From Capitulum mitella (Eukaryota; Arthropoda; Thecostraca; Pollicipedomorpha; Pollicipedidae), in contig CP099845.1 of NCBI GenBank assembly GCA_030062745.1, positions 19,012,903-19,076,902 on the forward strand: a DNA stretch of 64,000 nucleotides. The letters are read 5' to 3'. Of this stretch, positions 1-64,000 are shown piece by piece. Under the pieces are notes generated by a model that had not been told where the DNA came from, did not search any database, and saw nothing but the letters and a program-made list of their open reading frames with translations. Within the stretch, counting starts at the first letter, position 1. Each line of letters begins with the position of its first letter. The position numbers and the translations under genes were made by a program.

Positions 1-235
1 CAGTCCAGACTGCTTTATTGTATCTTTCCGCATTGTTACTACCTACAAAGTGCCTTTTCTGGCTTTTCGCAACGAAGACCGTCCGCCAATGAATTGCACC
101 ACTGAATGATGGGTTTAAGGTACAGGCTTTAAGGTACATTGGGGTTTAAGGTACATAATCTGAGCCCTAACTCACCCACGCAAACCACTGGGTAAAATGT
201 ATTCTAAAAAATGTCGTCATTTTGTCATCCGCATT
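1..235. other. No recognised feature
   Basis: Non-coding AT-rich sequence. A short phrase (gtttaaggtaca) recurs around 110-155, but nothing else is recognised. Confidence 0.5.
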
Positions 236-615
236 TATCCGCTCACCATTTTGGCACGTCGCCTTTTTGCATGTTACCATTTTGCCTTTCGCCGTTTAGC
301 TGTTAGCTGTAGACATTAAAAAAGGTGACACGCCATTTTGGCGTGTCGCCTTTTTTAATGTCGCCATTTTGCCGTTCGCCATTTGGCCATTCGCCATTTT
401 GGCGTGTCGCCTTTTTAGCGTGTCGCCATTTTGCCGTTCGCCATTTTGGCGAGTCGCCATTTTTGCATGTCGCCATTTTGCCTTTCGCCATTTGGCCATT
501 CGCCATTTTAACGTGTCGCCATTTTTACACGTCGCCCTTCAGCATTTGCCATCCCGCATTCGTCCAAAAAGACATTCGCCATTTCTACGTTTCGACATTT
601 TGTTCGGACATCAAT
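236..615. repeat. Minisatellite of CGCCATTTTG-type units
   Basis: Short units of the form cgccattttg followed by a few variable bases (cgttcgcc, gcgtgtcgcc, catgtcgcc) recur roughly every 12-18 bases. The array gives open frames on both strands with repeated peptides such as SPFLMSPF, which are a by-product of the repeat and not genes. It contains a long hairpin at 313-361, listed separately. Confidence 0.85.
313..361. repeat. Near-perfect inverted repeat, 23-nt arms
   Basis: Arm 313-335 starts acattaaaaaagg and ends acgcca; arm 339-361 is its reverse complement except at one position, which would be a G-U pair in RNA. The spacer is three bases (ttt). It sits inside the minisatellite and flips the repeat unit, so a local inversion during array growth is a simple explanation. 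Confidence 0.8.
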
Positions 616-3600
616 GTCCCCTGCCATTTATATGCATGGATGGCGGAAATGGCCCTTGGGAAAAATCACCATATGTTGCCGTAATCAAAAACGTTGCTGC
701 ACTTGAAATCTCAGACGCCATTTTACCCGGCACAAAACGAAAAATTTTCGGCGAAAACGTATCCAAAAGATTACTCAAGCTACCGTTTCCTTTTCTGAGC
801 GAACCTTCAGCTTAAATTATTGTCGAAATGAAAGGTGGTATTCATGTCACACAGAATGGGCATTCCCTTGGATTTTATGGCTGTTCGAAAACTGTGGGAA
901 CAACTGCAATGCAACAAAAAAGTTTTATATTTCTAGCACAAAAATATGCGGCATTCTTTCCCGATTTCGCCTGTTTGCTTAAAATTGGACAATTACGTCC
1001 TTTATCACATATCCAGTTGTTTAAAGCAATGAAGGTGCAAAGTCACTACAACGATACACAAAAATGGGTGATCTACATTTCATGGTTCTTCAGATATTTT
1101 AACCATTACGCGACACAGAGAATGACATTTTCTAAAGCACATGACACGTGGGTTTTCGGTGGACTGGCTGGGACCGTGCTGATCCGTTTCAATTCAGGGT
1201 TATTATACAGCGGACTGAGGTACCTTTTCCGTGGACAATTATTACCGGTGCTTTAAGACGCAGCATACAACTTTTTTGTAACCATGTGGTTGGTAGCACT
1301 ATATGGACACTGAACAATGCTGTGTAGTGTAGGACACTACACATACTGTGTCGCATCAACAGCAAAGCGGATGTGAAAGCGAGTTTCTAAATAAATCATA
1401 AACAAGGAGTGGGTTGTTTGTCATCTCCGGAGAATGGGGTTTGGGTCCCGTGCCAGTGACTGTAAAATACGTCTTTTGTTTTTTGTGGGAAGTTTTGTGA
1501 AGAGTGGGGTGAAAAGATCATCAGACTTATAAAAAAATAATGTAGCCAAATGTTTATTTCACAATAATATTGAGAATTTCAGAACACTGCGTACTCTGTG
1601 TTCCTTCTATTTTAATTCACTACATTCAAATATTCACTCACTGGGATAGATATCAATGAGAGGATGGCGTTTTTCTTCCTTTCAGCAGCAAACATTCAAC
1701 CTCCACGACAGACAACTCGCACTTATTTGTCCGTGATCATCTTGACTTTCCTCGGAGAACTACGTCTTCCCTTCGCTTACCTAATCCGTGTACCCAACAG
1801 AGAGGAATATTACTAAAGCACAGACGACGAAACAAAAGAAGAGATGTGAAGGAGACCACAAGAAGATTTTGTGATCCTTTTTTCCAATTTTTTTTCACAC
1901 GTAGATTTACAAGATAGATATCCCGGACAAACGCCGTTCCCACGTCTGCCATGTGAAAGATTCCTCCCTAGTCACAGCCTCTAAAAGATAGCCGTGGATG
2001 TCATCATGATGTTGGACATCGAAGGCCAACTCCTGCCTGGCCAACAACGTGAAAGATGACGAAAAATGGAGATGAGGTAGCTGATACAACACATGATGGG
2101 CACTGCCTGCACTTCGTTTGTCACGGGTATATTTTCACGCTTGAAGCTCTTATAGCGAGTGTACCGAAAGAGCATCACCCTTGAACAGTGGCACACTATT
2201 TCACCAAAAACCTTCAAAATGGTGTAAACAGTACAAACATGAAAACGTTTCAAGTTTTAAGATTAGTTCCAAGTTTGAACGTCACGCATGCCCAGGATAA
2301 TGTTCGCTGTCATTGCTGAGCGGTTCAAAGATCCGTGGAAAAATACGTCTTAACGGGACCCTTTATCTACCGTCTGAGGGTAAAAATATAAACCCCATCA
2401 AAGCTATGTGACCGACAGACTAAGATAACGAAGCGCGAATGCAACCCCCCCAAAAAAACGTACAGAAATGGTCTACCTCCTAGTGAAAATGTCCTCGCAA
2501 TGCACAGTGGTTGCAAAGTTATTAACCTTCAGAAATGGTAACGGCCGGGATAACGAGTGCCAGTCACATAATTGACTTCTTTTTCTGCTAGATGAAAACT
2601 CACTCAGCCTACGTCTTTGATAGTAATCGGTACGGCACAACACCAGCTACGGTCTCTCCAGATGACGGTGCTCCATCGCCTTTAATGTCGTTTCGCTCTT
2701 TGCTGACAGCTGTCATACTGAGCGGTAAAAGGTGCAGAACAAGAGAGAGGTTTAGTCCCTTACCCAGTCAACGCGTAACGAGAGTAAATTTTCTGAAGGT
2801 AGGCTATGAAATGAATGGAAAATATTAATAACTCTGCTACTAAAAAGTATTGTCGAGTACGCGCTTTACATTAATTACCGACGGATATCCATATTTTGTT
2901 TTCTAATTACGTAGCCTAGAACAAAAATGGACACACTGAAAATATGCTTAGATCTAGTGCTTCCCAGGACTAGAAACTAGCAAACCATGCCGCAAAGGTG
3001 AAACCCCTTTCCCGCATAACCGCAACCACCTATCTGAAGGGTAACATTTTTGGCAGCATAAGTAATGATGTCGAAAACCACATTCTCCTGTTCCCCAATA
3101 GGGACAAAGTGGCTGCTCCCCATCCTACAACACTGCGCTATTTCTACAGGCTCTATTCAGCCTTGGCATGATAAATGATTCAGCCGCTGGCAAAACGTTT
3201 GCTACCACCTGAGGCAGATTTTTTAGCACGGGAAGGAAGTCCGTATGAATGTCTGAGTGCAGCTGTATCCAGGACATTTTCGCGACCCACAAGCCCTTCA
3301 TCATCACGTCGCGCAGGCATTCTGAGTAAAACCGTAGTTCCATTTCGCGGTATATTTTGCCAAAAGAAACGCGGACAAAAATGAATGTGCCTTCCAGTGA
3401 AAATTATTACAAAAGGCACCATATTTTTGTTCTTATTATTGTTACTGCTATAGTTATTGTTCATGATATTTTTACTGTCATAGTCATATATGCATTACTG
3501 TACAGACCTTATTGTTCCAGTCAGGTTTTGCGCATAATATCGAATACCATTACTTTTATCATCATCCTTACATAATCTTTATATTTAATACAGCGCCAAC

Positions 3601-3650
3601 AGTATTACATAAGTAATAATATAAGTATGCATGATGATGGCACGACCCTC
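616..3650. other. Non-coding, no recognised gene
   Basis: Mixed AT-rich sequence. Open frames here (for example 828-1256 on the plus strand) show no recognisable domain, biased codon use or splice context. If the minus-strand golgin gene continues leftward, this is intronic. Confidence 0.5.
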
Positions 3651-3910
3651 GGCTGAAGCATCGCCCGGACGACCCCTGACCTGGCCGTTGCCGGTGGCCC
3701 CACTGTCCGCCGGCCGGGGCCGGGCGGGGGGGGGGGTGCCGGCCGCACGTGGGACGTGCCCGTCCTGCTGCGCCATTCGGCCGACATGTTTGCTCGGCTA
3801 CGTGTCCATCCGGGTCAGGAGCGTCACGTCCCCAACTGACAGGCGGCAACGGCGGCTGACGGCGCGGCGCGGCGCGGCGCCGCCGGCGCGCGGCGGCCCG
3901 CCTCGCCAGG
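3651..3910. other. GC-rich low-complexity block
   Basis: An abrupt switch from AT-rich to very GC-rich DNA, with a run of eleven or more G around 3725 and a (GCGGC)n stretch near 3865. It leads directly into the GC-rich minisatellite that follows. It could be mistaken for a CpG island, but no exon is attached to it. Confidence 0.6.
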
Positions 3911-4357
3911 CCTGAACCCGGCCGGTCATCCTAACCAGCCTCCCGACCTGACCCCGGCCGGTCACCCTGACGCACACCGCCGCACCTGACCCGGAGCTGG
4001 TCATCCTGACTCACACCGCCGAACCTGACCCCGGCCGGTCATCCTAACCAGCCTCCCGACATGACCCTGGTCGGTCACCCTCACTCACACTGCCGGGCAT
4101 GACACGGAGCGGTGATCCTGACTCACACCGCCGCGCCTGGACTGGACTGGTCATCCTGACTCACACCGCCGGGCACGACCCGGAGCGGTCATACTGATTC
4201 ACACCGCTGGACCTGACCCGGAGCGGTTACCGCGACCCGCACCTCAGGACCTGACCCGGCTGGTCATCCTGACTCACACCGCCGGACCTGAACCAGGGCG
4301 GTCACTCTGACTTACACCGCCGCACCTGACCCGGAGCGGTCATTCTGACCAACCTGA
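3911..4357. repeat. GC-rich minisatellite, about 12 units of 36-39 bp
   Basis: Units begin cctgacccgg, continue with agcggtcatcctgac and end with tcacaccgccg. Twelve units can be lined up, with point changes and two recurring variants (ending accagcctcccga or acaccgccgga). A degraded tail of similar words (gactcatccc, ctcaccctc) continues to about 4560. Confidence 0.85.
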
Positions 4358-4570
4358 CCTGTGGTCACACGTCTCTGATTCACCCCGAGTCAGCCTGCGC
4401 CACCGCGCCCCACCTGCAACGGATCGGCCTGACTCATCCCACGCGCCGCGCCCACCCCGCCAGACCCGACCTGGGCTGGTCACTCTGCCTCACCCTCCGA
4501 CCCTGCCGCGCCTGACGCGAATCCGCCACCCTGACCCAGGCGGCACTCAGCCGCGGGGCACGGAGACCCC

Positions 4571-7079
4571 CCCCCGCGGCAATGTTAAAAAATGAGTCAT
4601 GATTGGGGGCTATGGAAGGAAGCCCACTTGCGGGGGGAAGGGAAAATGTTTACAGGGTGGCAGATGTAGGTGCACCTCAGGTCTTTCTGAGAGCCATCAA
4701 CAATGTCCGGTGCGAGTAGTTGCAATACAACATAGTCGTTCTACAGCTTTCGGAAACCATTAGAGTCGGTTGAAATATTCGGAATGAAACACATTCCAAA
4801 AGCGTGCTCACTTTTGATGGAAACTGCCAACAGCGTGACCCGCGTACCAGGATGACGTTTTGGAGGTCGTTTAAATCCAGCTTATCGCAAGTCGCGTAGA
4901 CACGCCAAACCACCGCTGCTGTACGTGCTGTCGGTTACGGCACAGCCCAGGCTAAAAATTGGGGATGTAGGCCTTGCAGCTTTTTATAAAGAGTGTGTTA
5001 TCGTGATGTAACGTGGGTTGATCCACACATTTTGCAGGTCAATACACCGCGGGACGTGACTTCATGAAGTTAGCTTTGCAGGGGCCAATTTTCAGATCAC
5101 ATGCTGCAAATGCATGAAGAGTGGAGCACCGTCTTTATTGTACAAATGATGACAAAGACGGCAAACATAGTGGAAACGTGACAACACCAAAATTCTCACA
5201 TCAGTATTTTCGATCATGATACATTCCAAACTGTTAAAGGCAAATCGAGCTCCGACGCGAAGCTTTTAAGCACTGATGCGGATGTAAAAAATATAATCTG
5301 GAAATGATGAATTTGTCTGAATGTATCGGGAGAGAAAATCAAATAAGTAACTAGACTCGTGGTAAAACTAAACCAGAAGCTTTCATATGTTGATATGTTC
5401 ATATTTTCATATAATATTAACTTCATGAGTATGTCATGCCACCAGTCCGAACACCGACATCTGTAAGGTTTTAAAGAACATTTACATGCTTAAGCAAATA
5501 AACAAAGCTACGTGTTGCAGTATATGACTTAACGTCATTGGCGTCGCTTAACGCAGAGGAAGAGCGGAGGGGAAGCCGAATTCCCCACTCCCTCATGTTT
5601 TTCATGTTCGCAAACAAACACAATAGCACCAAGGGCCGAATTTTGAAACTTAAAAAAAAAAACGCCTTACCAGTTGTTCTAAAAAGAAACGAATGTAAAT
5701 CGAGCGGGAATTTCCCCATATTTTTGATATCCATCAATTTCCGGTCAGCTGGCACATGCGGTTAGCAACCTTTTGTAATCAAGCGTTTCTACCTCCGAAT
5801 GATCAAACTTCACCCGTAGGTTCGTGGGAAATATGGCAAAGCTATACGATTAGGGTCACTTCAGGTCAACCTAGGTCATGTCCAGGTGTCATTTCGGGTC
5901 AACTAGGGGCATGTCAGGTCATAACTTTTGCCAAAGGTCCAGCTGGCTGCCGGCTGCCGGCTGCATGCCAATCACATCTTCTGCGGCTGGTTACAGGGCA
6001 CGACAATGGGACCAAAAAACATGCCAAAAATCGTCATCAGAGGCCATTCTACACACGTGCTTCCAGGAACTTAAAATCTTAGACTTTTTACGTCTTGTTC
6101 GTCATGTTCGAGCACGGATCAGAACTCCGCTTTCCCCACAGTCCCCCAGATTATGATTCTGGAAGCCGATCCGTTAAACCGGCCTACTTTGAACGGACGA
6201 CCTCATTACATCGAGATATATCCATCACTACATCCTTTAAATAACCTGCAAATTCCGTGTACCCACCTGTCACGGATATGGAGGCCGTGAGGTTGCATAT
6301 GCCACCTCCTTTCAATGCGCGCGATTGTTCTCGGCGCCCGTGAAATCATTTCGAGAAATATGTAATAAGCATGTGGCACACCAGTAGCCCCGGGTTATAT
6401 AATATCCACGTTCTTTTGCATTGATAGCCTATTCAGACATACTTTTGACGTCAAAAGATGTTTTCAAGAAATGTTTTCGCCAAATGAAGAAATCCGCCAA
6501 AATATAGAGCCAAGCCCGCAAAAATCGGCCAGTTCTTGGCCTACATAGCTTTATTTGAGTCGGGAAGATAATGAGCTGAAATCATGCGATTTGCACATAC
6601 ATGAACTACTGATGCTCCTATATATCCGAAATAATGTATGTTCTATGAACGTTTCAAACATTGCGAGAGGTCAATGTTGCATTCATCTTCACTGTGCTTA
6701 TTTTTTTTGTTAAGTCTACTACTGTAGGTATTCAAGGACAAAAACATCGCAGTTTTTTATTTTGCTAAAGCTTGCTTATGACCACATTTTAGACAGTTCA
6801 TAATTTGTGTGCAAAAAAAACGCCTAAAAAAACTCGGAATTCAGGCTCACGTCTGCAAATTTAACAAATCTGACCATAATTCAAAATGCGTCCAAACTGC
6901 AACAATCTACATCTCCCCGCTAAACGACAATGAACTAGAACCTGTTGGGGAATGGTTGAGATCTAAGTGAATGGACATTGTTGCTATTTTCAAGCATCCT
7001 CCCCGATCGGCCAGAACAGTATGTGGAAAGTCTCCATTGCCCCTGGAAGACCCGATCTCATTTTAAAGCGCAGCCGCGA
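4571..7079. other. Non-coding, no recognised gene
   Basis: No exon recognised. Around 5850-5940 there is a cluster of AGGTCA-like words (aggtcacttcaggtcaacctaggtcatg), a motif that recurs in repeats across the window. On the minus strand this would be part of golgin intron 2 if the gene model is right. Confidence 0.45.
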
Positions 7080-7430
7080 ACTGATACCAACAACTGTTGA
7101 TGAAACGTGACGTTTCTTCTGTGGAGCCACATTATTTGGAGTTTCAACCATATGAAACGCACCTGCGAGCGAGGCAGTATGCTTCTTTTGAACTAGGTTT
7201 GAAAAAAGACCACCAATGAGCGACGACCACATGGGTACTTGCTTCATTGGAACTAGGTTTGGTAGACAGTACCTCTGAGAGACGACCACATGGGTTATTT
7301 CTTCTCTGGAACTAGGTTTGGTCATGAATACCTTACCGTTGAGCGAGGTACTAAATGCGACTGACAGCCACTGCAAGTGATGTTTCTTCCACGGAACTAC
7401 GTTTGAATCTTCAAACGCGGTAGGAGAAAC
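7080..7430. repeat. Tandem repeat, period about 60 bp
   Basis: The word gaactaggtttg, or a one-base variant, starts at 7190, 7250, 7309 and 7394. Between these are shared phrases such as gacgaccacatggg and gagcgagg. Periods are 60, 59 and 85 bases, with degraded units on both sides. Confidence 0.75.
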
Positions 7431-7513
7431 TGCGTGCGAGGCACGGCCGCCATTGCCGCATTATGCCAGGCACGACCGGCATTACACAATTTTAAAACAT
7501 GGAAGTCACCTAC

Positions 7514-7590
7514 CTCCGCGTTGTTTGAGGCGCACGAGCCCTCCAACGTCTTAATCTTTTCCTGTGCTAGCTTCAGCTGCGCTTCATGGT
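7514..7590 (-). CDS. TRIP11: Golgin exon 2 (coiled-coil start)
   Basis: Read on the minus strand, the acceptor is ...attttTCAG before 7590 and the donor is GAG|GTAGGT after 7514. The 77-nt exon completes the split Asp codon of exon 1 and adds 25 codons, ending in phase 0. The peptide is rich in Glu, Lys, Gln and Leu with hydrophobic residues at coiled-coil spacing. Confidence 0.6.
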
Positions 7591-10500
7591 CTGAAAAATA
7601 ATCGGTACAGGATTAACCATACACAGGCGCACTGCACAACACACCTATGAGAGGAACAAGGCCTTTTAGTGGACAAAATTTTTGTTTATGAAAGGATTTT
7701 TCCCTCTGATACTCGCTCCCACGAGGGCTTTCTGGCATAAATGGCCCCTCAAGGAGGTTAATGTGTGACAAGAAAGGAAAATGTACATCAAGATACCTTG
7801 TAAATGCGACGTAAAACCTCCTTCCGAGTCCATTCGGGCACGGGCACGGACTCACAGGTTTTCTGTCCACGACCTCATGTAGAACGATTCGGAATTTCTC
7901 CGTGACTGAACTAGGAGTAGAATCAGTACTCACAAATGACTCCTTTTCGTCAATTCAAAATTTCCCAGGAATGGACTATGACTAGGACTCACAAAGAGGC
8001 AGAATAATGGGCTTGGAACCACACTCAGACTCACGAAACTGTAGAACGGCGAACCAGGACTCACGAAAAGGTAAAACGGCGGACTCACACTCGAACCGAA
8101 ACAAGTCTAACTTAGACCTGGAATCAGATTCAAGCTGAGCTAAGTTACAAGGAGACCTGGCCTAGATATACGTTTATTTTGAATTGCACTAATATCAAGG
8201 CCCATCAAACTTACGAAAAAGGGACAAGAATACACACATAACCTCAGCCACATCTATACGATATCTCACCGCATGTCCATCACAGTCATTGTCACGGACG
8301 CCGTCGCATGTAAGACGTCAAAGTGTTCATATTCAACGAAGAAAAATTACCTACCTTCTCAATAAAAAAGAACAAGGTCACAGATAAAATGGTTAGAACC
8401 GGTTCATATCTGAGCTCATGTAAACACATATAATAACACTGGTTTCTCTATGGATTTTTATGTCTATGGCTCGAAACAGTTGTCATACGAAAGGCGGGAA
8501 AAATGATCACCTTTACCTTCTTGTGTACAGAAAAGTTGAAGCAAGCTCAAGCATAACGCTACTTGCCGAGGCAGAAATGAAACTGCATGGAACGGAATAC
8601 GAAAAGCAGGAAATGCTAGCAAGAAGGCAAATCTATGCGTTCTCTTTATCTATTTTTACTATTTGTAAAACATGCACAGCAGTGTAAGCATAAGTCTTGG
8701 TATATCATGGTAGGTAACTGTACCAAACAATAGTTCTTTAAAATATGTTTTACGCATCAGTTCCGATGGCATTTATAATTGGGAATCGAATATAATTTCA
8801 AAGAAATACTCGGAATCCCTTTTCTTATCCGCTGCGTCTTTCGCGTTCCTCGCAAAAACATTCGATCCCAGCGTGCATTTCTATTTCAGCAGTAAAAAAT
8901 GGCCCCACTGCCCTCTCCCCTCTTCTCTGGACGGAGTCAACCAGCAAAACCAGTAAACGCAATCACATAATCGATGAAAGCCAGAGTCTTGAATGCTTTC
9001 TTGTTGACCTGTTCGGATACAGTCCACAGATGTATCTTGAATTATGTTTCCTGGAATGTATGTATCTTATCTTATATATGTATGTATGTATCTTGGTACC
9101 CCGGGAAATATAACAAGTTACTCAGCCCTTACGTTAAGTTTAAATCGTAACATTACTTCAAAATTAGAAAAATTGCATTTTCTGTGGACCACAACTATTC
9201 GCGGGAACCCAAACCGGTCATCCCCCCCTGCAAATACGGCGAAGCCGCGAATGGATCGGACCTACCCTTAAAAAGGACTATATTTACTGTTTAAAATACC
9301 CCACTATATGCAGACCCTCTACGGGAACAGTAAATACATGTTAACACACAGCTATGCAGTAATACTTCCTGAAAAAATGCACAGGTACATAGATACAGAA
9401 ATACACAAGTATCACTACGTTGTGTACAGTGCTCACCGCGTCGCACATACCTATAGTAGCTGCACAACCTAAGCATCCTAGAACATTTTTCATCGGAAAC
9501 TTGCCGTAAATGCACTACGAACCGCTACGAACATCTTCCGCTGCGGAAAATGCAGCCGATATACTGCGATTTTTTAAATTAATTTCCCCAAGTAAATCGC
9601 GAATACGCCAACTCACGAATGGCGAACTCGTGAATAGCGGTGGTTTACTGTATGTGGGAATTTTGAACGCCTCGGAAGACTTTATCGCAAATTATGTGAA
9701 CAATTCCTGGCGACAGTGGCTTACAGAAAACTGCAAACTGAGAATTGTCCATAGATTTATGACTGCAGTGCTTTGCGAGCCTAACGTAACTTTCTGCCGT
9801 TATGTTACGATATGATGCTTTAACAGCCGACCGATTTTTTGTGACAGCCTGCCTCCAGATAGCTTGACTGGCCGAGGCCAACTGGCAGCAGATGAAGGTA
9901 AATTTGCGACAAAAGTAAAACAAACTGTACTTTAAAATCATCATTATTCACATAAGGGAAATTTACTGATTTGAGTCCAGTGCCCAGACATACATCATGG
10001 GATCAATGACAGCCTGCTGACGATGTATGATTCGTGCCTTGTACGCAGTAACCAGCGCATTTCTCCAGACAGTGAGTAAGCGAAGCGAGTGAACGAAGTC
10101 ATGCAATCGACGAAAACCAGTTTCGAATGCATGCCTGAATGTAACTCGCCGACAAATCTTGAATAACCCTTTCGTAATTCAAAATCTTGGTACCCAGGCA
10201 TATGTTTTAATACAAATCAGTGCTCACACTATGTTTAAATCAGTAACACCAGAAAGACGTCTTGTGCGGCGCGTCACGAGTGAGACCTACTTCGGTGCTG
10301 CTTGCATCAGTATTTTTATTTTTGCTTTTGCATTTCGCAGTACAAAAGGATACTCATCTATCTATTTCAGTACTCTTCATTCGAAGAACTGCACGCTTAA
10401 ACATCACGCGCCACCACGATGTTGTTCGCTGCCATTAATGAACAGTTCAAAAGCACACGTGGAAAAATAGGCTCACTGGTAAACAGGAAATTTGGCTTAC

Positions 10501-13500
10501 TCCAGTACGGTAGTCAAGGAAGTTAGGTGGAAGAAAAGGCTTGTAAGATAAAACACTGCAAATACGCATACATAAACGTTAAAGAATGGAACCATCTCCT
10601 TGTGAAAGCTTCAAGATTCGTTGTCCAATAGCTGCGAAGTCATTAGTCTCCGGCAAGCATTATGGCCGGGCCGGGCCGCTCGATTTGATCCTTTTTCCTC
10701 TCATTCCAGGTTGACTCATTCGGCCTTCGGCCACGCTCAAAATTAACCTTCGCCCATATCGGGAGGGGGGGGGGAGAAGGTGGTGATGCGGCCCCCTGAG
10801 GTTTTCCCAGAAAATCTTACGAACGGTTTGTTCGACCCATCTGAAATTTGGTGTACCTTCTGAGGCATCTTTTCCGCATCTTACGGTGAAAAAATTTCTT
10901 CTTCGTTGCCATGGTAACGACTTATGACATCATAACGGGAACCATGCCAGCCGTTTTGCTCGCCGAAGCAGTCGATTTATAACGGTCTCAATTTTGTCTC
11001 ATTGTAAGACGTCTAAAGTGCACAAATACAATAAAATACATATCAATCGACTCCAAATTGTATGTTCTATAACACTATACATTGATTTAATGGGCTTATC
11101 CTCACTACCAGGGTTGTCGAGGATGTAAACTGAGGTCATGAGCCACGGCGGGAAACACGTCACTTTTTATCTTTGGGAATGCGATAGGAAATAGGTATTC
11201 CAAAACAACCTAACAAATAGGTATCCCAAAACAACCAAAACAACCTATTCGGACAGCTTGAGGTGTATGGGTTCAAATGACATAAATTTGGTGCAATTTA
11301 TCTCTTTTTCGTCACAAGAGGACGCAGTGCAGCAAACGCCTGACTTTTGCTCCGACGGGTGGAGTGGCGTCGGCCGCGAAGTGATGAGTCTACAATATCA
11401 CGGCATGCCTTGCATTATATTTTGCGTCGCATATTATTTCGAAGAAATCTTTTAAGTTAAGGCATCTAAGTTATGATTTTAGCCGATCCGACATCATTCT
11501 AGGTCACTGGCTGGAGATAACAATGGATGACCTAAGATGGCCTTTAAATGTTATTCGGCAATAGTACTTGTTAACTGAGATGCCACATTTTATTTCAGCA
11601 TCTATTGTTATCTCCAAAAAGGCTTCTGCAGCTCCGAAAACACATTTCAGCCGACGACCCCGTATAATAAGCATTGACTTAGCGTGACCCGTATCTGACT
11701 CCATCGGTAAAATACAATCAAATTATGTACAGATAGACCTGTAATTGATTGACGAACACTACGATATCCGTGTCATTTATTCTTTGGCGTTCATGTACGC
11801 TTAAACTCAAAAACGTACCATCTTCTACCAGTTTTTGGCCTTCGACCCGACCTGGGATGTCATCCGTTGACCTGAGACCTTAAAAAGAGATACCAGTGGC
11901 AAGGTCTCATCACGCGAAACGCGCCGATTTTTTCCGCGACGCTCTAGGACGCACGGTGAGAAAATGGCCGGGGGTCGTACCAACCCTCCCCCCATATGTT
12001 CGGGTTCCACAGAAGGCCCTACACGGGCGAAGGTTAAACAAAAAGCACTAGTTGCTGTTGGCGTCAAGAAATTTTCCTCACCGATCAAAAGGTTACACGA
12101 TAATCAAGTAAGTCAACAATCAACGCAACTGTTTTATGAAGGTCTAATAAATGCACATAACTTATATGATAAGTGTATACACACTGCAGACAACACTCCG
12201 TGGACCTGTTATATACAATAACGACTGTTTCCCCTCATCATGCATAACTGGTGCAAATACACGTGTAGCATGATTCATGTTACTAATAATATTCACTTAA
12301 GCTACGCAGGCATAACTGTGACAATTACTGCTAAAATAATCGTTCTTCACGAAGTCTGATTCATGCCAAGCATGTCTAACTCGTGTTTACAGCCACAGAA
12401 TAGCAAAAATGAGTTAACTTAAATTGTCAAAAAGGATCTATCAACATCAGGACTATCTTCCGATCGGAAGTTACTCACCACGTCATCATAGATAACACCA
12501 CCACGATCATGAGTCATGACGATGTCACAAACAAAACCATGGGGCCGATTTTTAAAGCAAGGTCAGTATCCCTGAAATCTGAAACCTGTCGTTTCCTTCC
12601 AACCAAGCGAGTTACATCCTGGCGAACTATACGGAAAGGCCATGAAAGTTCTCTGATCAAGTGGACGATCTTTAGCGGCTTTCAAGGTTGATTTAGATCA
12701 TTTTACAAAACAAACGTGCTTTTAACTGACAAACCGTCTGCAGTTCCAAGAAAATAAATACATTTTTAGATTCGCCCGAGATTATGTTACAGAATCACTG
12801 GAAACCTTTAACCCAATTCACACCAGGGGTTGAATCCGCCCCCTCGGGTTTTTTGCTTGCCAATTCCAGGGTTTTTGACGCAGGTTAACGAAACTTGATC
12901 ACTTTTCCTAACTATTCTTTTTACGCACTGTGACAAAATTAAGAAATTCTTTTATGACCGAGGGCGGAGCCTAGAATGTTTTGGGAGGCAACTCAGGCCA
13001 TTTTAGGCCCTGTTGAGGGTAAGAGGAAAATGTCTGCCAAAAACAGCGTTTTTACGATAGAACTTAAAACTTTATATGGATGTATAGCTAAATAGCTGGG
13101 CAACATGGAAATACGACTTTGTTTATCTGAGGCCACTTTACATAGGTCAGGCCAAGGTCAAATGTCAAAATTTGGTTTTACGTTAATAATTTCGGCGCTA
13201 TTTTTTTAAATGCCAAACTACAAGGATGCCATCCACTTGTGTAACAAGTTTCAGGTTGATATCAGGTCGGCTCACGGAGCTATGACCCAAAATGTCAGTG
13301 CGGGAGCTATGACCTAAAATGTCAGTGCGAGTACCCCATATTATAACAGCCGTAAAAGGGAGTTTTTGAAACGGAGTGAATTTAAATGCTTGAAAACGCT
13401 TACAGATAACATTAAATGCACACGATATCATTTCAAGTGACTCCAAGGTCACTGGAGGTCATCTAAGGTAAACAAAGTTGATCTGAAGAACATGTGACCA

Positions 13501-16500
13501 TGGCAGTTCCCCTTTCTTCACGTCCCTGGCACCGCCCATGCTAACATTATACAAACACTGCAATACGATTTGTACTTCTTCAGCATAACTTGCCTAGCAG
13601 AAGCCAAAAAAGTGTTTTTAGATTTTTGTTCATCCAGTTTTGGAAAACCTAATCCCATTTTTGAAACCCTGTGAACGTCCATGATTTTTTCAAAATTTCA
13701 AATGTGTGTACGAATGGTAAAAGTCTCATCCATAATCTCTCGATTAATGTCAATGTCATCAAAATCGGTCCATAAACAACGGAGTTATAAGAAGTCCAAA
13801 AACGCCACCCATTTTGACATTTTTGTCCCCCTGTATCTACATCTTTCAAAATTTTGACAATGTATTTTTTTAAAGTGTAGTTTAAGTCACGGCAAATCGA
13901 CTGCCGTTTGTTGTGATGAAATCGGACGTGTAGTTCTCGAGATCTCAGGGGAGCCGAATCCGCCCCCCTGCCGGGAATCGGCCATACCGTCTAACCCTCC
14001 GAGAATAGGGTTAAGAGCTATATGTAAATTGAGTCTTGCGGTATACCCCGACATAGAGCTAACTTTGCAATAATCCAATGGTTTAAGACCGAAAACCTGA
14101 TCGATGTCTAGACCACAGGCTTAGTGCTATGGAACACCACTACCATATACAACATCAAATCATCGGTTCTGCGATTTGTTGCGCCAAAAGGCCTCCAGTA
14201 GCTTGCAGGCGGCAGAACAGCCCCGGTCCAACGTTCCTGTCAAGGCTGGGAGCCACCATGGTTTCGGTAACTACACTTTCAGTCAGTTAAATGAGTGACC
14301 ACACTTTCAATCAGCTAACCTCGCCAAGACAGGCAGAAACAACGGCACCTGCCTTACGTCAGTTTTCTCCACAGACTTCACAACACAGGAAAGGGTTGAA
14401 CTAAAGCAATCAACGTGTCCAAAGGCTTTTGCAATTACACGCAATTATAAACAAGATAGTAGAAATAAGTACTGATAAATGCGGAAAGTACCAGACGAAG
14501 GTCCGAGGCCCCGAACCCCAATGGATCGGTACGTTTTTCTTTGTTCCTGTTTCCGTTTTTTTCAGTGCGCCACCTGTCCAAAGGGCTGTACCACCGTAAT
14601 AATGTTCTGAACTATGACAGCTAAGCTGTATGTTGCAATCTTATAAAGCCAATTTGTAATATACAATAAATATCAAAACTTTACTCTAACGAAGGTTCAA
14701 TGTCATTTCTATGGTTTTCTGTGTGTCCTATTGGCCATGTCCTTACACTTGCTGCGTGAAGATATATTTCCTGAGGCGTCTAGATATATATTTTTAAGAA
14801 AAATGAGTAGTGAAAACGATATTTCGCGAAACCTTTCAAAGCAGCCGAAAGTTTTTATCGAAGGTGTCTCGTACCATTTAAGCCGCATTCAATAGCGGCC
14901 ACTTCACCGCCCGTCGACATGGAAACAAAGAAGAGCAAACCCGCGGTGATCCTGTGCCTCCGTGGCTCAGAACAACAGCCTGCCACGGGGCGGACACTAT
15001 CCCGAACGGTCTGTCCGCCGACCTGTGGGCCGCGGCCGCGCCCGCGCACTACCAGCCGCATGCCATTGAACGCCGGTATCATCGGCGGCACGATAGGTGG
15101 CGAGCCGCTGATAACGGACCTCCCGTCTTGGGCCGAAACAGCCATTTTATGGGCGCCCTACAGGGGTACCAGATCAGGGTACATTCGGCAAGTTCCACCA
15201 GTGGGCGGAAATACCCATGGCGGCTTTTGCTGGTGGACGGGAAAAAAATCGAATATCTAACGAGTGCAAGTCAGCACTACTCATGCTCTGTGGAACAGAT
15301 GACGCAAGAATCTGGATGACAGCAAGAAAGTGACGGCATATAAATGAACGGGAACAGGATGCACTGGCAACATAGTCCAAGACTTTTTGTATTCTTATCG
15401 TTGCGTCACTTCCAAAATTTTGTACCCGGAATAGGTAATGAAACCACTTTTCTATCCATGTACTGGGAGGCAAATTTGTTTTCCCCTCCCTATCCAGGGG
15501 ACTACCGGTCCGATGCTGAAGATTTAAACAACAATCTGCAATGCATCATCCTAAAGCTCCGGATATTCCCCATGTGTTGGTACGTTCTTGATGGCCTTAC
15601 AAAAATCTGAGAATTATCTATCGACCGCTACAAAACAATAGTGATCGAGATATGGAACAGGCAGCATCAAATGAACTCACTTTGAACATGACTTGAACAT
15701 TTTGAACATGATGAACAATATTTTCGCAGCAGGCAGCCTGAGGTCAACCTAGGTGACAAGGTTAAATTGACCTATGATTTGACATTTCAGCTTTCAAATG
15801 TAACTGCCGCAGCGTTTCATGATACACTAAAACATCAAATTTTTCGATGCATTTCAATACATTTGCCAGATTTATCCCACAAAGGGGTAAATCGGCACTG
15901 TGCAAGGATAGCAAATGACCGATGTTGACATCACATGAGGTCACGTGCGACTTGCGCTATCTGACACCTGGTCGTTGTGTCATCCCTGATGAGCTTTTCG
16001 CAAGTCACATCACGAGGGAAAGACAGCAACGTCCTTACAGTACCTGAAAAAAACAGTCTGTGATTTGCCTTATGACGTCATGCGACCTGACCTATGGGGA
16101 CCTGGTCAGTTAGTTTTCGTAAAAAGGGCCTGCACTACCGCAGCGTGGGTACGATCTCCTACCCATTCCAAAACCTGATGACACAGAGAGATGAAACAAA
16201 AAGCAGCGTTTAGGCTGGTTTTTCTTCACGATAACCTTGCAGGTGACCTCAAACGTTATGTCAGTGGATTCCGGTTTCTATTGGACCCCATGGGAGACAC
16301 CCTGCAGGGGGTTTCTGAGGTGCCCAGGTCGACTGTTTGCGATTGTTTCCTGTCTGACGATAAACTGGGACTGAAATTACTGGAACCGCGCAAACGAGCA
16401 CGTCGATAGCCTGGTGGCCCTCTCGAGGTCAATATCAGGTCAAAGGAGGCCAGTGACCTCAGCTGATTAATGTCACCTTGGTTGGCCCTGACACAAGTTA

Positions 16501-19500
16501 GAACATCAGTGCCGACGTCACTCGTGCCACGGTGAAGCCCATACATAAAACTGTTACAACTGAGTACCTTAAACTGCGAAACGCGTGTGACAACAATGTT
16601 ACGAGAACAACCGTTTCCGTATCATTATCTGGACATGGCATACCCAAAAGAAGGATGTCATAAGCCATTGACCTGTCATGGCATGTCATGGTATAGGCCG
16701 CAAATCTCCCAAGCGTACCAAAATGCTCCGAACTCAACTATAAGACATTTAGCGATCGAAACAACTTTTTATGTTGTTTGGTATGAAAATGAAAATTTTT
16801 ATGTTGTTTCGTATGTTGTTTCGCATGAAGTTGTTTCATACTTTCGTAAACGTATGAAACAACTTTTCATGCAACTTTTGGGCAACTTGCGGAAAATATT
16901 GCGGAGATGTACTAACTCCCAACGTACTGGCGAAAGTTCAAGTTTCAGGTATTAAAACCGGATACCAGTCTCCACCGCATATGGGATGGGCTAATCACTG
17001 GCCATCATTTACAGCTACAAAGCGAAGACGAATCCGGCTTGAGATCACACCAACTCGAGTTAGACCAAGGAACGGGATGACGCCCATAAGCATACGACGA
17101 AAAGGACAAAGCAATTCGCCGAGCGTCGACCACAGCAATGATGCTGCGACCACGAAGTACCTCGCTCTGGGCTAGACTTTCATTGCAGCCATTATGATGC
17201 TCCCACATCGGCTCGTTTTTAGCGACCAGTTTGTGCCACATCTTTCATGCCAACAAATATAGTCTGGGCTCGTGATCTGCACTCGGCGCGAAACAGCCGC
17301 GTCGCATTTCTGCCCAGCTGGCTCGTGCACTTTCTCATCGTCACTGATGGTTATGAACAGTTTCAACCTGCCGGTTACGTCCGGTTTCAATGACCGTCGA
17401 ATGCGCATGTTATCTGTCGGAACTAAATGTAACGCAAAAAAAAACAATATTTCAATAATACCTCGCAGCACATGTATAGTGCGAACATACCATCGTGACT
17501 CAAATACATTTTCCTTGCTTTACGGACAGAATCAATTTGCAAATTCAATGCTTCCATTACTACCAGCACAAATGAATTGCGAACACATGAGGAAAAAAAC
17601 GAAAGTCCTGCCGAGGAGAAATCATAACAGAAAAATACATAAAATATATCAGTTTCCAAGTTCACACGGCAACCGAACAAGGCGACATCTATAGAGGGCG
17701 CGGCAACTAACGAAAACCCCCGAGGCATCAAATGTTTCACCACATTGGCTTCAAAACATTAATGCCTGTTGCACCCAAATGATAAAGCAATGTGCTGTTT
17801 TAAAGCAGCTTTTCAGTCCAATGCCACGCAGTAATGCCATAAGGTGCATTTGCACAATGTTATCAAGGTTCCAACGACGGGTCAAGACGCAATGCAAATG
17901 CCACATTTCCACACTGCATGAAGTGAAAGTCAACAGCCACGCTACCCAAAACAGACGCCACTGCTGTGGGCGACTATACCTGGTCGAACAAAGCAATAGC
18001 GCCCTGTATTAAACAGGCCTCAAAGCAATACCTGGTTCATGACGGCATCGCCATTTATTGCAATAATGCAACGAAACAGCATCTCCGACCGATATCTTGA
18101 TAAGTGCTTCGGTATGTTTAATGTCAGCGTTGACGAAATTATAGCAACTTTTGCTTTCATTTCAAAACCATTTTCAAACCCTTTCAAGTCGTCTAGGGAA
18201 GCATTTAACGAATAAATATGCTCGGTCCATGACAAATTGAGAATTTTCATGTAGTAGAACACACAAGAACGGGTACAAGAGGTTATATGAAACAACACAC
18301 AACCCCCCTCCAAAAAAAAAACCTGAACTGTATGCAGATCACGTATCAACATCCATTCCAGCCATTGGTTTTGGCAGCAATACTGACAGCAAGAAACAAG
18401 GAAAGCTGCCTCTTGGAAGGCTTAACAGGCTTAAAGACTGAGGCTAAGCTAGTATGAGTCTTTCATGCCACTCCACCTTCCCGAGGAAGATTTGGAGTCA
18501 ACATGCAAGTTGGTGTCACCTGATATTGAGCCATGTACTGAATCCACCCAGAGCTAGTCATCAGCTCAACAACAAAGGTATCGAGAAATGTCCTCTCTCC
18601 CGAAGAAAATTTTACCGGCCACATCATCAGTTTGCACAAAGGGTTTCATTACAACCTGTTCTGATGTTGCCTGGAGCACTGCAATCTAGTCTGGTGCGGA
18701 AGTCTAAATTCCTGGACTATACTGTTTTGGATCCTCCTGCACAAGAAATGTCTGCTTTTAAATTCCGGATAAATTTTACCAGCATTTTCAACTGCCAGGA
18801 TGTTTGCCACATCACAATCTTTCATACCAGAAGTCAGGTCAAAATATCAGTGTTAACTGGGCTTAACCATGACTACTCAGTCTTGGGGACAATGATCTGG
18901 CAACCGCACTATGACATCCACCACCAGGTGTGGATCCAAAGAGGGGGGGGGGGCGACGGGAACAATGCCCCCGAGGCCTGAGAAGGGACCCGGCTCACAC
19001 TGAAAATGGCCCCCAAGGGGGCCCCATATGAGATTCACGGGGCCTCTGTGAAAACCTGACAAGTTCCTGATGCAGTCAGGTGGGCTTCTGGGAGGGTTAG
19101 ATGACTCCTGAGATGCATAAAATGGACCCTGAAGCTTCCAAAGGGCCCCTGAGACCACAACGGGGCCTCAACAAGAAAGAGCGACCATGAGACCACTAGA
19201 AGGGTCAAAGGGCTTCCGAGACGGCTAAGATAAGGACTGAGTGCCTAGGACGGCATAGGCATAGGCATGAAACTCCGAATGGGTTTCATGGGCCTGTGTG
19301 AAAAGCTGAAGATTCTTGATGCAGCCAGACGGCCTCTGGGAGGCTTAATGAGTCCTTGAGATGGCAAGATGGCCCCTAAGATGGATAGAACGACCTATGA
19401 AACTCCCCAATGGGATCTTGCAACTGCATGAAGGGTCCCTTCATGGCAAACTTTGGCGGGCTCAGGACCCCTGGGACCGCCAAAAAAGTCGGAGGGCCCC

Positions 19501-22500
19501 AGCTACGGCAAAGACGATAAGTGGGCCTCTGGGACGGTATGGAAGTCCTCTACGACCAGAGTGCCCTCGAGTGTGTTTGGCGGACTCTTGGCACAAAAAA
19601 AGGTCCCCCTGACACTGCCAATGAGGCTCCTGAAGCACCAACAATGGCTCCTGATACGGCAGGAGGGGTCCTTAGACTGCCACAAATATCTCGTGTAACA
19701 GAAGACCTCTGATACAGCCCTGGATACCGCCAGAGACGTTTAGAGGGCCTATGATACTGCACAGGAGTCATGAAATCGCCAAAAGGTCTTTTGTGACTGC
19801 CACAGGGACCCTGAGATGGCCAAATTATTCCCCAGAGATGAAAATAAGGGTGCACAGGACAACAGGGGACCTCCTCAGACTGCTAATAAGGGCCTCTGAG
19901 ACTGCTAACTAGCAGTCTCTTGCAACAGGAGCCCCCGAGACCACCAGAGGGGCCCCTGAAACTAACGAATCTTAAGACTTCCAGACAGTTCCTGAAACGG
20001 CCACATGACCTACATGGTTGCCACAGGTGCCTCTGTCATGGCAGAGAAACATGAAGAGATCCCTTGTTACTGTCCGAGGGGCTCCTTTGACGGTAAAAGT
20101 GCCCCATGAACGACAGGAGGGAGCCCGAGATGGCTGAAACGGCCATATGGATCCCTGCCCTGAAATTGCCAAAGAGACTCCTGAGACGTCTCGAAGGACA
20201 CGTGAAACTGGAAAAGGAACCTGAGAACATTACAGGGTCCTGACAAGGCCCCAGCCCACCATCATTGTTCCTGTGATTACAAAAGGGGACCTAACCTCAG
20301 TTAGCAAAGTCTCCAGAAACTTGTAGGGTGCAGATGAGCTCCTGGTCCAGATACACAAACGACATTTCAAATACAGGGAATGACGCAGCCGCCTAAAATC
20401 CCGCCATTTTGTCACATCTCGGCCTCTCTGTACGACAACAAAACACAAAATGTTCGCAAATAAGGTGATGACCTTGAATCTTTTTGGTTACTTTCTATGG
20501 AAAAAAGCACAAAATGAATAAATGAATAAAATACTTGCCCCAGTTCTGCATATATCAGTGGTTTTTACTGTGTCTCAAAAGCAAAAAAATGGGTACCTAG
20601 CTGGGAGGAGGACTTCACTAACCATTCGGCCCGCTTGGCAAAACCCTGGATCAGTCTCTGCCTACCAAAGCATATTTTACCATTAATTATGATCAGTCAT
20701 GCATTTTGCAGGCATGCAACCAAAGAACGCTTCAACATCACGAATATAACCACTTTTTAAGGACAAAAATTGTCCTTTGCCAAGAAATGGGCCATTCAAG
20801 GAACGAGTTACCTTTAAAACATTACCATACAATACTTAAATCATTGGTCTATCAAACTATCCTGTACCAGCCCAAAATTTCTTCCAAAGTGTGCCATTCT
20901 TCCAAAGAGTATAAAAGCATATTGTGAATCACCATGACAGATTTGCACAGGGCTATAGAAGGGACAATAGTTTGTTTTTCAAAAGGCCATTTCCTTTAAG
21001 CACCCAAATAACTTTGTCGCCTGGATTCAAATGGGATTCATCCTATGGCCTATTTTTCTGCCAACATAAACTGATGTTTAGAAGAAAAGTAAATTGTAGC
21101 TACATGTGTTTTTCTGCTTTGAATGAGCAGCTGTAATTGAGGTGTTTAAAGGAAATGGTCTTTTGAAAAAATGAACTATAATTTTGTCTGTTGAATAATC
21201 CTTCATCGTATCAAATACTAAAAAAACTGCCAATTATTTAAAAATGTCAAGATTTTTATGCCTACCCACTCAACATGTCTCTTAAATGCCAATTCGTAAA
21301 CATTCATGGCACATCCCTAATTAGACTATTTTTGGCAGAATGTTCCTCATTTATCATTTGGCATCTAATGGAGTTGTATGATGACCAGGTTGTGGTTTTA
21401 TTCACAACCAGTTTCCTATTCATAACATTTTTGCATAATGAACTCCCTAAAATGCACATGATGTGGAAAGTGTCACTGTCCATATAATACCCAAACTTAA
21501 ATCCCCAGTTTTTTGGTGGGCCAACTAGCATGAAATCCAAGTATGAAAAATCCAAAGCCTGCCTGCAACACATTGGGATAATTGCCAAAACCCCTTCTGT
21601 CATTTTCAAGTAATCTGGTTTTGATCAGTTGCCATTTTCACTGTCACAAATATCTGAGTCATCCTGTATGTGACTATAACATTATCCACAAGCATTTTGG
21701 ATGATGGTATACATGTCCAACATGGGTCATCCTAAGCATGTCAACTCTGCAGGTTTTCACCAGGTTTTGTTTGATATTATTTATTTGCATCAATTTAAAG
21801 CTAAGTCAGGAGTTTCACTGTATGGGATATTCATGGAATAGAATGGGGACTGACTGACTTGAAGGCTGCAGTAAATAGTAATTAGAAAAAAACTACTGAC
21901 TTGTTGCCAATGAGTCATTACCAAGCCATTAATGAATAGATACATATTGCTATAAGCAAATGCGAATCATAAATTCTCAGTAAATCTCAGACTCAGAGTT
22001 CATTGAGTCAAGCAGCAAATTAAGCACAAGTCTGACTGCCAGCTGATTTGATGTCCATCAAGGCCACTTCATTGATGCAAGATATTAGACTCCAGATTAA
22101 CTCAGTATGAGTGAATGCACTGGTATGACTGAATATGATGACAGGACAGTATGGGTGCAGTTAGGAAATGATGGGTAAATATATATGCCAGCAAAGACAA
22201 TCAACTCAAACACTGCATGACTGGTATTTTGAAAACAGACATTTTTCCAGGACTTCAGCATTACTACATCACTGGTGACAATTATGTGCACTACCTGTAT
22301 CATGAGGAGAGAATGTAATAACAGCCCTAATGCTAAAAACACAATATGGATAGGTATGTCTAACAGCCTCCAGTAAAAGAATATAGAGCATGCAAAATTT
22401 CTCTTACACTGTTACATTTTTAATCACATGCATTTTATACACTAATTCAAAGTTCTTAACTTTTCATACCTCACACACAACAATCTGCAATGTAGGACTT

Positions 22501-22656
22501 GTCCATGCAGCTCCGCACCTGTCTAATGGTTGTAAAACGAGTAACCCTGAAAATTAGCTTACCATCCACTCCATCCACTCCCTCTGCAAGAACTTCTTTG
22601 GCAATGTTGGAAATCTGGCCCTTGATGCTGCTAAAGCTTTCCCCAAACCAAGACAT
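7514..22656 (-). CDS. TRIP11: GMAP-210/TRIP11-like golgin, first two exons
   Basis: Two exons on the minus strand join in frame: exon 1 at 22563-22656 and exon 2 at 7514-7590. Exon 1 encodes MSWFGESFSSIKGQ followed by ISNIAKEVLAEGVDG. This matches the start of GMAP-210 golgins, where the extreme N-terminus is an amphipathic lipid-packing sensor that binds curved Golgi vesicles. Exon 2 encodes the heptad-like HEAQLKLAQEKIKTLEG, the expected start of the long coiled coil. Exon 1 ends in phase 1 and exon 2 resumes with the two missing bases (G|AC, Asp). Known members of the family tether vesicles at the cis-Golgi. The remaining exons were not found and probably lie left of the window. The family call rests on about 55 residues, so another coiled-coil Golgi protein is possible. 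Confidence 0.6.
7591..10742. other. Golgin intron 1, right of exon 2
   Basis: Non-coding. From about 7980 to 8090 the phrase aggactcacgaaa, or a close variant, recurs several times. A short (TATG)n patch lies at 9055-9095. No transposase-like or other protein signal was recognised. Confidence 0.5.
10743..12037. mobile_element. TTAA-flanked piggyBac-like MITE, family 2
   Basis: The left end reads TTAA then CCTTCGCCC; the right end is its reverse complement, GGGCGAAGG then TTAA. A TTAA target with inverted ends starting CC is the hallmark of piggyBac-superfamily insertions. The 1.3-kb interior has no transposase frame, so this is a non-autonomous copy. Sub-terminal G-rich (10768-10782) and C-rich (11985-11995) tracts resemble those of the larger family in this window, and AGGTCA-type words occur inside. 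Confidence 0.65.
12038..12807. other. Non-coding, no recognised feature
   Basis: Intronic sequence of the minus-strand golgin between two MITEs. No exon or repeat recognised. Confidence 0.5.
12808..14014 (-). mobile_element. TTAA-flanked piggyBac-like MITE, family 1, copy A
   Basis: This copy is the reverse complement of the element at 35644-36864. Its ends are TTAA (12808-12811) and GAATAGGG-TTAA (14003-14014). The whole interior aligns by eye, including phrases such as taactccgttgtttatgg (complement near 13785) and gagatctcgagaacta. A roughly 30-bp segment (gagctatgacc...gtcagtgc) is duplicated at 13277-13330 and single in the other copy. There is no transposase coding capacity. The 12808 end is more diverged than the 14014 end. 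Confidence 0.7.
14015..16822. other. Non-coding, AGGTCA-rich stretches
   Basis: No exon recognised. TGACCT/AGGTCA words are frequent at 15730-16110 and 16240-16500, often in loose tandem. The locally GC-rich patch at 14880-15140 contains open frames on both strands with no recognisable protein. Confidence 0.45.
16823..16871. repeat. Inverted repeat / hairpin
   Basis: aagttgtttcatac at 16828-16841 pairs perfectly with gtatgaaacaactt at 16852-16865 across a 10-base loop. Pairing resumes outside a two-base bulge (gcatg with catgc). The flanks repeat tatgttgtttcgtatg, so the hairpin sits in a small patch of direct and inverted copies of one word. Confidence 0.75.
16872..18929. other. Non-coding, no recognised gene
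   Basis: Open frames of up to 175 codons (18454-18981, plus) have no recognisable domain and run into the adjoining repeat. Treated as intron 1 of the golgin. Confidence 0.45.
18930..20668 (+). repeat. Long degenerate GC-rich interspersed repeat, copy A
   Basis: After a run of G at 18942-18952, the block is built of loose units of about 20-40 bases on the pattern gggcccctgagacngcca. The final 400 bases are unique to the family: cgccattttgtcacatctcggcc, then acaacaaaacacaaaatg, ending near tggatcagtctctgcc. The same order of phrases, including ctgtgaaaacctgac and ttgatgcag, occurs in copy B at 31495-33491, so this is one mobile or duplicated sequence and not two independent simple repeats. 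Confidence 0.7.
20669..22562. other. Golgin intron 1, near exon 1
   Basis: AT-rich intronic sequence. No exon, repeat or RNA gene recognised. Confidence 0.5.
22563..22656 (-). CDS. TRIP11: Golgin exon 1 (start codon, ALPS-like helix)
   Basis: The chosen ATG (complement of 22654-22656) begins MSWFG, where similarity to invertebrate GMAP-210 starts. The frame stays open to an earlier ATG-like codon at 22707, but that extension has no similarity. The donor is GATG|GTAAGC. The 94 nt give 31 codons plus one base. The Ser/Gly/Thr-rich amphipathic pattern with sparse charge suits a lipid-packing sensor. Confidence 0.65.
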
Positions 22657-23183
22657 AATGGCAGATGGCAGCAAGTTCCTCTTAAAATCGCGACAACCTT
22701 GCAGCAACCAGCGAACTACTACAGCTTGTGCTTTACTACAGCAATATTTAGGGAATAAATATTGTTGAAACGCATTACAAATTCCCTTTAGCCTAGAAAA
22801 CTGTGCCTACGAATACATGGGCGGTCATTACCCCACGTCATCAAAACTCATCGCTATTTTGTATCTGATACGTCGTGGATGTCGCGAAACTCTTAAGGGC
22901 TACCAATTCCATAATTTCCTTTCAGGCAATAAATCTAGGGCCTGTGAAGGCAAATGGGCGTCTGTCACGACCCTTGTGGTGTAGAATCTTAATGCAGTTT
23001 CAGAAGGGAGCACAATTTATTCCATTTCATGGTGTACCAAACGAGACCTTTGGAAAGTTAGAGCCTTAAAAGATCTTAGAAAGCCTAAGAAAGTCTTAGA
23101 GCCGAAAGTTTGGCAGGACTTTCCAGAAGTGGTGGCACGCTTGACGGGGTTGTGCACTGCGCAAATCTCGCCAGATACGAACC
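22657..23183. promoter_or_regulatory. Shared divergent promoter region
   Basis: The 527 bp between the two start codons must hold the promoters and 5' untranslated regions of both the golgin (minus) and TRAPPC4 (plus). No TATA box stands out. A CACGTCA word at 22834-22840 resembles a CRE/E-box-type site. The assignment follows from gene order only. Confidence 0.5.
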
Positions 23184-23358
23184 ATGACAATTTACAGCAT
23201 ATATGTGTTGTCCAAATCTGGTGGCCTAATCTTTAATTGTGATCAAAACATGCCGAAAATTGAACTGGAGAAAACATTCAGCTATCCCATTCCGTACAAG
23301 CTAGCGTATGAGAATAATCGTGTTGTGGTCTCATTTGGCCAGAGCGATGGGATCAAAG
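23184..23358 (+). CDS. TRAPPC4: TRAPPC4 exon 1
   Basis: Starts at the ATG in gaaccATGaca and ends AAAG|gttcgt in phase 1. The donor is a weak GT but gives the exact Val codon needed with exon 2. Confidence 0.93.
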
Positions 23359-25100
23359 GTTCGTTGTTCTTCATCCTCGTCCTGGGCTTAACTAAACTTC
23401 GTATGACAGTGTCTGAGGCATGTGGTCATTGGTCATTGGCCATCACTTAACTGAGGTCAGTTGAGCATGTAGTCAGCATAGTCACAGGAGGCATGTGGAT
23501 TTTATTCTGGGTGTTATTCAGTTATGTAGATGTATTAAACCATTTTCCTTGATCCATGTTGCAGTTGAAAGTGTACTTGTACTTTGTATTAGGTCAGTGA
23601 ATTTTCCCCTAACAAAATGCCAGTACTGATAACATCTGCATCTTTCAGTTGGTCACTCTTTGATGGCCATCAATGGGATACAAGTTACAGGGAAGCAGCT
23701 GGATGATGGTCGAGATGTTTTCAAGGTGTGTATTGCATATTTGGTTCATGTTTGCCAGATTTGTCCAACCTTCTGCTGTAGGATGGTTAATATTAAGTTA
23801 TGTCCCATACACATGAAAGGGTTTACTGAAATGTGATTTGAAAAGGCAAACTGAATGTTAATATCATGATTTTTGAAGGCATTGCATATGTATTTCCACA
23901 TATATTGTAATTTATGGGTTATTCCATTGTTTCTGAACATAGCTTGTTTTATTTGTCAATGCTGTAGAGCAGTGTTGGAAACCTGGTTTTTCTTGCTGGT
24001 GTCAGAGTACAAATTCTCCTTTGGAGTATAAAATGCAATGCATTTATGTGAGAAATATGGACTAACTAGGTGCTTTGCAAACATATGTGGCCAGCAGGGG
24101 CAGATCCAGTGGCTGTATTTTGGGGGACAAACCAGTTTCATGGTATAGGGTAGGTCAACAGTCATTGACTGTGTACTTCAGCGGCCAAGTATGGAAACCA
24201 TCAGCCGAGAAGGGGGATGCTGGGCACTTTCATACTCTGGTTGAGTATGAATTCCCATGTCTTTTGGGGGGACAAATGGCCATTTTGAAATGCAAAACTT
24301 CTCTTGGTGTATAAATTTTTTGGTGCTCCTTGGCACCAGAAAATGATGGTTTTCTGACACTGCTGTAGAGTATATAGCAAGCTCTTTTGAAATACACCTA
24401 TGTAAATGTCAATCAGGGAAATTGTATTTCCCAGCCTTGCAGCATGTGGTGTAATGCATTGCATGTTTGTTTTCATCTCAGCTGCAGGAAGCATCCATGA
24501 TGTTGGAAGAAGCATTGATGTGTGCATTATATGCATGCAGTGATTTATAGAAAGCAGTGCAGTTTTTGATGTACAAAGTGGTGTCCTTTGTATTACTAGA
24601 AGTTAATCTGGCATTTTCTCAGACTGCACACTGTCTCATGCAAGCCACAGCTTCTAGTCTAAAACACTTCTCATTCTTCACCACTTTCCAACACACAGGT
24701 ACTAGAAGACCCAGAGCAGTATCCCATCAGCCTCAAGTTTGGCTGGCCGCGTCTATCCACCAACGAGAAGATCTTCCTGGCTAGCATGTTCTACCCCCTG
24801 TTCGCCATCGCCAGCCAGCTGAGTCCCGAGCCGCGCAGCTCCGGCATCGAGGTGCTGGAGACGGCCTCGTACAAGCTGCACTGCTTCCAGACGCTGACCG
24901 GCGTCAAGTTCCTGGCCGTCACTGACCCTCGCCAGACGGGTGTCGACGCGCTGCTTCGCCGCCTCCACGAGCTGTACGCCGACTTCGCGCTGAAGAACCC
25001 CTTCTATTCTCTGGAGATGCCCATCCGGTGCGAACTGTTCGACACGCACGTGCGCGGCGCGCTGGAGCAGGCGGAGCGGCTGGGCGTGGCCAACGTCTGA
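23184..25100 (+). CDS. TRAPPC4: TRAPPC4 (synbindin), TRAPP subunit, 3 exons
   Basis: Exons 23184-23358, 23649-23725 and 24699-25100 splice in frame (phases 1 and 0) into 217 residues, close to the 219 of the human protein. Exon 1 has the longin-like start [17 protein letters not shown], then EKTFSYP and [11 protein letters not shown]. Exon 2 gives [16 protein letters not shown]. Exon 3 carries [36 protein letters not shown] and [15 protein letters not shown], then stops at TGA. In known organisms this core subunit helps the TRAPP complexes activate Rab1 and tether vesicles at the Golgi. The gene looks complete and intact. Exon 3 is far more GC-rich than exons 1 and 2. Confidence 0.95.
23649..23725 (+). 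CDS. TRAPPC4: TRAPPC4 exon 2
   Basis: Acceptor atctttcag before 23649; donor AAG|gtgtgt after 23725. The 77 nt complete the split Val and end in phase 0. The peptide [10 protein letters not shown] corresponds to the AINGMDVNGR loop of the human protein. Confidence 0.92.
24699..25100 (+). CDS. TRAPPC4: TRAPPC4 exon 3 with stop
   Basis: Acceptor ccaacacacag before 24699. 133 codons and a TGA stop at 25098-25100. This exon holds most of the conserved sequence of the family. Confidence 0.95.
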
Positions 25101-25915
25101 GGTCGGGAGGCGGAGGCGGAGACAGGCTGAGCGGCGTGCGGAGACAGGCTGAACGGCAGCGTGTCGCCGAGGAGGCACGGGCTGTTGGCGAGAGGTGGTG
25201 ACACGAGCCGCGGGCCAGGAGTGGAGAGCGGTCGCCTGGAAATGGAAGAGACTCCGGTATCTCGCGCTGTTTTTCGTGGGAGGTCGGCGGACCGGTACCA
25301 TCATCGAGGCAGTTCACGATTGTGATGTCCCAGCGAGCTGCGATCGACCGGTGGTGGTCGACCATTGCTTGGTGAGATCGACCGGCGGCGGTCAAGGAAG
25401 ACGTCTCGACGTGAGAAGGCAGTTGACTGCACATTGGTGAGCACGGTCCCGGATCTCCGTGTTGACGAGCGTTCACTGTAACACCGACCTCTTGGGCAGT
25501 GCTGTCTTACGACACTACTTGTCAACGATTATTTGTTCGTCTGACCGAATCTAGCGCTGACTTGTTATGAAATATATTATTTATACGTACGAAGTGATTG
25601 TTATTTGTGATCTCTACCCACGGCAGTTTGTTAGACGGTGGCATTAGTTGTGCTAAACTAAAATTGTTCCCACTAAAAACGTTCTGTCTGGGTGACGACA
25701 TGTGTTGAGTTTTTATACGCTTTACTCGCGAGATTTTTGAAGATGGTCCATATGTGCGACGTATGACCGCGTAGTCTGTGCGCCCCTGAGTCCCAATCAA
25801 TAGAACATGGTGACTGGATACCACTCTTGTTTGGACATGCAGAAAGAAACCTGATATCTCCTTCAGTTCAGTTAGGCGTTGATTTGTAATGCGAATAAAT
25901 CCATACATCAGCACA
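25101..25915 (+). other. TRAPPC4: TRAPPC4 3' untranslated region (probable)
   Basis: GC-rich to about 25450, then AT-rich, ending at the first canonical AATAAA (25894-25899). Cleavage would be expected 10-30 bases later. Confidence 0.6.
25894..25899 (+). terminator. TRAPPC4: Poly(A) signal AATAAA for TRAPPC4
   Basis: First canonical AATAAA on the plus strand after the TRAPPC4 stop codon, 794 bp downstream. Confidence 0.6.
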
Positions 25916-26796
25916 GTAGATTTGTCGCGATTTTTTTAGAGAGAATCTCGCTGTATTTCTGATGTTGCTGTTCCTTATTATTTCTTATTCCTTAACACTC
26001 CTTGTCTGCCCCTTTCCATCTAGTGCTTAAGCACCGCCGAACGCATGAATTAACTGGTCGACAGTAATGTTCTGATGTGTCTCGGGGCAGGGTATTTTGT
26101 AACCTTATTTAAGCAAACTTCGTGCTTTGCGGATGACATACACTGACTCCATCAGAGCTAGAGCATAACTGCATTTGAAACATTCGTTGCAGTAGTTACA
26201 GGAATATTGCACCGTACTTTCATAAGAGGCACGAAATGCTCAAGTGCATAATTGTTTGCGCATGAAATTCAATGATCTGTACCCCGTATATCTTAAATAA
26301 TACCGGGCACGTTATTGTATTGCATTATTATTGCACTGTCCGGTGCAAAAAAGATTTTTCGACTTTTGAGTGCCTGATCTAAGTACTCGTGTGTAGGTAT
26401 AGTATCAGTGTATATCAGTGGGGCAACGTAACGCACAACGCGAAACTTAAAGGGTTTAACACGGCACAGAACGACTGCTCTGTCTTCGCTGGTGTTGACT
26501 GTGGTGGAGAATGGTAACGATGGGACGCGGCATAAACCCGTATGCCTCCTGCGTGATAGGTGCACAGAATCTCAAAGCAGCGTAAGACGTTTTGGTACGC
26601 GATGCGCAAGCTTACGGCACTTCTGTTTCAGCTCCCGCCGCTAGGTGGTCGTGAGTTACCAGGTCGTTTTAAAGTTTATGTTACGTCAGCGGTGAACACT
26701 GGAGCTGCTATCGACCGCGGCCTTTCTCATCATATGGTCGGCGCCAGTTCTACGTACGAGCCTAACGTGTTGACGTCGTAATTACGTCCCCAGACG
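25916..26796. other. Non-coding, no recognised gene
   Basis: Intergenic sequence downstream of TRAPPC4. No exon or repeat recognised. Confidence 0.5.
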
Positions 26797-27073
26797 CAAG
26801 CAGGTAGCTAGGATTTTCCTCGGGAGGGGGGGGGGCAAATGCCAGATTTTGTCATATGCCATTGGCATGTGATGGAATTTGCGGATAAAAGCAGTAATTC
26901 TATGTAATTTGCCTCATGTTTAACGCAGAGGAAAACATGTTTGCTTTTGCAACATACGTATGATCATTATTACGTATTCCTGCAAAATCCCTATATATAT
27001 ATATATAATGTACACCGCTTGACTTAGGCGGGGGCATGACCTCCATGCTCTACCTCCTTGGCTACGTCCCTGC
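26797..27073. mobile_element. hAT-like MITE
   Basis: Imperfect inverted ends: GCAGGTAGCTAGGATTTTC at the left, and the complement of GGGACGTAGCCAAGGAGG at the right. A long G-run lies just inside the left end. The ten bases cccagacgca occur on both sides (26789-26798 and 27073-27082), which would be a target duplication slightly longer than the usual 8 bp and overlapping the apparent ends, so the exact boundaries are uncertain. The roughly 280-bp interior has no coding capacity and includes an (AT)n run at 26993-27007. Confidence 0.5.
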
Positions 27074-27082
27074 CCAGACGCA

Positions 27083-27984
27083 CGACATTTCAAGGATTTT
27101 TTGGAAGCGGAGTGGCATTGTATGATAACATTTTGGGACAGGGTGGCCATGACCGACCATAATTTATTTCTTTATTTACATTTGAGGACTTCCCAAGGAC
27201 ATCGAGGCAACTGACTCACCCGTCGTAAGCCATCACATGAAAGGGGTAGCGTATTGTAATGTCGTGTCGGGAAGGATGGGGTAAGATGTAGTTCGACGGG
27301 TAAAAGGGAGAGAGACTGGGTTGGTAAGAATAAGTCGGCTGGGAGTGCTGCAGCCATAATGCTAAGCAGCCGTGTGCCAGTCGTACGTTTCTTGCTTTCA
27401 CAACGTGTGCGAATGTACATATCCACTCTTACGTTTCATTCCTCCATACCATCATACAGCTTGGCTTTCGACGCTTTATTGCATTTTTGATGTTTTACCT
27501 AATCATCATGTGTAAACTGCATTTAAACAACTTGTTTGTCTCTCGTCACAGGTATTTGTTCATATACTTTTCGGGAGTCATTTTAACAGTCTATGCCATA
27601 TGATTTATGATCTGTGTATGGAGTTAATACAAGCACGTTGTCACCACAATTTTACCTTTAATATGCACACTGGAAGGGGGTCTTTTGTGCCCCCCCACCA
27701 CCTGTTTTTCTTGAGTATCTCGAGAACAAATCGGAGCTGGTTGCTGCTGCTTTGTGACATTTATGGCAACTGAATAACTCGTTGATTCACGCAGAAAAAT
27801 CGAAAATCGGACGGCAATGTTTGAAGTTTCGGACATTTGAAGTAAGACAAACATAAAGAAAACGACGGTTGACGCTGACAAATGGGAACTTTGTGAAAGG
27901 ACTAGCGTTCTATTTAAGATTACCTTTTGAACGCAATCACGCGACGTCATTCGGGCATAAGTGATGGATGCATCAAGACCAAAG
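27083..27984. other. Non-coding, no recognised gene
   Basis: No exon or repeat family recognised. Confidence 0.5.
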
Positions 27985-28345
27985 CCATGGTTGATACGGG
28001 TCAAAGTCATCAAAGGTCAGGGTCAACTAGCTTGTGGCCTGATCCAAATTTGCTTTGCAGTATGGCGGTTTGCATGAAATATGCATTTAAAGACGCTAAT
28101 AAAAACACGTGTGCTCACACTGATACGCTTACATATACCAGGGTCATTGGAGGTCGTGGTCATCAAAGCTCATGGTCAGATATCTTGTGACATGGCCTAG
28201 ACTTGCTTTACGATATGTTGATTTGTATGAAATATGCGTTGAAAGACCCTAATAAAAGAAAGTGTGCGCACGCAAATACGCTTGTATATGCCAGGGTCAT
28301 TCCAGGCCAAGGTCATCAAAAGTCAAGAGTCACCTATATTAATAC
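27985..28345. repeat. Tandem repeat, 158-bp unit, two units
   Basis: Two units aligned on the word ggcct at 28036 and 28194. Each carries ttgctttncgatatg, atgaaatatgc, aaagac/aaagaccctaataaaa and ccagggtcatt-aggtc. A third unit, without its neighbour, is found at 30140-30300. Confidence 0.75.
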
Positions 28346-30139
28346 GCGGTTGAAATTTTTAGGTACATAATGCTCGGCTCTCAGTGGGTCTGCAGACAAG
28401 CCAATTGCACCAGTACAAACTGCGCAATCGGGAGCGTGGCGTAGGCCATATCGCGTTTTTTCGGAGGTTTTCAGGTTCTTTCAAATTCGACAAACAAAAA
28501 ACTACGGTTTCGCCAGGGCCATATTGCTGGCCACATCGCCCGCAGGCGGCCGTGCGGCCAAACCGCCAACGAGTCACGGGCAAATTTGGTGTCGATCGAA
28601 GCGCATTGCAAAACTGGTATTAACCACATAACAGAGTTATGTGGTTTTGCTCAAAAATGCCGAAAAACGCCCGGAAATTCCCGAAAATTGCCGAAAAAGT
28701 TTCGGCCAATCGTGCTGTCACGTGACCGTAGGTGTCAGCTGACTATCGCCTCGGCGGTGGCATGGCGTTCCTATTTAGCGCGGTGGAAAGTGGCTCCGAA
28801 AGAGAAGTGATTTTTCGCCGTCATCGCCGCGTGCAATGGCATCCGAGGTGCTTTGATAATGTTCGCCGTTCAATTGTGCGTGGAATTCGGGTGTTTTTCT
28901 TGCGGACAAGTGTAGTGGCCATTTCAAAAGTCGACTGACACAAGGTGGTGTCGGGCTGTCCGAGGGCGGTTTTGCCACACGGGAAATGGTCACGAGGACA
29001 TATTAACAAGAGAACATATTAAATTCTGAGTGCCAGATGGTGAGCCGAAACCACTTTGAACAGACACAGGAGCACGCACGCAGTCTTCTGGTATGCTTTT
29101 CGCCGATGAAATCTCACTGAAAACAGTTGAAAAGTACAATGTTGCCCCCGCATGGATAACGTTATATTTGAAAACGCGGGCAAGATGGAGTCCTGAAACC
29201 ACTTTGGAAAGACAGAACATGAGGTAAGCTTTATGTTGGTACGCATTTTCATAGGTTTTCCGTTTTCTTTGGCAATGGCACATACCAGAGGCATAAGCGT
29301 AACCAAGGTTCGTAGAGCTCCTCTGTGCAAACTCAAATGCTCATGACGTCATTGGAAACCTACGGGTGCCGTAGGACCGCTTTTCGATGCAATTAGTAAG
29401 AAAAGAATGTCTCGAAAATATTGCACGCCAGTACAGTCAAGTCAGTTTTGGTGCAGTTGTATTTCACTGCTGAATTCTGCGTGGAGACAAGGTTTGTATT
29501 TAAGACTCCGCTGTGCAAACGCAAATGCTCATGACGTCATTGGAAACCATCGGGTGCCGCAGGACCGCTCTTCGATGCAATTGATAGGAAAAGAATGTCT
29601 CCAAAACATTGCAGGCCCATACAATATAATATAGTCGATTTTGGCGCAGCTGTTGAATTTTGCGTCGAATTCGAGGCTTTTTTTCAGAAAAGTGCAGTGG
29701 CGAATTCAAAAGTGGACTGCAAGAAGGTGGTGTCGGGCTATCCCAGGGTGGTTTTGCCACACGTCAAATCGACAAGAGGCTCAAAGTGCTTCTCAGAAAA
29801 AGAACAGCTGGCAGGCTGTCATTTGGTATGTGTTATGAGGGGTAAAACGTCCTGGCCGAGGTGTTTCGCGGCCTGCAGGCGGGCCCGGACCCGGCCATAG
29901 CTGGCCATTGTTGAACCTGCTAACAGAGCTCTCGACGCGCGCGGTCGCCGGCGCCGTCCCGGGCCTGGCCGAGGTGGTGCACAACCTGCAGACTGGCCCG
30001 ACCGAGCCATAGCTGATCAGCACAGGGAATCAGCGACATGGGATAATAGACGTAAGAAATGGAGACTGGTGTTGGTATCACATATGGAGACAAGGGAGCT
30101 GGGATATACCCAACAATGCCGCGGGGACGCGGCATGACC
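28346..30139. repeat. Composite block between repeat units
   Basis: This block separates the third 158-bp unit from the first two, so it may be an insertion. It holds its own repeats. Segment 28905-28985 recurs at 29685-29768 (aaggtggtgtcgggct, ggttttgccacacg). Segment 29319-29445 recurs at 29508-29632. The GC-rich part 29850-30020 contains two copies of a cctggccgaggtg...gccatagctg unit. A 10-bp hairpin (28622-28646) also occurs. No gene recognised. Confidence 0.55.
29319..29632. repeat. 189-bp-period direct duplication
   Basis: The phrase aaatgctcatgacgtcattg, followed by gaaacc and gggtgccg, and further on ttcgatgcaatt and aaaagaatgtct, occurs at 29336-29415 and again 189 bases later at 29525-29600, with only scattered differences. 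Confidence 0.8.
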
Positions 30140-30300
30140 GCGCTAGTAACTATTTTATGGCCTGGTCAAGATTTGCAATATGTCGATTCGTATGGAATTT
30201 GCATTCAAAGACTGTAATATAACACGTTTGGCACATTGATACTCACATGTATATACACAAATACATATGCATACACACAAATATAAATGCTGGAAGTGAC
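30140..30300. repeat. Third, separated 158-bp unit
   Basis: ggcctggtcaagatttgcaatatg at 30159 onward, followed by atggaatttgcattcaaagac, parallels the tandem units at 27985-28345. It ends in an (ACAT/ATAC)-rich simple repeat at 30240-30290. Confidence 0.65.
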
Positions 30301-31494
30301 CAAATGTACCGATGTTGGCTACCTTCACTGAAAATACACCAAGAGATGCGTGTAGGGCCTTTATTTACACTCAAGCTATCCCGTGTTGCTCGAAATCTGA
30401 TCTGCAAAAGAAGGAAAAATGACGTATAGGTCAATGACCTGGCAGGACCTCGGCCCGAAATCCTCAATGAAGATGTCAAGTGAATGGCAGTTGTTTTCCG
30501 CGTTTTAACGTCCAAGCAAACACACTTCCCGTTTCGTTCGAAAAGTCGTACGGAATGGCCTGTACGTGCCGAAAAAATACCCAAAATTGGCCTCTTTGAC
30601 CCCATTTGACCTTAAACATGTTGACCTATGGTCATGAAAGTTGAACACAATGTAAATCGTTATAGCCCCACCCTGTCCATGAAATGCCATGTCTCCAGCT
30701 CTTTCCGTTTCCGAGATCGAAGGGGTGCCATTTTTGTGCCCCCCTTCCAGTGCGCGTTAGCGAGAAACCCCCTTCCACTGCGCGGGTTAAATTAGATACC
30801 ACTGTTTTTGTTCGATGTTTTAGGTCCATTGCACTTGTTTTAAAAACCGTCAGCACATAATCCGCTTGCAGCATTTCTTTTTACCGCAAAAAATGTCGGT
30901 ACAGTGAGAAGGCTGATGTGCAACTTCTGTAGATCCATATATTTTGTAGGCAGTTTTAATTGCTAGCGCATGGCTAAGATAAATCTTTTTCCAGCTGTGT
31001 GTCTCAGTAATGTTTTTTTTTTCATTTGCCCACCCGCATGCGATTTGCTTAGGCCGGTGCGTAATCTCTGATACAGCACGTCAGGTAGTTTGTCTTGCCC
31101 ATTTTATCCACCACATCGGACGGTGGTTCTTCCGACACTAGTGATTATTATTTGCCAATCTGCTTTAACTGTCTGCAAACTGTAGCAAGCCATTAATTTC
31201 CCGACCGCCACTCATCACTTTGAACGCCCGGTTCCGGTACACATGGGCAGCGTTGACAAAAGGAGCCTGCATCATGCGGTTTCCTGAGTACGGGCGGCAA
31301 TGGATACTTTTCCCAGCCCGAGTGGGTAGCACTTTTAGGTGTAACCACGGACAGAAGCACGACAGCGACGTCACTACGGTCAGTTACGGAGCGCTGACAG
31401 TTTGGCATCCAGTCAAGCCGTTCAGTTTGCATTGTTCGGCCGGGATGAATGGACTTCTGAGAACCCTACGAGCCGTCCAAAAATACTAGGGTCT
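30301..31494. other. Non-coding, no recognised gene
   Basis: No exon recognised. A short self-repeat at 30740-30790 (gtgcgcgttagcgagaaacccccttcc) is the only structure noticed. Confidence 0.45.
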
Positions 31495-33491
31495 GTCCAA
31501 TATCACAGAAGTTTATGAGCGAGTCCCGGCTCCCCTCCCCCTCCTGAGGCCTGAGAGGGGCCGAAAAACTCAAAAGGAGCCCCGCATGAGCTTCACGGGA
31601 TCTCTGTGAAAACCTGACGGGTTTTTGATGCAGTCAGAGGGCTTCATGGAGGGCTGAATGCCCCTTAGGACGGACAAAAGGGAAACTCTCAAAGGGGACC
31701 TAACACCGCAAAAGGACGCAATACGGCAGAGTACTCATGAGACCATCAGAAGGGTCAAAGGACCGTTGAGACGGCAAAAATAATGACTGGGTCCCTAGGA
31801 CGGCAGTGGGGCCCCTGGAAAGTCATAGGAGCCCCAAATGGACGTCTCGGACCTGTGTGAAAAGCTGAAGGTTCCTGATGCAGTCAACGGGCCTCCAGGA
31901 GAATTAATGAGACTGAGACGGTAAAAGGGTCCCCAAGGTGGATAGAAAGGCCCCTGAAACTCTCCAAGGGCCCTGAGACCCCAATACGGCAAAAAGCTCG
32001 TGATAATTCTAAAGATGCTAGAAGGGCCCCTGAGACGGCAAGAACTTAAGATGGAACCTAGGACGACATAACGAACCACTGGCCAGCCAGAGAGGCGCCC
32101 TGAACGGGGATTCATCGGTGCCTTTCTCAAACTCAAAGGGGCCAAAATGAGCTACTTCGTTTTTTTTGGGGGGGGGAACCGGGGAGTTCTTGATGCAGCC
32201 AGGGACCCCTGGAAGGTCAGGTGGGTCCTGAGACGCCGAGATGGGCCTCTACACGGCAGATGGTCCCTGAGACCGCCAAAAAGGCCGGAGGATCCTTGCG
32301 AGGGCAAAGACGATAAGAGGGCCTCTCAGACGGCGTGGGGGACCTAGACAGCCAGAGGGCCCCCAAGCGTGCTTGGCGGGCTCCTGGCACGGAAATCTCC
32401 CCTGAGACTGCCAGTGAGGCTTTTGAAACACCAGCAAAGGCCCTGTTACGGCTAGAGGGTCCTAATACTACAGCCATGGGGACCACCGGAGACGTTCAGA
32501 AGGCCCATGGCACTGTACGGGGTCCCTGAAGTAACTGCCAGAGTGTCCCTGAGACTGCCAAAATACTCCCCAGAGACGATAAGAGAAGTACCTAGCACAA
32601 CAAAGGGTACACTGAGACTGCTGGAGAGGGACTTTTGAGAATGCTAACTAGCAGTCTGAGTGATAGGAGCCCCTGAGACGACCAGAGGGACCACTGAAAC
32701 TATTAAACCTTGAAACTTCCAGACAGCTCCTGGAACGGCCAAAGGACCTAAAAGATTCCCAGATGCGCCTATGCCACGGCAGTGATAGACTCTTAGAACG
32801 TCATTGTTACTGCCTCCTGGGTTCCTTAGCAATAATGTCCCAGGGACGACAGGAGGAAACCCGAGCTTGCCAAAGCGTCCCTGAAACTGCCAGATTGGCC
32901 CCCGAAACTGTCCGAGGTTTCTCTGAAACTGCCAAAGGAGCGCTTGAGGAGTCGGTCCTGAGGGACACGTAAAACTTTAAAAGGAACCTGAGGTTATTGG
33001 AGGGCTCTGATACGGTAGTCAGCTCGGGACCACCAAAAGTGCCCCTGACTGCCTGCCAGAGAGGACCTAACCTAAGGTAACCTAACCTGGCAAAAAAGTC
33101 TCCAGAAACTACGAGGGGCAAATGGGCGCCTGGACCGTACCTGACCTAGTGTCTAAAACTGTCAAGTATGGACACGGAATTTCAAACAGAGGGAGGGACG
33201 CAGCCTCGTAAAATTTCGTCATTTTGTCATATTCCGGCCACTTTGCACGGAAACAAAATGCAAACTTTTCTGAAAGCAGGTGACTCGTTTCATTTTTCGG
33301 TTACGTTATATGGTTAAAAGCGCAAAAGGATTTTAGATATTTTCATCGGGATCTGCGAGGATCCACGTTTTTTCATATGTAAAGAGCCAAAAAAAAAAAA
33401 ACGGAGAGTCTCGTCCGGTAGGAGAGGTCCACACTGACAATTCACCACCCTTTCCTCCCCTGACGAAATCCTGGATGCGCCCGTGCAGAGG
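31495..33491 (+). repeat. Long degenerate GC-rich interspersed repeat, copy B
   Basis: Same orientation and order of phrases as copy A: cctgaggcctgag at the left, ctgtgaaaacctgac, ttgatgcag, then blocks of cccctgagacngcca. The shared tail is cgtcattttgtcatattccggcc, followed by acaaaatgc and ggttacg, ending at tggatgcgcccgtgcag. Copy B is about 250 bases longer than copy A. Both copies contain the phrase gctaactagcagtct at matching places. Confidence 0.7.
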
Positions 33492-35643
33492 TTTCGCATT
33501 AGTTCAAAACGTATTTAATGCTATACTGCAATGCCTTCTAAGGAGAAAACCCCTTCTTGTACGCTCCATTGTGCTCAAAACCAGGCTTCCCGAAAAACGT
33601 TTTAATCTTGCAGATAGGTAATGGGGCATGGTGATCGAATGTGTTTTCCCTTTTTATTTCTCTGATGACATCTACGAAGTATGTGTGTTTTTGGTTCCAC
33701 TATTTCTCATAAATACGATACGTGTGCCATGAGTTACCTGGATTTATACCATTGCGCTTTATGTCCCTAACCCGGCACCGCCTGAGAGGTGTGAAATAGG
33801 GCACCCCACTCAGTTTTTTTTCATAACTTCTGAACCGACAGTCAGCCCAACCAAATTTTCAGTACCTGTTTATCAACCAATTATACATATTTTGACACCA
33901 AAACCATTCCCATGCTAGGTAAGGTCATGGAGGTGTGGTGTCATAAGTGAACCATTTCATGTTTATTTTTGCCTGAGGAGGTGGCGCGAACATGTTTCTT
34001 TTTTGGATCCTTAACATGAGAGGTCATGTTAGGTCACATGCATGATGGCAGTTGAACTGATCTACATTGTGGTTGATAGAAGCTGTTGCTGCTGACTTTC
34101 CCCATCGTTCAAGACAGACAAGCAAGTTCTGTAGGTATGTACTTCTTAGCAAAGTTCATCAAATGCAACGTGAGGTCATGCCAGGTCAGTTCACGTCAGA
34201 GGTAGATGTCAAAACGACGTCGAATGCAACACTGTCTGTGGAAGATCATTCAGTAGCAGCAGACGGCAATTATTGTTCCTGGTCAGAAAACGAAAAAATG
34301 AATATTTTTCTTGGCCTAGCTTGCCTTGACTTGCCCTGAAGCAGACAGAGCATACTTAATTATCGCGAGATGTCATTTCAGTTTTGTAATGACGCAGTTA
34401 AGAATCTCATCGAGTAATGTTTTCTCTTTGTCAGGAAGAGTAATGCAACCTTATCTGACTTGGTACCTAGACTGACCTTGACTGGATGAAACGCAGGCAA
34501 TGTAAAACTGATCATAAGAAAGTTCCACTTTCATACCTTTTGTCACGTAGATCAAAACGCCTGAGAGTAAGTATTGATCTTTGACATGTAAAGTAACACC
34601 AATATTTAATAAAATAAGGCCAATGTGAGGCTGCCCTAGGCTGACCTTGACATAGGATTTTTTTTTAACATTTTGGCATGCATTTGATGTAGAAGATCGT
34701 AACCTTCCCAACTGAAGGCTCTAAGACCAGTATTACCGACGATACGAGGTACAAGACGATGCCAGTTTTTCCGACGTCGTATTATGCGTTTTACATGACC
34801 TGTGACGTCATCGGCCACGTGACCAGGGCTAACACAGTATTTCCTGAATCGCAAGACTCAGAGCTATCGAGTGGTATTAGACCGGCTCAGATCCAACGGT
34901 TAGATCCTGAGATAGCAGGGGGTGCCCTTTTTGACAACCCCCAGGCGGTCGCAGGTACTAAAACACGCCAGGAGGCGCCGGGTTAAGCTAACGCCAACAA
35001 GGTACGAGAAACAGAAGTTTTACCGAGGATGAGGGATACTTTGCTTGAATCTGATCGACGTATTGATTTCTCTCGATCCCTTAAATTTTACCTACGTCAT
35101 TTGTTTAAAGCCGTTCCCTGCGATGTCTGTCACTGCTAAATAATATGTCGGTAATGACAAGGTTAATTTTAAAGACCATTGAACATTAAAAGTGGCAAAT
35201 CAGGTCCCAGTCTTGAGTACAATGGTTATAGCGAAGGGATGTTTCATGTCATCTTGGTATCTGATGATTTAACTGACCACGCGACTCAAATCGAGTCCTA
35301 CCCAGTTTTTTTCATTTCCTGCAAAGTTGGCGCAAATTTCTTACCCTTTACTTTACAAAACACGGCAAAACCTTGTCCTATTTATTCAATGAATCGTCAC
35401 TACCTTTCATCATGTTCCTTTCATGTTTCCTCCATTCCTGAAGGGGTTATGGTCTTTTCCACCTCTGGTGGCGACGGTGTCACCAAAAATTTGCGACACA
35501 GATTCAGCTTAGTGACTAACGTATTCGTCCATCCTGCTACTGGCTCATCAGCGGATAATTCTGCCGATCAGTCCTGCCACAGAGCCCATCGCGTTGTTTC
35601 TGATCGCTCCGCGACTCCGAGTACTTACAGGATGCCACTGACG
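33492..35643. other. Non-coding, AGGTCA-rich stretches
   Basis: No exon recognised. AGGTCA/TGACCT words are dense at 33920-34200 and 34440-34660. The open frame 35179-35667 (162 codons, plus) has no recognisable domain. Confidence 0.45.
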
Positions 35644-36864
35644 TTAACCCTATTCCCGGAGGGCTAGACGGTATGGCCGATTCCCGGCAGGGGGGGGGGC
35701 GGATTCAGCCCCCCCCCCTGAGATCTCGAGAACTACTTATTCGATTTCATCGCAACAAACGGCAATCGATTTGCCGTGACGTGAACTACATTTTTATGAA
35801 AAGAAATTTTCAAAATTTTGAAATTTGTGGATACAGGGGGGCAAAAATGTCAAAATTGGGGGTACTTTTTGACTTCTTATAACTCCGTTGTTTATGGACC
35901 GATTTCGATGAAACTGGCACCAATCGAGAGATCATGGATAGGGCTTTTACCATGGGTATGCAAATTTGAAATTTTGAGAAAATTCATGGGCGTTCACAGG
36001 GTTTCAAAAATAGGGGGATTAGTTTTCTAATAACGGAATGAACAAAAGAGGCCAAAACACTTTTTTAGCTTCTGCTAGTCATGTTATGCTAAAGAAGTAC
36101 AAATCGCATTACAATGTTTGTATAATGTTAGCATAGGCGGTGCCAGGGACATAAAAAAGGGGGAACTGTCATGGTCACACGTTTCTCAGATCAACTTGTG
36201 ACCTTTGACCTTAAATGACCTCCAGTGACCTTGGGGTCACCTGGAATGATGTCGTGTGCATTCAATATTATCTGTAAACGCTTTTAATCGATTAAATTCA
36301 CTCTATTCCAAAAAATTCATTTTTTGGCTTTTGCGATATAGGGTACGTGCACTGACATTTTAGGTCATAGCTCCGTGACCTGACCTGATATCAAGCTGAA
36401 ACTTGGTACACAAGTAGAGGGCATCTTTCTACGTAATATATATTCCGGGTTTGGTATTTGAAAAAACGGCGCCGAAATTATTGCGAAAAAACAAATTTTG
36501 ACTTTTGACCTTGACCTGACCTTGTAAAGTGACCTCAGATAAACAAAATTACATATGCACATTGCCCAACTATTTAGCTATATATTCATATAAAGTTTTA
36601 AGTTCTATCTTAAAAACTCTGTTTTTGGCAGACATTTTCCTTTTACCCTCAACATGGCCAAAAATGACCTGAGGTGCCTCCCAAAAACGTTGCCTGGCTC
36701 CGCCCCTGAGCAAAATAGAATTTCGAAATTTTGTCACGGCGCGTAGAAGGAATAGCTAGGAAAAGTCACCAAGTTTCGTGAAGCTGCGTCAAAAAGCCTG
36801 GAATTGGCAAGCAAAAAACCCGAGGGGGGGCGGATTCCGCCCCCCCTGCCGGGAATAGGGTTAA
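35644..36864 (+). mobile_element. TTAA-flanked piggyBac-like MITE, family 1, copy B
   Basis: Ends TTAA-CCCTATTCCCGG (35644-35659) and CCGGGAATAGGG-TTAA (36849-36864) are a perfect 16-bp inverted repeat including the TTAA target. Just inside each end is a G-run/C-run palindrome around cggattc (35690-35720 and 36825-36848). The interior has AGGTCA words and no transposase. Copy A in the golgin intron is the same element in opposite orientation. Confidence 0.8.
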
Positions 36865-37800
36865 AGCATAGATCACGTCCAGTGCCGAAGCCTGAAACGG
36901 TAGGCTGTGCCGCATTCCCAACGGTTCAGCGGGACAGCAGTGATTAGGCGGTGATAGTCCTACTTTCCTTCCTTCTCTGAAAGGTCAGAGGGAGAAGAGG
37001 TTGTTAAATGAGGATGGCCTCTGCCTCTCCACGAAATGAGCTGACTTCGGCTGGTGACATAAAACTTTGAATGGTAAGTTGATGTAGTTACGTACAGACC
37101 AATAATAACTGCCACTAAAAAAACGCAAAGGCATGAAGTGATGCGACATGGCCAATGACATCTAATGTCGTCTGAAGGGTGATTTTTTCTGATTGCGTGA
37201 ACGTGGAGAGCATCTTTCTTTTTGGATGTTGGTCAGCACCATCGTACTGCAATGCATTCAATAAGCGTATGACATGAACTTCTAAACCGGACAGACTGGG
37301 CAGGTATCTGGCGATCTTTGCTGTGGTGAGCAGTGGTGAGGCAAACATCTTGCATCGTTTGCGGTGTAGACTATGTAGATTTTATTCTCATAAGCCATCA
37401 ATAGGCTTTCAATGACGCAAAGTCTCGCTGCATATCTCTTTGTTTTGTTTGTTTGAGCGGCAAATGTCCATTGAGTAATATCAAATGTTGATATCTACCG
37501 ATGCAGACAACCAAAATGAACATGACGGCGTTGCCGGGCTCACCCATTCGGTCTGTATTTGCGAGGAACTACACCTGCGGTTATCGTCCGCCGATCTCAC
37601 ACGCTGGCCCTTGAAATCCGGAGTGGAGACAGGTCTTTGCCGCCTGAAGACATTCGTGCCACAGAACAGTTCGAAATGCGGCGCAACCCACTGATTTAGT
37701 CCTCAGAAGTGAGTGGGAAACTGACTTTGCTGCCAGTAATGCTGGAGCTACGGTGGTCTATCTGGCTTTCTATGGTGGCATACAGTGGTGGTCTAAACAT
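36865..37800. other. Non-coding, no recognised gene
   Basis: No exon or repeat recognised; GC content starts to rise near the right end. Confidence 0.5.
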
Positions 37801-38536
37801 CCCTAGACGGCCACTGTATTTCTTCAACTCGGCTAGCCGCGGCAACCGTCCAGCGGTCGCTGTCCGGTCCTCTGAGGTGCCGGTCCTCCGAGGTCAGTGC
37901 AGCCGCTGGCAGCGGTCCAGCGGTCGCCGTCCTCGGTTCACAGCTCTCCTGTCGTCTGCTGTCCGTCCAGCCGCCGACAGCGGTCCAGCAGCGCCGCGTC
38001 CGTCCGCGTGTCTATTTCCGTGGCGGCCGGCTCGGGCTGTGCCGTGATTAACCGGGATGGCCGGCCGTCTGGGCAGCGCCGCGGGTCGCGCGCCAATGTT
38101 GCCAGCGGCATGTGGGGGTAAACAAAGCGGGGCGGCCGGGGACGGGGCCGCTGGACCGCCGCCTGGCTCCGCCCCTGCGCGGTCAGCTGGCGAGGAGGGC
38201 GTACCTGGCGGCCGGCACCTGGCCGAGGCGGCCCGAGGCGAGTCGCCGCGACGTCAAGCGACCCGCCCGGCCCGGTCGCAGACCCCTGCGGCGTCTCGGC
38301 GCGAGGCGGTGTCGCCGGTCCGCCGCCTGTTGACGTGGTGTAAGACTGGCGGCGAATGGCTAAGAGAAGTGCTTCCGGAGGTCGTCACGCCCCCTTGGCG
38401 GTAATCAAGACAGACCAGTATAGCCAGGACCTCTGAGAAAACCTGACACTGGTGGCGGTGAGCCTGTTCAGCGGCGACCGCAGCTTCAGGGCGGACCGCG
38501 GGAGGCCCTCCTGCGGCGAGACGCCGTGCGGGAACC
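37801..38536 (+). promoter_or_regulatory. CpG-rich region upstream of exon 38537
   Basis: GC content and CpG density climb sharply, with internal repeats of gcagcggtccagcggtcgc (37900-37990). This is the likely promoter and 5' untranslated region of the first-exon candidate that follows. An in-frame TGA lies at 38459-38461. Confidence 0.45.
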
Positions 38537-38929
38537 ATGGCGCTCCGGAGGCGCGACTCCCTCGGCGCCGACCCGGCCCTCTCCGACTCGGAGGACGGCT
38601 CGCTGTCGCTGTCGGACGGCGAGCGGGCGACGTCCTCCGAGGACGGCTCGGCCGAGGACGCCTCCTCCGAGGACGGCTCCTCCTCGGAGGGCTCGTACGC
38701 GTCGGCCGAGCACGACGACAGCCGCCGCGAGGTGCAGGAGCCGGAGATCGTGCCCGAGGTGCACGTCTACCCGATCGTGTCGCAGCGGCACACGTGGTGC
38801 GTGGAAGAGGAGCACCTGCACTACCAGTCCTCCTACCAGCATCAGATCGTGCACGGCTTCAACCAGACGTTCCGGCGGCAGTATCAGAGCTTCCGCCGCC
38901 GCCGCGGGCGCAGCATCTATACCCTGGAG
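38537..38929 (+). CDS. Candidate first coding exon, acidic Ser-rich N-terminus
   Basis: The ATG in ggaaccATGg has a strong start context. 131 codons run to the donor CTGGAG|gtgagg in phase 0. The first half is a Ser/Glu/Asp-rich stretch (SEDGSAEDASSEDGSSSEG). The second half is His/Gln/Arg-rich and ends RRRRGRSIYTLE. The frame is very GC-rich at third positions, like the real exons nearby. No family was recognised. The next coding exon on this strand with a phase-0 acceptor that I can support is the calpain core at 59678, so this may be a distal calpain first exon; it could equally belong to another gene whose later exons I missed. Confidence 0.45.
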
Positions 38930-38944
38930 GTGAGGTCATACGTA

Positions 38945-38950
38945 TTTATT
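38945..38950 (-). terminator. NAGK: Possible NAGK poly(A) signal (minus strand)
   Basis: tttatt on the plus strand reads AATAAA on the minus strand, 635 bp past the NAGK stop codon. If used, the NAGK 3' end would reach almost to the plus-strand exon ending at 38929. Confidence 0.35.
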
Positions 38951-39321
38951 GCCACGATCGTAAACGTGCGACAAATTGCCTCCGGCTAGATAAGGCGTCG
39001 TGCGCTATCAAATATCATGGACGTACACGCGTCACACTGTGTCGCCTCCTGCTTAACGTCAGGGCCCGGGTCTGGGGAGGAATGCGATGCGGTGGTGCAG
39101 ATGAATGGCTGGTAATCGGATTCCGGAACGGCACGCCGAGCTGGAGGAGCTCAGTACCGTGTCTGCTTGAGCGCTGGCCTGTGATGTGGCTCGGAATGCG
39201 CTTCCTCTTCATGCCTCGCCGCGCCGCGCCGGCCGGCGTCTCCAATTACATCCGGCGCCAGACTAAAAAACGCGCCGCTGCGCTCCGACCGGACCGGCAC
39301 GTGCGGTACGCCCAGCGTGGC

Positions 39322-39557
39322 ACCGGTACCGGACCGAGCGGCACGCCTAGTGCGCTCCGACCGGTACCGGCACGTGTGGCACGTGCCGGTACCGGTCCGA
39401 GTGGCACACTCAGCGCACGGTACCTGTACTTGTCAGTGTGGCACGCCCAGCGCGCGGTGCCGGTACCAGTCCGAGTGGCACACTCAGCGCGTGGTACCGG
39501 AACCTGTCATTGTGGCGCGTCCAGCGCGCGGTACCGGTACCGTTCCGAGTGGGCACC
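39322..39557. repeat. 74-bp minisatellite abutting the NAGK stop codon
   Basis: The word tccgagtgg starts at 39396, 39470 and 39544, exactly 74 bases apart. A related unit lies around 39333. Units contain ggtaccggtacc and gtggcacactcagcgc. The array ends 28 bases before the NAGK stop codon, so it lies in the NAGK 3' untranslated region. It keeps long frames open on both strands. Confidence 0.8.
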
Positions 39558-39584
39558 GGGCGTGCTGCGGCGCCAGAGCCGCTC

Positions 39585-40610
39585 CTACCAGCCCGGCGGG
39601 GTCCGCCGCCACACGCAGAGCGGCTTCGAGTTCTGGCCGTAGTCCTTGGGCAGGTCGTAGTCCGCGTCCTTCGCGGCCATGTAGGCGGCGCCGAGCGCCA
39701 GCGAGCCGGTCAGCTGCAGCAGCGTGAAGGCCGGCAGGTGCGTGGCCACCTGCTGCACGAAGCCGGCCTGCATCAGGTCCCACGACTTGAAGACGGCGCC
39801 GACGGCGACTATGCTGAGCCCACCGGGCGCGCGCAGCAGCTCCTCCGCCACGCTGGGGAGCAACGCAACAACGAAGCGACCCAGCCAGCGGCCGGCGTCG
39901 ACGAAGAACTCGCGACAGAGGGGGTCGCCCTCGTGCGCGGCCGCCGCCAGGTGCTGGCAGAGGCCCGCGAACTTGGGCTTGCTGAAGTTGGTGTAGGCGT
40001 GCTCCAGCATGCCGAAGCGGTCGACCACGTTGAAGTATCGCTTGATGCACTCGCGCACGACGGCCGAGCTGTGCGGCGGCGCGCTCAGGTTGTCGTCCTC
40101 GTCGAACACGCACTTGACGGCGCGGCGCGAGATCCACCAGGCGCTGGCCTCGTCGCCGAACATGTAGGACCAGCCGCCGCAGCGGTGTACGCCGCCGTCC
40201 GGGTTCAGCAGCAGGCTGTTGGAGCCGGTGCCCGAAATGAGGCAGACGCCGCCGTGCGGGAACGCCGTCACCACGGCGCCGACCGAATCGCTGCACACCA
40301 CGCACCGCTCGGCCAGGCCCGGGTAGCGCGCCAGCAGCTTGTCGCGCAGTTCGCGGTTGGTCTCCTCCACCTCGCAGCCGCTCGAGCTGATGCCGAGCGC
40401 GCGCAGCCGCGTGTCGGCCGGCAGGCCGGCCGCCGCCAGCGCCTCCGCCACCAGCTGGTGGAAGCGCTCCACGGTCGCGTCCATGCCCTCCAAGTAGAGG
40501 TTGGTGCCGGGCCCGCTGCTGCTGCCCAGCAGGCGGCCGTCGCCGGCCAGCACTTTGGCCACCGAGTGGCCGCCGCCGCCCTCGATGCCGCCGAAGTACA
40601 CCGCCGCCAT
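39585..40610 (-). CDS. NAGK: N-acetyl-D-glucosamine kinase, single exon
   Basis: 341 residues in one uninterrupted frame, against 344 for human NAGK. The family phosphorylates GlcNAc to GlcNAc-6-phosphate in amino-sugar salvage, in the cytosol. Visible motifs are the start MAAVYFGGIEGGG, GTNLYLEG (sugar site), CSDSVGA with the catalytic Asp, ISGTGSN, CGGWSYMFGDEASAWWI, SAPPHSSAVV and VGAVFKSWDLMQAGF. The ATG follows gcggcggc and matches the family start. The residue after GGG, normally Thr in the phosphate-binding loop (EGGGTRS in human), is Gly here (EGGGGHS). The gene lacks introns where vertebrate NAGK has several, so a retrocopy origin is possible. It lies on the opposite strand between plus-strand exons. 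Confidence 0.93.
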   Translation of the reverse strand: MAAVYFGGIEGGGGHSVAKVLAGDGRLLGSSSGPGTNLYLEGMDATVERFHQLVAEALAAAGLPADTRLRALGISSSGCEVEETNRELRDKLLARYPGLAERCVVCSDSVGAVVTAFPHGGVCLISGTGSNSLLLNPDGGVHRCGGWSYMFGDEASAWWISRRAVKCVFDEDDNLSAPPHSSAVVRECIKRYFNVVDRFGMLEHAYTNFSKPKFAGLCQHLAAAAHEGDPLCREFFVDAGRWLGRFVVALLPSVAEELLRAPGGLSIVAVGAVFKSWDLMQAGFVQQVATHLPAFTLLQLTGSLALGAAYMAAKDADYDLPKDYGQNSKPLCVWRRTPPGW

Positions 40611-41320
40611 GCCGCCGCTGCGTGAACCGTGCCACGTGCGACTGCTGCCACGTCCGGCGCGCGAGTGGCGCAGGCGCGGCGCGCGCCGGCCGACGGCGGC
40701 GGCGGCGAGCCCGACAGCCGGCCACGCCGCCGTTCCACTTTCACGCCGGGCTATCTAGCCGGCATCGCCGGCCGCCCAGAGGGTTTTGTGGCGGTGACCC
40801 TCGGCCGGCGAAGGGAGCGCGTCAGGACTGAGGATCACTGTTGTGAGCGGGTCGCCGCCAAACGGGTCACGGCCCCGTGGGGGCTTGCAGCCAGGGGGAG
40901 GGGCGGGGTGGATTCCGTCCGCTGCAGGGGTGAGCGCGACCTGCTGTTTGCTCCGCACCGCTGCTCCGTCTGCCCCGGTTAAGCCAGCTCAGACGACGCG
41001 CCGCGCTGGTCTGACCGGTTCATTTGCATCGAATCGGCTGCGCTTTCGGAAGCTCGGACACCGGTTCCGGCGGATCGGCGGCGAGTCCACCGTTAGAAAG
41101 AGACGCCGACGACTCGCTGTGGACGAGAGCCCTCCACGCCTGCGGCAGCAGGTGTTCGCCATGTTGCCGGACTCGGTTCTCGAAGCCGCTGCGAGGAAAT
41201 TCTGCGGCGCCTCAACGGAATGCTTTGAGGCCGCAGTTGAAAACCGCGGCATAATCGAGACCCGCTGCTGTGGCTGGCACTCGCGCCAGAAAGCAGGATA
41301 AACAGAGAGGCCGGCGTCCG
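40611..41320 (-). promoter_or_regulatory. NAGK: CpG-rich upstream region of NAGK
   Basis: Very GC- and CpG-rich sequence immediately 5' of the NAGK start, the expected promoter position. Both strands have short open frames here (for example a 46-codon frame from the ATG at 41161, plus). None has recognised similarity. Confidence 0.45.
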
Positions 41321-42300
41321 CGGTCTTTTGATTTCGCCCGCAGTCGACGCAAGGGCGAGTTGAGTTTTGTTTTTGCCTCGGCAGCTGGTTTTCGTTGATC
41401 TTGACTTTCGAGTTTACGAAACGGCTGTGCGTTGACCTGGATTTTGTCCGAATATCGGCTAAATGTTTATGTTACTCGTGACCCAGATGGGCGCCACATT
41501 GCTATTCGACCCTGAATCATATCATCTCTCAATATGCATTTGCGAAATTCACTTGCACTTCACCGTTCCACGACGCAATATAGAACCGGCTATTGTGTAC
41601 CTTCAGTGGAATGTTTCATTCATTCACGTGGTATGATCTATCAAATATCGTGCTGCGTACTTATTTTCCTCTTAATAAAACTTCACTGTGATTTGTTATC
41701 ACACCATTGGTTCATAACGCCTATGAAAATAGCCTTGGCCTCATGTTCAGGTCAGGTCAATGAAAGGTCCGACAGCAGACAACAACACGAACCACCTCAG
41801 TCCCGACATGACTTGACAGCAACATAATGACAAAGCTAATTGGCCAACATCTGCCAGTCACAGGACGAGTACCGCCTCAGCTACGCATTAGAAGCGTGAA
41901 ATAAAAACTGGAAAAACTGCAAAACTGCAAAATCGTATGGGTCACGTCTGGTCATTACTCGTATGCAGTTTTTTTTGTGTTAGCCGTGCCGTATCCGTGT
42001 AGATCCGTTCCAAGTCCCACATCACACGGAAGCCCGCTCGGAAAAAACATTGTTGGGCTTAGTAGTAGGTAACGGACACTGCCAATGTCTATAATCATCG
42101 ATATCCTAAACTCATGGTGAATAAGGAAAGCATGCATTGGCAGTCGTAGTAGAGATTAGATAGAGGGGTACCATTGTCAGCAACTGAGTCGGCGGGCTCA
42201 TTTCAGCTTCACCGAACGCAGTGGTACCTGCCCAAGGGGTCCGTTAAACGCACTGGGTTTCATGAACACTTAGACCGAGCTCCCGCCTCACTGGACTGTG
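41321..42300. other. Non-coding, no recognised feature
   Basis: Moderately AT-rich; nothing recognised. Confidence 0.5.
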
Positions 42301-43597
42301 ACGTATTTCGAAACGGTCGGGCGTGTGGCGGCCCGGCGCCGGCGAACCGGTCCAGAGGAGTGGGACAACCCCCGAGACGCGCCGGTGCGTCCGTGCCTGA
42401 GATCGGCCGAATATGAGGACAGTCGCGGCGGGGCCACGGTCCGCCCCTATTCCGGGCTTTCTCGCTAGGACGGTCTGCCGAGAAATCGGTGAAACCCGCG
42501 GCCGCGCGGAACTGACCGATTTCGGCGCCGAGTCACCGATTCACCGAATTGGGCGCCTTTGCGGGCGGCGCGGGCCCTTCTTCCGATGAGTCGGAACGAG
42601 TTCGGAGCTCGGCCGCGTCACAAAGAGCCGGCCGCCTCCGTGGGAGGCCTGGCACCGCTCCCGTCGGCGGCTGGAGGGGGCGGGGAGGGGACGGAAGCGG
42701 TCGGACCCTGACCGGCCGCCGCCTGCCGCGGCGCTGTGAGCGCAGGCCGTGATAGCGGTGTGGACACGCCGTGAGCCCGACCTTCGCCAGACGCGCGATC
42801 GATCGGGACGGCGGCGCGGCGCCCTCTCTCCGTCCTCTCTCGCCGCCCTCCGCGCCTCCTCTGCCCGGGCCGGTGCGCTCTGAGCCGCGGGGACCGGCAG
42901 AGCGGAGACGGAACGCCCTCACGCCACACGACAATCGGCCTGACGGCGTGGCGTCACACTGCGGCGCTGACGCCACCAGAGAGAGGGGGCGGTCCCGGAG
43001 GAATGCTGCGGGCGCGCTTCGGCGCCTGGGTGACGCCACACTGCGGCAGTGACGTCATACCAGACTGGCTGAGACCGGTCCTGCAGCCGTGGCGGCCGCC
43101 CGGCGCCGCCGGCACGGTTTCAAACACCCGTGCCTCCGCCCACCGGCCTGTTTTGGCCGCGCGGCACACGAGCCGGCACGTCACGCCGGCACCAGCCCAC
43201 CTGCAGCCTCACAGAGTCGGGAAGCGCGCGCCGCTCCGCCCGTGTGTCGACGCCGACGCACACAAATTGACCTTGCGTCGCGGCCGGCGCGTGGAAGCGC
43301 CGCGGCCCGCCGGCGGTCGCCGCCTGCGTGCTACTTTTAGTGCCGGGCGAACGGGCGACGTGGGCAGTACCGGGGGCGGCGCCGACGGCGAAAGTGAGCG
43401 CAAACTGCGCGTCGGGCGCCCGTGACCGCACTAGCAGGAGCGTTGCAGAGCCGGGAGTCCCTGCGTCGCCCGCGGCGCTGCCGTCCAGGAAGTACCCGTG
43501 ACTCGCCGGCCGCGGCGGCCGCGGCGCGGCGTTGTCGTCAGCCAGTCGGCAGGAGCTCCCCGCCGTCGCCGCACGCGCGCGAAGGTGATCCGCGACC
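42301..43597 (+). promoter_or_regulatory. CpG island upstream of exon 43598
   Basis: About 1.3 kb of very GC- and CpG-rich DNA leads into the first-exon candidate. The phrase gtgacgccacactgcggc / gcgtcacactgcggc occurs twice (42945-42970 and 43030-43050). Long open frames on both strands are an effect of base composition. Confidence 0.5.
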
Positions 43598-43906
43598 ATG
43601 CCGAAGAAGCGCTACAACCCGTACGCGGTGGCGTCCACCGAGGCGCGGCTGGAGCGGCTCGTGGACGACGAGAAGCCTCACGACGCCGCCGGCGTCAACC
43701 CGTACCTGGTGACGGGCCACGCGCTCTACAGCCTGGGCCAGCCGTACGACCCGTACCGCGTCAAGCCGCTCAAGCCGTTCGACGTCGAGGAGGCGAGCGA
43801 CAGCGCCGTGCAGGAGGAGCTCTGCTCGTGCCGCTGGATCGACCGGGGCGACATCGTCGACGAGGCCGACTACCTGTACCAGCTGGGCAAGCACGACGCC
43901 CGTCCA
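43598..43906 (+). CDS. Candidate first coding exon, MPKKRYNPYAV...
   Basis: The ATG in cgaccATGccg is preceded in frame by TGA at 43586-43588, so translation must start here. 103 codons run to a consensus donor CGTCCA|gtaagt in phase 0. The peptide begins MPKKRYNPYAVASTEARL and has a Tyr/Pro-rich middle (GQPYDPYRVKPLKPF) and a Cys-containing acidic end (ELCSCRWIDRGDIVDEADY). It does not read like compositional noise: codon third positions are GC-rich while residues stay varied. No family was recognised. Phase and strand fit the calpain core exon at 59678, but that link is inference. Confidence 0.55.
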
Positions 43907-44348
43907 GTAAGTGCCGGCGGGCGCGGCGGGGGGCGCGCCGGGCGGGGCGGGGGGCGGCTCCGTGGCGAACATGGCAGCCTGCCCGTCTCTGACGGGCCGT
44001 CGGCCGTGCCGGGTAAACGGCTCGGCTACAGCGCAGCCGGCTGGTAGAGCCGCGCATGGCATGGCTCCTGGCTCGCGATGTCCGGACTGGGCGAACGCTG
44101 GGTTGGCGCGAACTCGTCAGATGGTCGTGTGTTTAATTTTGGTTGGCGGACTTCACGGCGGCACCTCGAGGGTAAATCGGTATCTTTGATGAGTGAAATT
44201 CATTAGAAGTCCTTTTTCTGTATCAGATACCTAATTCACTTGTCATGTTTGGCCAGCGAGTTGATTCACCATTAGCATTATGAAGAACATTACGTATACT
44301 TAGCTACATTCCTCTGGGATAATTTTTTTTTTTCTCTCTCTCCCTCCA

Positions 44349-44411
<63 letters not shown>

Positions 44412-45000
44412 GTATGTATGTATGTATGTATTAATTACCATTGCATATTTACCCTGCAGATGAAGAATATTTCTGTTGCTTGATCATAGGTCACGTTGAA
44501 CAGTTCCTTGATGTCGGTAATAATAGCCGTTGTAAATACGAGAAATAGAATCAGAACTCAGAGTTGTGCACGAATAGACTAGTACTTCGGAGTTTCCACC
44601 ACCTGATCGTGAGTCACTCGCAAGTGTTTGTGAGTCACAACCACTCGTCACAACTTGTGATTGACAATACGTCAGAACAAAACACCCATGGCATACCTTG
44701 GTACCTACGCATGACATCAAGGTCAAGTGCTAATGTATGTCTTGGTTTACTGTCTTGACTGTGTGTTTTTGTTCTGTGCCGGGGACATCCCCACTCTGCA
44801 GCATTTTTAACTCGAGGAGCCGTACACCCGTGACAAAATCGTCAGAGGATGGGGCAGCCCGTCGTCCTCCAGATCCGCTTGAGGATAAAGGCGTCACGTG
44901 CTTGGTCTGCATGACGGGACAAGGCCACTGGGACGTGCCGCGCGCGGGGAAAAACGACGGCCTTGACCGCGTCCGCGAGCAGCCACGGCACGCTGCAGCG
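43907..45000. other. Intron-like sequence
   Basis: GC-rich for about 200 bases after the donor, then AT-rich with a long simple repeat (44343-44432). No exon recognised. Confidence 0.5.
44343..44432. repeat. (TA)n and (GTAT)n microsatellite
   Basis: About 30 TA dinucleotides followed by GTAC/GTAT units. Confidence 0.95.
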
Positions 45001-45430
45001 GGTTCGTTTCAAATGGCGGGCCGCTGCGGCCGTCCGGCCACGTCGGAGTCGCGTCCGAGGTTGGATTCGGTCTCGGAGCTTTAGGGGCCGGACAGGATTT
45101 GTGCCCAGGACGAAGTTCATGCAGACGTGGATCGGGCATGGCGAAAATGAAGTGCGGGCGCCAGGCCGGGTTCTGATTCACTCGGTGAGCGGAGGGCCCT
45201 CTGCTCGGCGCGGACCGTGTCACTGGACCGTCCGCAGTTCGGAACGGCCCCGCGTTACTATATCGGGCCGTGTGACTCAGATTCACGGCGGCGGCGGCGC
45301 GCCGGCCGGCCGGCCGGCCGGCCGCGTGCGGGCCTCTGCCGTGGCTGGAAACTTGTCCAAGGTCGCTAGAATGGTCTGGCGACGGAGAGGCCTGTCGATG
45401 CTTGCAGAGGCCGCGCACCCATGCAAGCCA
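44930..45430. other. CpG-rich patch with (GGCC)n run
   Basis: Another locally GC-rich patch with (CCGG)n at 45301-45324. A 22-codon frame from the ATG at 45119 ends at ACTCG|gtgagc in phase 0, like the other first-exon candidates, but it is too short to support. The patch may be a further promoter. Confidence 0.35.
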
Positions 45431-48400
45431 ACTATTCCCTTGAGTAGATCCTAGTACGGATGTGTTTCGGACACTGGAAAACTATGCAGATAAGTGGAAT
45501 CATGTACTCTTTACAGCATCACGTAGTTTAGTTTCAGCGCCAGCCCGGCCAAGGTCGAACGAACCGGAACAAACCCAATTGCTTTTACACACCAGCTGAG
45601 TTCACAGTGTTGCACTAATCTACGCGATAAGTGCGCTATTTGGCCGGCCTTAGAGAATCTTCCACGGAGTAAAGTATCATTCAATGCGCAGAACAGGATG
45701 ATACGAAAAACAAAAACGACACCCCATAGAAGCGCACACAGCCTGACGGTAGCAGGGGACGCCTGTGCCAAAACCTTTCCATGATGCCTTCGTGGGATCA
45801 ATGACATCATTTCTGGCTATTGGGTACCTCAACTGTCCGAACATCTCCGAGTGCGTGGGGATATCTCTGACCGATCCAAATCACTCATGTTGAATTGCAA
45901 CCCCATTTCGATTGTGTGACTGCAATCCAGGGACTGAGTAGTTCCCACAAAAGCGTGTGTGGGGGATCAGAGACGTTTCGCCCATAAGGCTTATGTTAAA
46001 GTTGCCCGAATGTGGGGGACATAGCCCCCGCCCCTGTTGCCACGCCCATTCTGCGGCCTGATATTGATCTTCCAGACCTCGTGAGGACAGCGGACGCTGA
46101 CAGTCGGACGGTAAACGGCGACTGCGGTTGTTTGACGCAAGCAAGGAGGCTGGCGGCCGACGGCTGCTGAACCCGACAGAAAGCTAATCAACGGCGCTAA
46201 GGCTTGCGGCAGGAGAGTAATGGGCAGGGGCCGGAACACTGAACTTCCGTCGACGGGGACCAAGGAGCGGAGGACTTATCTGCGTGGTGGGCAGACTTCG
46301 AAGGAGCTCTGGCCAAGCCGCAGTGGACCGGCAACGGATCAGCAAAACCTAGACGGGGCTCGGGGAGCACTGAACTCACCGTGGGCACGGCCCGAGTGAA
46401 TGTATGTTTGCTGACGCAGAACTGGGTGCTGCACACACAGCGAGGTTAGAAGAACTGATAGAGGTTCGCTATCGTCCATCATAGATTGACGGCTGGATCG
46501 GGTTCCTGGTAGCCTATTAGGAAGGTTAGAGTTTTAAAGCGTGCTGCGAACTGAGAATGGGAAAATATTTCCTCCTCCTAGCGAATTTATTTGTGATATC
46601 TAAATAATGAACAAAGGAACCGACGCTTTCAGTACTTTTCTTGCATAAAGTCCGCACAGTCTGGTTTAACATGTTACCAAGATTACCGAAGGTCATGCCA
46701 AAATGACGTCGTGAATGTGGCCGTGTTTGCGGCTGTTTTCATGCTATCAACATTCACAATTTTGCGTTTGCGAATGAGCTGCAAAATGCTGGTATGTTGC
46801 GACGCGTATCGTTGTGTCATGGTAGGTCGATATATAACACTCATGGCCTCAAACTAGGTCGTAAAATGTCATAGCAATTTTATACACGAATTGGCGATTG
46901 AATGATGTGATGCTGAGTAACTTATCACTGACCTAGGACATTCCTCCTAACAAAACACGTGTTTCGGGGATCGCATAATACGGGACTATCGAATGATATT
47001 CGATTTGATCCAATCGGTGCAGTAATTCCCGAGGTAATATATCGTAGGACAATGACCTCGTTTGATTTACATCGTAGGACATTGACCTCATTTGATTTTT
47101 ACCGGTGACCTGAATCTAAATAAATATTGAAAGCTGCGATGTGCATGGGGTACACCTTAGGTTTCTAAATTGCTTTTGATTAGATCTAAATGAAGTGTAA
47201 TGGCTTTTACCTGCCACCGGCGTCCCCGGCGTTCAATGCAATACGTGACTATTTGTGCGTTACCCCTGACTTGTGACTTTAGTGTTCCACAAACTAATTC
47301 TTAAAATGCTGCGAGACCACCCGATGGATGAGGCTGTTGATTGATTTCTGAATTACTGAAATCCGTCCGGTAGTTCAGAGAGATGGGGACAGTTTTTGCT
47401 GCTCAGCTAATGACGTTACGGCAGATGGCACAGTCTGTTTATCACTGTACATTGTAAGGCTCATCCGCTTACAAAATGGCTTTTCCGAGTCTCAGATCAA
47501 TATGAAACAGGGAGAAAGGCAAAGACATTCATTCTCCCTTCCACGCATAATGACAATCACATATATTAAACGGAGATCCGTGTCCATGTGGGTCATAAGG
47601 GCAATAAAGGACAGTCAGCTTGGTGCTCTCTGGCTCAGTAAGAGACGGTTTTTAAGAGGCCGCTTAAAATACGGTACTGGAAGGTTTCGTGACTCAGACG
47701 GCAACGCAACAAACGCCGACACGGCTGAACGCAAAAACCTGCCCGGTCAGACTCACTGCGGATGGTGGAGGTACATGTTGTGTGTGGCTGGGGCTTTAGG
47801 GCGCTCCGACTACGCGGTCATATGGCGCCCGGGGGTACAGAAGTCGTGTGCACTTCTGGTTGTTTGTTGGTAAAAGTCGTATCTAGTCACGGGTCCGGTA
47901 GACAAAGTTTCAGGCTGATAAGTTGCTAAAACCCTTTTCAGCAAAGTCAATGTATGGCACATATGCATGTTATCAGCACTTAGCCATGCCAGTTGGAACA
48001 GTTCGTCGCCGATGTGTTGAGACTTCCTGCGTCCCGAGACAACGCGCGAGGAGAAGTTCATGACCCTTTGTAGCCGACGTGTTTGGCCTGCATTTCTGGC
48101 GCCGTACACGCCAGCACAGCACACTGTGATGGACACCAGCCCTTGTATGATGCTCGGAAGCGCAGGTGCCGGAAGACTGTGCTCACAGTGGCTGAGTCCC
48201 GTCAGAAGGCCCGTGCAGCGGCCGACTGCGCTGTCAGTGGACGGCAAAGATCATATGTCGGTTAAACGTCACGCCGAGGGTTTTCAGGGTGAGTGACTCG
48301 GTAACCGTAGAGCCCATGAACGTGGCAGTGATAGCCCAGAGACTATTGAGGTTTTAACGAGTGCCGAGTACAATGAGTGTTTTTTCTGTTCGTAAATTTT

Positions 48401-50537
48401 CATTTTGCTGTTTCCAAACCTACGCGCCAGCTGAGTGGTATTTTTTCCATCGTATTAGCAAGCATTATCAATGTCACATAATGTTGAGTTTAATAGTAAG
48501 TTTGAGGGTGCCAGGGTCGCTACAAAACTTGGAGTCGGCACCCACAAATTCGACCGACGGTTCACAATTACGGGAGATGTTCTCTCGCTGGTGCGCGCAA
48601 ATCCCTGACAACTATCAGTAAAGAGCTACACGACACGGATTTTAATATCTGTCTTTGATATCTGAGTTGTGCCTTTGATTATTTTGGCCTAAATTTCAAC
48701 GAAATGGAAATATGCGTGTCACGCCCTCAATAACCCATCATAATCCATAAAAAACTCTGCCCCTGCGTAGGAGCCTTCATGTTTCCGACATGTCCATGTG
48801 GACAGCGCGATTCCAGGTAATCTATATTTAAATTTCATTTTGCGCAGTTGTGTGAGAACCTAATCGAAGGCATTTGCTGCCTGCAGATTTTGCAAGTAAA
48901 AGTAGTGTAATCCAGTGCATTGCAGAATGACGCCCATGAACTTGAGCAGCTTTAAGATCAACAGAGAAACATCATTAGGGCTTTTTCGTTTAAGATGGCA
49001 ACGGTATCCGTTGACATCGTCGCTAGAGTGTCGTCTAATTCTGGTTGATCGGTACACTTCTTATCGTCGGCTCTTCAAAGCTAGCATTAAGTCTGGCAAG
49101 CAGCCGAACTCGCTTGCCGGAATCCAAGCCATGCTATCCAACTTGAGTGATAACCGAGCGGCTTTTTCAAAACATCTGCCAGCACTGGAGCATGACGAGC
49201 TGCCAAATCATCCCTTGCATTCAGCTAAACAGCCGAATGAAGTCAGCACTAGCTCCGGAGGAGCTGTTTTCTCCACTAGAAAACGTTGCTGAGGTTTGCA
49301 GTTTTGCAGGTTTCTGATTGGTTTCTTATATGTACGTCGCATGTATAAGTCTGTAGTACTGGTAGGTGGCGTCCAGCAGCACATGTCTGAACAGTTTAAA
49401 TATCATAATAAACGTACTGTCGTTTCCCATTTCAGTTTTCCCCAACATTTCTGTCAGGTAGTTGATGATCCTTTGATGCATTTTTGTGTTTATACTTGAG
49501 TCTGTCATTCACAACGAATGGTCTTTGCGTGCCATCGTTACTTATAAGATTCACTCATCACATTCAAAGGATTCAATAAAGGATACAACCATTCTGGAAT
49601 ACGATTCAGCACAAAACAATGATAAGTATCATGCATGTGAAAACCGCACACATTATACGAGACATGCCCTCGCCAAAAGTTATTTTTTCTGATCGAAATA
49701 TGAGGTATTAGATGGCATAGTCATGCTTGCAAACATTTTTGACATTTTCTCATCATCCGCAATAATCTGTAATTGGGCAAACTTTGTTATCGGCTGCTTG
49801 TTTTTGATAATGGCTGATGGAGGTAGGCGAAACAGAGAGTTGGAATACGAGCATTGTGCTTTGCAGCTTTGAACTGAAATGGCTAATGAGTGATTTGCGG
49901 TAGCCAAGAACAACAGACGAACATGTGTTGATATTGGCACGCAGTCTCTCTTGTACTGATTGCCTGATCCACTACGTTTGCAATTTATTTGCCTTGATTG
50001 TCTTGCCCTGAAAAAGATGTGTTGGGGCTTGATTGTGATGGCGTCTTCGTGCTGAAACGCATTCATATTTGATGAAGACGACGTGTCGTATTTTGCTTGT
50101 CGACATGACCCATGCCAAAACATCTGTGAAAAAGACAAGTTCATTGCTCTTCCGACGCGAACTGGGGAAAACCCAAGGTCATATCGTTTACAGCTCATAG
50201 TGGCGCACTAACCTTCTGCAGTAGGGAACGTTTATTTGTTTCTGAAACCCGGGCTAGGCATGTGTTCAATAGAATCACGATGATATATCTATATCGCTGT
50301 ATATAATACCATTTACCGTTTATCGGCCTCAGGCGCAGTCTTTTTTTGTCGGTCTCGGTCTTATAATCCTCCCAGATTAATATTTACCATAAATCCTACA
50401 TTTTTCGTCCCTTTCACATTGCGTTTATTGGACTGCTATCTACACTGAGCCGGTTTTTTCGGGAGGATCTCGCGAGTCACAATGATAAACATCACAAAAA
50501 TAGTATCAAAATGCCGACGGATATGCACGCTGGCACC
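45431..50537. other. Non-coding, no recognised gene
   Basis: Five kilobases with no recognised exon. A 32-bp direct repeat (atcgtaggacaatgacctc and its copy) lies at 47041-47101. Open frames up to 172 codons (49680-50198, minus) show no recognisable protein. Confidence 0.45.
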
Positions 50538-50800
50538 CAGAGGCGCAGCCAGGATTTTCTTAAGGAGTGACCTGGAGTGTAATGTGAACTGAAGTCATAC
50601 GAAAAACGCTCTCGGGGAAGACGATGTGCAATGGTTTTCACAACAAATGCGGGGAACCTATATGACTAATATATCTGTATAACCTATATCTTATAGCCTG
50701 CAGCCTTTATCCTATAGCCTGTATATATAGCCTTTTTTCCTAAATCACAACCTAAGGGAGAGCCCGGCCCCTCGGGCCACCTCCCTTGGCTGCGACTGTG
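50538..50800. mobile_element. hAT-like MITE
   Basis: Left end CAGAGGCGCAGCCAGGATTTTC; the right end, read in reverse, is CACAGTCGCAGCCAAGGGAGG. Eight flanking bases match at six positions (ctggcacc / cgtgcacc), a plausible worn 8-bp hAT target duplication. The 263-bp interior is non-coding and includes a small repeat of tatagcct words (50690-50730). Confidence 0.55.
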
Positions 50801-51079
50801 CGTGCACCAACGGCAGTCTGACATGAGAGACTGAAAACAGAACGGCGCTCTGACTGATGTGGTCACCGGAGGAAGAGGACGTTATGCCACTGTACCGGCC
50901 GACACTGGGTGAAACGGGAGCCCTTGTCACCCCCAACAGCAACACGTTTAATTCCCTTCCGGCGTCACGAGACATTGTCCTCCTGCCTCTTGCAAAGTTA
51001 TGACACGCCTCAGAACAGCCAGGGAGGGGAGAATTTTTGCCAATCGACTGATTTGCTTATTTGCTCACGCACATCCTGG

Positions 51080-51810
51080 GCAGTTCTGTCAAACACGCGA
51101 GCGCCACCGTGGCATCCCGCCCGGAGATCTCAGCCATGCTGAGACCTCCGGGCATTACATGTCGGAGCGGCTCCCGCAGCCCCGCTGTCAGTTGTGAGCG
51201 GCGACGGCTGTCGGCGCAGATGGCGCTGCGGTCGGCCTGCGTGCGTCCAGCGGGCGGCTCTGTACGCAGCCGAGCGAATTCCCGCCACCGCCCTCCTCAG
51301 TGAGTCCGGCGGCCCGGCCCGGCGCGCTTGGTGGTCGCCTCGGGCGGTGAGGGGTCAGGGGTCAGACGGCGCGGCCCGAAGGTCACGTGCGTGCTGGGCG
51401 TGTACGAGGCAGAGGCTGGGAGGGGCCTTGCGCAAGGGCTCGGGTCTGGTCAGAACACTTGTCGCTCGGGAAGCCGGGAAGTTTGACGCTTTTTTGATGC
51501 TCTTGCACCAATCAGCAGAGGCCGCTGGCGTCGCCCCTCGCTGAGTGCGTGCTGTGTTCGCAAGCGAGTGCGTAGATCGGGGACGGTCAAACAGCGCCGG
51601 GCGTCGTGAGCATCGCGAGCACACACTACACTAAATGAGGTCGTCCTGTCCGCGAGGAAGGTGCGCCCGAACTCACGAAGGCATTGCGTATTGGCAGCAT
51701 TAGCTAGAGAGGCGTGCCCACCGAACTGCAGCACGCCTGTGTGAAAAGCCACTGCTCTGGTGGCCCGGTGAAGAGACTTTGAAGAGCTCGGTGTCCAAAA
51801 GAGCGGCACA
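51080..51810 (+). promoter_or_regulatory. CpG-rich region upstream of calpain exon 51811
   Basis: GC- and CpG-rich DNA from about 51080 to 51780, the expected promoter and 5' untranslated region for the short first exon that follows. Confidence 0.45.
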
Positions 51811-51846
51811 ATGCCGTACGAGTTCAAGAAACTAAAGGTGTTCTTG
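51811..51846 (+). CDS. Candidate short first coding exon of calpain (MPYEFKKLKVFL)
   Basis: ATG with A at -3 (gcacaATGc), then 12 codons reading MPYEFKKLKVFL, then a consensus donor TTCTTG|gtaagt in phase 0. The last four residues, KVFL, are the same as those at the end of the long exon 55763-57377, and the DNA across the splice site is similar (AAaGTsTTCTTG|GT). Both exons would join LNERGTGL at 59678. This gives a calpain with only a short N-terminal tail. Confidence 0.55.
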
Positions 51847-54800
51847 GTAAGTGTTTTGTAAGAGTATTCTGGAGGTATCGACAACTTTTTGTGAAGCAGC
51901 ATCGGTGCTTTGGTCCATTGAATACTGTGTTACGCAGAAGAAAGTGTTATTTTTCCGCAAAAATGTTAATAGGAAATACGTCTGGTATAAATATGAACTT
52001 ATGACCGGATGTAGTGCTAATTGATACGGGCTGAACTGATGGCGAAATAGGCTTCGTGAGTACTAAAATATAACGCATTTACCTTTTCTATTTCAATAGC
52101 CATCCATTGCAAATAGTTACTTTCCCCCGTCACAAATCCAATGTCATCAATGACATCGACAACTAAGGCGCTGAAGATAACTACCATCAAGCATGTTTAA
52201 CCATCGCCCTATAAGGTTATAAGGTAAGGTTTAACCATCGCCCCATTCGATCCCATCATGACGATTCTCGCTGCAGCTTTGGAATAGCACGAAGCAGCTG
52301 CAAGATGCTTTAATAACTGAGGCCTGTTTAATTCTGCATATTTTGAGACCCATTCCGTTCCTGGGTCATGTCAGGTCACAAAGATATAGGGCCATTTTCA
52401 AAGGCATGTTCTGTGGTATCGCATTTTTTGTGTGAACAAATTTCTCGTGCAGCATGAGATCAAAGCTGTATTTACTTAACTGACAAGAAATGTTTTGAAC
52501 GCGTCATGACCTCTTATGAGTGCACAAAAGTTAAATAAGGCCAAAGACTTGGTTTGGAGATCTTGAACACTTCAGACATGACGGAGATAATGCAAATGGT
52601 AAAAACCGCCTTTAAGGTCCGGGAGTCACGAAAAGGTCACGTGAAGCCATCTTGCAGTAATTCCAAGCGAAAAATTACGTTTCTTGGACTGGATGCTATT
52701 CCGCCCATTGACTAGTTGCGGGACCTCTTGAAAGTAGTTTGGAAACCTTTCTAGAGGTGTTCATTTGATCCGATGTAGTCATGAGCTCTGGAATAAGTGT
52801 GGGGATGCTAGAATCACGATAGAAGCATTACACCGCAATCACCTATCAACGAAAGTCAAATATAATCGTTTTATCCGAGAAGTGAAAAATGTCCATTTTA
52901 ACCAAGACGATTCCATTGCGTACACGGTAAACAGCGGGATCAGCGAAACAATGGCTTTAACCTTTATTTCAAGAAAACGAATTGATCTGTCACAGCGTTG
53001 ATACACTCTAGATTTTTAAACGGCTACAGGACAGTCGAATCGGCCCCTTTTTAAAGGCTGCGTTAGTCAAAATGCTTCATGGAGTAAAAGTTGCAAATAT
53101 TTATTGAATATGCAGTTTATTTGACTTTAAGAACGGGAGGAATTGTGTCAGGTCTGCAAAGACAGCACAGAACAGTTTCAATCAGTTATCACGAAGAAAG
53201 AATGGCAAAATATGTGGCAACCGTTTCCCTTTCCTTGTTCTCACGATACTGAAATGCTGAAAAGCTTTGACTATCCCGATTTCATTTAAACTTGTCACAC
53301 CAGGCAAGGAAGCCCTGGCTGAACTGAATTTGACCCATGACCTTGTCCAGTGAGGGCATTATTATAAAACACTACGCCATGTCGGTAAAATATGTCGTCG
53401 ATGATTGAGTTCATCCTACGGATGAATTCAGCCCGATAATGTTAGCCAGATGACAGAAATTCCAAGAATCACCGAGGCAATTAGGACAATATACGGGCGC
53501 AAATGTGGCATGTGATGTCACCGGTAACATTAGCAGAGACAACCGATCAACGTGCATTTCACATATGACCGGTGCAAAATGAATTGGGCGGTGCTCATAC
53601 ATTCTAAAAAATATTGCCAACGCCTTGTTTGATGCATTCGTTGCACATCCTCATTACTGTAAATTCAGCCTATGCGGAAAACCTTGCGAGGACTGTTCGC
53701 TGGAATTCAGCTCGTTTAACAGAAGACACTGAAAAGGTATTACAGGTCAAATAATATGCAACCGTAATGTTAGATCACACACCTGTGGCAATGCTTAACA
53801 GATCCTGCAGTCTGTAGTCAACCAGATATATTATTTGCATGCGCCCGCTTAGTAATATTCCAGGCCTCGTCTATGCATCAAATTGTTTTTGGTGTTCTTT
53901 GAAATGGCTTGTAAGGCAAATGGCGATCCACGTGCACCGATGTATGTCCCTCGGCTCTGTCGGTTGCCATGTGCGGTAGTTGTATCGGATGCAATTTATC
54001 AGTCGGACTTGGATGCGTGAATCCGCTTACGATCCTGACTTCAAATAGATTTTCCTGTTTTTTTTTCATTGCAAAGATTCGACGACGCTCCTTCTCGTAA
54101 GTTGAGATGTCCCGGTACTTCACCAAATGATACGCTTGACAGAAGCATCAGCCACCGATGATACTGGATCCCTGATTCTTGAAGAAACTTTAACTTTGTA
54201 CGAAAGGTCATTAAGCTGACGGTCGCTTTTCCCACTTGTTGACGGGGTATCCTGTTTAACAAAGATAAATCGGATGCAAAAATGGAAAAACCGTATCGGA
54301 TGCACACCCATTTCGAATACTTTACGCATATGCAACGCATTGTGTGAAATGTAAGCAGTTTTTTGCTCGTTGGGCTGTATGCACGGATGACAATGAGATC
54401 GTAGCCACCGCCAACACCTAAATGTGCCGAATTGCGTAATGTTTTCCCCAAGCCGTACGCCAAACAGAACTGAGGAACGCTGTGGGATAGGACAATGCAG
54501 TAATTTGGTGGAGGCGGGCAAATGGCCTTCATCCCTCTTAGTCAAAAGAATAATCGAACCTCGCTTACCTCACTGGCCACTTATCGCTCTGCAGGAGGCA
54601 AATGGCATTTGCACCTATCGGAAGTGACACTTTATCTCTAATTGCTTCAGGCCGCTGCCGCAATATCGCTAGAATGTGAATCATGCCGAACTGCCAGGTG
54701 GCTCTGTGATGATTCATTTCTAACGCACGTCTGTCTTTGTGTTCAGTGCTATGCATAAAGGCATCGCTGCATGGAGGAGTCGAATCCACACAAGACATTG

Positions 54801-55273
54801 CAATGAGCAAAGCATTATTATGCTCCGTTATTGTCCTGTAACGGAGCATTATTCGAGAATCTCAGTGCCTGTCATATATCAGCAAGAATGGTTATTCCTC
54901 ATTTGGGACGGATTCAGTAGACGACATTGAGAGAACCAGACGGTGTAAAAAAACCTTTTGAACAGAAGAGTAAAATGCCCATCGAACACATATATAACAT
55001 TTTCTATTTTTTCTGATAAGTTGCTTTGTTTTTTTCAAATGAATTTGGTGGCACCAGTCCATGTATTACCTTGGTGAATGCAAATCATTGTGGGTGCCAA
55101 ACTCATGTATAGTCGCATGTCTAGTTCAGAAATCTTTGTGTGATCAACCAATATTGTGTGGGCCGAAGCACTCACAAAGGTATACAATGCTGCATGGTGC
55201 CATGATATTGCATAATGTATGGTTCTACTTTTGAGAGGCAACTAAACATGCGTTGCAACACAGAATACAAGTA
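51847..55273. other. Intron-like sequence
   Basis: AT-rich, no exon recognised. A 15-base direct repeat (gtttaaccatcgccc) lies near 52195-52243, and a hairpin with an 11-bp stem (atgctccgtta) at 54820-54849. Confidence 0.5.
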
Positions 55274-55450
55274 ATGTCTATTTCAGAAGTTAAAGGAAAA
55301 ACAGCTCAGCCTTCGTCATGTCTAGCATTATCTCCAAGAAGGAGCGTGGCCACTTCGCCCGTCTTCTCCCTCGTTCCTTCCTGTTGCTCTGCTGCAGCAT
55401 GTCCGCCCCCGTCCGGTCCGCCTCCGAGCGGCTACGCACCTCCACTCCAG
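55274..55450 (+). CDS. Possible Pro-rich calpain exon
   Basis: A good acceptor (tgtctatttcag before 55287) and a consensus donor (CTCCAG|gtaagc after 55450) bracket one open frame, which ends ACPPPSGPPPSGYAPPLQ in phase 0. Read as a first exon it would start at ATG 55274 (MSISEVKGKTAQPSS). Read as an internal exon it would need a phase-1 donor upstream that I did not find. Pro/Gly-rich N-terminal extensions are known in fly CalpB. A shorter frame from ATG 55318 would exit in phase 1 and not fit calpain. Confidence 0.35.
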
Positions 55451-55762
55451 GTAAGCAGTCTGCCCCTGTGGCCGTTTAACCCGTTTTGCGCGGTTGCCGC
55501 CGGCCAACGCCCGACTCGGTCACGAAATGCCTGAGACCGATAGCGGGCCGGCCTGTCAGTGTCCAATGATTGGTCACACGGGCCAGTAAGCCCGTTATCT
55601 GCCGGACCTTCGCCGGCTGATAGACGCCGTCGCCGGCTCCGTGTGCCCTGGTCGCCGGCCAGCTGCATGATATGCCCGGCCGGCCGGCGCAGTGTCCGCG
55701 GGCGAATCTGACCGGGTGGCGGCGCCGGACCCGGCTTGTGCGGCGCGGCCCGACGCGGCGGC
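55451..55762 (+). promoter_or_regulatory. CpG-rich region upstream of long calpain exon
   Basis: GC content rises steadily to the start codon at 55763. In-frame TGA at 55709-55711. No acceptor-like AG with a pyrimidine tract lies between that stop and the ATG, which supports a first exon here. Confidence 0.4.
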
Positions 55763-57377
55763 ATGTACCTGCGAAACAGCGGCACCGGCGCCGCCGCGTG
55801 GCGCCGTGCGGGCGCGCGGACGGCGGAGGACGACGCGCCGCGCGACCCGCCGCCGTCGCTGACGTCGTGGCGGAGCGCGTCCAACCTGCGCGTGCGCGAC
55901 GCCGCCTTGCCGCGGCCCTGGAGCCGGCCGCGCACCGGCACCAACGTGGAGCGGCTGATGGCGCGGCTGCAGCGGCCGCGCGGCGAGGCGGCGCCGCGCG
56001 CCGCGTGGGCCGACCTGCCGCGTGACGAGCCGGCCGGCGGCGGCGCAGAGCCGGCCGCGGCCGACCGCGCCCGACCGCGACCCAGGAGCATGGTGCTGCC
56101 GGGGCCGCAGGCGGAGGTGAGGACGCGCCCGGGCTGGGAGGAGGCGAGGGCAGCCAGGGGGGTCCGCGGCGCAGGCGACGCAGAGCAGGCGGCGAAAACG
56201 CTGCCGAGCCGGCGAGAAGGGCTCAAGACGGACGCCGCGCGTAGTGGGTTATACCATGTGACGGTGGCGAAGGTCGCGGAGCGTGGATCGGAAGACACTG
56301 CCCCCGCTGCTGAGCCATTTCCCAGACGCAGAGAAAAGCGCGCTGCCGACGCCGCGCCGAAGAGCGTTGAGGACTCTGGCAGGGAGGAACAGGGTCTGTC
56401 GGGTCGCTTTTCCCGACCGAGGCCGAGAAGCATGGTCCTGCCGGGCCCGCAGGCGGAGACGCAGCCGCGCCGGAGCTGGGAGGAGGGGCGATGGAACAGG
56501 AGCAACAGCGGCAGCGGGGAGGCCAAGGACGCGGCAGAACAGCTACCGAGCCATCGCGAAGGGCTCGAGAATGATGCTGCTCCTAGCGGGTTGTACCACG
56601 TGAAAGTGGCGAAGGTTACAGGGAGCGATTCGGAAGAGACAGCCCCAGCTGCTGCACCGTCTGTCACACGCAGAGAAAAGAGCGCTGTCAGCACCGCGCC
56701 GAAGAAGCGTTGAGGACTCTGGTAACGAGGAACAGGGTCTGTCAGGTCGCTTTTCCCGACCGAGGCCGAGGAGTATGGTCCTGCCGAGCCCGCAGGTGGA
56801 GGCGAAGCCGCGCCGGAGCTGGGAGGAGGCGCGAAGGAGCGGGAGGAGCAACAGCGGCAGCGGGGACGCCAAGGACTTGGCCGAAGTCCCAACAAGCCGT
56901 CGAGACGAGGTCAGGACCGAACCTGCTCCCAGTGGAGTGTATCGCGTGGAGATGGTGAGCGTTACGGAGGCGGGTTCGGAAGACGCGGCCTCGGCGACTG
57001 AGACGCCTCCAGGACACAAGCAGAACGGCGCTGTCGACGCCGCGCCGTCCGAAAGCCTTGACGACCAGATCGTGGCGAGCTCGGAGACGGCCGTCGTCTC
57101 TGGCCGTCTCCCGTCTCCGCCGGACGTGATCGCCGGGACGGCGGAGCCGCGCTCCCCGTCGGGTCAGGAGCCGGTCGGCCCGGACTCTGCGCCGCGGACC
57201 GGCCTGGAGCCCGAGTGCCGGCCCGTGGTCGCCGTCAGGAAGCTGGAGGCAGTCCCGGTGACCTCTGACCGGGCCGTCGCCGACTTCTCGCCGTCCTGCG
57301 ATGACCTCGGGGTGATCCGGAACAGGGGGTGCAGCGGACGGCTCCGCGGCACGGACGCTCGCTCCAAAGTCTTCTTG
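55763..57377 (+). CDS. Long calpain N-terminal exon with three 114-residue repeats; one-base frameshift
   Basis: Opens at ATG 55763 (MYLRNSGTG) and runs about 538 codons to the donor KVFL|gtgggt at 57377, phase 0, matching the calpain core at 59678. The peptide is Arg/Pro/Ala/Ser-rich and probably disordered. Three repeats start at RSMVLPGPQ (ATG codons at 56090, 56432 and 56775). Each carries an SWEEG/A-type box, SGLYHVxVAKV, SEDTAPA and RREK. The first spacing is 342 nt; the second is 343. The extra base lies at 56703-56706, where repeat 2 has gaagaag against gaagag in repeat 1. It closes the first frame at TGA 56711-56713, while the following repeat stays open in the next frame. It may be an assembly error, an allele or a true break. 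A final unrepeated part (PSPPDVIAGTAEPRSP...) leads to the donor. No known domain was recognised. Confidence 0.6.
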
Positions 57378-59677
57378 GTGGGTGAGGGTTTGCTCTGGAC
57401 ACGAGCGAGCCGAGAGGTGTCGCAATGCGTATGACATTTAGATCAACGTTCAGAATATGACTCACGCCCTCGGAGATGGACGGCGATTGTTTCCGTTTGG
57501 TCTGTTTGACAAACCACTCCATGTTTCTTTCGTCTCTGCCACGACTTCTGGTTGTTTGTCTGGGATTTCGGAAGTAATCTCCTGCCTGAACCGGAACCAG
57601 ACTGCCACGATTTATTTCCGATTTTTTCTTCAATTGCTTCGGCTGACGTCATTTTATCGTGTATTGCCTTGTCGCAAGCGGCAGCACTATAGGCGCTTCC
57701 CACGCTGCCTTTGCAACATTTACTCGATTGTGCTGCACCCTCACTGAGAAGTACGGATCACGTGCTTAACAACGCATTGGCACGGCCACGGAATCACGCG
57801 CGGCGAGCCGGATAATGTGTCAGCGCGGTTGAATGCGCTGTGGTCGCGTTCGTGGGTGGACTCATTTTCCCGAGTGCACTGGCACTCGACATCCGTGATG
57901 ACGGTAACGGCGGGTCACGACGGGCACGGAACCGCTAGTCTCCTACCGGAACTGGGACACTTCCTTCTCCTCAAGGTCGCGAGAACAGTGGGCCACTGTG
58001 TCGCACGGCTGAGTTGCGTGAGAGTGACTCTACGGCGGCTATGAGGCTTTTGCAGTTGTGGTGTGGATTTGGCCGGATAATGGTGAATTGGTTGCTTAGC
58101 CAGTTTGCTTGGCTGACGCCAGTCCCACTACCCGGAGGTTTCCATTATGTGAATTAAGTTCGGTCCACGTCTGTCTGAGCTGGGAGATCTTAAATGCGAG
58201 GTGAGCCTCTCGAACGCCGCTGGTCCGTGCCGGTTCGTTTTCATTCCCTTGGACAGCCGAAGCCGCGTGTTTTTTTCGGGTCTACATTCACTCGGTAGCT
58301 GCGGCGGCAAATTAGCAAATGGGAATAGGAAATGAGGCCGCACTCCACGAGCCCGGTGCACGAGCTAGAAAAAAAAATCATGCAGATCAACAGTTTGTCA
58401 CTATTAATCAAGCAAACAGGTAGAAGTGACACGTACTGTGTGGGGCGTAGGGCATTGGACCTGGTGGCATTGAAATAATTTTAGAAATGTTATGGGTGGA
58501 ACCATTTCCCGGCACTGTGATGTGACCCATTCTGATGCTGTCATTTGTAAGGTTTTAGTAACGACCTGTTAGCGAAATTAACCGCTGTCCTTTCCGGATG
58601 TCTGGCGTTACGGCAAAAATAAAAGCAGACATTAATAAAAGTTTCTAGCCGGAGTATTCATGTAATTCATAACAACATTGTTGACACTTCACTTCGATGG
58701 TGGCCTGTATATTTCTTTCCTACGTTATTAGGACTTCTTACTTACTACACTTGTCAAAGTTGTCTGCTACTTTCACAACAACCATTACGTTCAGGTCGTG
58801 ACTGTCGAAAGTAAAATCACCAGACAATATCGCGTTTTTCCGTTCCCTTCCCCGGGCAAGACCGGAGTTCCCGTTCCCACTGTTCTCGGTGAAGCGAACC
58901 ATTTCCGGCGCCACACAGCCATGCCACGGCGCCGCCAGCCGTACGGCTGGCCGCTGCCCGGGCAGCGTCCGTCCGTCGGGGACGGGCAGGCGGCCGCCGG
59001 TCGGTCTCCCCACTGGCGGCTGCTCTGATCTGCTGCCGGCTCAGTTCTGGACCAGAAGCGGCTGCGGCCGGGAAGGGGGCCGGCAGGTGCCTGGCAGCAG
59101 CTGCAGGCCTCGACAGAGGAGTTTTAAACATTTCGCACAGAGTTTTAAACGAAACACAAGACTGGTATCGTGTTACCGTGCGATCGATTCGCTGAAATTA
59201 TATTTTTATTCAGTATGGTTGGTTTTGACTGTCAGGAAATGAAGGAAAGCTGATGTCATTGTTACTTAGCTGTTTTAACTTATCGCAGAGGTAGCCTTGG
59301 ACTATCCTCGTCTGGCGGCTGAGTGGGCGCCGTACTTAGGCCAGTCGAGTCCTCAGACCGTCTGAGGTGTTTCCCCAGATCGTGACACGTGATTCGCCCG
59401 ACGAATGACGTCATTTATGATGGTCTTGGCTGTTATGGTTATAACCCACCTTGACCCGGACCCAACGCCACCCGAACACAACGTGAACGTCCGACTGGGT
59501 CTGAGCGAGTGAAGTGACCTAAAACGACGCCTCTCGGCAGTCTCCGCCCTCCCTCAGGCGGGTTTACCAGCCCGACCCGAGTTGTTTTGGTTGAGTGGCC
59601 TGAGCCGGCTTGATCTGACCTAAGCTGACCTGAGCTGAGCTGGGCTGACCTGACGAACTCTCCGGTCTTCCCCCCAG
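57378..59677 (+). other. Intron between N-terminal exon and calpain core
   Basis: 2.3 kb, with a GC-rich patch at 58850-59110 that has no donor and so is probably not an exon. A pyrimidine-rich tract (ctctccggtcttccccccag) leads to the acceptor. Confidence 0.6.
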
Positions 59678-59854
59678 TTGAACGAGCGCGGCACAGGCCT
59701 GAGGTCTCGCGGCGAGGTGCAGGACTTTGAGAAGCTGCGCGCCCAGTGTCGGCGCACCGGTCGCCTGTTCGAGGACCCCGAGTTTCCGGCCACCGACTGC
59801 TCCATCTTCTTCTCGCGCACGCCGCCGCGGCCCTTCCAGTGGAAGCGGCCTCAC
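59678..59854 (+). CDS. Calpain core exon 1
   Basis: Starts in phase 0 after cttccccccag and encodes [20 protein letters not shown] through [10 protein letters not shown] to QWKRPH. Donor CAC|gtgagt, phase 0. The phase-0 acceptor is what makes it compatible with all the upstream first-exon candidates. Confidence 0.92.
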
Positions 59855-62800
59855 GTGAGTGGACAGCGGTGGACAGCGGTGGACAGGGAGCGTGGTGAGA
59901 GGGGTGTGGGTGTGTCAACAGGGAAACGAGAGACGTGTTTATGGTTCACATGTTTTCGTGTTAGCGTTGTTCGTGAGGCGCGTTTTGCTTATTGCTACCA
60001 TTTACATAAAGAACGTTTGTTTTAGCATCGGTTGGGCATTTGGTGGGTTTCTTTTCTTGTTGTGAAGTTGGTGACGTTTACCAGCTCTGCCGTAACCAGA
60101 TTAAAATACTAACTGATAAAAATTATAGTCATGTTACAAACTCGGTACACCAAAACCGACGCCAGTCCATGGACGACGTTTAGTGTTGTGGATTTTCGTC
60201 CGCAATGGAAATGTGGTGGACTCGAGCCCACACCTCCTCTTCTGACCGCAGGAAATCAGTGACTGCCCGCGCTTCATCTCCAAGGGCGCCACCCGTTTTG
60301 ATGTCCGGCAAGGCGAACTGGGTACGTAAGGTCTCGCCGTCATCTCCATTAAAACATCGACAGTGAAGGTATTACGAGGCGTGGTTTGGGTGTCTGAATA
60401 AAAAAGACAACAAGAACGAATTCCGCCCCTCACCACCCCAAATGAACCGTTCTCGGTTCCAAAAGACGACTTTTAACTGGAACTCCATGCATCACGACAT
60501 GTTGCCTCGGCTTTTTTACTCTTTTAGAACGGATCACTGAAAATGGTTACTTCAAATAAATTTCGTTTCCTTATTTTTTCCATTGAACGGCCATTTCAAA
60601 TCGTCACTTGTCAGGGTAGCCTCAACATGGTAAACATATCCAATGACAGTTTTCCACGTGAAGCTTTTAACAGTTCACACCGTCTTTATGAGAAAAGTCG
60701 GCTGTTGAAATCAGGATCGTAGCCGCGATTCCGCTAAGGAGGGAACCAGAACAAAGCTTCAAAACTGAAAACTCCTCGGATTTCATTCACGTTATTTGTA
60801 GGTCTAGAATTTTGTGTTGATAGATATTTTTTTCGGTGCGTAAAGAAACGTAAAATTATTAGCCCCAAGGGACCCACAGTCCGCCTTGGCCACACCCGTG
60901 CCTGAACCTGAAGACACCTGTTTGGAACTCACGTCTTTCAAGTACCGTTCTCATGGCTACTTGATGAATCACCAGTGATATCGCAAGGAAGGCTGATTGC
61001 GTCGCGTCAGAAGGGCGTTTTCTTTATGTGTTGCCTTGGCCCAGGTGTGTGCCCACCAAGCCTGATCCCGAATGGCTTTCCGGTGACAATCAGAGCTGAT
61101 CTCCGGAAGGAGCGATGAGTTCAGCGCCCGAGCTGGGCGTCGGAACCGGTCACTCGTTATCGCCACAGCGCGATCACTTAGAACACCTACGAACAGCCCT
61201 GACGGGCTTTGTAAACATTGCGGCACGAGTCGTCGTCACGGCTGCTTAGTGCGGTTGCTTGCAACGTCGTCTGACAAGCCGTGATGTGAATGGCACCCAT
61301 CGGAAGAGGTCAGCGCATGGCATGTCGGCGCACCTGAAGAAGTAACTGGTCATATGAATCGAAGCATGAGACCGTCGCAGACAGATTATTGCTGATTTGT
61401 TACTGTCGCGACCGGCAGTTGTGAACGGGAGTGGGTTCGGAATTTTGCCAAGAGAGGAACACATTTTTTTATGCCCGACAATGCTTCGCATTGGTTTACG
61501 ACCCCGAGAAACAGCTCATTGATGTGCCTCTTTACCTCTTTGCTCGGAAATAACCCCCTGCACATGTCGTATCCGATTCTTCCAGAATCTGTTTTTGGAA
61601 AGACATGGACCGGTCACCGGTCATCACATTGCAGTCATAAAACATATGGTGCTATTTGGTCTTCGTCTTTCTTTGGTTCGGTCCATTATGTTTTGACGCA
61701 ATGCACGTTTTTGTCATTTAGGGTCTGTTTTGGGCCGATCGTGTCTCTGCAGGACCCAAAATCTACGAGGCTCTGTTCCTGGATTTTGTTTGGTCCAATG
61801 GGCATAGGATCTGTGCGTCTGCGCAGTTAGCATCAGTGCCACTGTGACTTGGTATCTAATCCCGGATTGTTCAGTGAGCATCCTTTGTGACGGCAGGTGA
61901 CTGCTGGCTGCTGGCCGCCGTGGCCAACGTCACCTTGAACAAGGACCTGTTCGCCCAGGTGGTCCCGGAAGGCCAGGAAATGGACGACGATTACGCCGGC
62001 ATCTTTCACTTCCGGTACACAGCTGTTGCAAACTGGCGCCGCGAAACTGTTAAATCCGACTCCGCGGTGGTTTGAATGGGACAGTCGACCTGACTGAAGC
62101 ACCGCAATGAAATGTTCTCGGACAGTTTACTGCTTGATTCTATGGTGTCTGCAAAATCATTTATTCTACAGATGCATTATTACTTCCGCTTAACATTTAG
62201 GTTTCCTTCAGATATATGTAAAAACGCCGTTGGTGACTTTTAAACTACGGCTTTGCTTAAAACATACCGAGGGATTGTAATTTTTTTTTTGTTTCTTCTA
62301 ATAAAACGACGAGACGCCATAAACCCGTGGAACAGGACCATGCCTGCAAGTCTGGACCCTGCCTTACCTGCCGCTGCCGGTTCCGTCAGGTTCTGGCAGT
62401 ACGGTCGCTGGGTGGACGTTGTCGTCGACGACCGGCTGCCCACCTACCACGGCCAGCTGGCCTTCATGCACTCGGAGGACAACCACGAGTTCTGGTCCGC
62501 GCTCCTGGAGAAGGCGTACGCCAAGTGAGTGCCGCCGCCGACCTGCGTCCTCTCGGCGGCGAAAGCCGGGGAAGGGCGGCCGTCGGCGATGACGCTGTTG
62601 TTTATTCCGATGTTGCTTGATCGGAATGGGGGGAGGACGGATGTTGACATCTCTGTTTACACCGTCAGACTGCACGGCTCTTACGAGGCGCTGAAGGGTG
62701 GCACCACGTGCGAGGCCATGGAGGACTTCAGCGGCGGCGTCACCGAGATGTACGACATCGACAAGGCGCCCGACAACCTCTTCCAGATCATGCTCAAGGC

Positions 62801-63830
62801 CAACCAGCGGCAGTCCCTGATGAGCTGCTCTATAGAGGTGAGAATTATTATCCAGTTCTTTCGGTGGGCGGCACCTCTGCGTCAGAGAGATGTAGGGGAG
62901 AGATGTGAACGGGGTAAAACGGCCGACGGGAGGCAGCCAGCTGTTGCGTCGCGCGCTGCGGCTGCTCAAGCTGTTACGCTGACGGCCTGCACAAGACGGC
63001 TGTGCGATCGCCCAACGGACGCCTGTTCCGCGTTAGCCTTGGCGCGGAGGACGAGCATCAAACGAACTGTCGGTCTGCGCTGTGTAGCCGCCTGGCTCCA
63101 GATTGCCCTCCGTTCCCCTCCCCTTGCCCCGCGCCCGCCCAGCGCGTACTGGCGTCCGCACAGAGGAAAACAGCGCAAGTTCGTACAGCAGGCAGCTGGC
63201 AGCCGGCTGCAGGCCAGGCCAGACGCGAGATCTGACGGACAGATACACGCTGCTGCTAACCCTTGCCAAATTCCTGAACGTCAGCTGAAACATTTTTAGC
63301 TGGGTTCATTTGTAAGGAAGTCAGTGGGGAGGTCAGTGTTTTATTCACTTGCGTTTGAAATTTTAAGAACTTGGGTACCGCAGTGCATGTTTTTTCTTTT
63401 TTGTTAAGATAGGTCTGCCTTCAAGCCTAGTTATTAATCTGTTTCATTTGTACCTGTCTTTGTTGCGTTCGTGCACCACTGCGGTTCTGAAAATCCTGTG
63501 ACATCTTACTGGCCGATCAGGTTCACACACAGCTTGTCCCACTGCGGCTGCTGCATGTCCGATGTCAGTCTTCCTTACTCCCTCATTTGGCTGGAATGAT
63601 TTTCCTGAGGACCGTGTTTGACCACGGCGGCGTCGCTTCTCCCTGCAGCCGGACCCGTACGTGGCCGAGGCCGAGATGCCCAACGGCCTGATCAAAGGCC
63701 ACGCCTACTCGGTCACGAAGGTGTGCCTGGCCGACATCGAGACGCCGCGCGTCCAGGGCAAGATCCCCATGGTGCGCGTGCGCAACCCGTGGGGCAACGA
63801 GGCCGAGTGGAAGGGACCGTTCTCCGACTC
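59678..63830 (+). CDS. Calpain (CalpA/B-type) protease core, six exons, runs off the window
   Basis: Exons 59678-59854, 60252-60321, 61897-62014, 62390-62524, 62669-62837 and 63649-63830 join in perfect phase (0,1,2,2,0, then 2 at the edge). The order is [11 protein letters not shown] and [11 protein letters not shown] (the segment before the protease domain), [16 protein letters not shown] with the catalytic Cys (TGC 61902-61904) and the oxyanion Gln, [55 protein letters not shown], then [13 protein letters not shown] with the catalytic His (63700-63702) and [14 protein letters not shown] with the catalytic Asn (63784-63786). Calpains are Ca2+-activated cytosolic cysteine proteases. The sequence most resembles arthropod CalpA/CalpB. 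All catalytic residues are present, so activity is expected. The C2-like and any penta-EF-hand domains lie to the right of the window. Confidence 0.95.
60252..60321 (+). CDS. Calpain core exon 2
   Basis: 70 nt encoding [20 protein letters not shown] and GEL, ending in phase 1 (CTGG|gtacgt). A second GT five bases later (gtaagg) would break the frame into GDCW. Confidence 0.9.
61897..62014 (+). CDS. Calpain core exon 3 (catalytic Cys)
   Basis: Acceptor gtgacggcag. Completes Gly and encodes [18 protein letters not shown] through DYAGIFHF, ending in phase 2 at TTCCG|gtacac. Confidence 0.93.
62390..62524 (+). CDS. Calpain core exon 4
   Basis: Acceptor ggttccgtcag. Encodes [20 protein letters not shown] through [12 protein letters not shown], ending in phase 2 at GCCAA|gtgagt. 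Confidence 0.93.
62669..62837 (+). CDS. Calpain core exon 5
   Basis: Acceptor ttacaccgtcag. Encodes [20 protein letters not shown] through LMSCSIE, ending in phase 0 at GAG|gtgaga. Confidence 0.93.
62838..63648 (+). other. Calpain intron 5
   Basis: 811 bp between core exons 5 and 6. The open frame that continues past the exon 5 donor is read-through and not coding. The intron between core exons 2 and 3 (60322-61896) is also free of recognised features. Confidence 0.7.
63649..63830 (+). CDS. Calpain core exon 6 (catalytic His and Asn)
   Basis: Acceptor cttctccctgcag. Encodes [20 protein letters not shown] through [18 protein letters not shown], ending in phase 2 at GACTC|gtgagt. The next exon is outside the window. 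Confidence 0.93.
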
Positions 63831-64000
63831 GTGAGTGGCGTCCGGCGGCGCCGGGCGCGGACAGCAGCGGCTGGAGTTGGGGCCGCGTCTCCGAGCCTCA
63901 GATGATGCACTGCGATTCCGCGATTTTGATTCCTGTTTTGATCGAACGTGGTCATGGTCATTGCACAGTTTTGATTTTGAGCACAGAACGCTGAGTCATT

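Follow-up and report, generated by a model that had tools for sequence, protein, structure and literature searches.

A tandemly repeated, probably disordered N-terminal tail predicted on a barnacle calpain

What would a protease gain from a tandem repeat placed in front of its catalytic core? The question is raised by a 64,000-nucleotide stretch of the genome of the barnacle Capitulum mitella (GCA_030062745.1, contig CP099845.1; hereafter the window), in which a putative, long first coding exon of a calpain gene (55763–57377) contains three similar units. It belongs to the wider question of how invertebrate calpains are controlled and what role their variable N-terminal tails play. The exon was delimited using open reading frames, translations, codon-position likelihood and junction letters; it and all features of the gene described below lie on the forward strand. 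An earlier note had described three repeats with starts 342 and 343 nucleotides apart, and self-comparison of the window confirms this arrangement at the same place, with three tandem copies starting at 56021, 56363 and 56706. Tandem Repeats Finder also reports the array (period 342, 2.3 copies, 80% matches) and gives it a score of 984, the highest of the 28 rows returned for this stretch. Upon alignment, units 1 and 2 are identical at 234 of 342 nucleotides, units 1 and 3 at 213 of 340, and units 2 and 3 at 261 of 340. Other repeats are scattered through the window: an array of CGCCATTTTGGC-like units at 331–536 (periods 15–16, 47 and 62), another array at 3904–4349 (periods 38 and 113), and several short tandem arrays within 38000–44000, a region whose three 2-kb bins have a G+C content of 0.62–0.69 versus 0.39–0.53 in most of the window.

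The long exon opens with an ATG at 55763, and an in-frame stop is located upstream, immediately before 55712. A 101-residue stretch rich in Arg, Pro and Ala (55763–56065) comes ahead of the repeats and is unlike the units in a tblastn search within the window. Self-comparison and alignment place unit 1 at 56066–56407 (114 codons, counting the SVEDSG...SGR linker at its end) and unit 2, also with its own linker, at 56408–56750, a length of 343 nucleotides that equals unit 1 plus one base. Unit 3, placed by alignment at 56751–57048, is one codon longer in its middle than the other two, and diverges most in its second half. The remaining coding stretch, defined by translation and codon-position likelihood (57049–57377), ends with RSKVFL at the splice donor.

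The additional base in unit 2 lies near 56,700, close to the end of the unit, as shown by alignment with unit 1. Because of this base the second spacing is not a whole number of codons (342 nucleotides are 114 codons), and the reading frame moves. The frame opened by the ATG at 55763 closes at a TGA at 56711–56713, and the next frame is open through unit 3 and on to the donor. The earlier note treated the long exon as a single open frame and missed this break, which alignment and a two-frame model place at 56698–56713. Codons start at positions equal to 2 modulo 3 up to about 56705 and to 0 modulo 3 from 56706. With base frequencies per codon position fitted on the calpain exons, the log likelihood rises from -2245.4 for the best single frame to -2140.2 for the best two-frame model, whose switch falls at 56708. 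The difference of 105 log units indicates that both sides of the break look coding and carry the signature of the same gene. All five exon segments favour the frame expected on their side of the break, and in the stretch after the repeats frame 0 leads the other two by about 69 log units. Programmed +1 frameshifting is unsupported, as unit 1 reads the same place in one frame. The assembly reported for this species was made from PacBio reads, using Canu and Pilon, the latter in three rounds (PMC8416341, PMC11331182). We favour the interpretation that the break is an assembly or sequencing error, or a segregating allele, and not part of the design; it could be a true fixed lesion.

Downstream of the long exon, six exons with GT-AG borders join in open frame. 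They lie at 59678–59854 (ending in KRPH, at the start of the protease region), 60252–60321, 61897–62014, 62390–62524, 62669–62837 and 63649–63830, all placed by their splice letters. The spliced reading holds GDCW in the third of these exons, which was also aligned to calpain-9 from the PDB, and GHAYSVT and NPWGN in the sixth; we take these motifs to be those of the catalytic Cys, and of the catalytic His and Asn, respectively. Peptidase_C2 scores over its cut-off in three of the four exon pieces submitted (E 6.4e-21 at 62385–62525, 1.4e-16 at 62669–62837 and 6.4e-15 at 63649–63831), and the piece at 59678–59854 matches it with E 3.3e-4 at 20.3 bits, slightly below the curated cut-off of 23.8. 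At E up to 0.001 the protease core matches 19 distinct PDB sequences, the best being 1ziv (calpain 9; E 8.9e-100). The gene extends beyond the end of the window, where we find the end of the protease domain (Peptidase_C2, E 5.7e-10), the C2-like domain III (Calpain_III, E 5.6e-20) and two stretches matching EF-hand_1 (E 1.5e-11), with more EF-hand-like open reading frames recognised by eye; one of the four pieces taken from there gave no domain match. The protease motifs, Calpain_III and the EF-hands together identify the predicted product as a classical calpain with CysPc, C2L and PEF domains, the last represented by two scored EF-hand stretches.

Is the repeat exon part of this calpain? Its donor (57377|gtgggt) is phase 0, as is the acceptor ahead of 59678, and this agreement supports the join, short of proof; it is possible that the calpain uses another donor or another first exon. 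The repeat exon is thus the probable N-terminal tail of the classical calpain, in line with the earlier placement of coding repeats ahead of a calpain. Further upstream, an ATG at 55318 opens a frame (MSSIISKKERGHFARLLPRSFLL...) that runs from 55318 to 55450 and ends at a strong-looking donor, CTCCAG|GTAAGC; it may be a first exon, upstream or alternative, or belong to a separate small gene.

The earlier note recognised no known domain in the repeat, and our searches bear this out. With Pfam, the first open segment matches only Flagellin_D3 (E 0.27, below cut-off) and the second has no match. At E up to 10, a range in which HMMER's filters discard most weak matches, Pfam gives no family for the three units or the two flanks (the second at 57045–57377). 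NCBIfam returns only PRK10016.1 (E 0.12, far below cut-off), and neither the tail segments nor a profile of the unit match any PDB sequence; the calpain-9 match begins past the long exon, at residue 5 of the next. A known folded domain is therefore rejected by Pfam, NCBIfam and PDB sequence comparison. We also searched the genome itself (477,042,490 bases in 16 contigs), scoring the best candidates. The protein search yields four matches at E up to 1, three of which are the units; the fourth (C3; 30% identity, E 0.97), in a 198-residue Arg/Ala-rich frame, looks like chance. The DNA search yields two matches, both inside the array. Among the best candidates scored, there is one repeat locus in the 477-Mb genome, and we reject a dispersed repeat family. 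Pattern matches in viral contigs (36) and prokaryotic contigs (89), collections in which an animal tail is not expected, include none that was confirmed. Among the papers listed for calpain tails or tandem repeats in barnacles or arthropods, judged by their titles and the openings of their abstracts, none concerns such a repeat. Since the libraries compared are Pfam, NCBIfam, the PDB and the barnacle's own genome, "undescribed" refers to these collections, and the repeat may well be present among the annotated proteins of other barnacles. As far as one genome shows, the best reading of these comparisons is that the repeat would be lineage-specific.

The similarity among the units is concentrated in boxes, as had been claimed. 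In the protein alignment, RPRPRSMVLP is unchanged in all three units. Units 1 and 2 share an exact RSMVLPGPQ, for which unit 3 has RSMVLPSPQ, and the SWEE box reads GWEE in unit 1. Unit 3 has SGVYRVEMVSV where the other two keep SGLYHVxVAKV; for SEDTAPA, unit 2 has SEETAPA and unit 3 SEDAASA. Unit 3 has thus lost much of two boxes. The boxes named in the earlier note are thus upheld, with differences that are largest in unit 3.

To what extent does this conservation reflect selection? The dN/dS ratio (Nei-Gojobori) is 0.43 for units 1 and 2, 0.54 for units 1 and 3, and 0.83 for units 2 and 3. When the same substitutions are placed at random and synonymous changes counted, the true frame shows a modest synonymous bias for units 1 and 2 (P 0.017) and for units 1 and 3 (P 0.028), both uncorrected, but not for units 2 and 3 (P 0.50); upon threefold correction none of the three values stays under 0.05. 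In the two wrong frames, P is 0.90 and 0.98 for units 1 and 2, 0.81 and 0.91 for units 1 and 3, and 0.95 and 0.53 for units 2 and 3. The expected bias toward synonymous change is thus present in two of the pairs and absent from the third. The pair of 17-residue linkers (P 0.34) is uninformative, as it contains only four differences in the 45 nucleotides tested. The longest runs free of amino-acid change span 15, 10 and 12 codons (P 0.016, 0.026 and 0.015 by codon shuffling). Constraint is spread unevenly along the units: between units 1 and 2, the 15 codons of RPRPRSMVLPGPQAE contain five synonymous changes and no amino-acid change (run-length P 0.016), and the 11 codons of SGLYHVxVAKV contain four synonymous changes and one amino-acid change.

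The units are also mosaic, which the earlier note missed. Where two units agree against the third, the agreeing pair is units 1 and 2 at 39 sites, units 1 and 3 at 23, and units 2 and 3 at 47. Before codon 42, unit 2 agrees with unit 1 at 3 sites versus 32 with unit 3; after it, the counts are 36 versus 15. None of 10000 permutations is equally extreme. Unit 2 is therefore nearest to unit 3 over its first 41 codons and nearest to unit 1 beyond them, and the linkers ahead of units 2 and 3 are identical at 47 of 51 nucleotides. This pattern indicates that units 2 and 3 came to share their first part, by homogenisation or by duplication, more recently than the remainder. Homogenisation explains part of the conservation and makes the identity of units 2 and 3 poor evidence for selection; units 1 and 2 are the better pair for judging it. 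Conservation as a sign of function is accordingly upheld in part: it is concentrated in boxes, but it is partly recent in origin, and two of the boxes are largely lost from unit 3. The repeat is real and partly constrained.

The composition of the tail suggests that it is probably disordered, as the earlier note had proposed. Its first segment is rich in Arg (0.146), Ala (0.172) and Pro (0.102), and its second in Ser (0.134), Arg (0.107) and Pro (0.103). A charge-hydropathy index places the first segment on the disordered side but the second only at the boundary, and it discriminates poorly, as it also places the calpain's own exon, part of a folded protein, on the disordered side; disorder is thus deduced from composition.

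Three short patterns are more frequent in the tail than in shuffled sequences: RxRxx[ST] (5 versus 1.3, P 0.006), [LV]Y (3 versus 0.4, P 0.004) and the CK2-type [ST]xx[DE] (21 versus 11.7, P 0.002), with P values that are unadjusted over 12 patterns and too small because repeated copies are counted as independent. RxRxx[ST] is the basophilic consensus of Akt-type kinases, and three of its five occurrences are the unit copies. Three of the four Tyr residues in the two tail segments are within the G[LV]Y box. One study gives the calpain preference at P2 as Leu, Thr or Val, and at P1 as Lys, Tyr or Arg, and reports that cleavage sites are enriched in disordered regions (PMC6694742); according to another, calpain sites are diverse, and no simple rule decides them (PMC4824854). 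The change from Leu to Val in the box of unit 3 retains a preferred P2 residue. Taken as a whole, however, the preference [LTV][KRY] shows no enrichment over shuffled sequences (15 versus 14.4), nor do PxxP and K[KR]x[KR], and there is no match of the 14-3-3 mode-1 type. These counts are compatible with cleavage and phosphorylation, short of proof.

Based on these observations, we suggest, with a probability of roughly 0.45, that an N-terminal extension of roughly 540 residues, with the three units at its middle, would serve the classical calpain as a flexible regulatory tail. Each unit would present a candidate site for a basophilic kinase, RPRPRS (RxRxxS), and about 55 residues further on a candidate calpain-type site, G-[L/V]-Y, with Leu or Val at P2 and Tyr at P1. 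Once activated by Ca2+, the enzyme would cleave itself in the tail, at the G[L/V]Y boxes; it would be tuned or localised by phosphorylation, and repetition would provide more sites. The array would have grown by duplication, with partial homogenisation later, and the frame break would be an error or an allele. The nearest precedent for this mechanism is Drosophila CalpB, which sheds its N-terminal part and stays active: two reports describe autolysis at the N-terminus leading to a stable active form (PMC5650170), and a 224-residue N-terminal tail whose exact function is called unknown (PMC3441222). The barnacle tail, compared by description and not by alignment, differs in being about 540 residues long and repeated. 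In Aplysia AplCCal1, a classical calpain likewise compared by description and not by sequence, autolysis inactivates the enzyme. Likeness to vertebrate calpain-9 and related classical calpains is confined to the protease core (1ziv, E 8.9e-100); the match excludes the barnacle tail, which has none in the PDB.

How do other explanations fare against a regulatory tail? The exon could be a largely neutral disordered spacer, rich in Arg, Pro and Ala and in G+C, in which unequal exchange and gene conversion act under loose constraint on composition and frame. The mosaic identity (3 against 32 sites before codon 42, 36 against 15 after, unmatched in 10000 permutations) and the near-identical linkers are what such a process would leave, and dN/dS values of 0.43–0.83, a pair of units lacking synonymous bias and the eroded boxes of unit 3 point the same way. 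We nevertheless consider it somewhat unlikely, given that units 1 and 2 differ over 15 codons by five synonymous changes and none in amino acid, and that the bias is absent in the wrong frames. The fact that RPRPRSMVLP is the same in all units and the Tyr box is not would suit a docking or targeting module instead, with RPRPRSMVLP as a short linear motif recognised by a phospho-reader or by a partner in the cytoskeleton or membrane, and with the avidity of three copies serving to place the calpain. Such a module is unlikely, as motifs of the 14-3-3, PxxP and K[KR]x[KR] types are missing or not enriched and the unit matches neither Pfam nor the PDB.

It is more doubtful that the long exon is decaying or lies outside the expressed calpain, with the break as a fixed lesion and the calpain read from another start. 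The TGA does interrupt the sole open frame from the ATG at 55763, but a calpain-like, frame-specific base composition is seen on either side of the break as far as the donor, and the splice phase fits. Calpastatin offers a different comparison. It consists of repeated disordered units that act on calpains, its repeat length is of the same order as the barnacle unit, and TIPP (in the box TIPPxYR) marks its inhibitory box. By analogy with such repeats, here beside the calpain core and in cis with the protease, the tail could be a built-in inhibitor covering the active site until it is removed. We regard this as very improbable: no unit matches a calpastatin family in Pfam at E up to 10 and TIPP does not occur in the tail, and membership of the calpastatin family is rejected on the same grounds.

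The flexible regulatory tail remains our preferred reading, and its regularly spaced, countable candidate sites would allow autolysis and phosphorylation to be tested site by site. If the array is only a homogenised spacer, it would simply illustrate concerted evolution of a disordered exon. A far-reaching version of the regulatory tail, to which we give very little credence, is a repeat-based switch in cis. Here the disordered units would restrain or place the protease, a basophilic kinase acting on RPRPRS would arm or release them, and the enzyme itself would cut them in succession at G[L/V]Y. Were this true, the number of intact units would count Ca2+ pulses, and control resembling that by calpastatin would have arisen independently within the enzyme.
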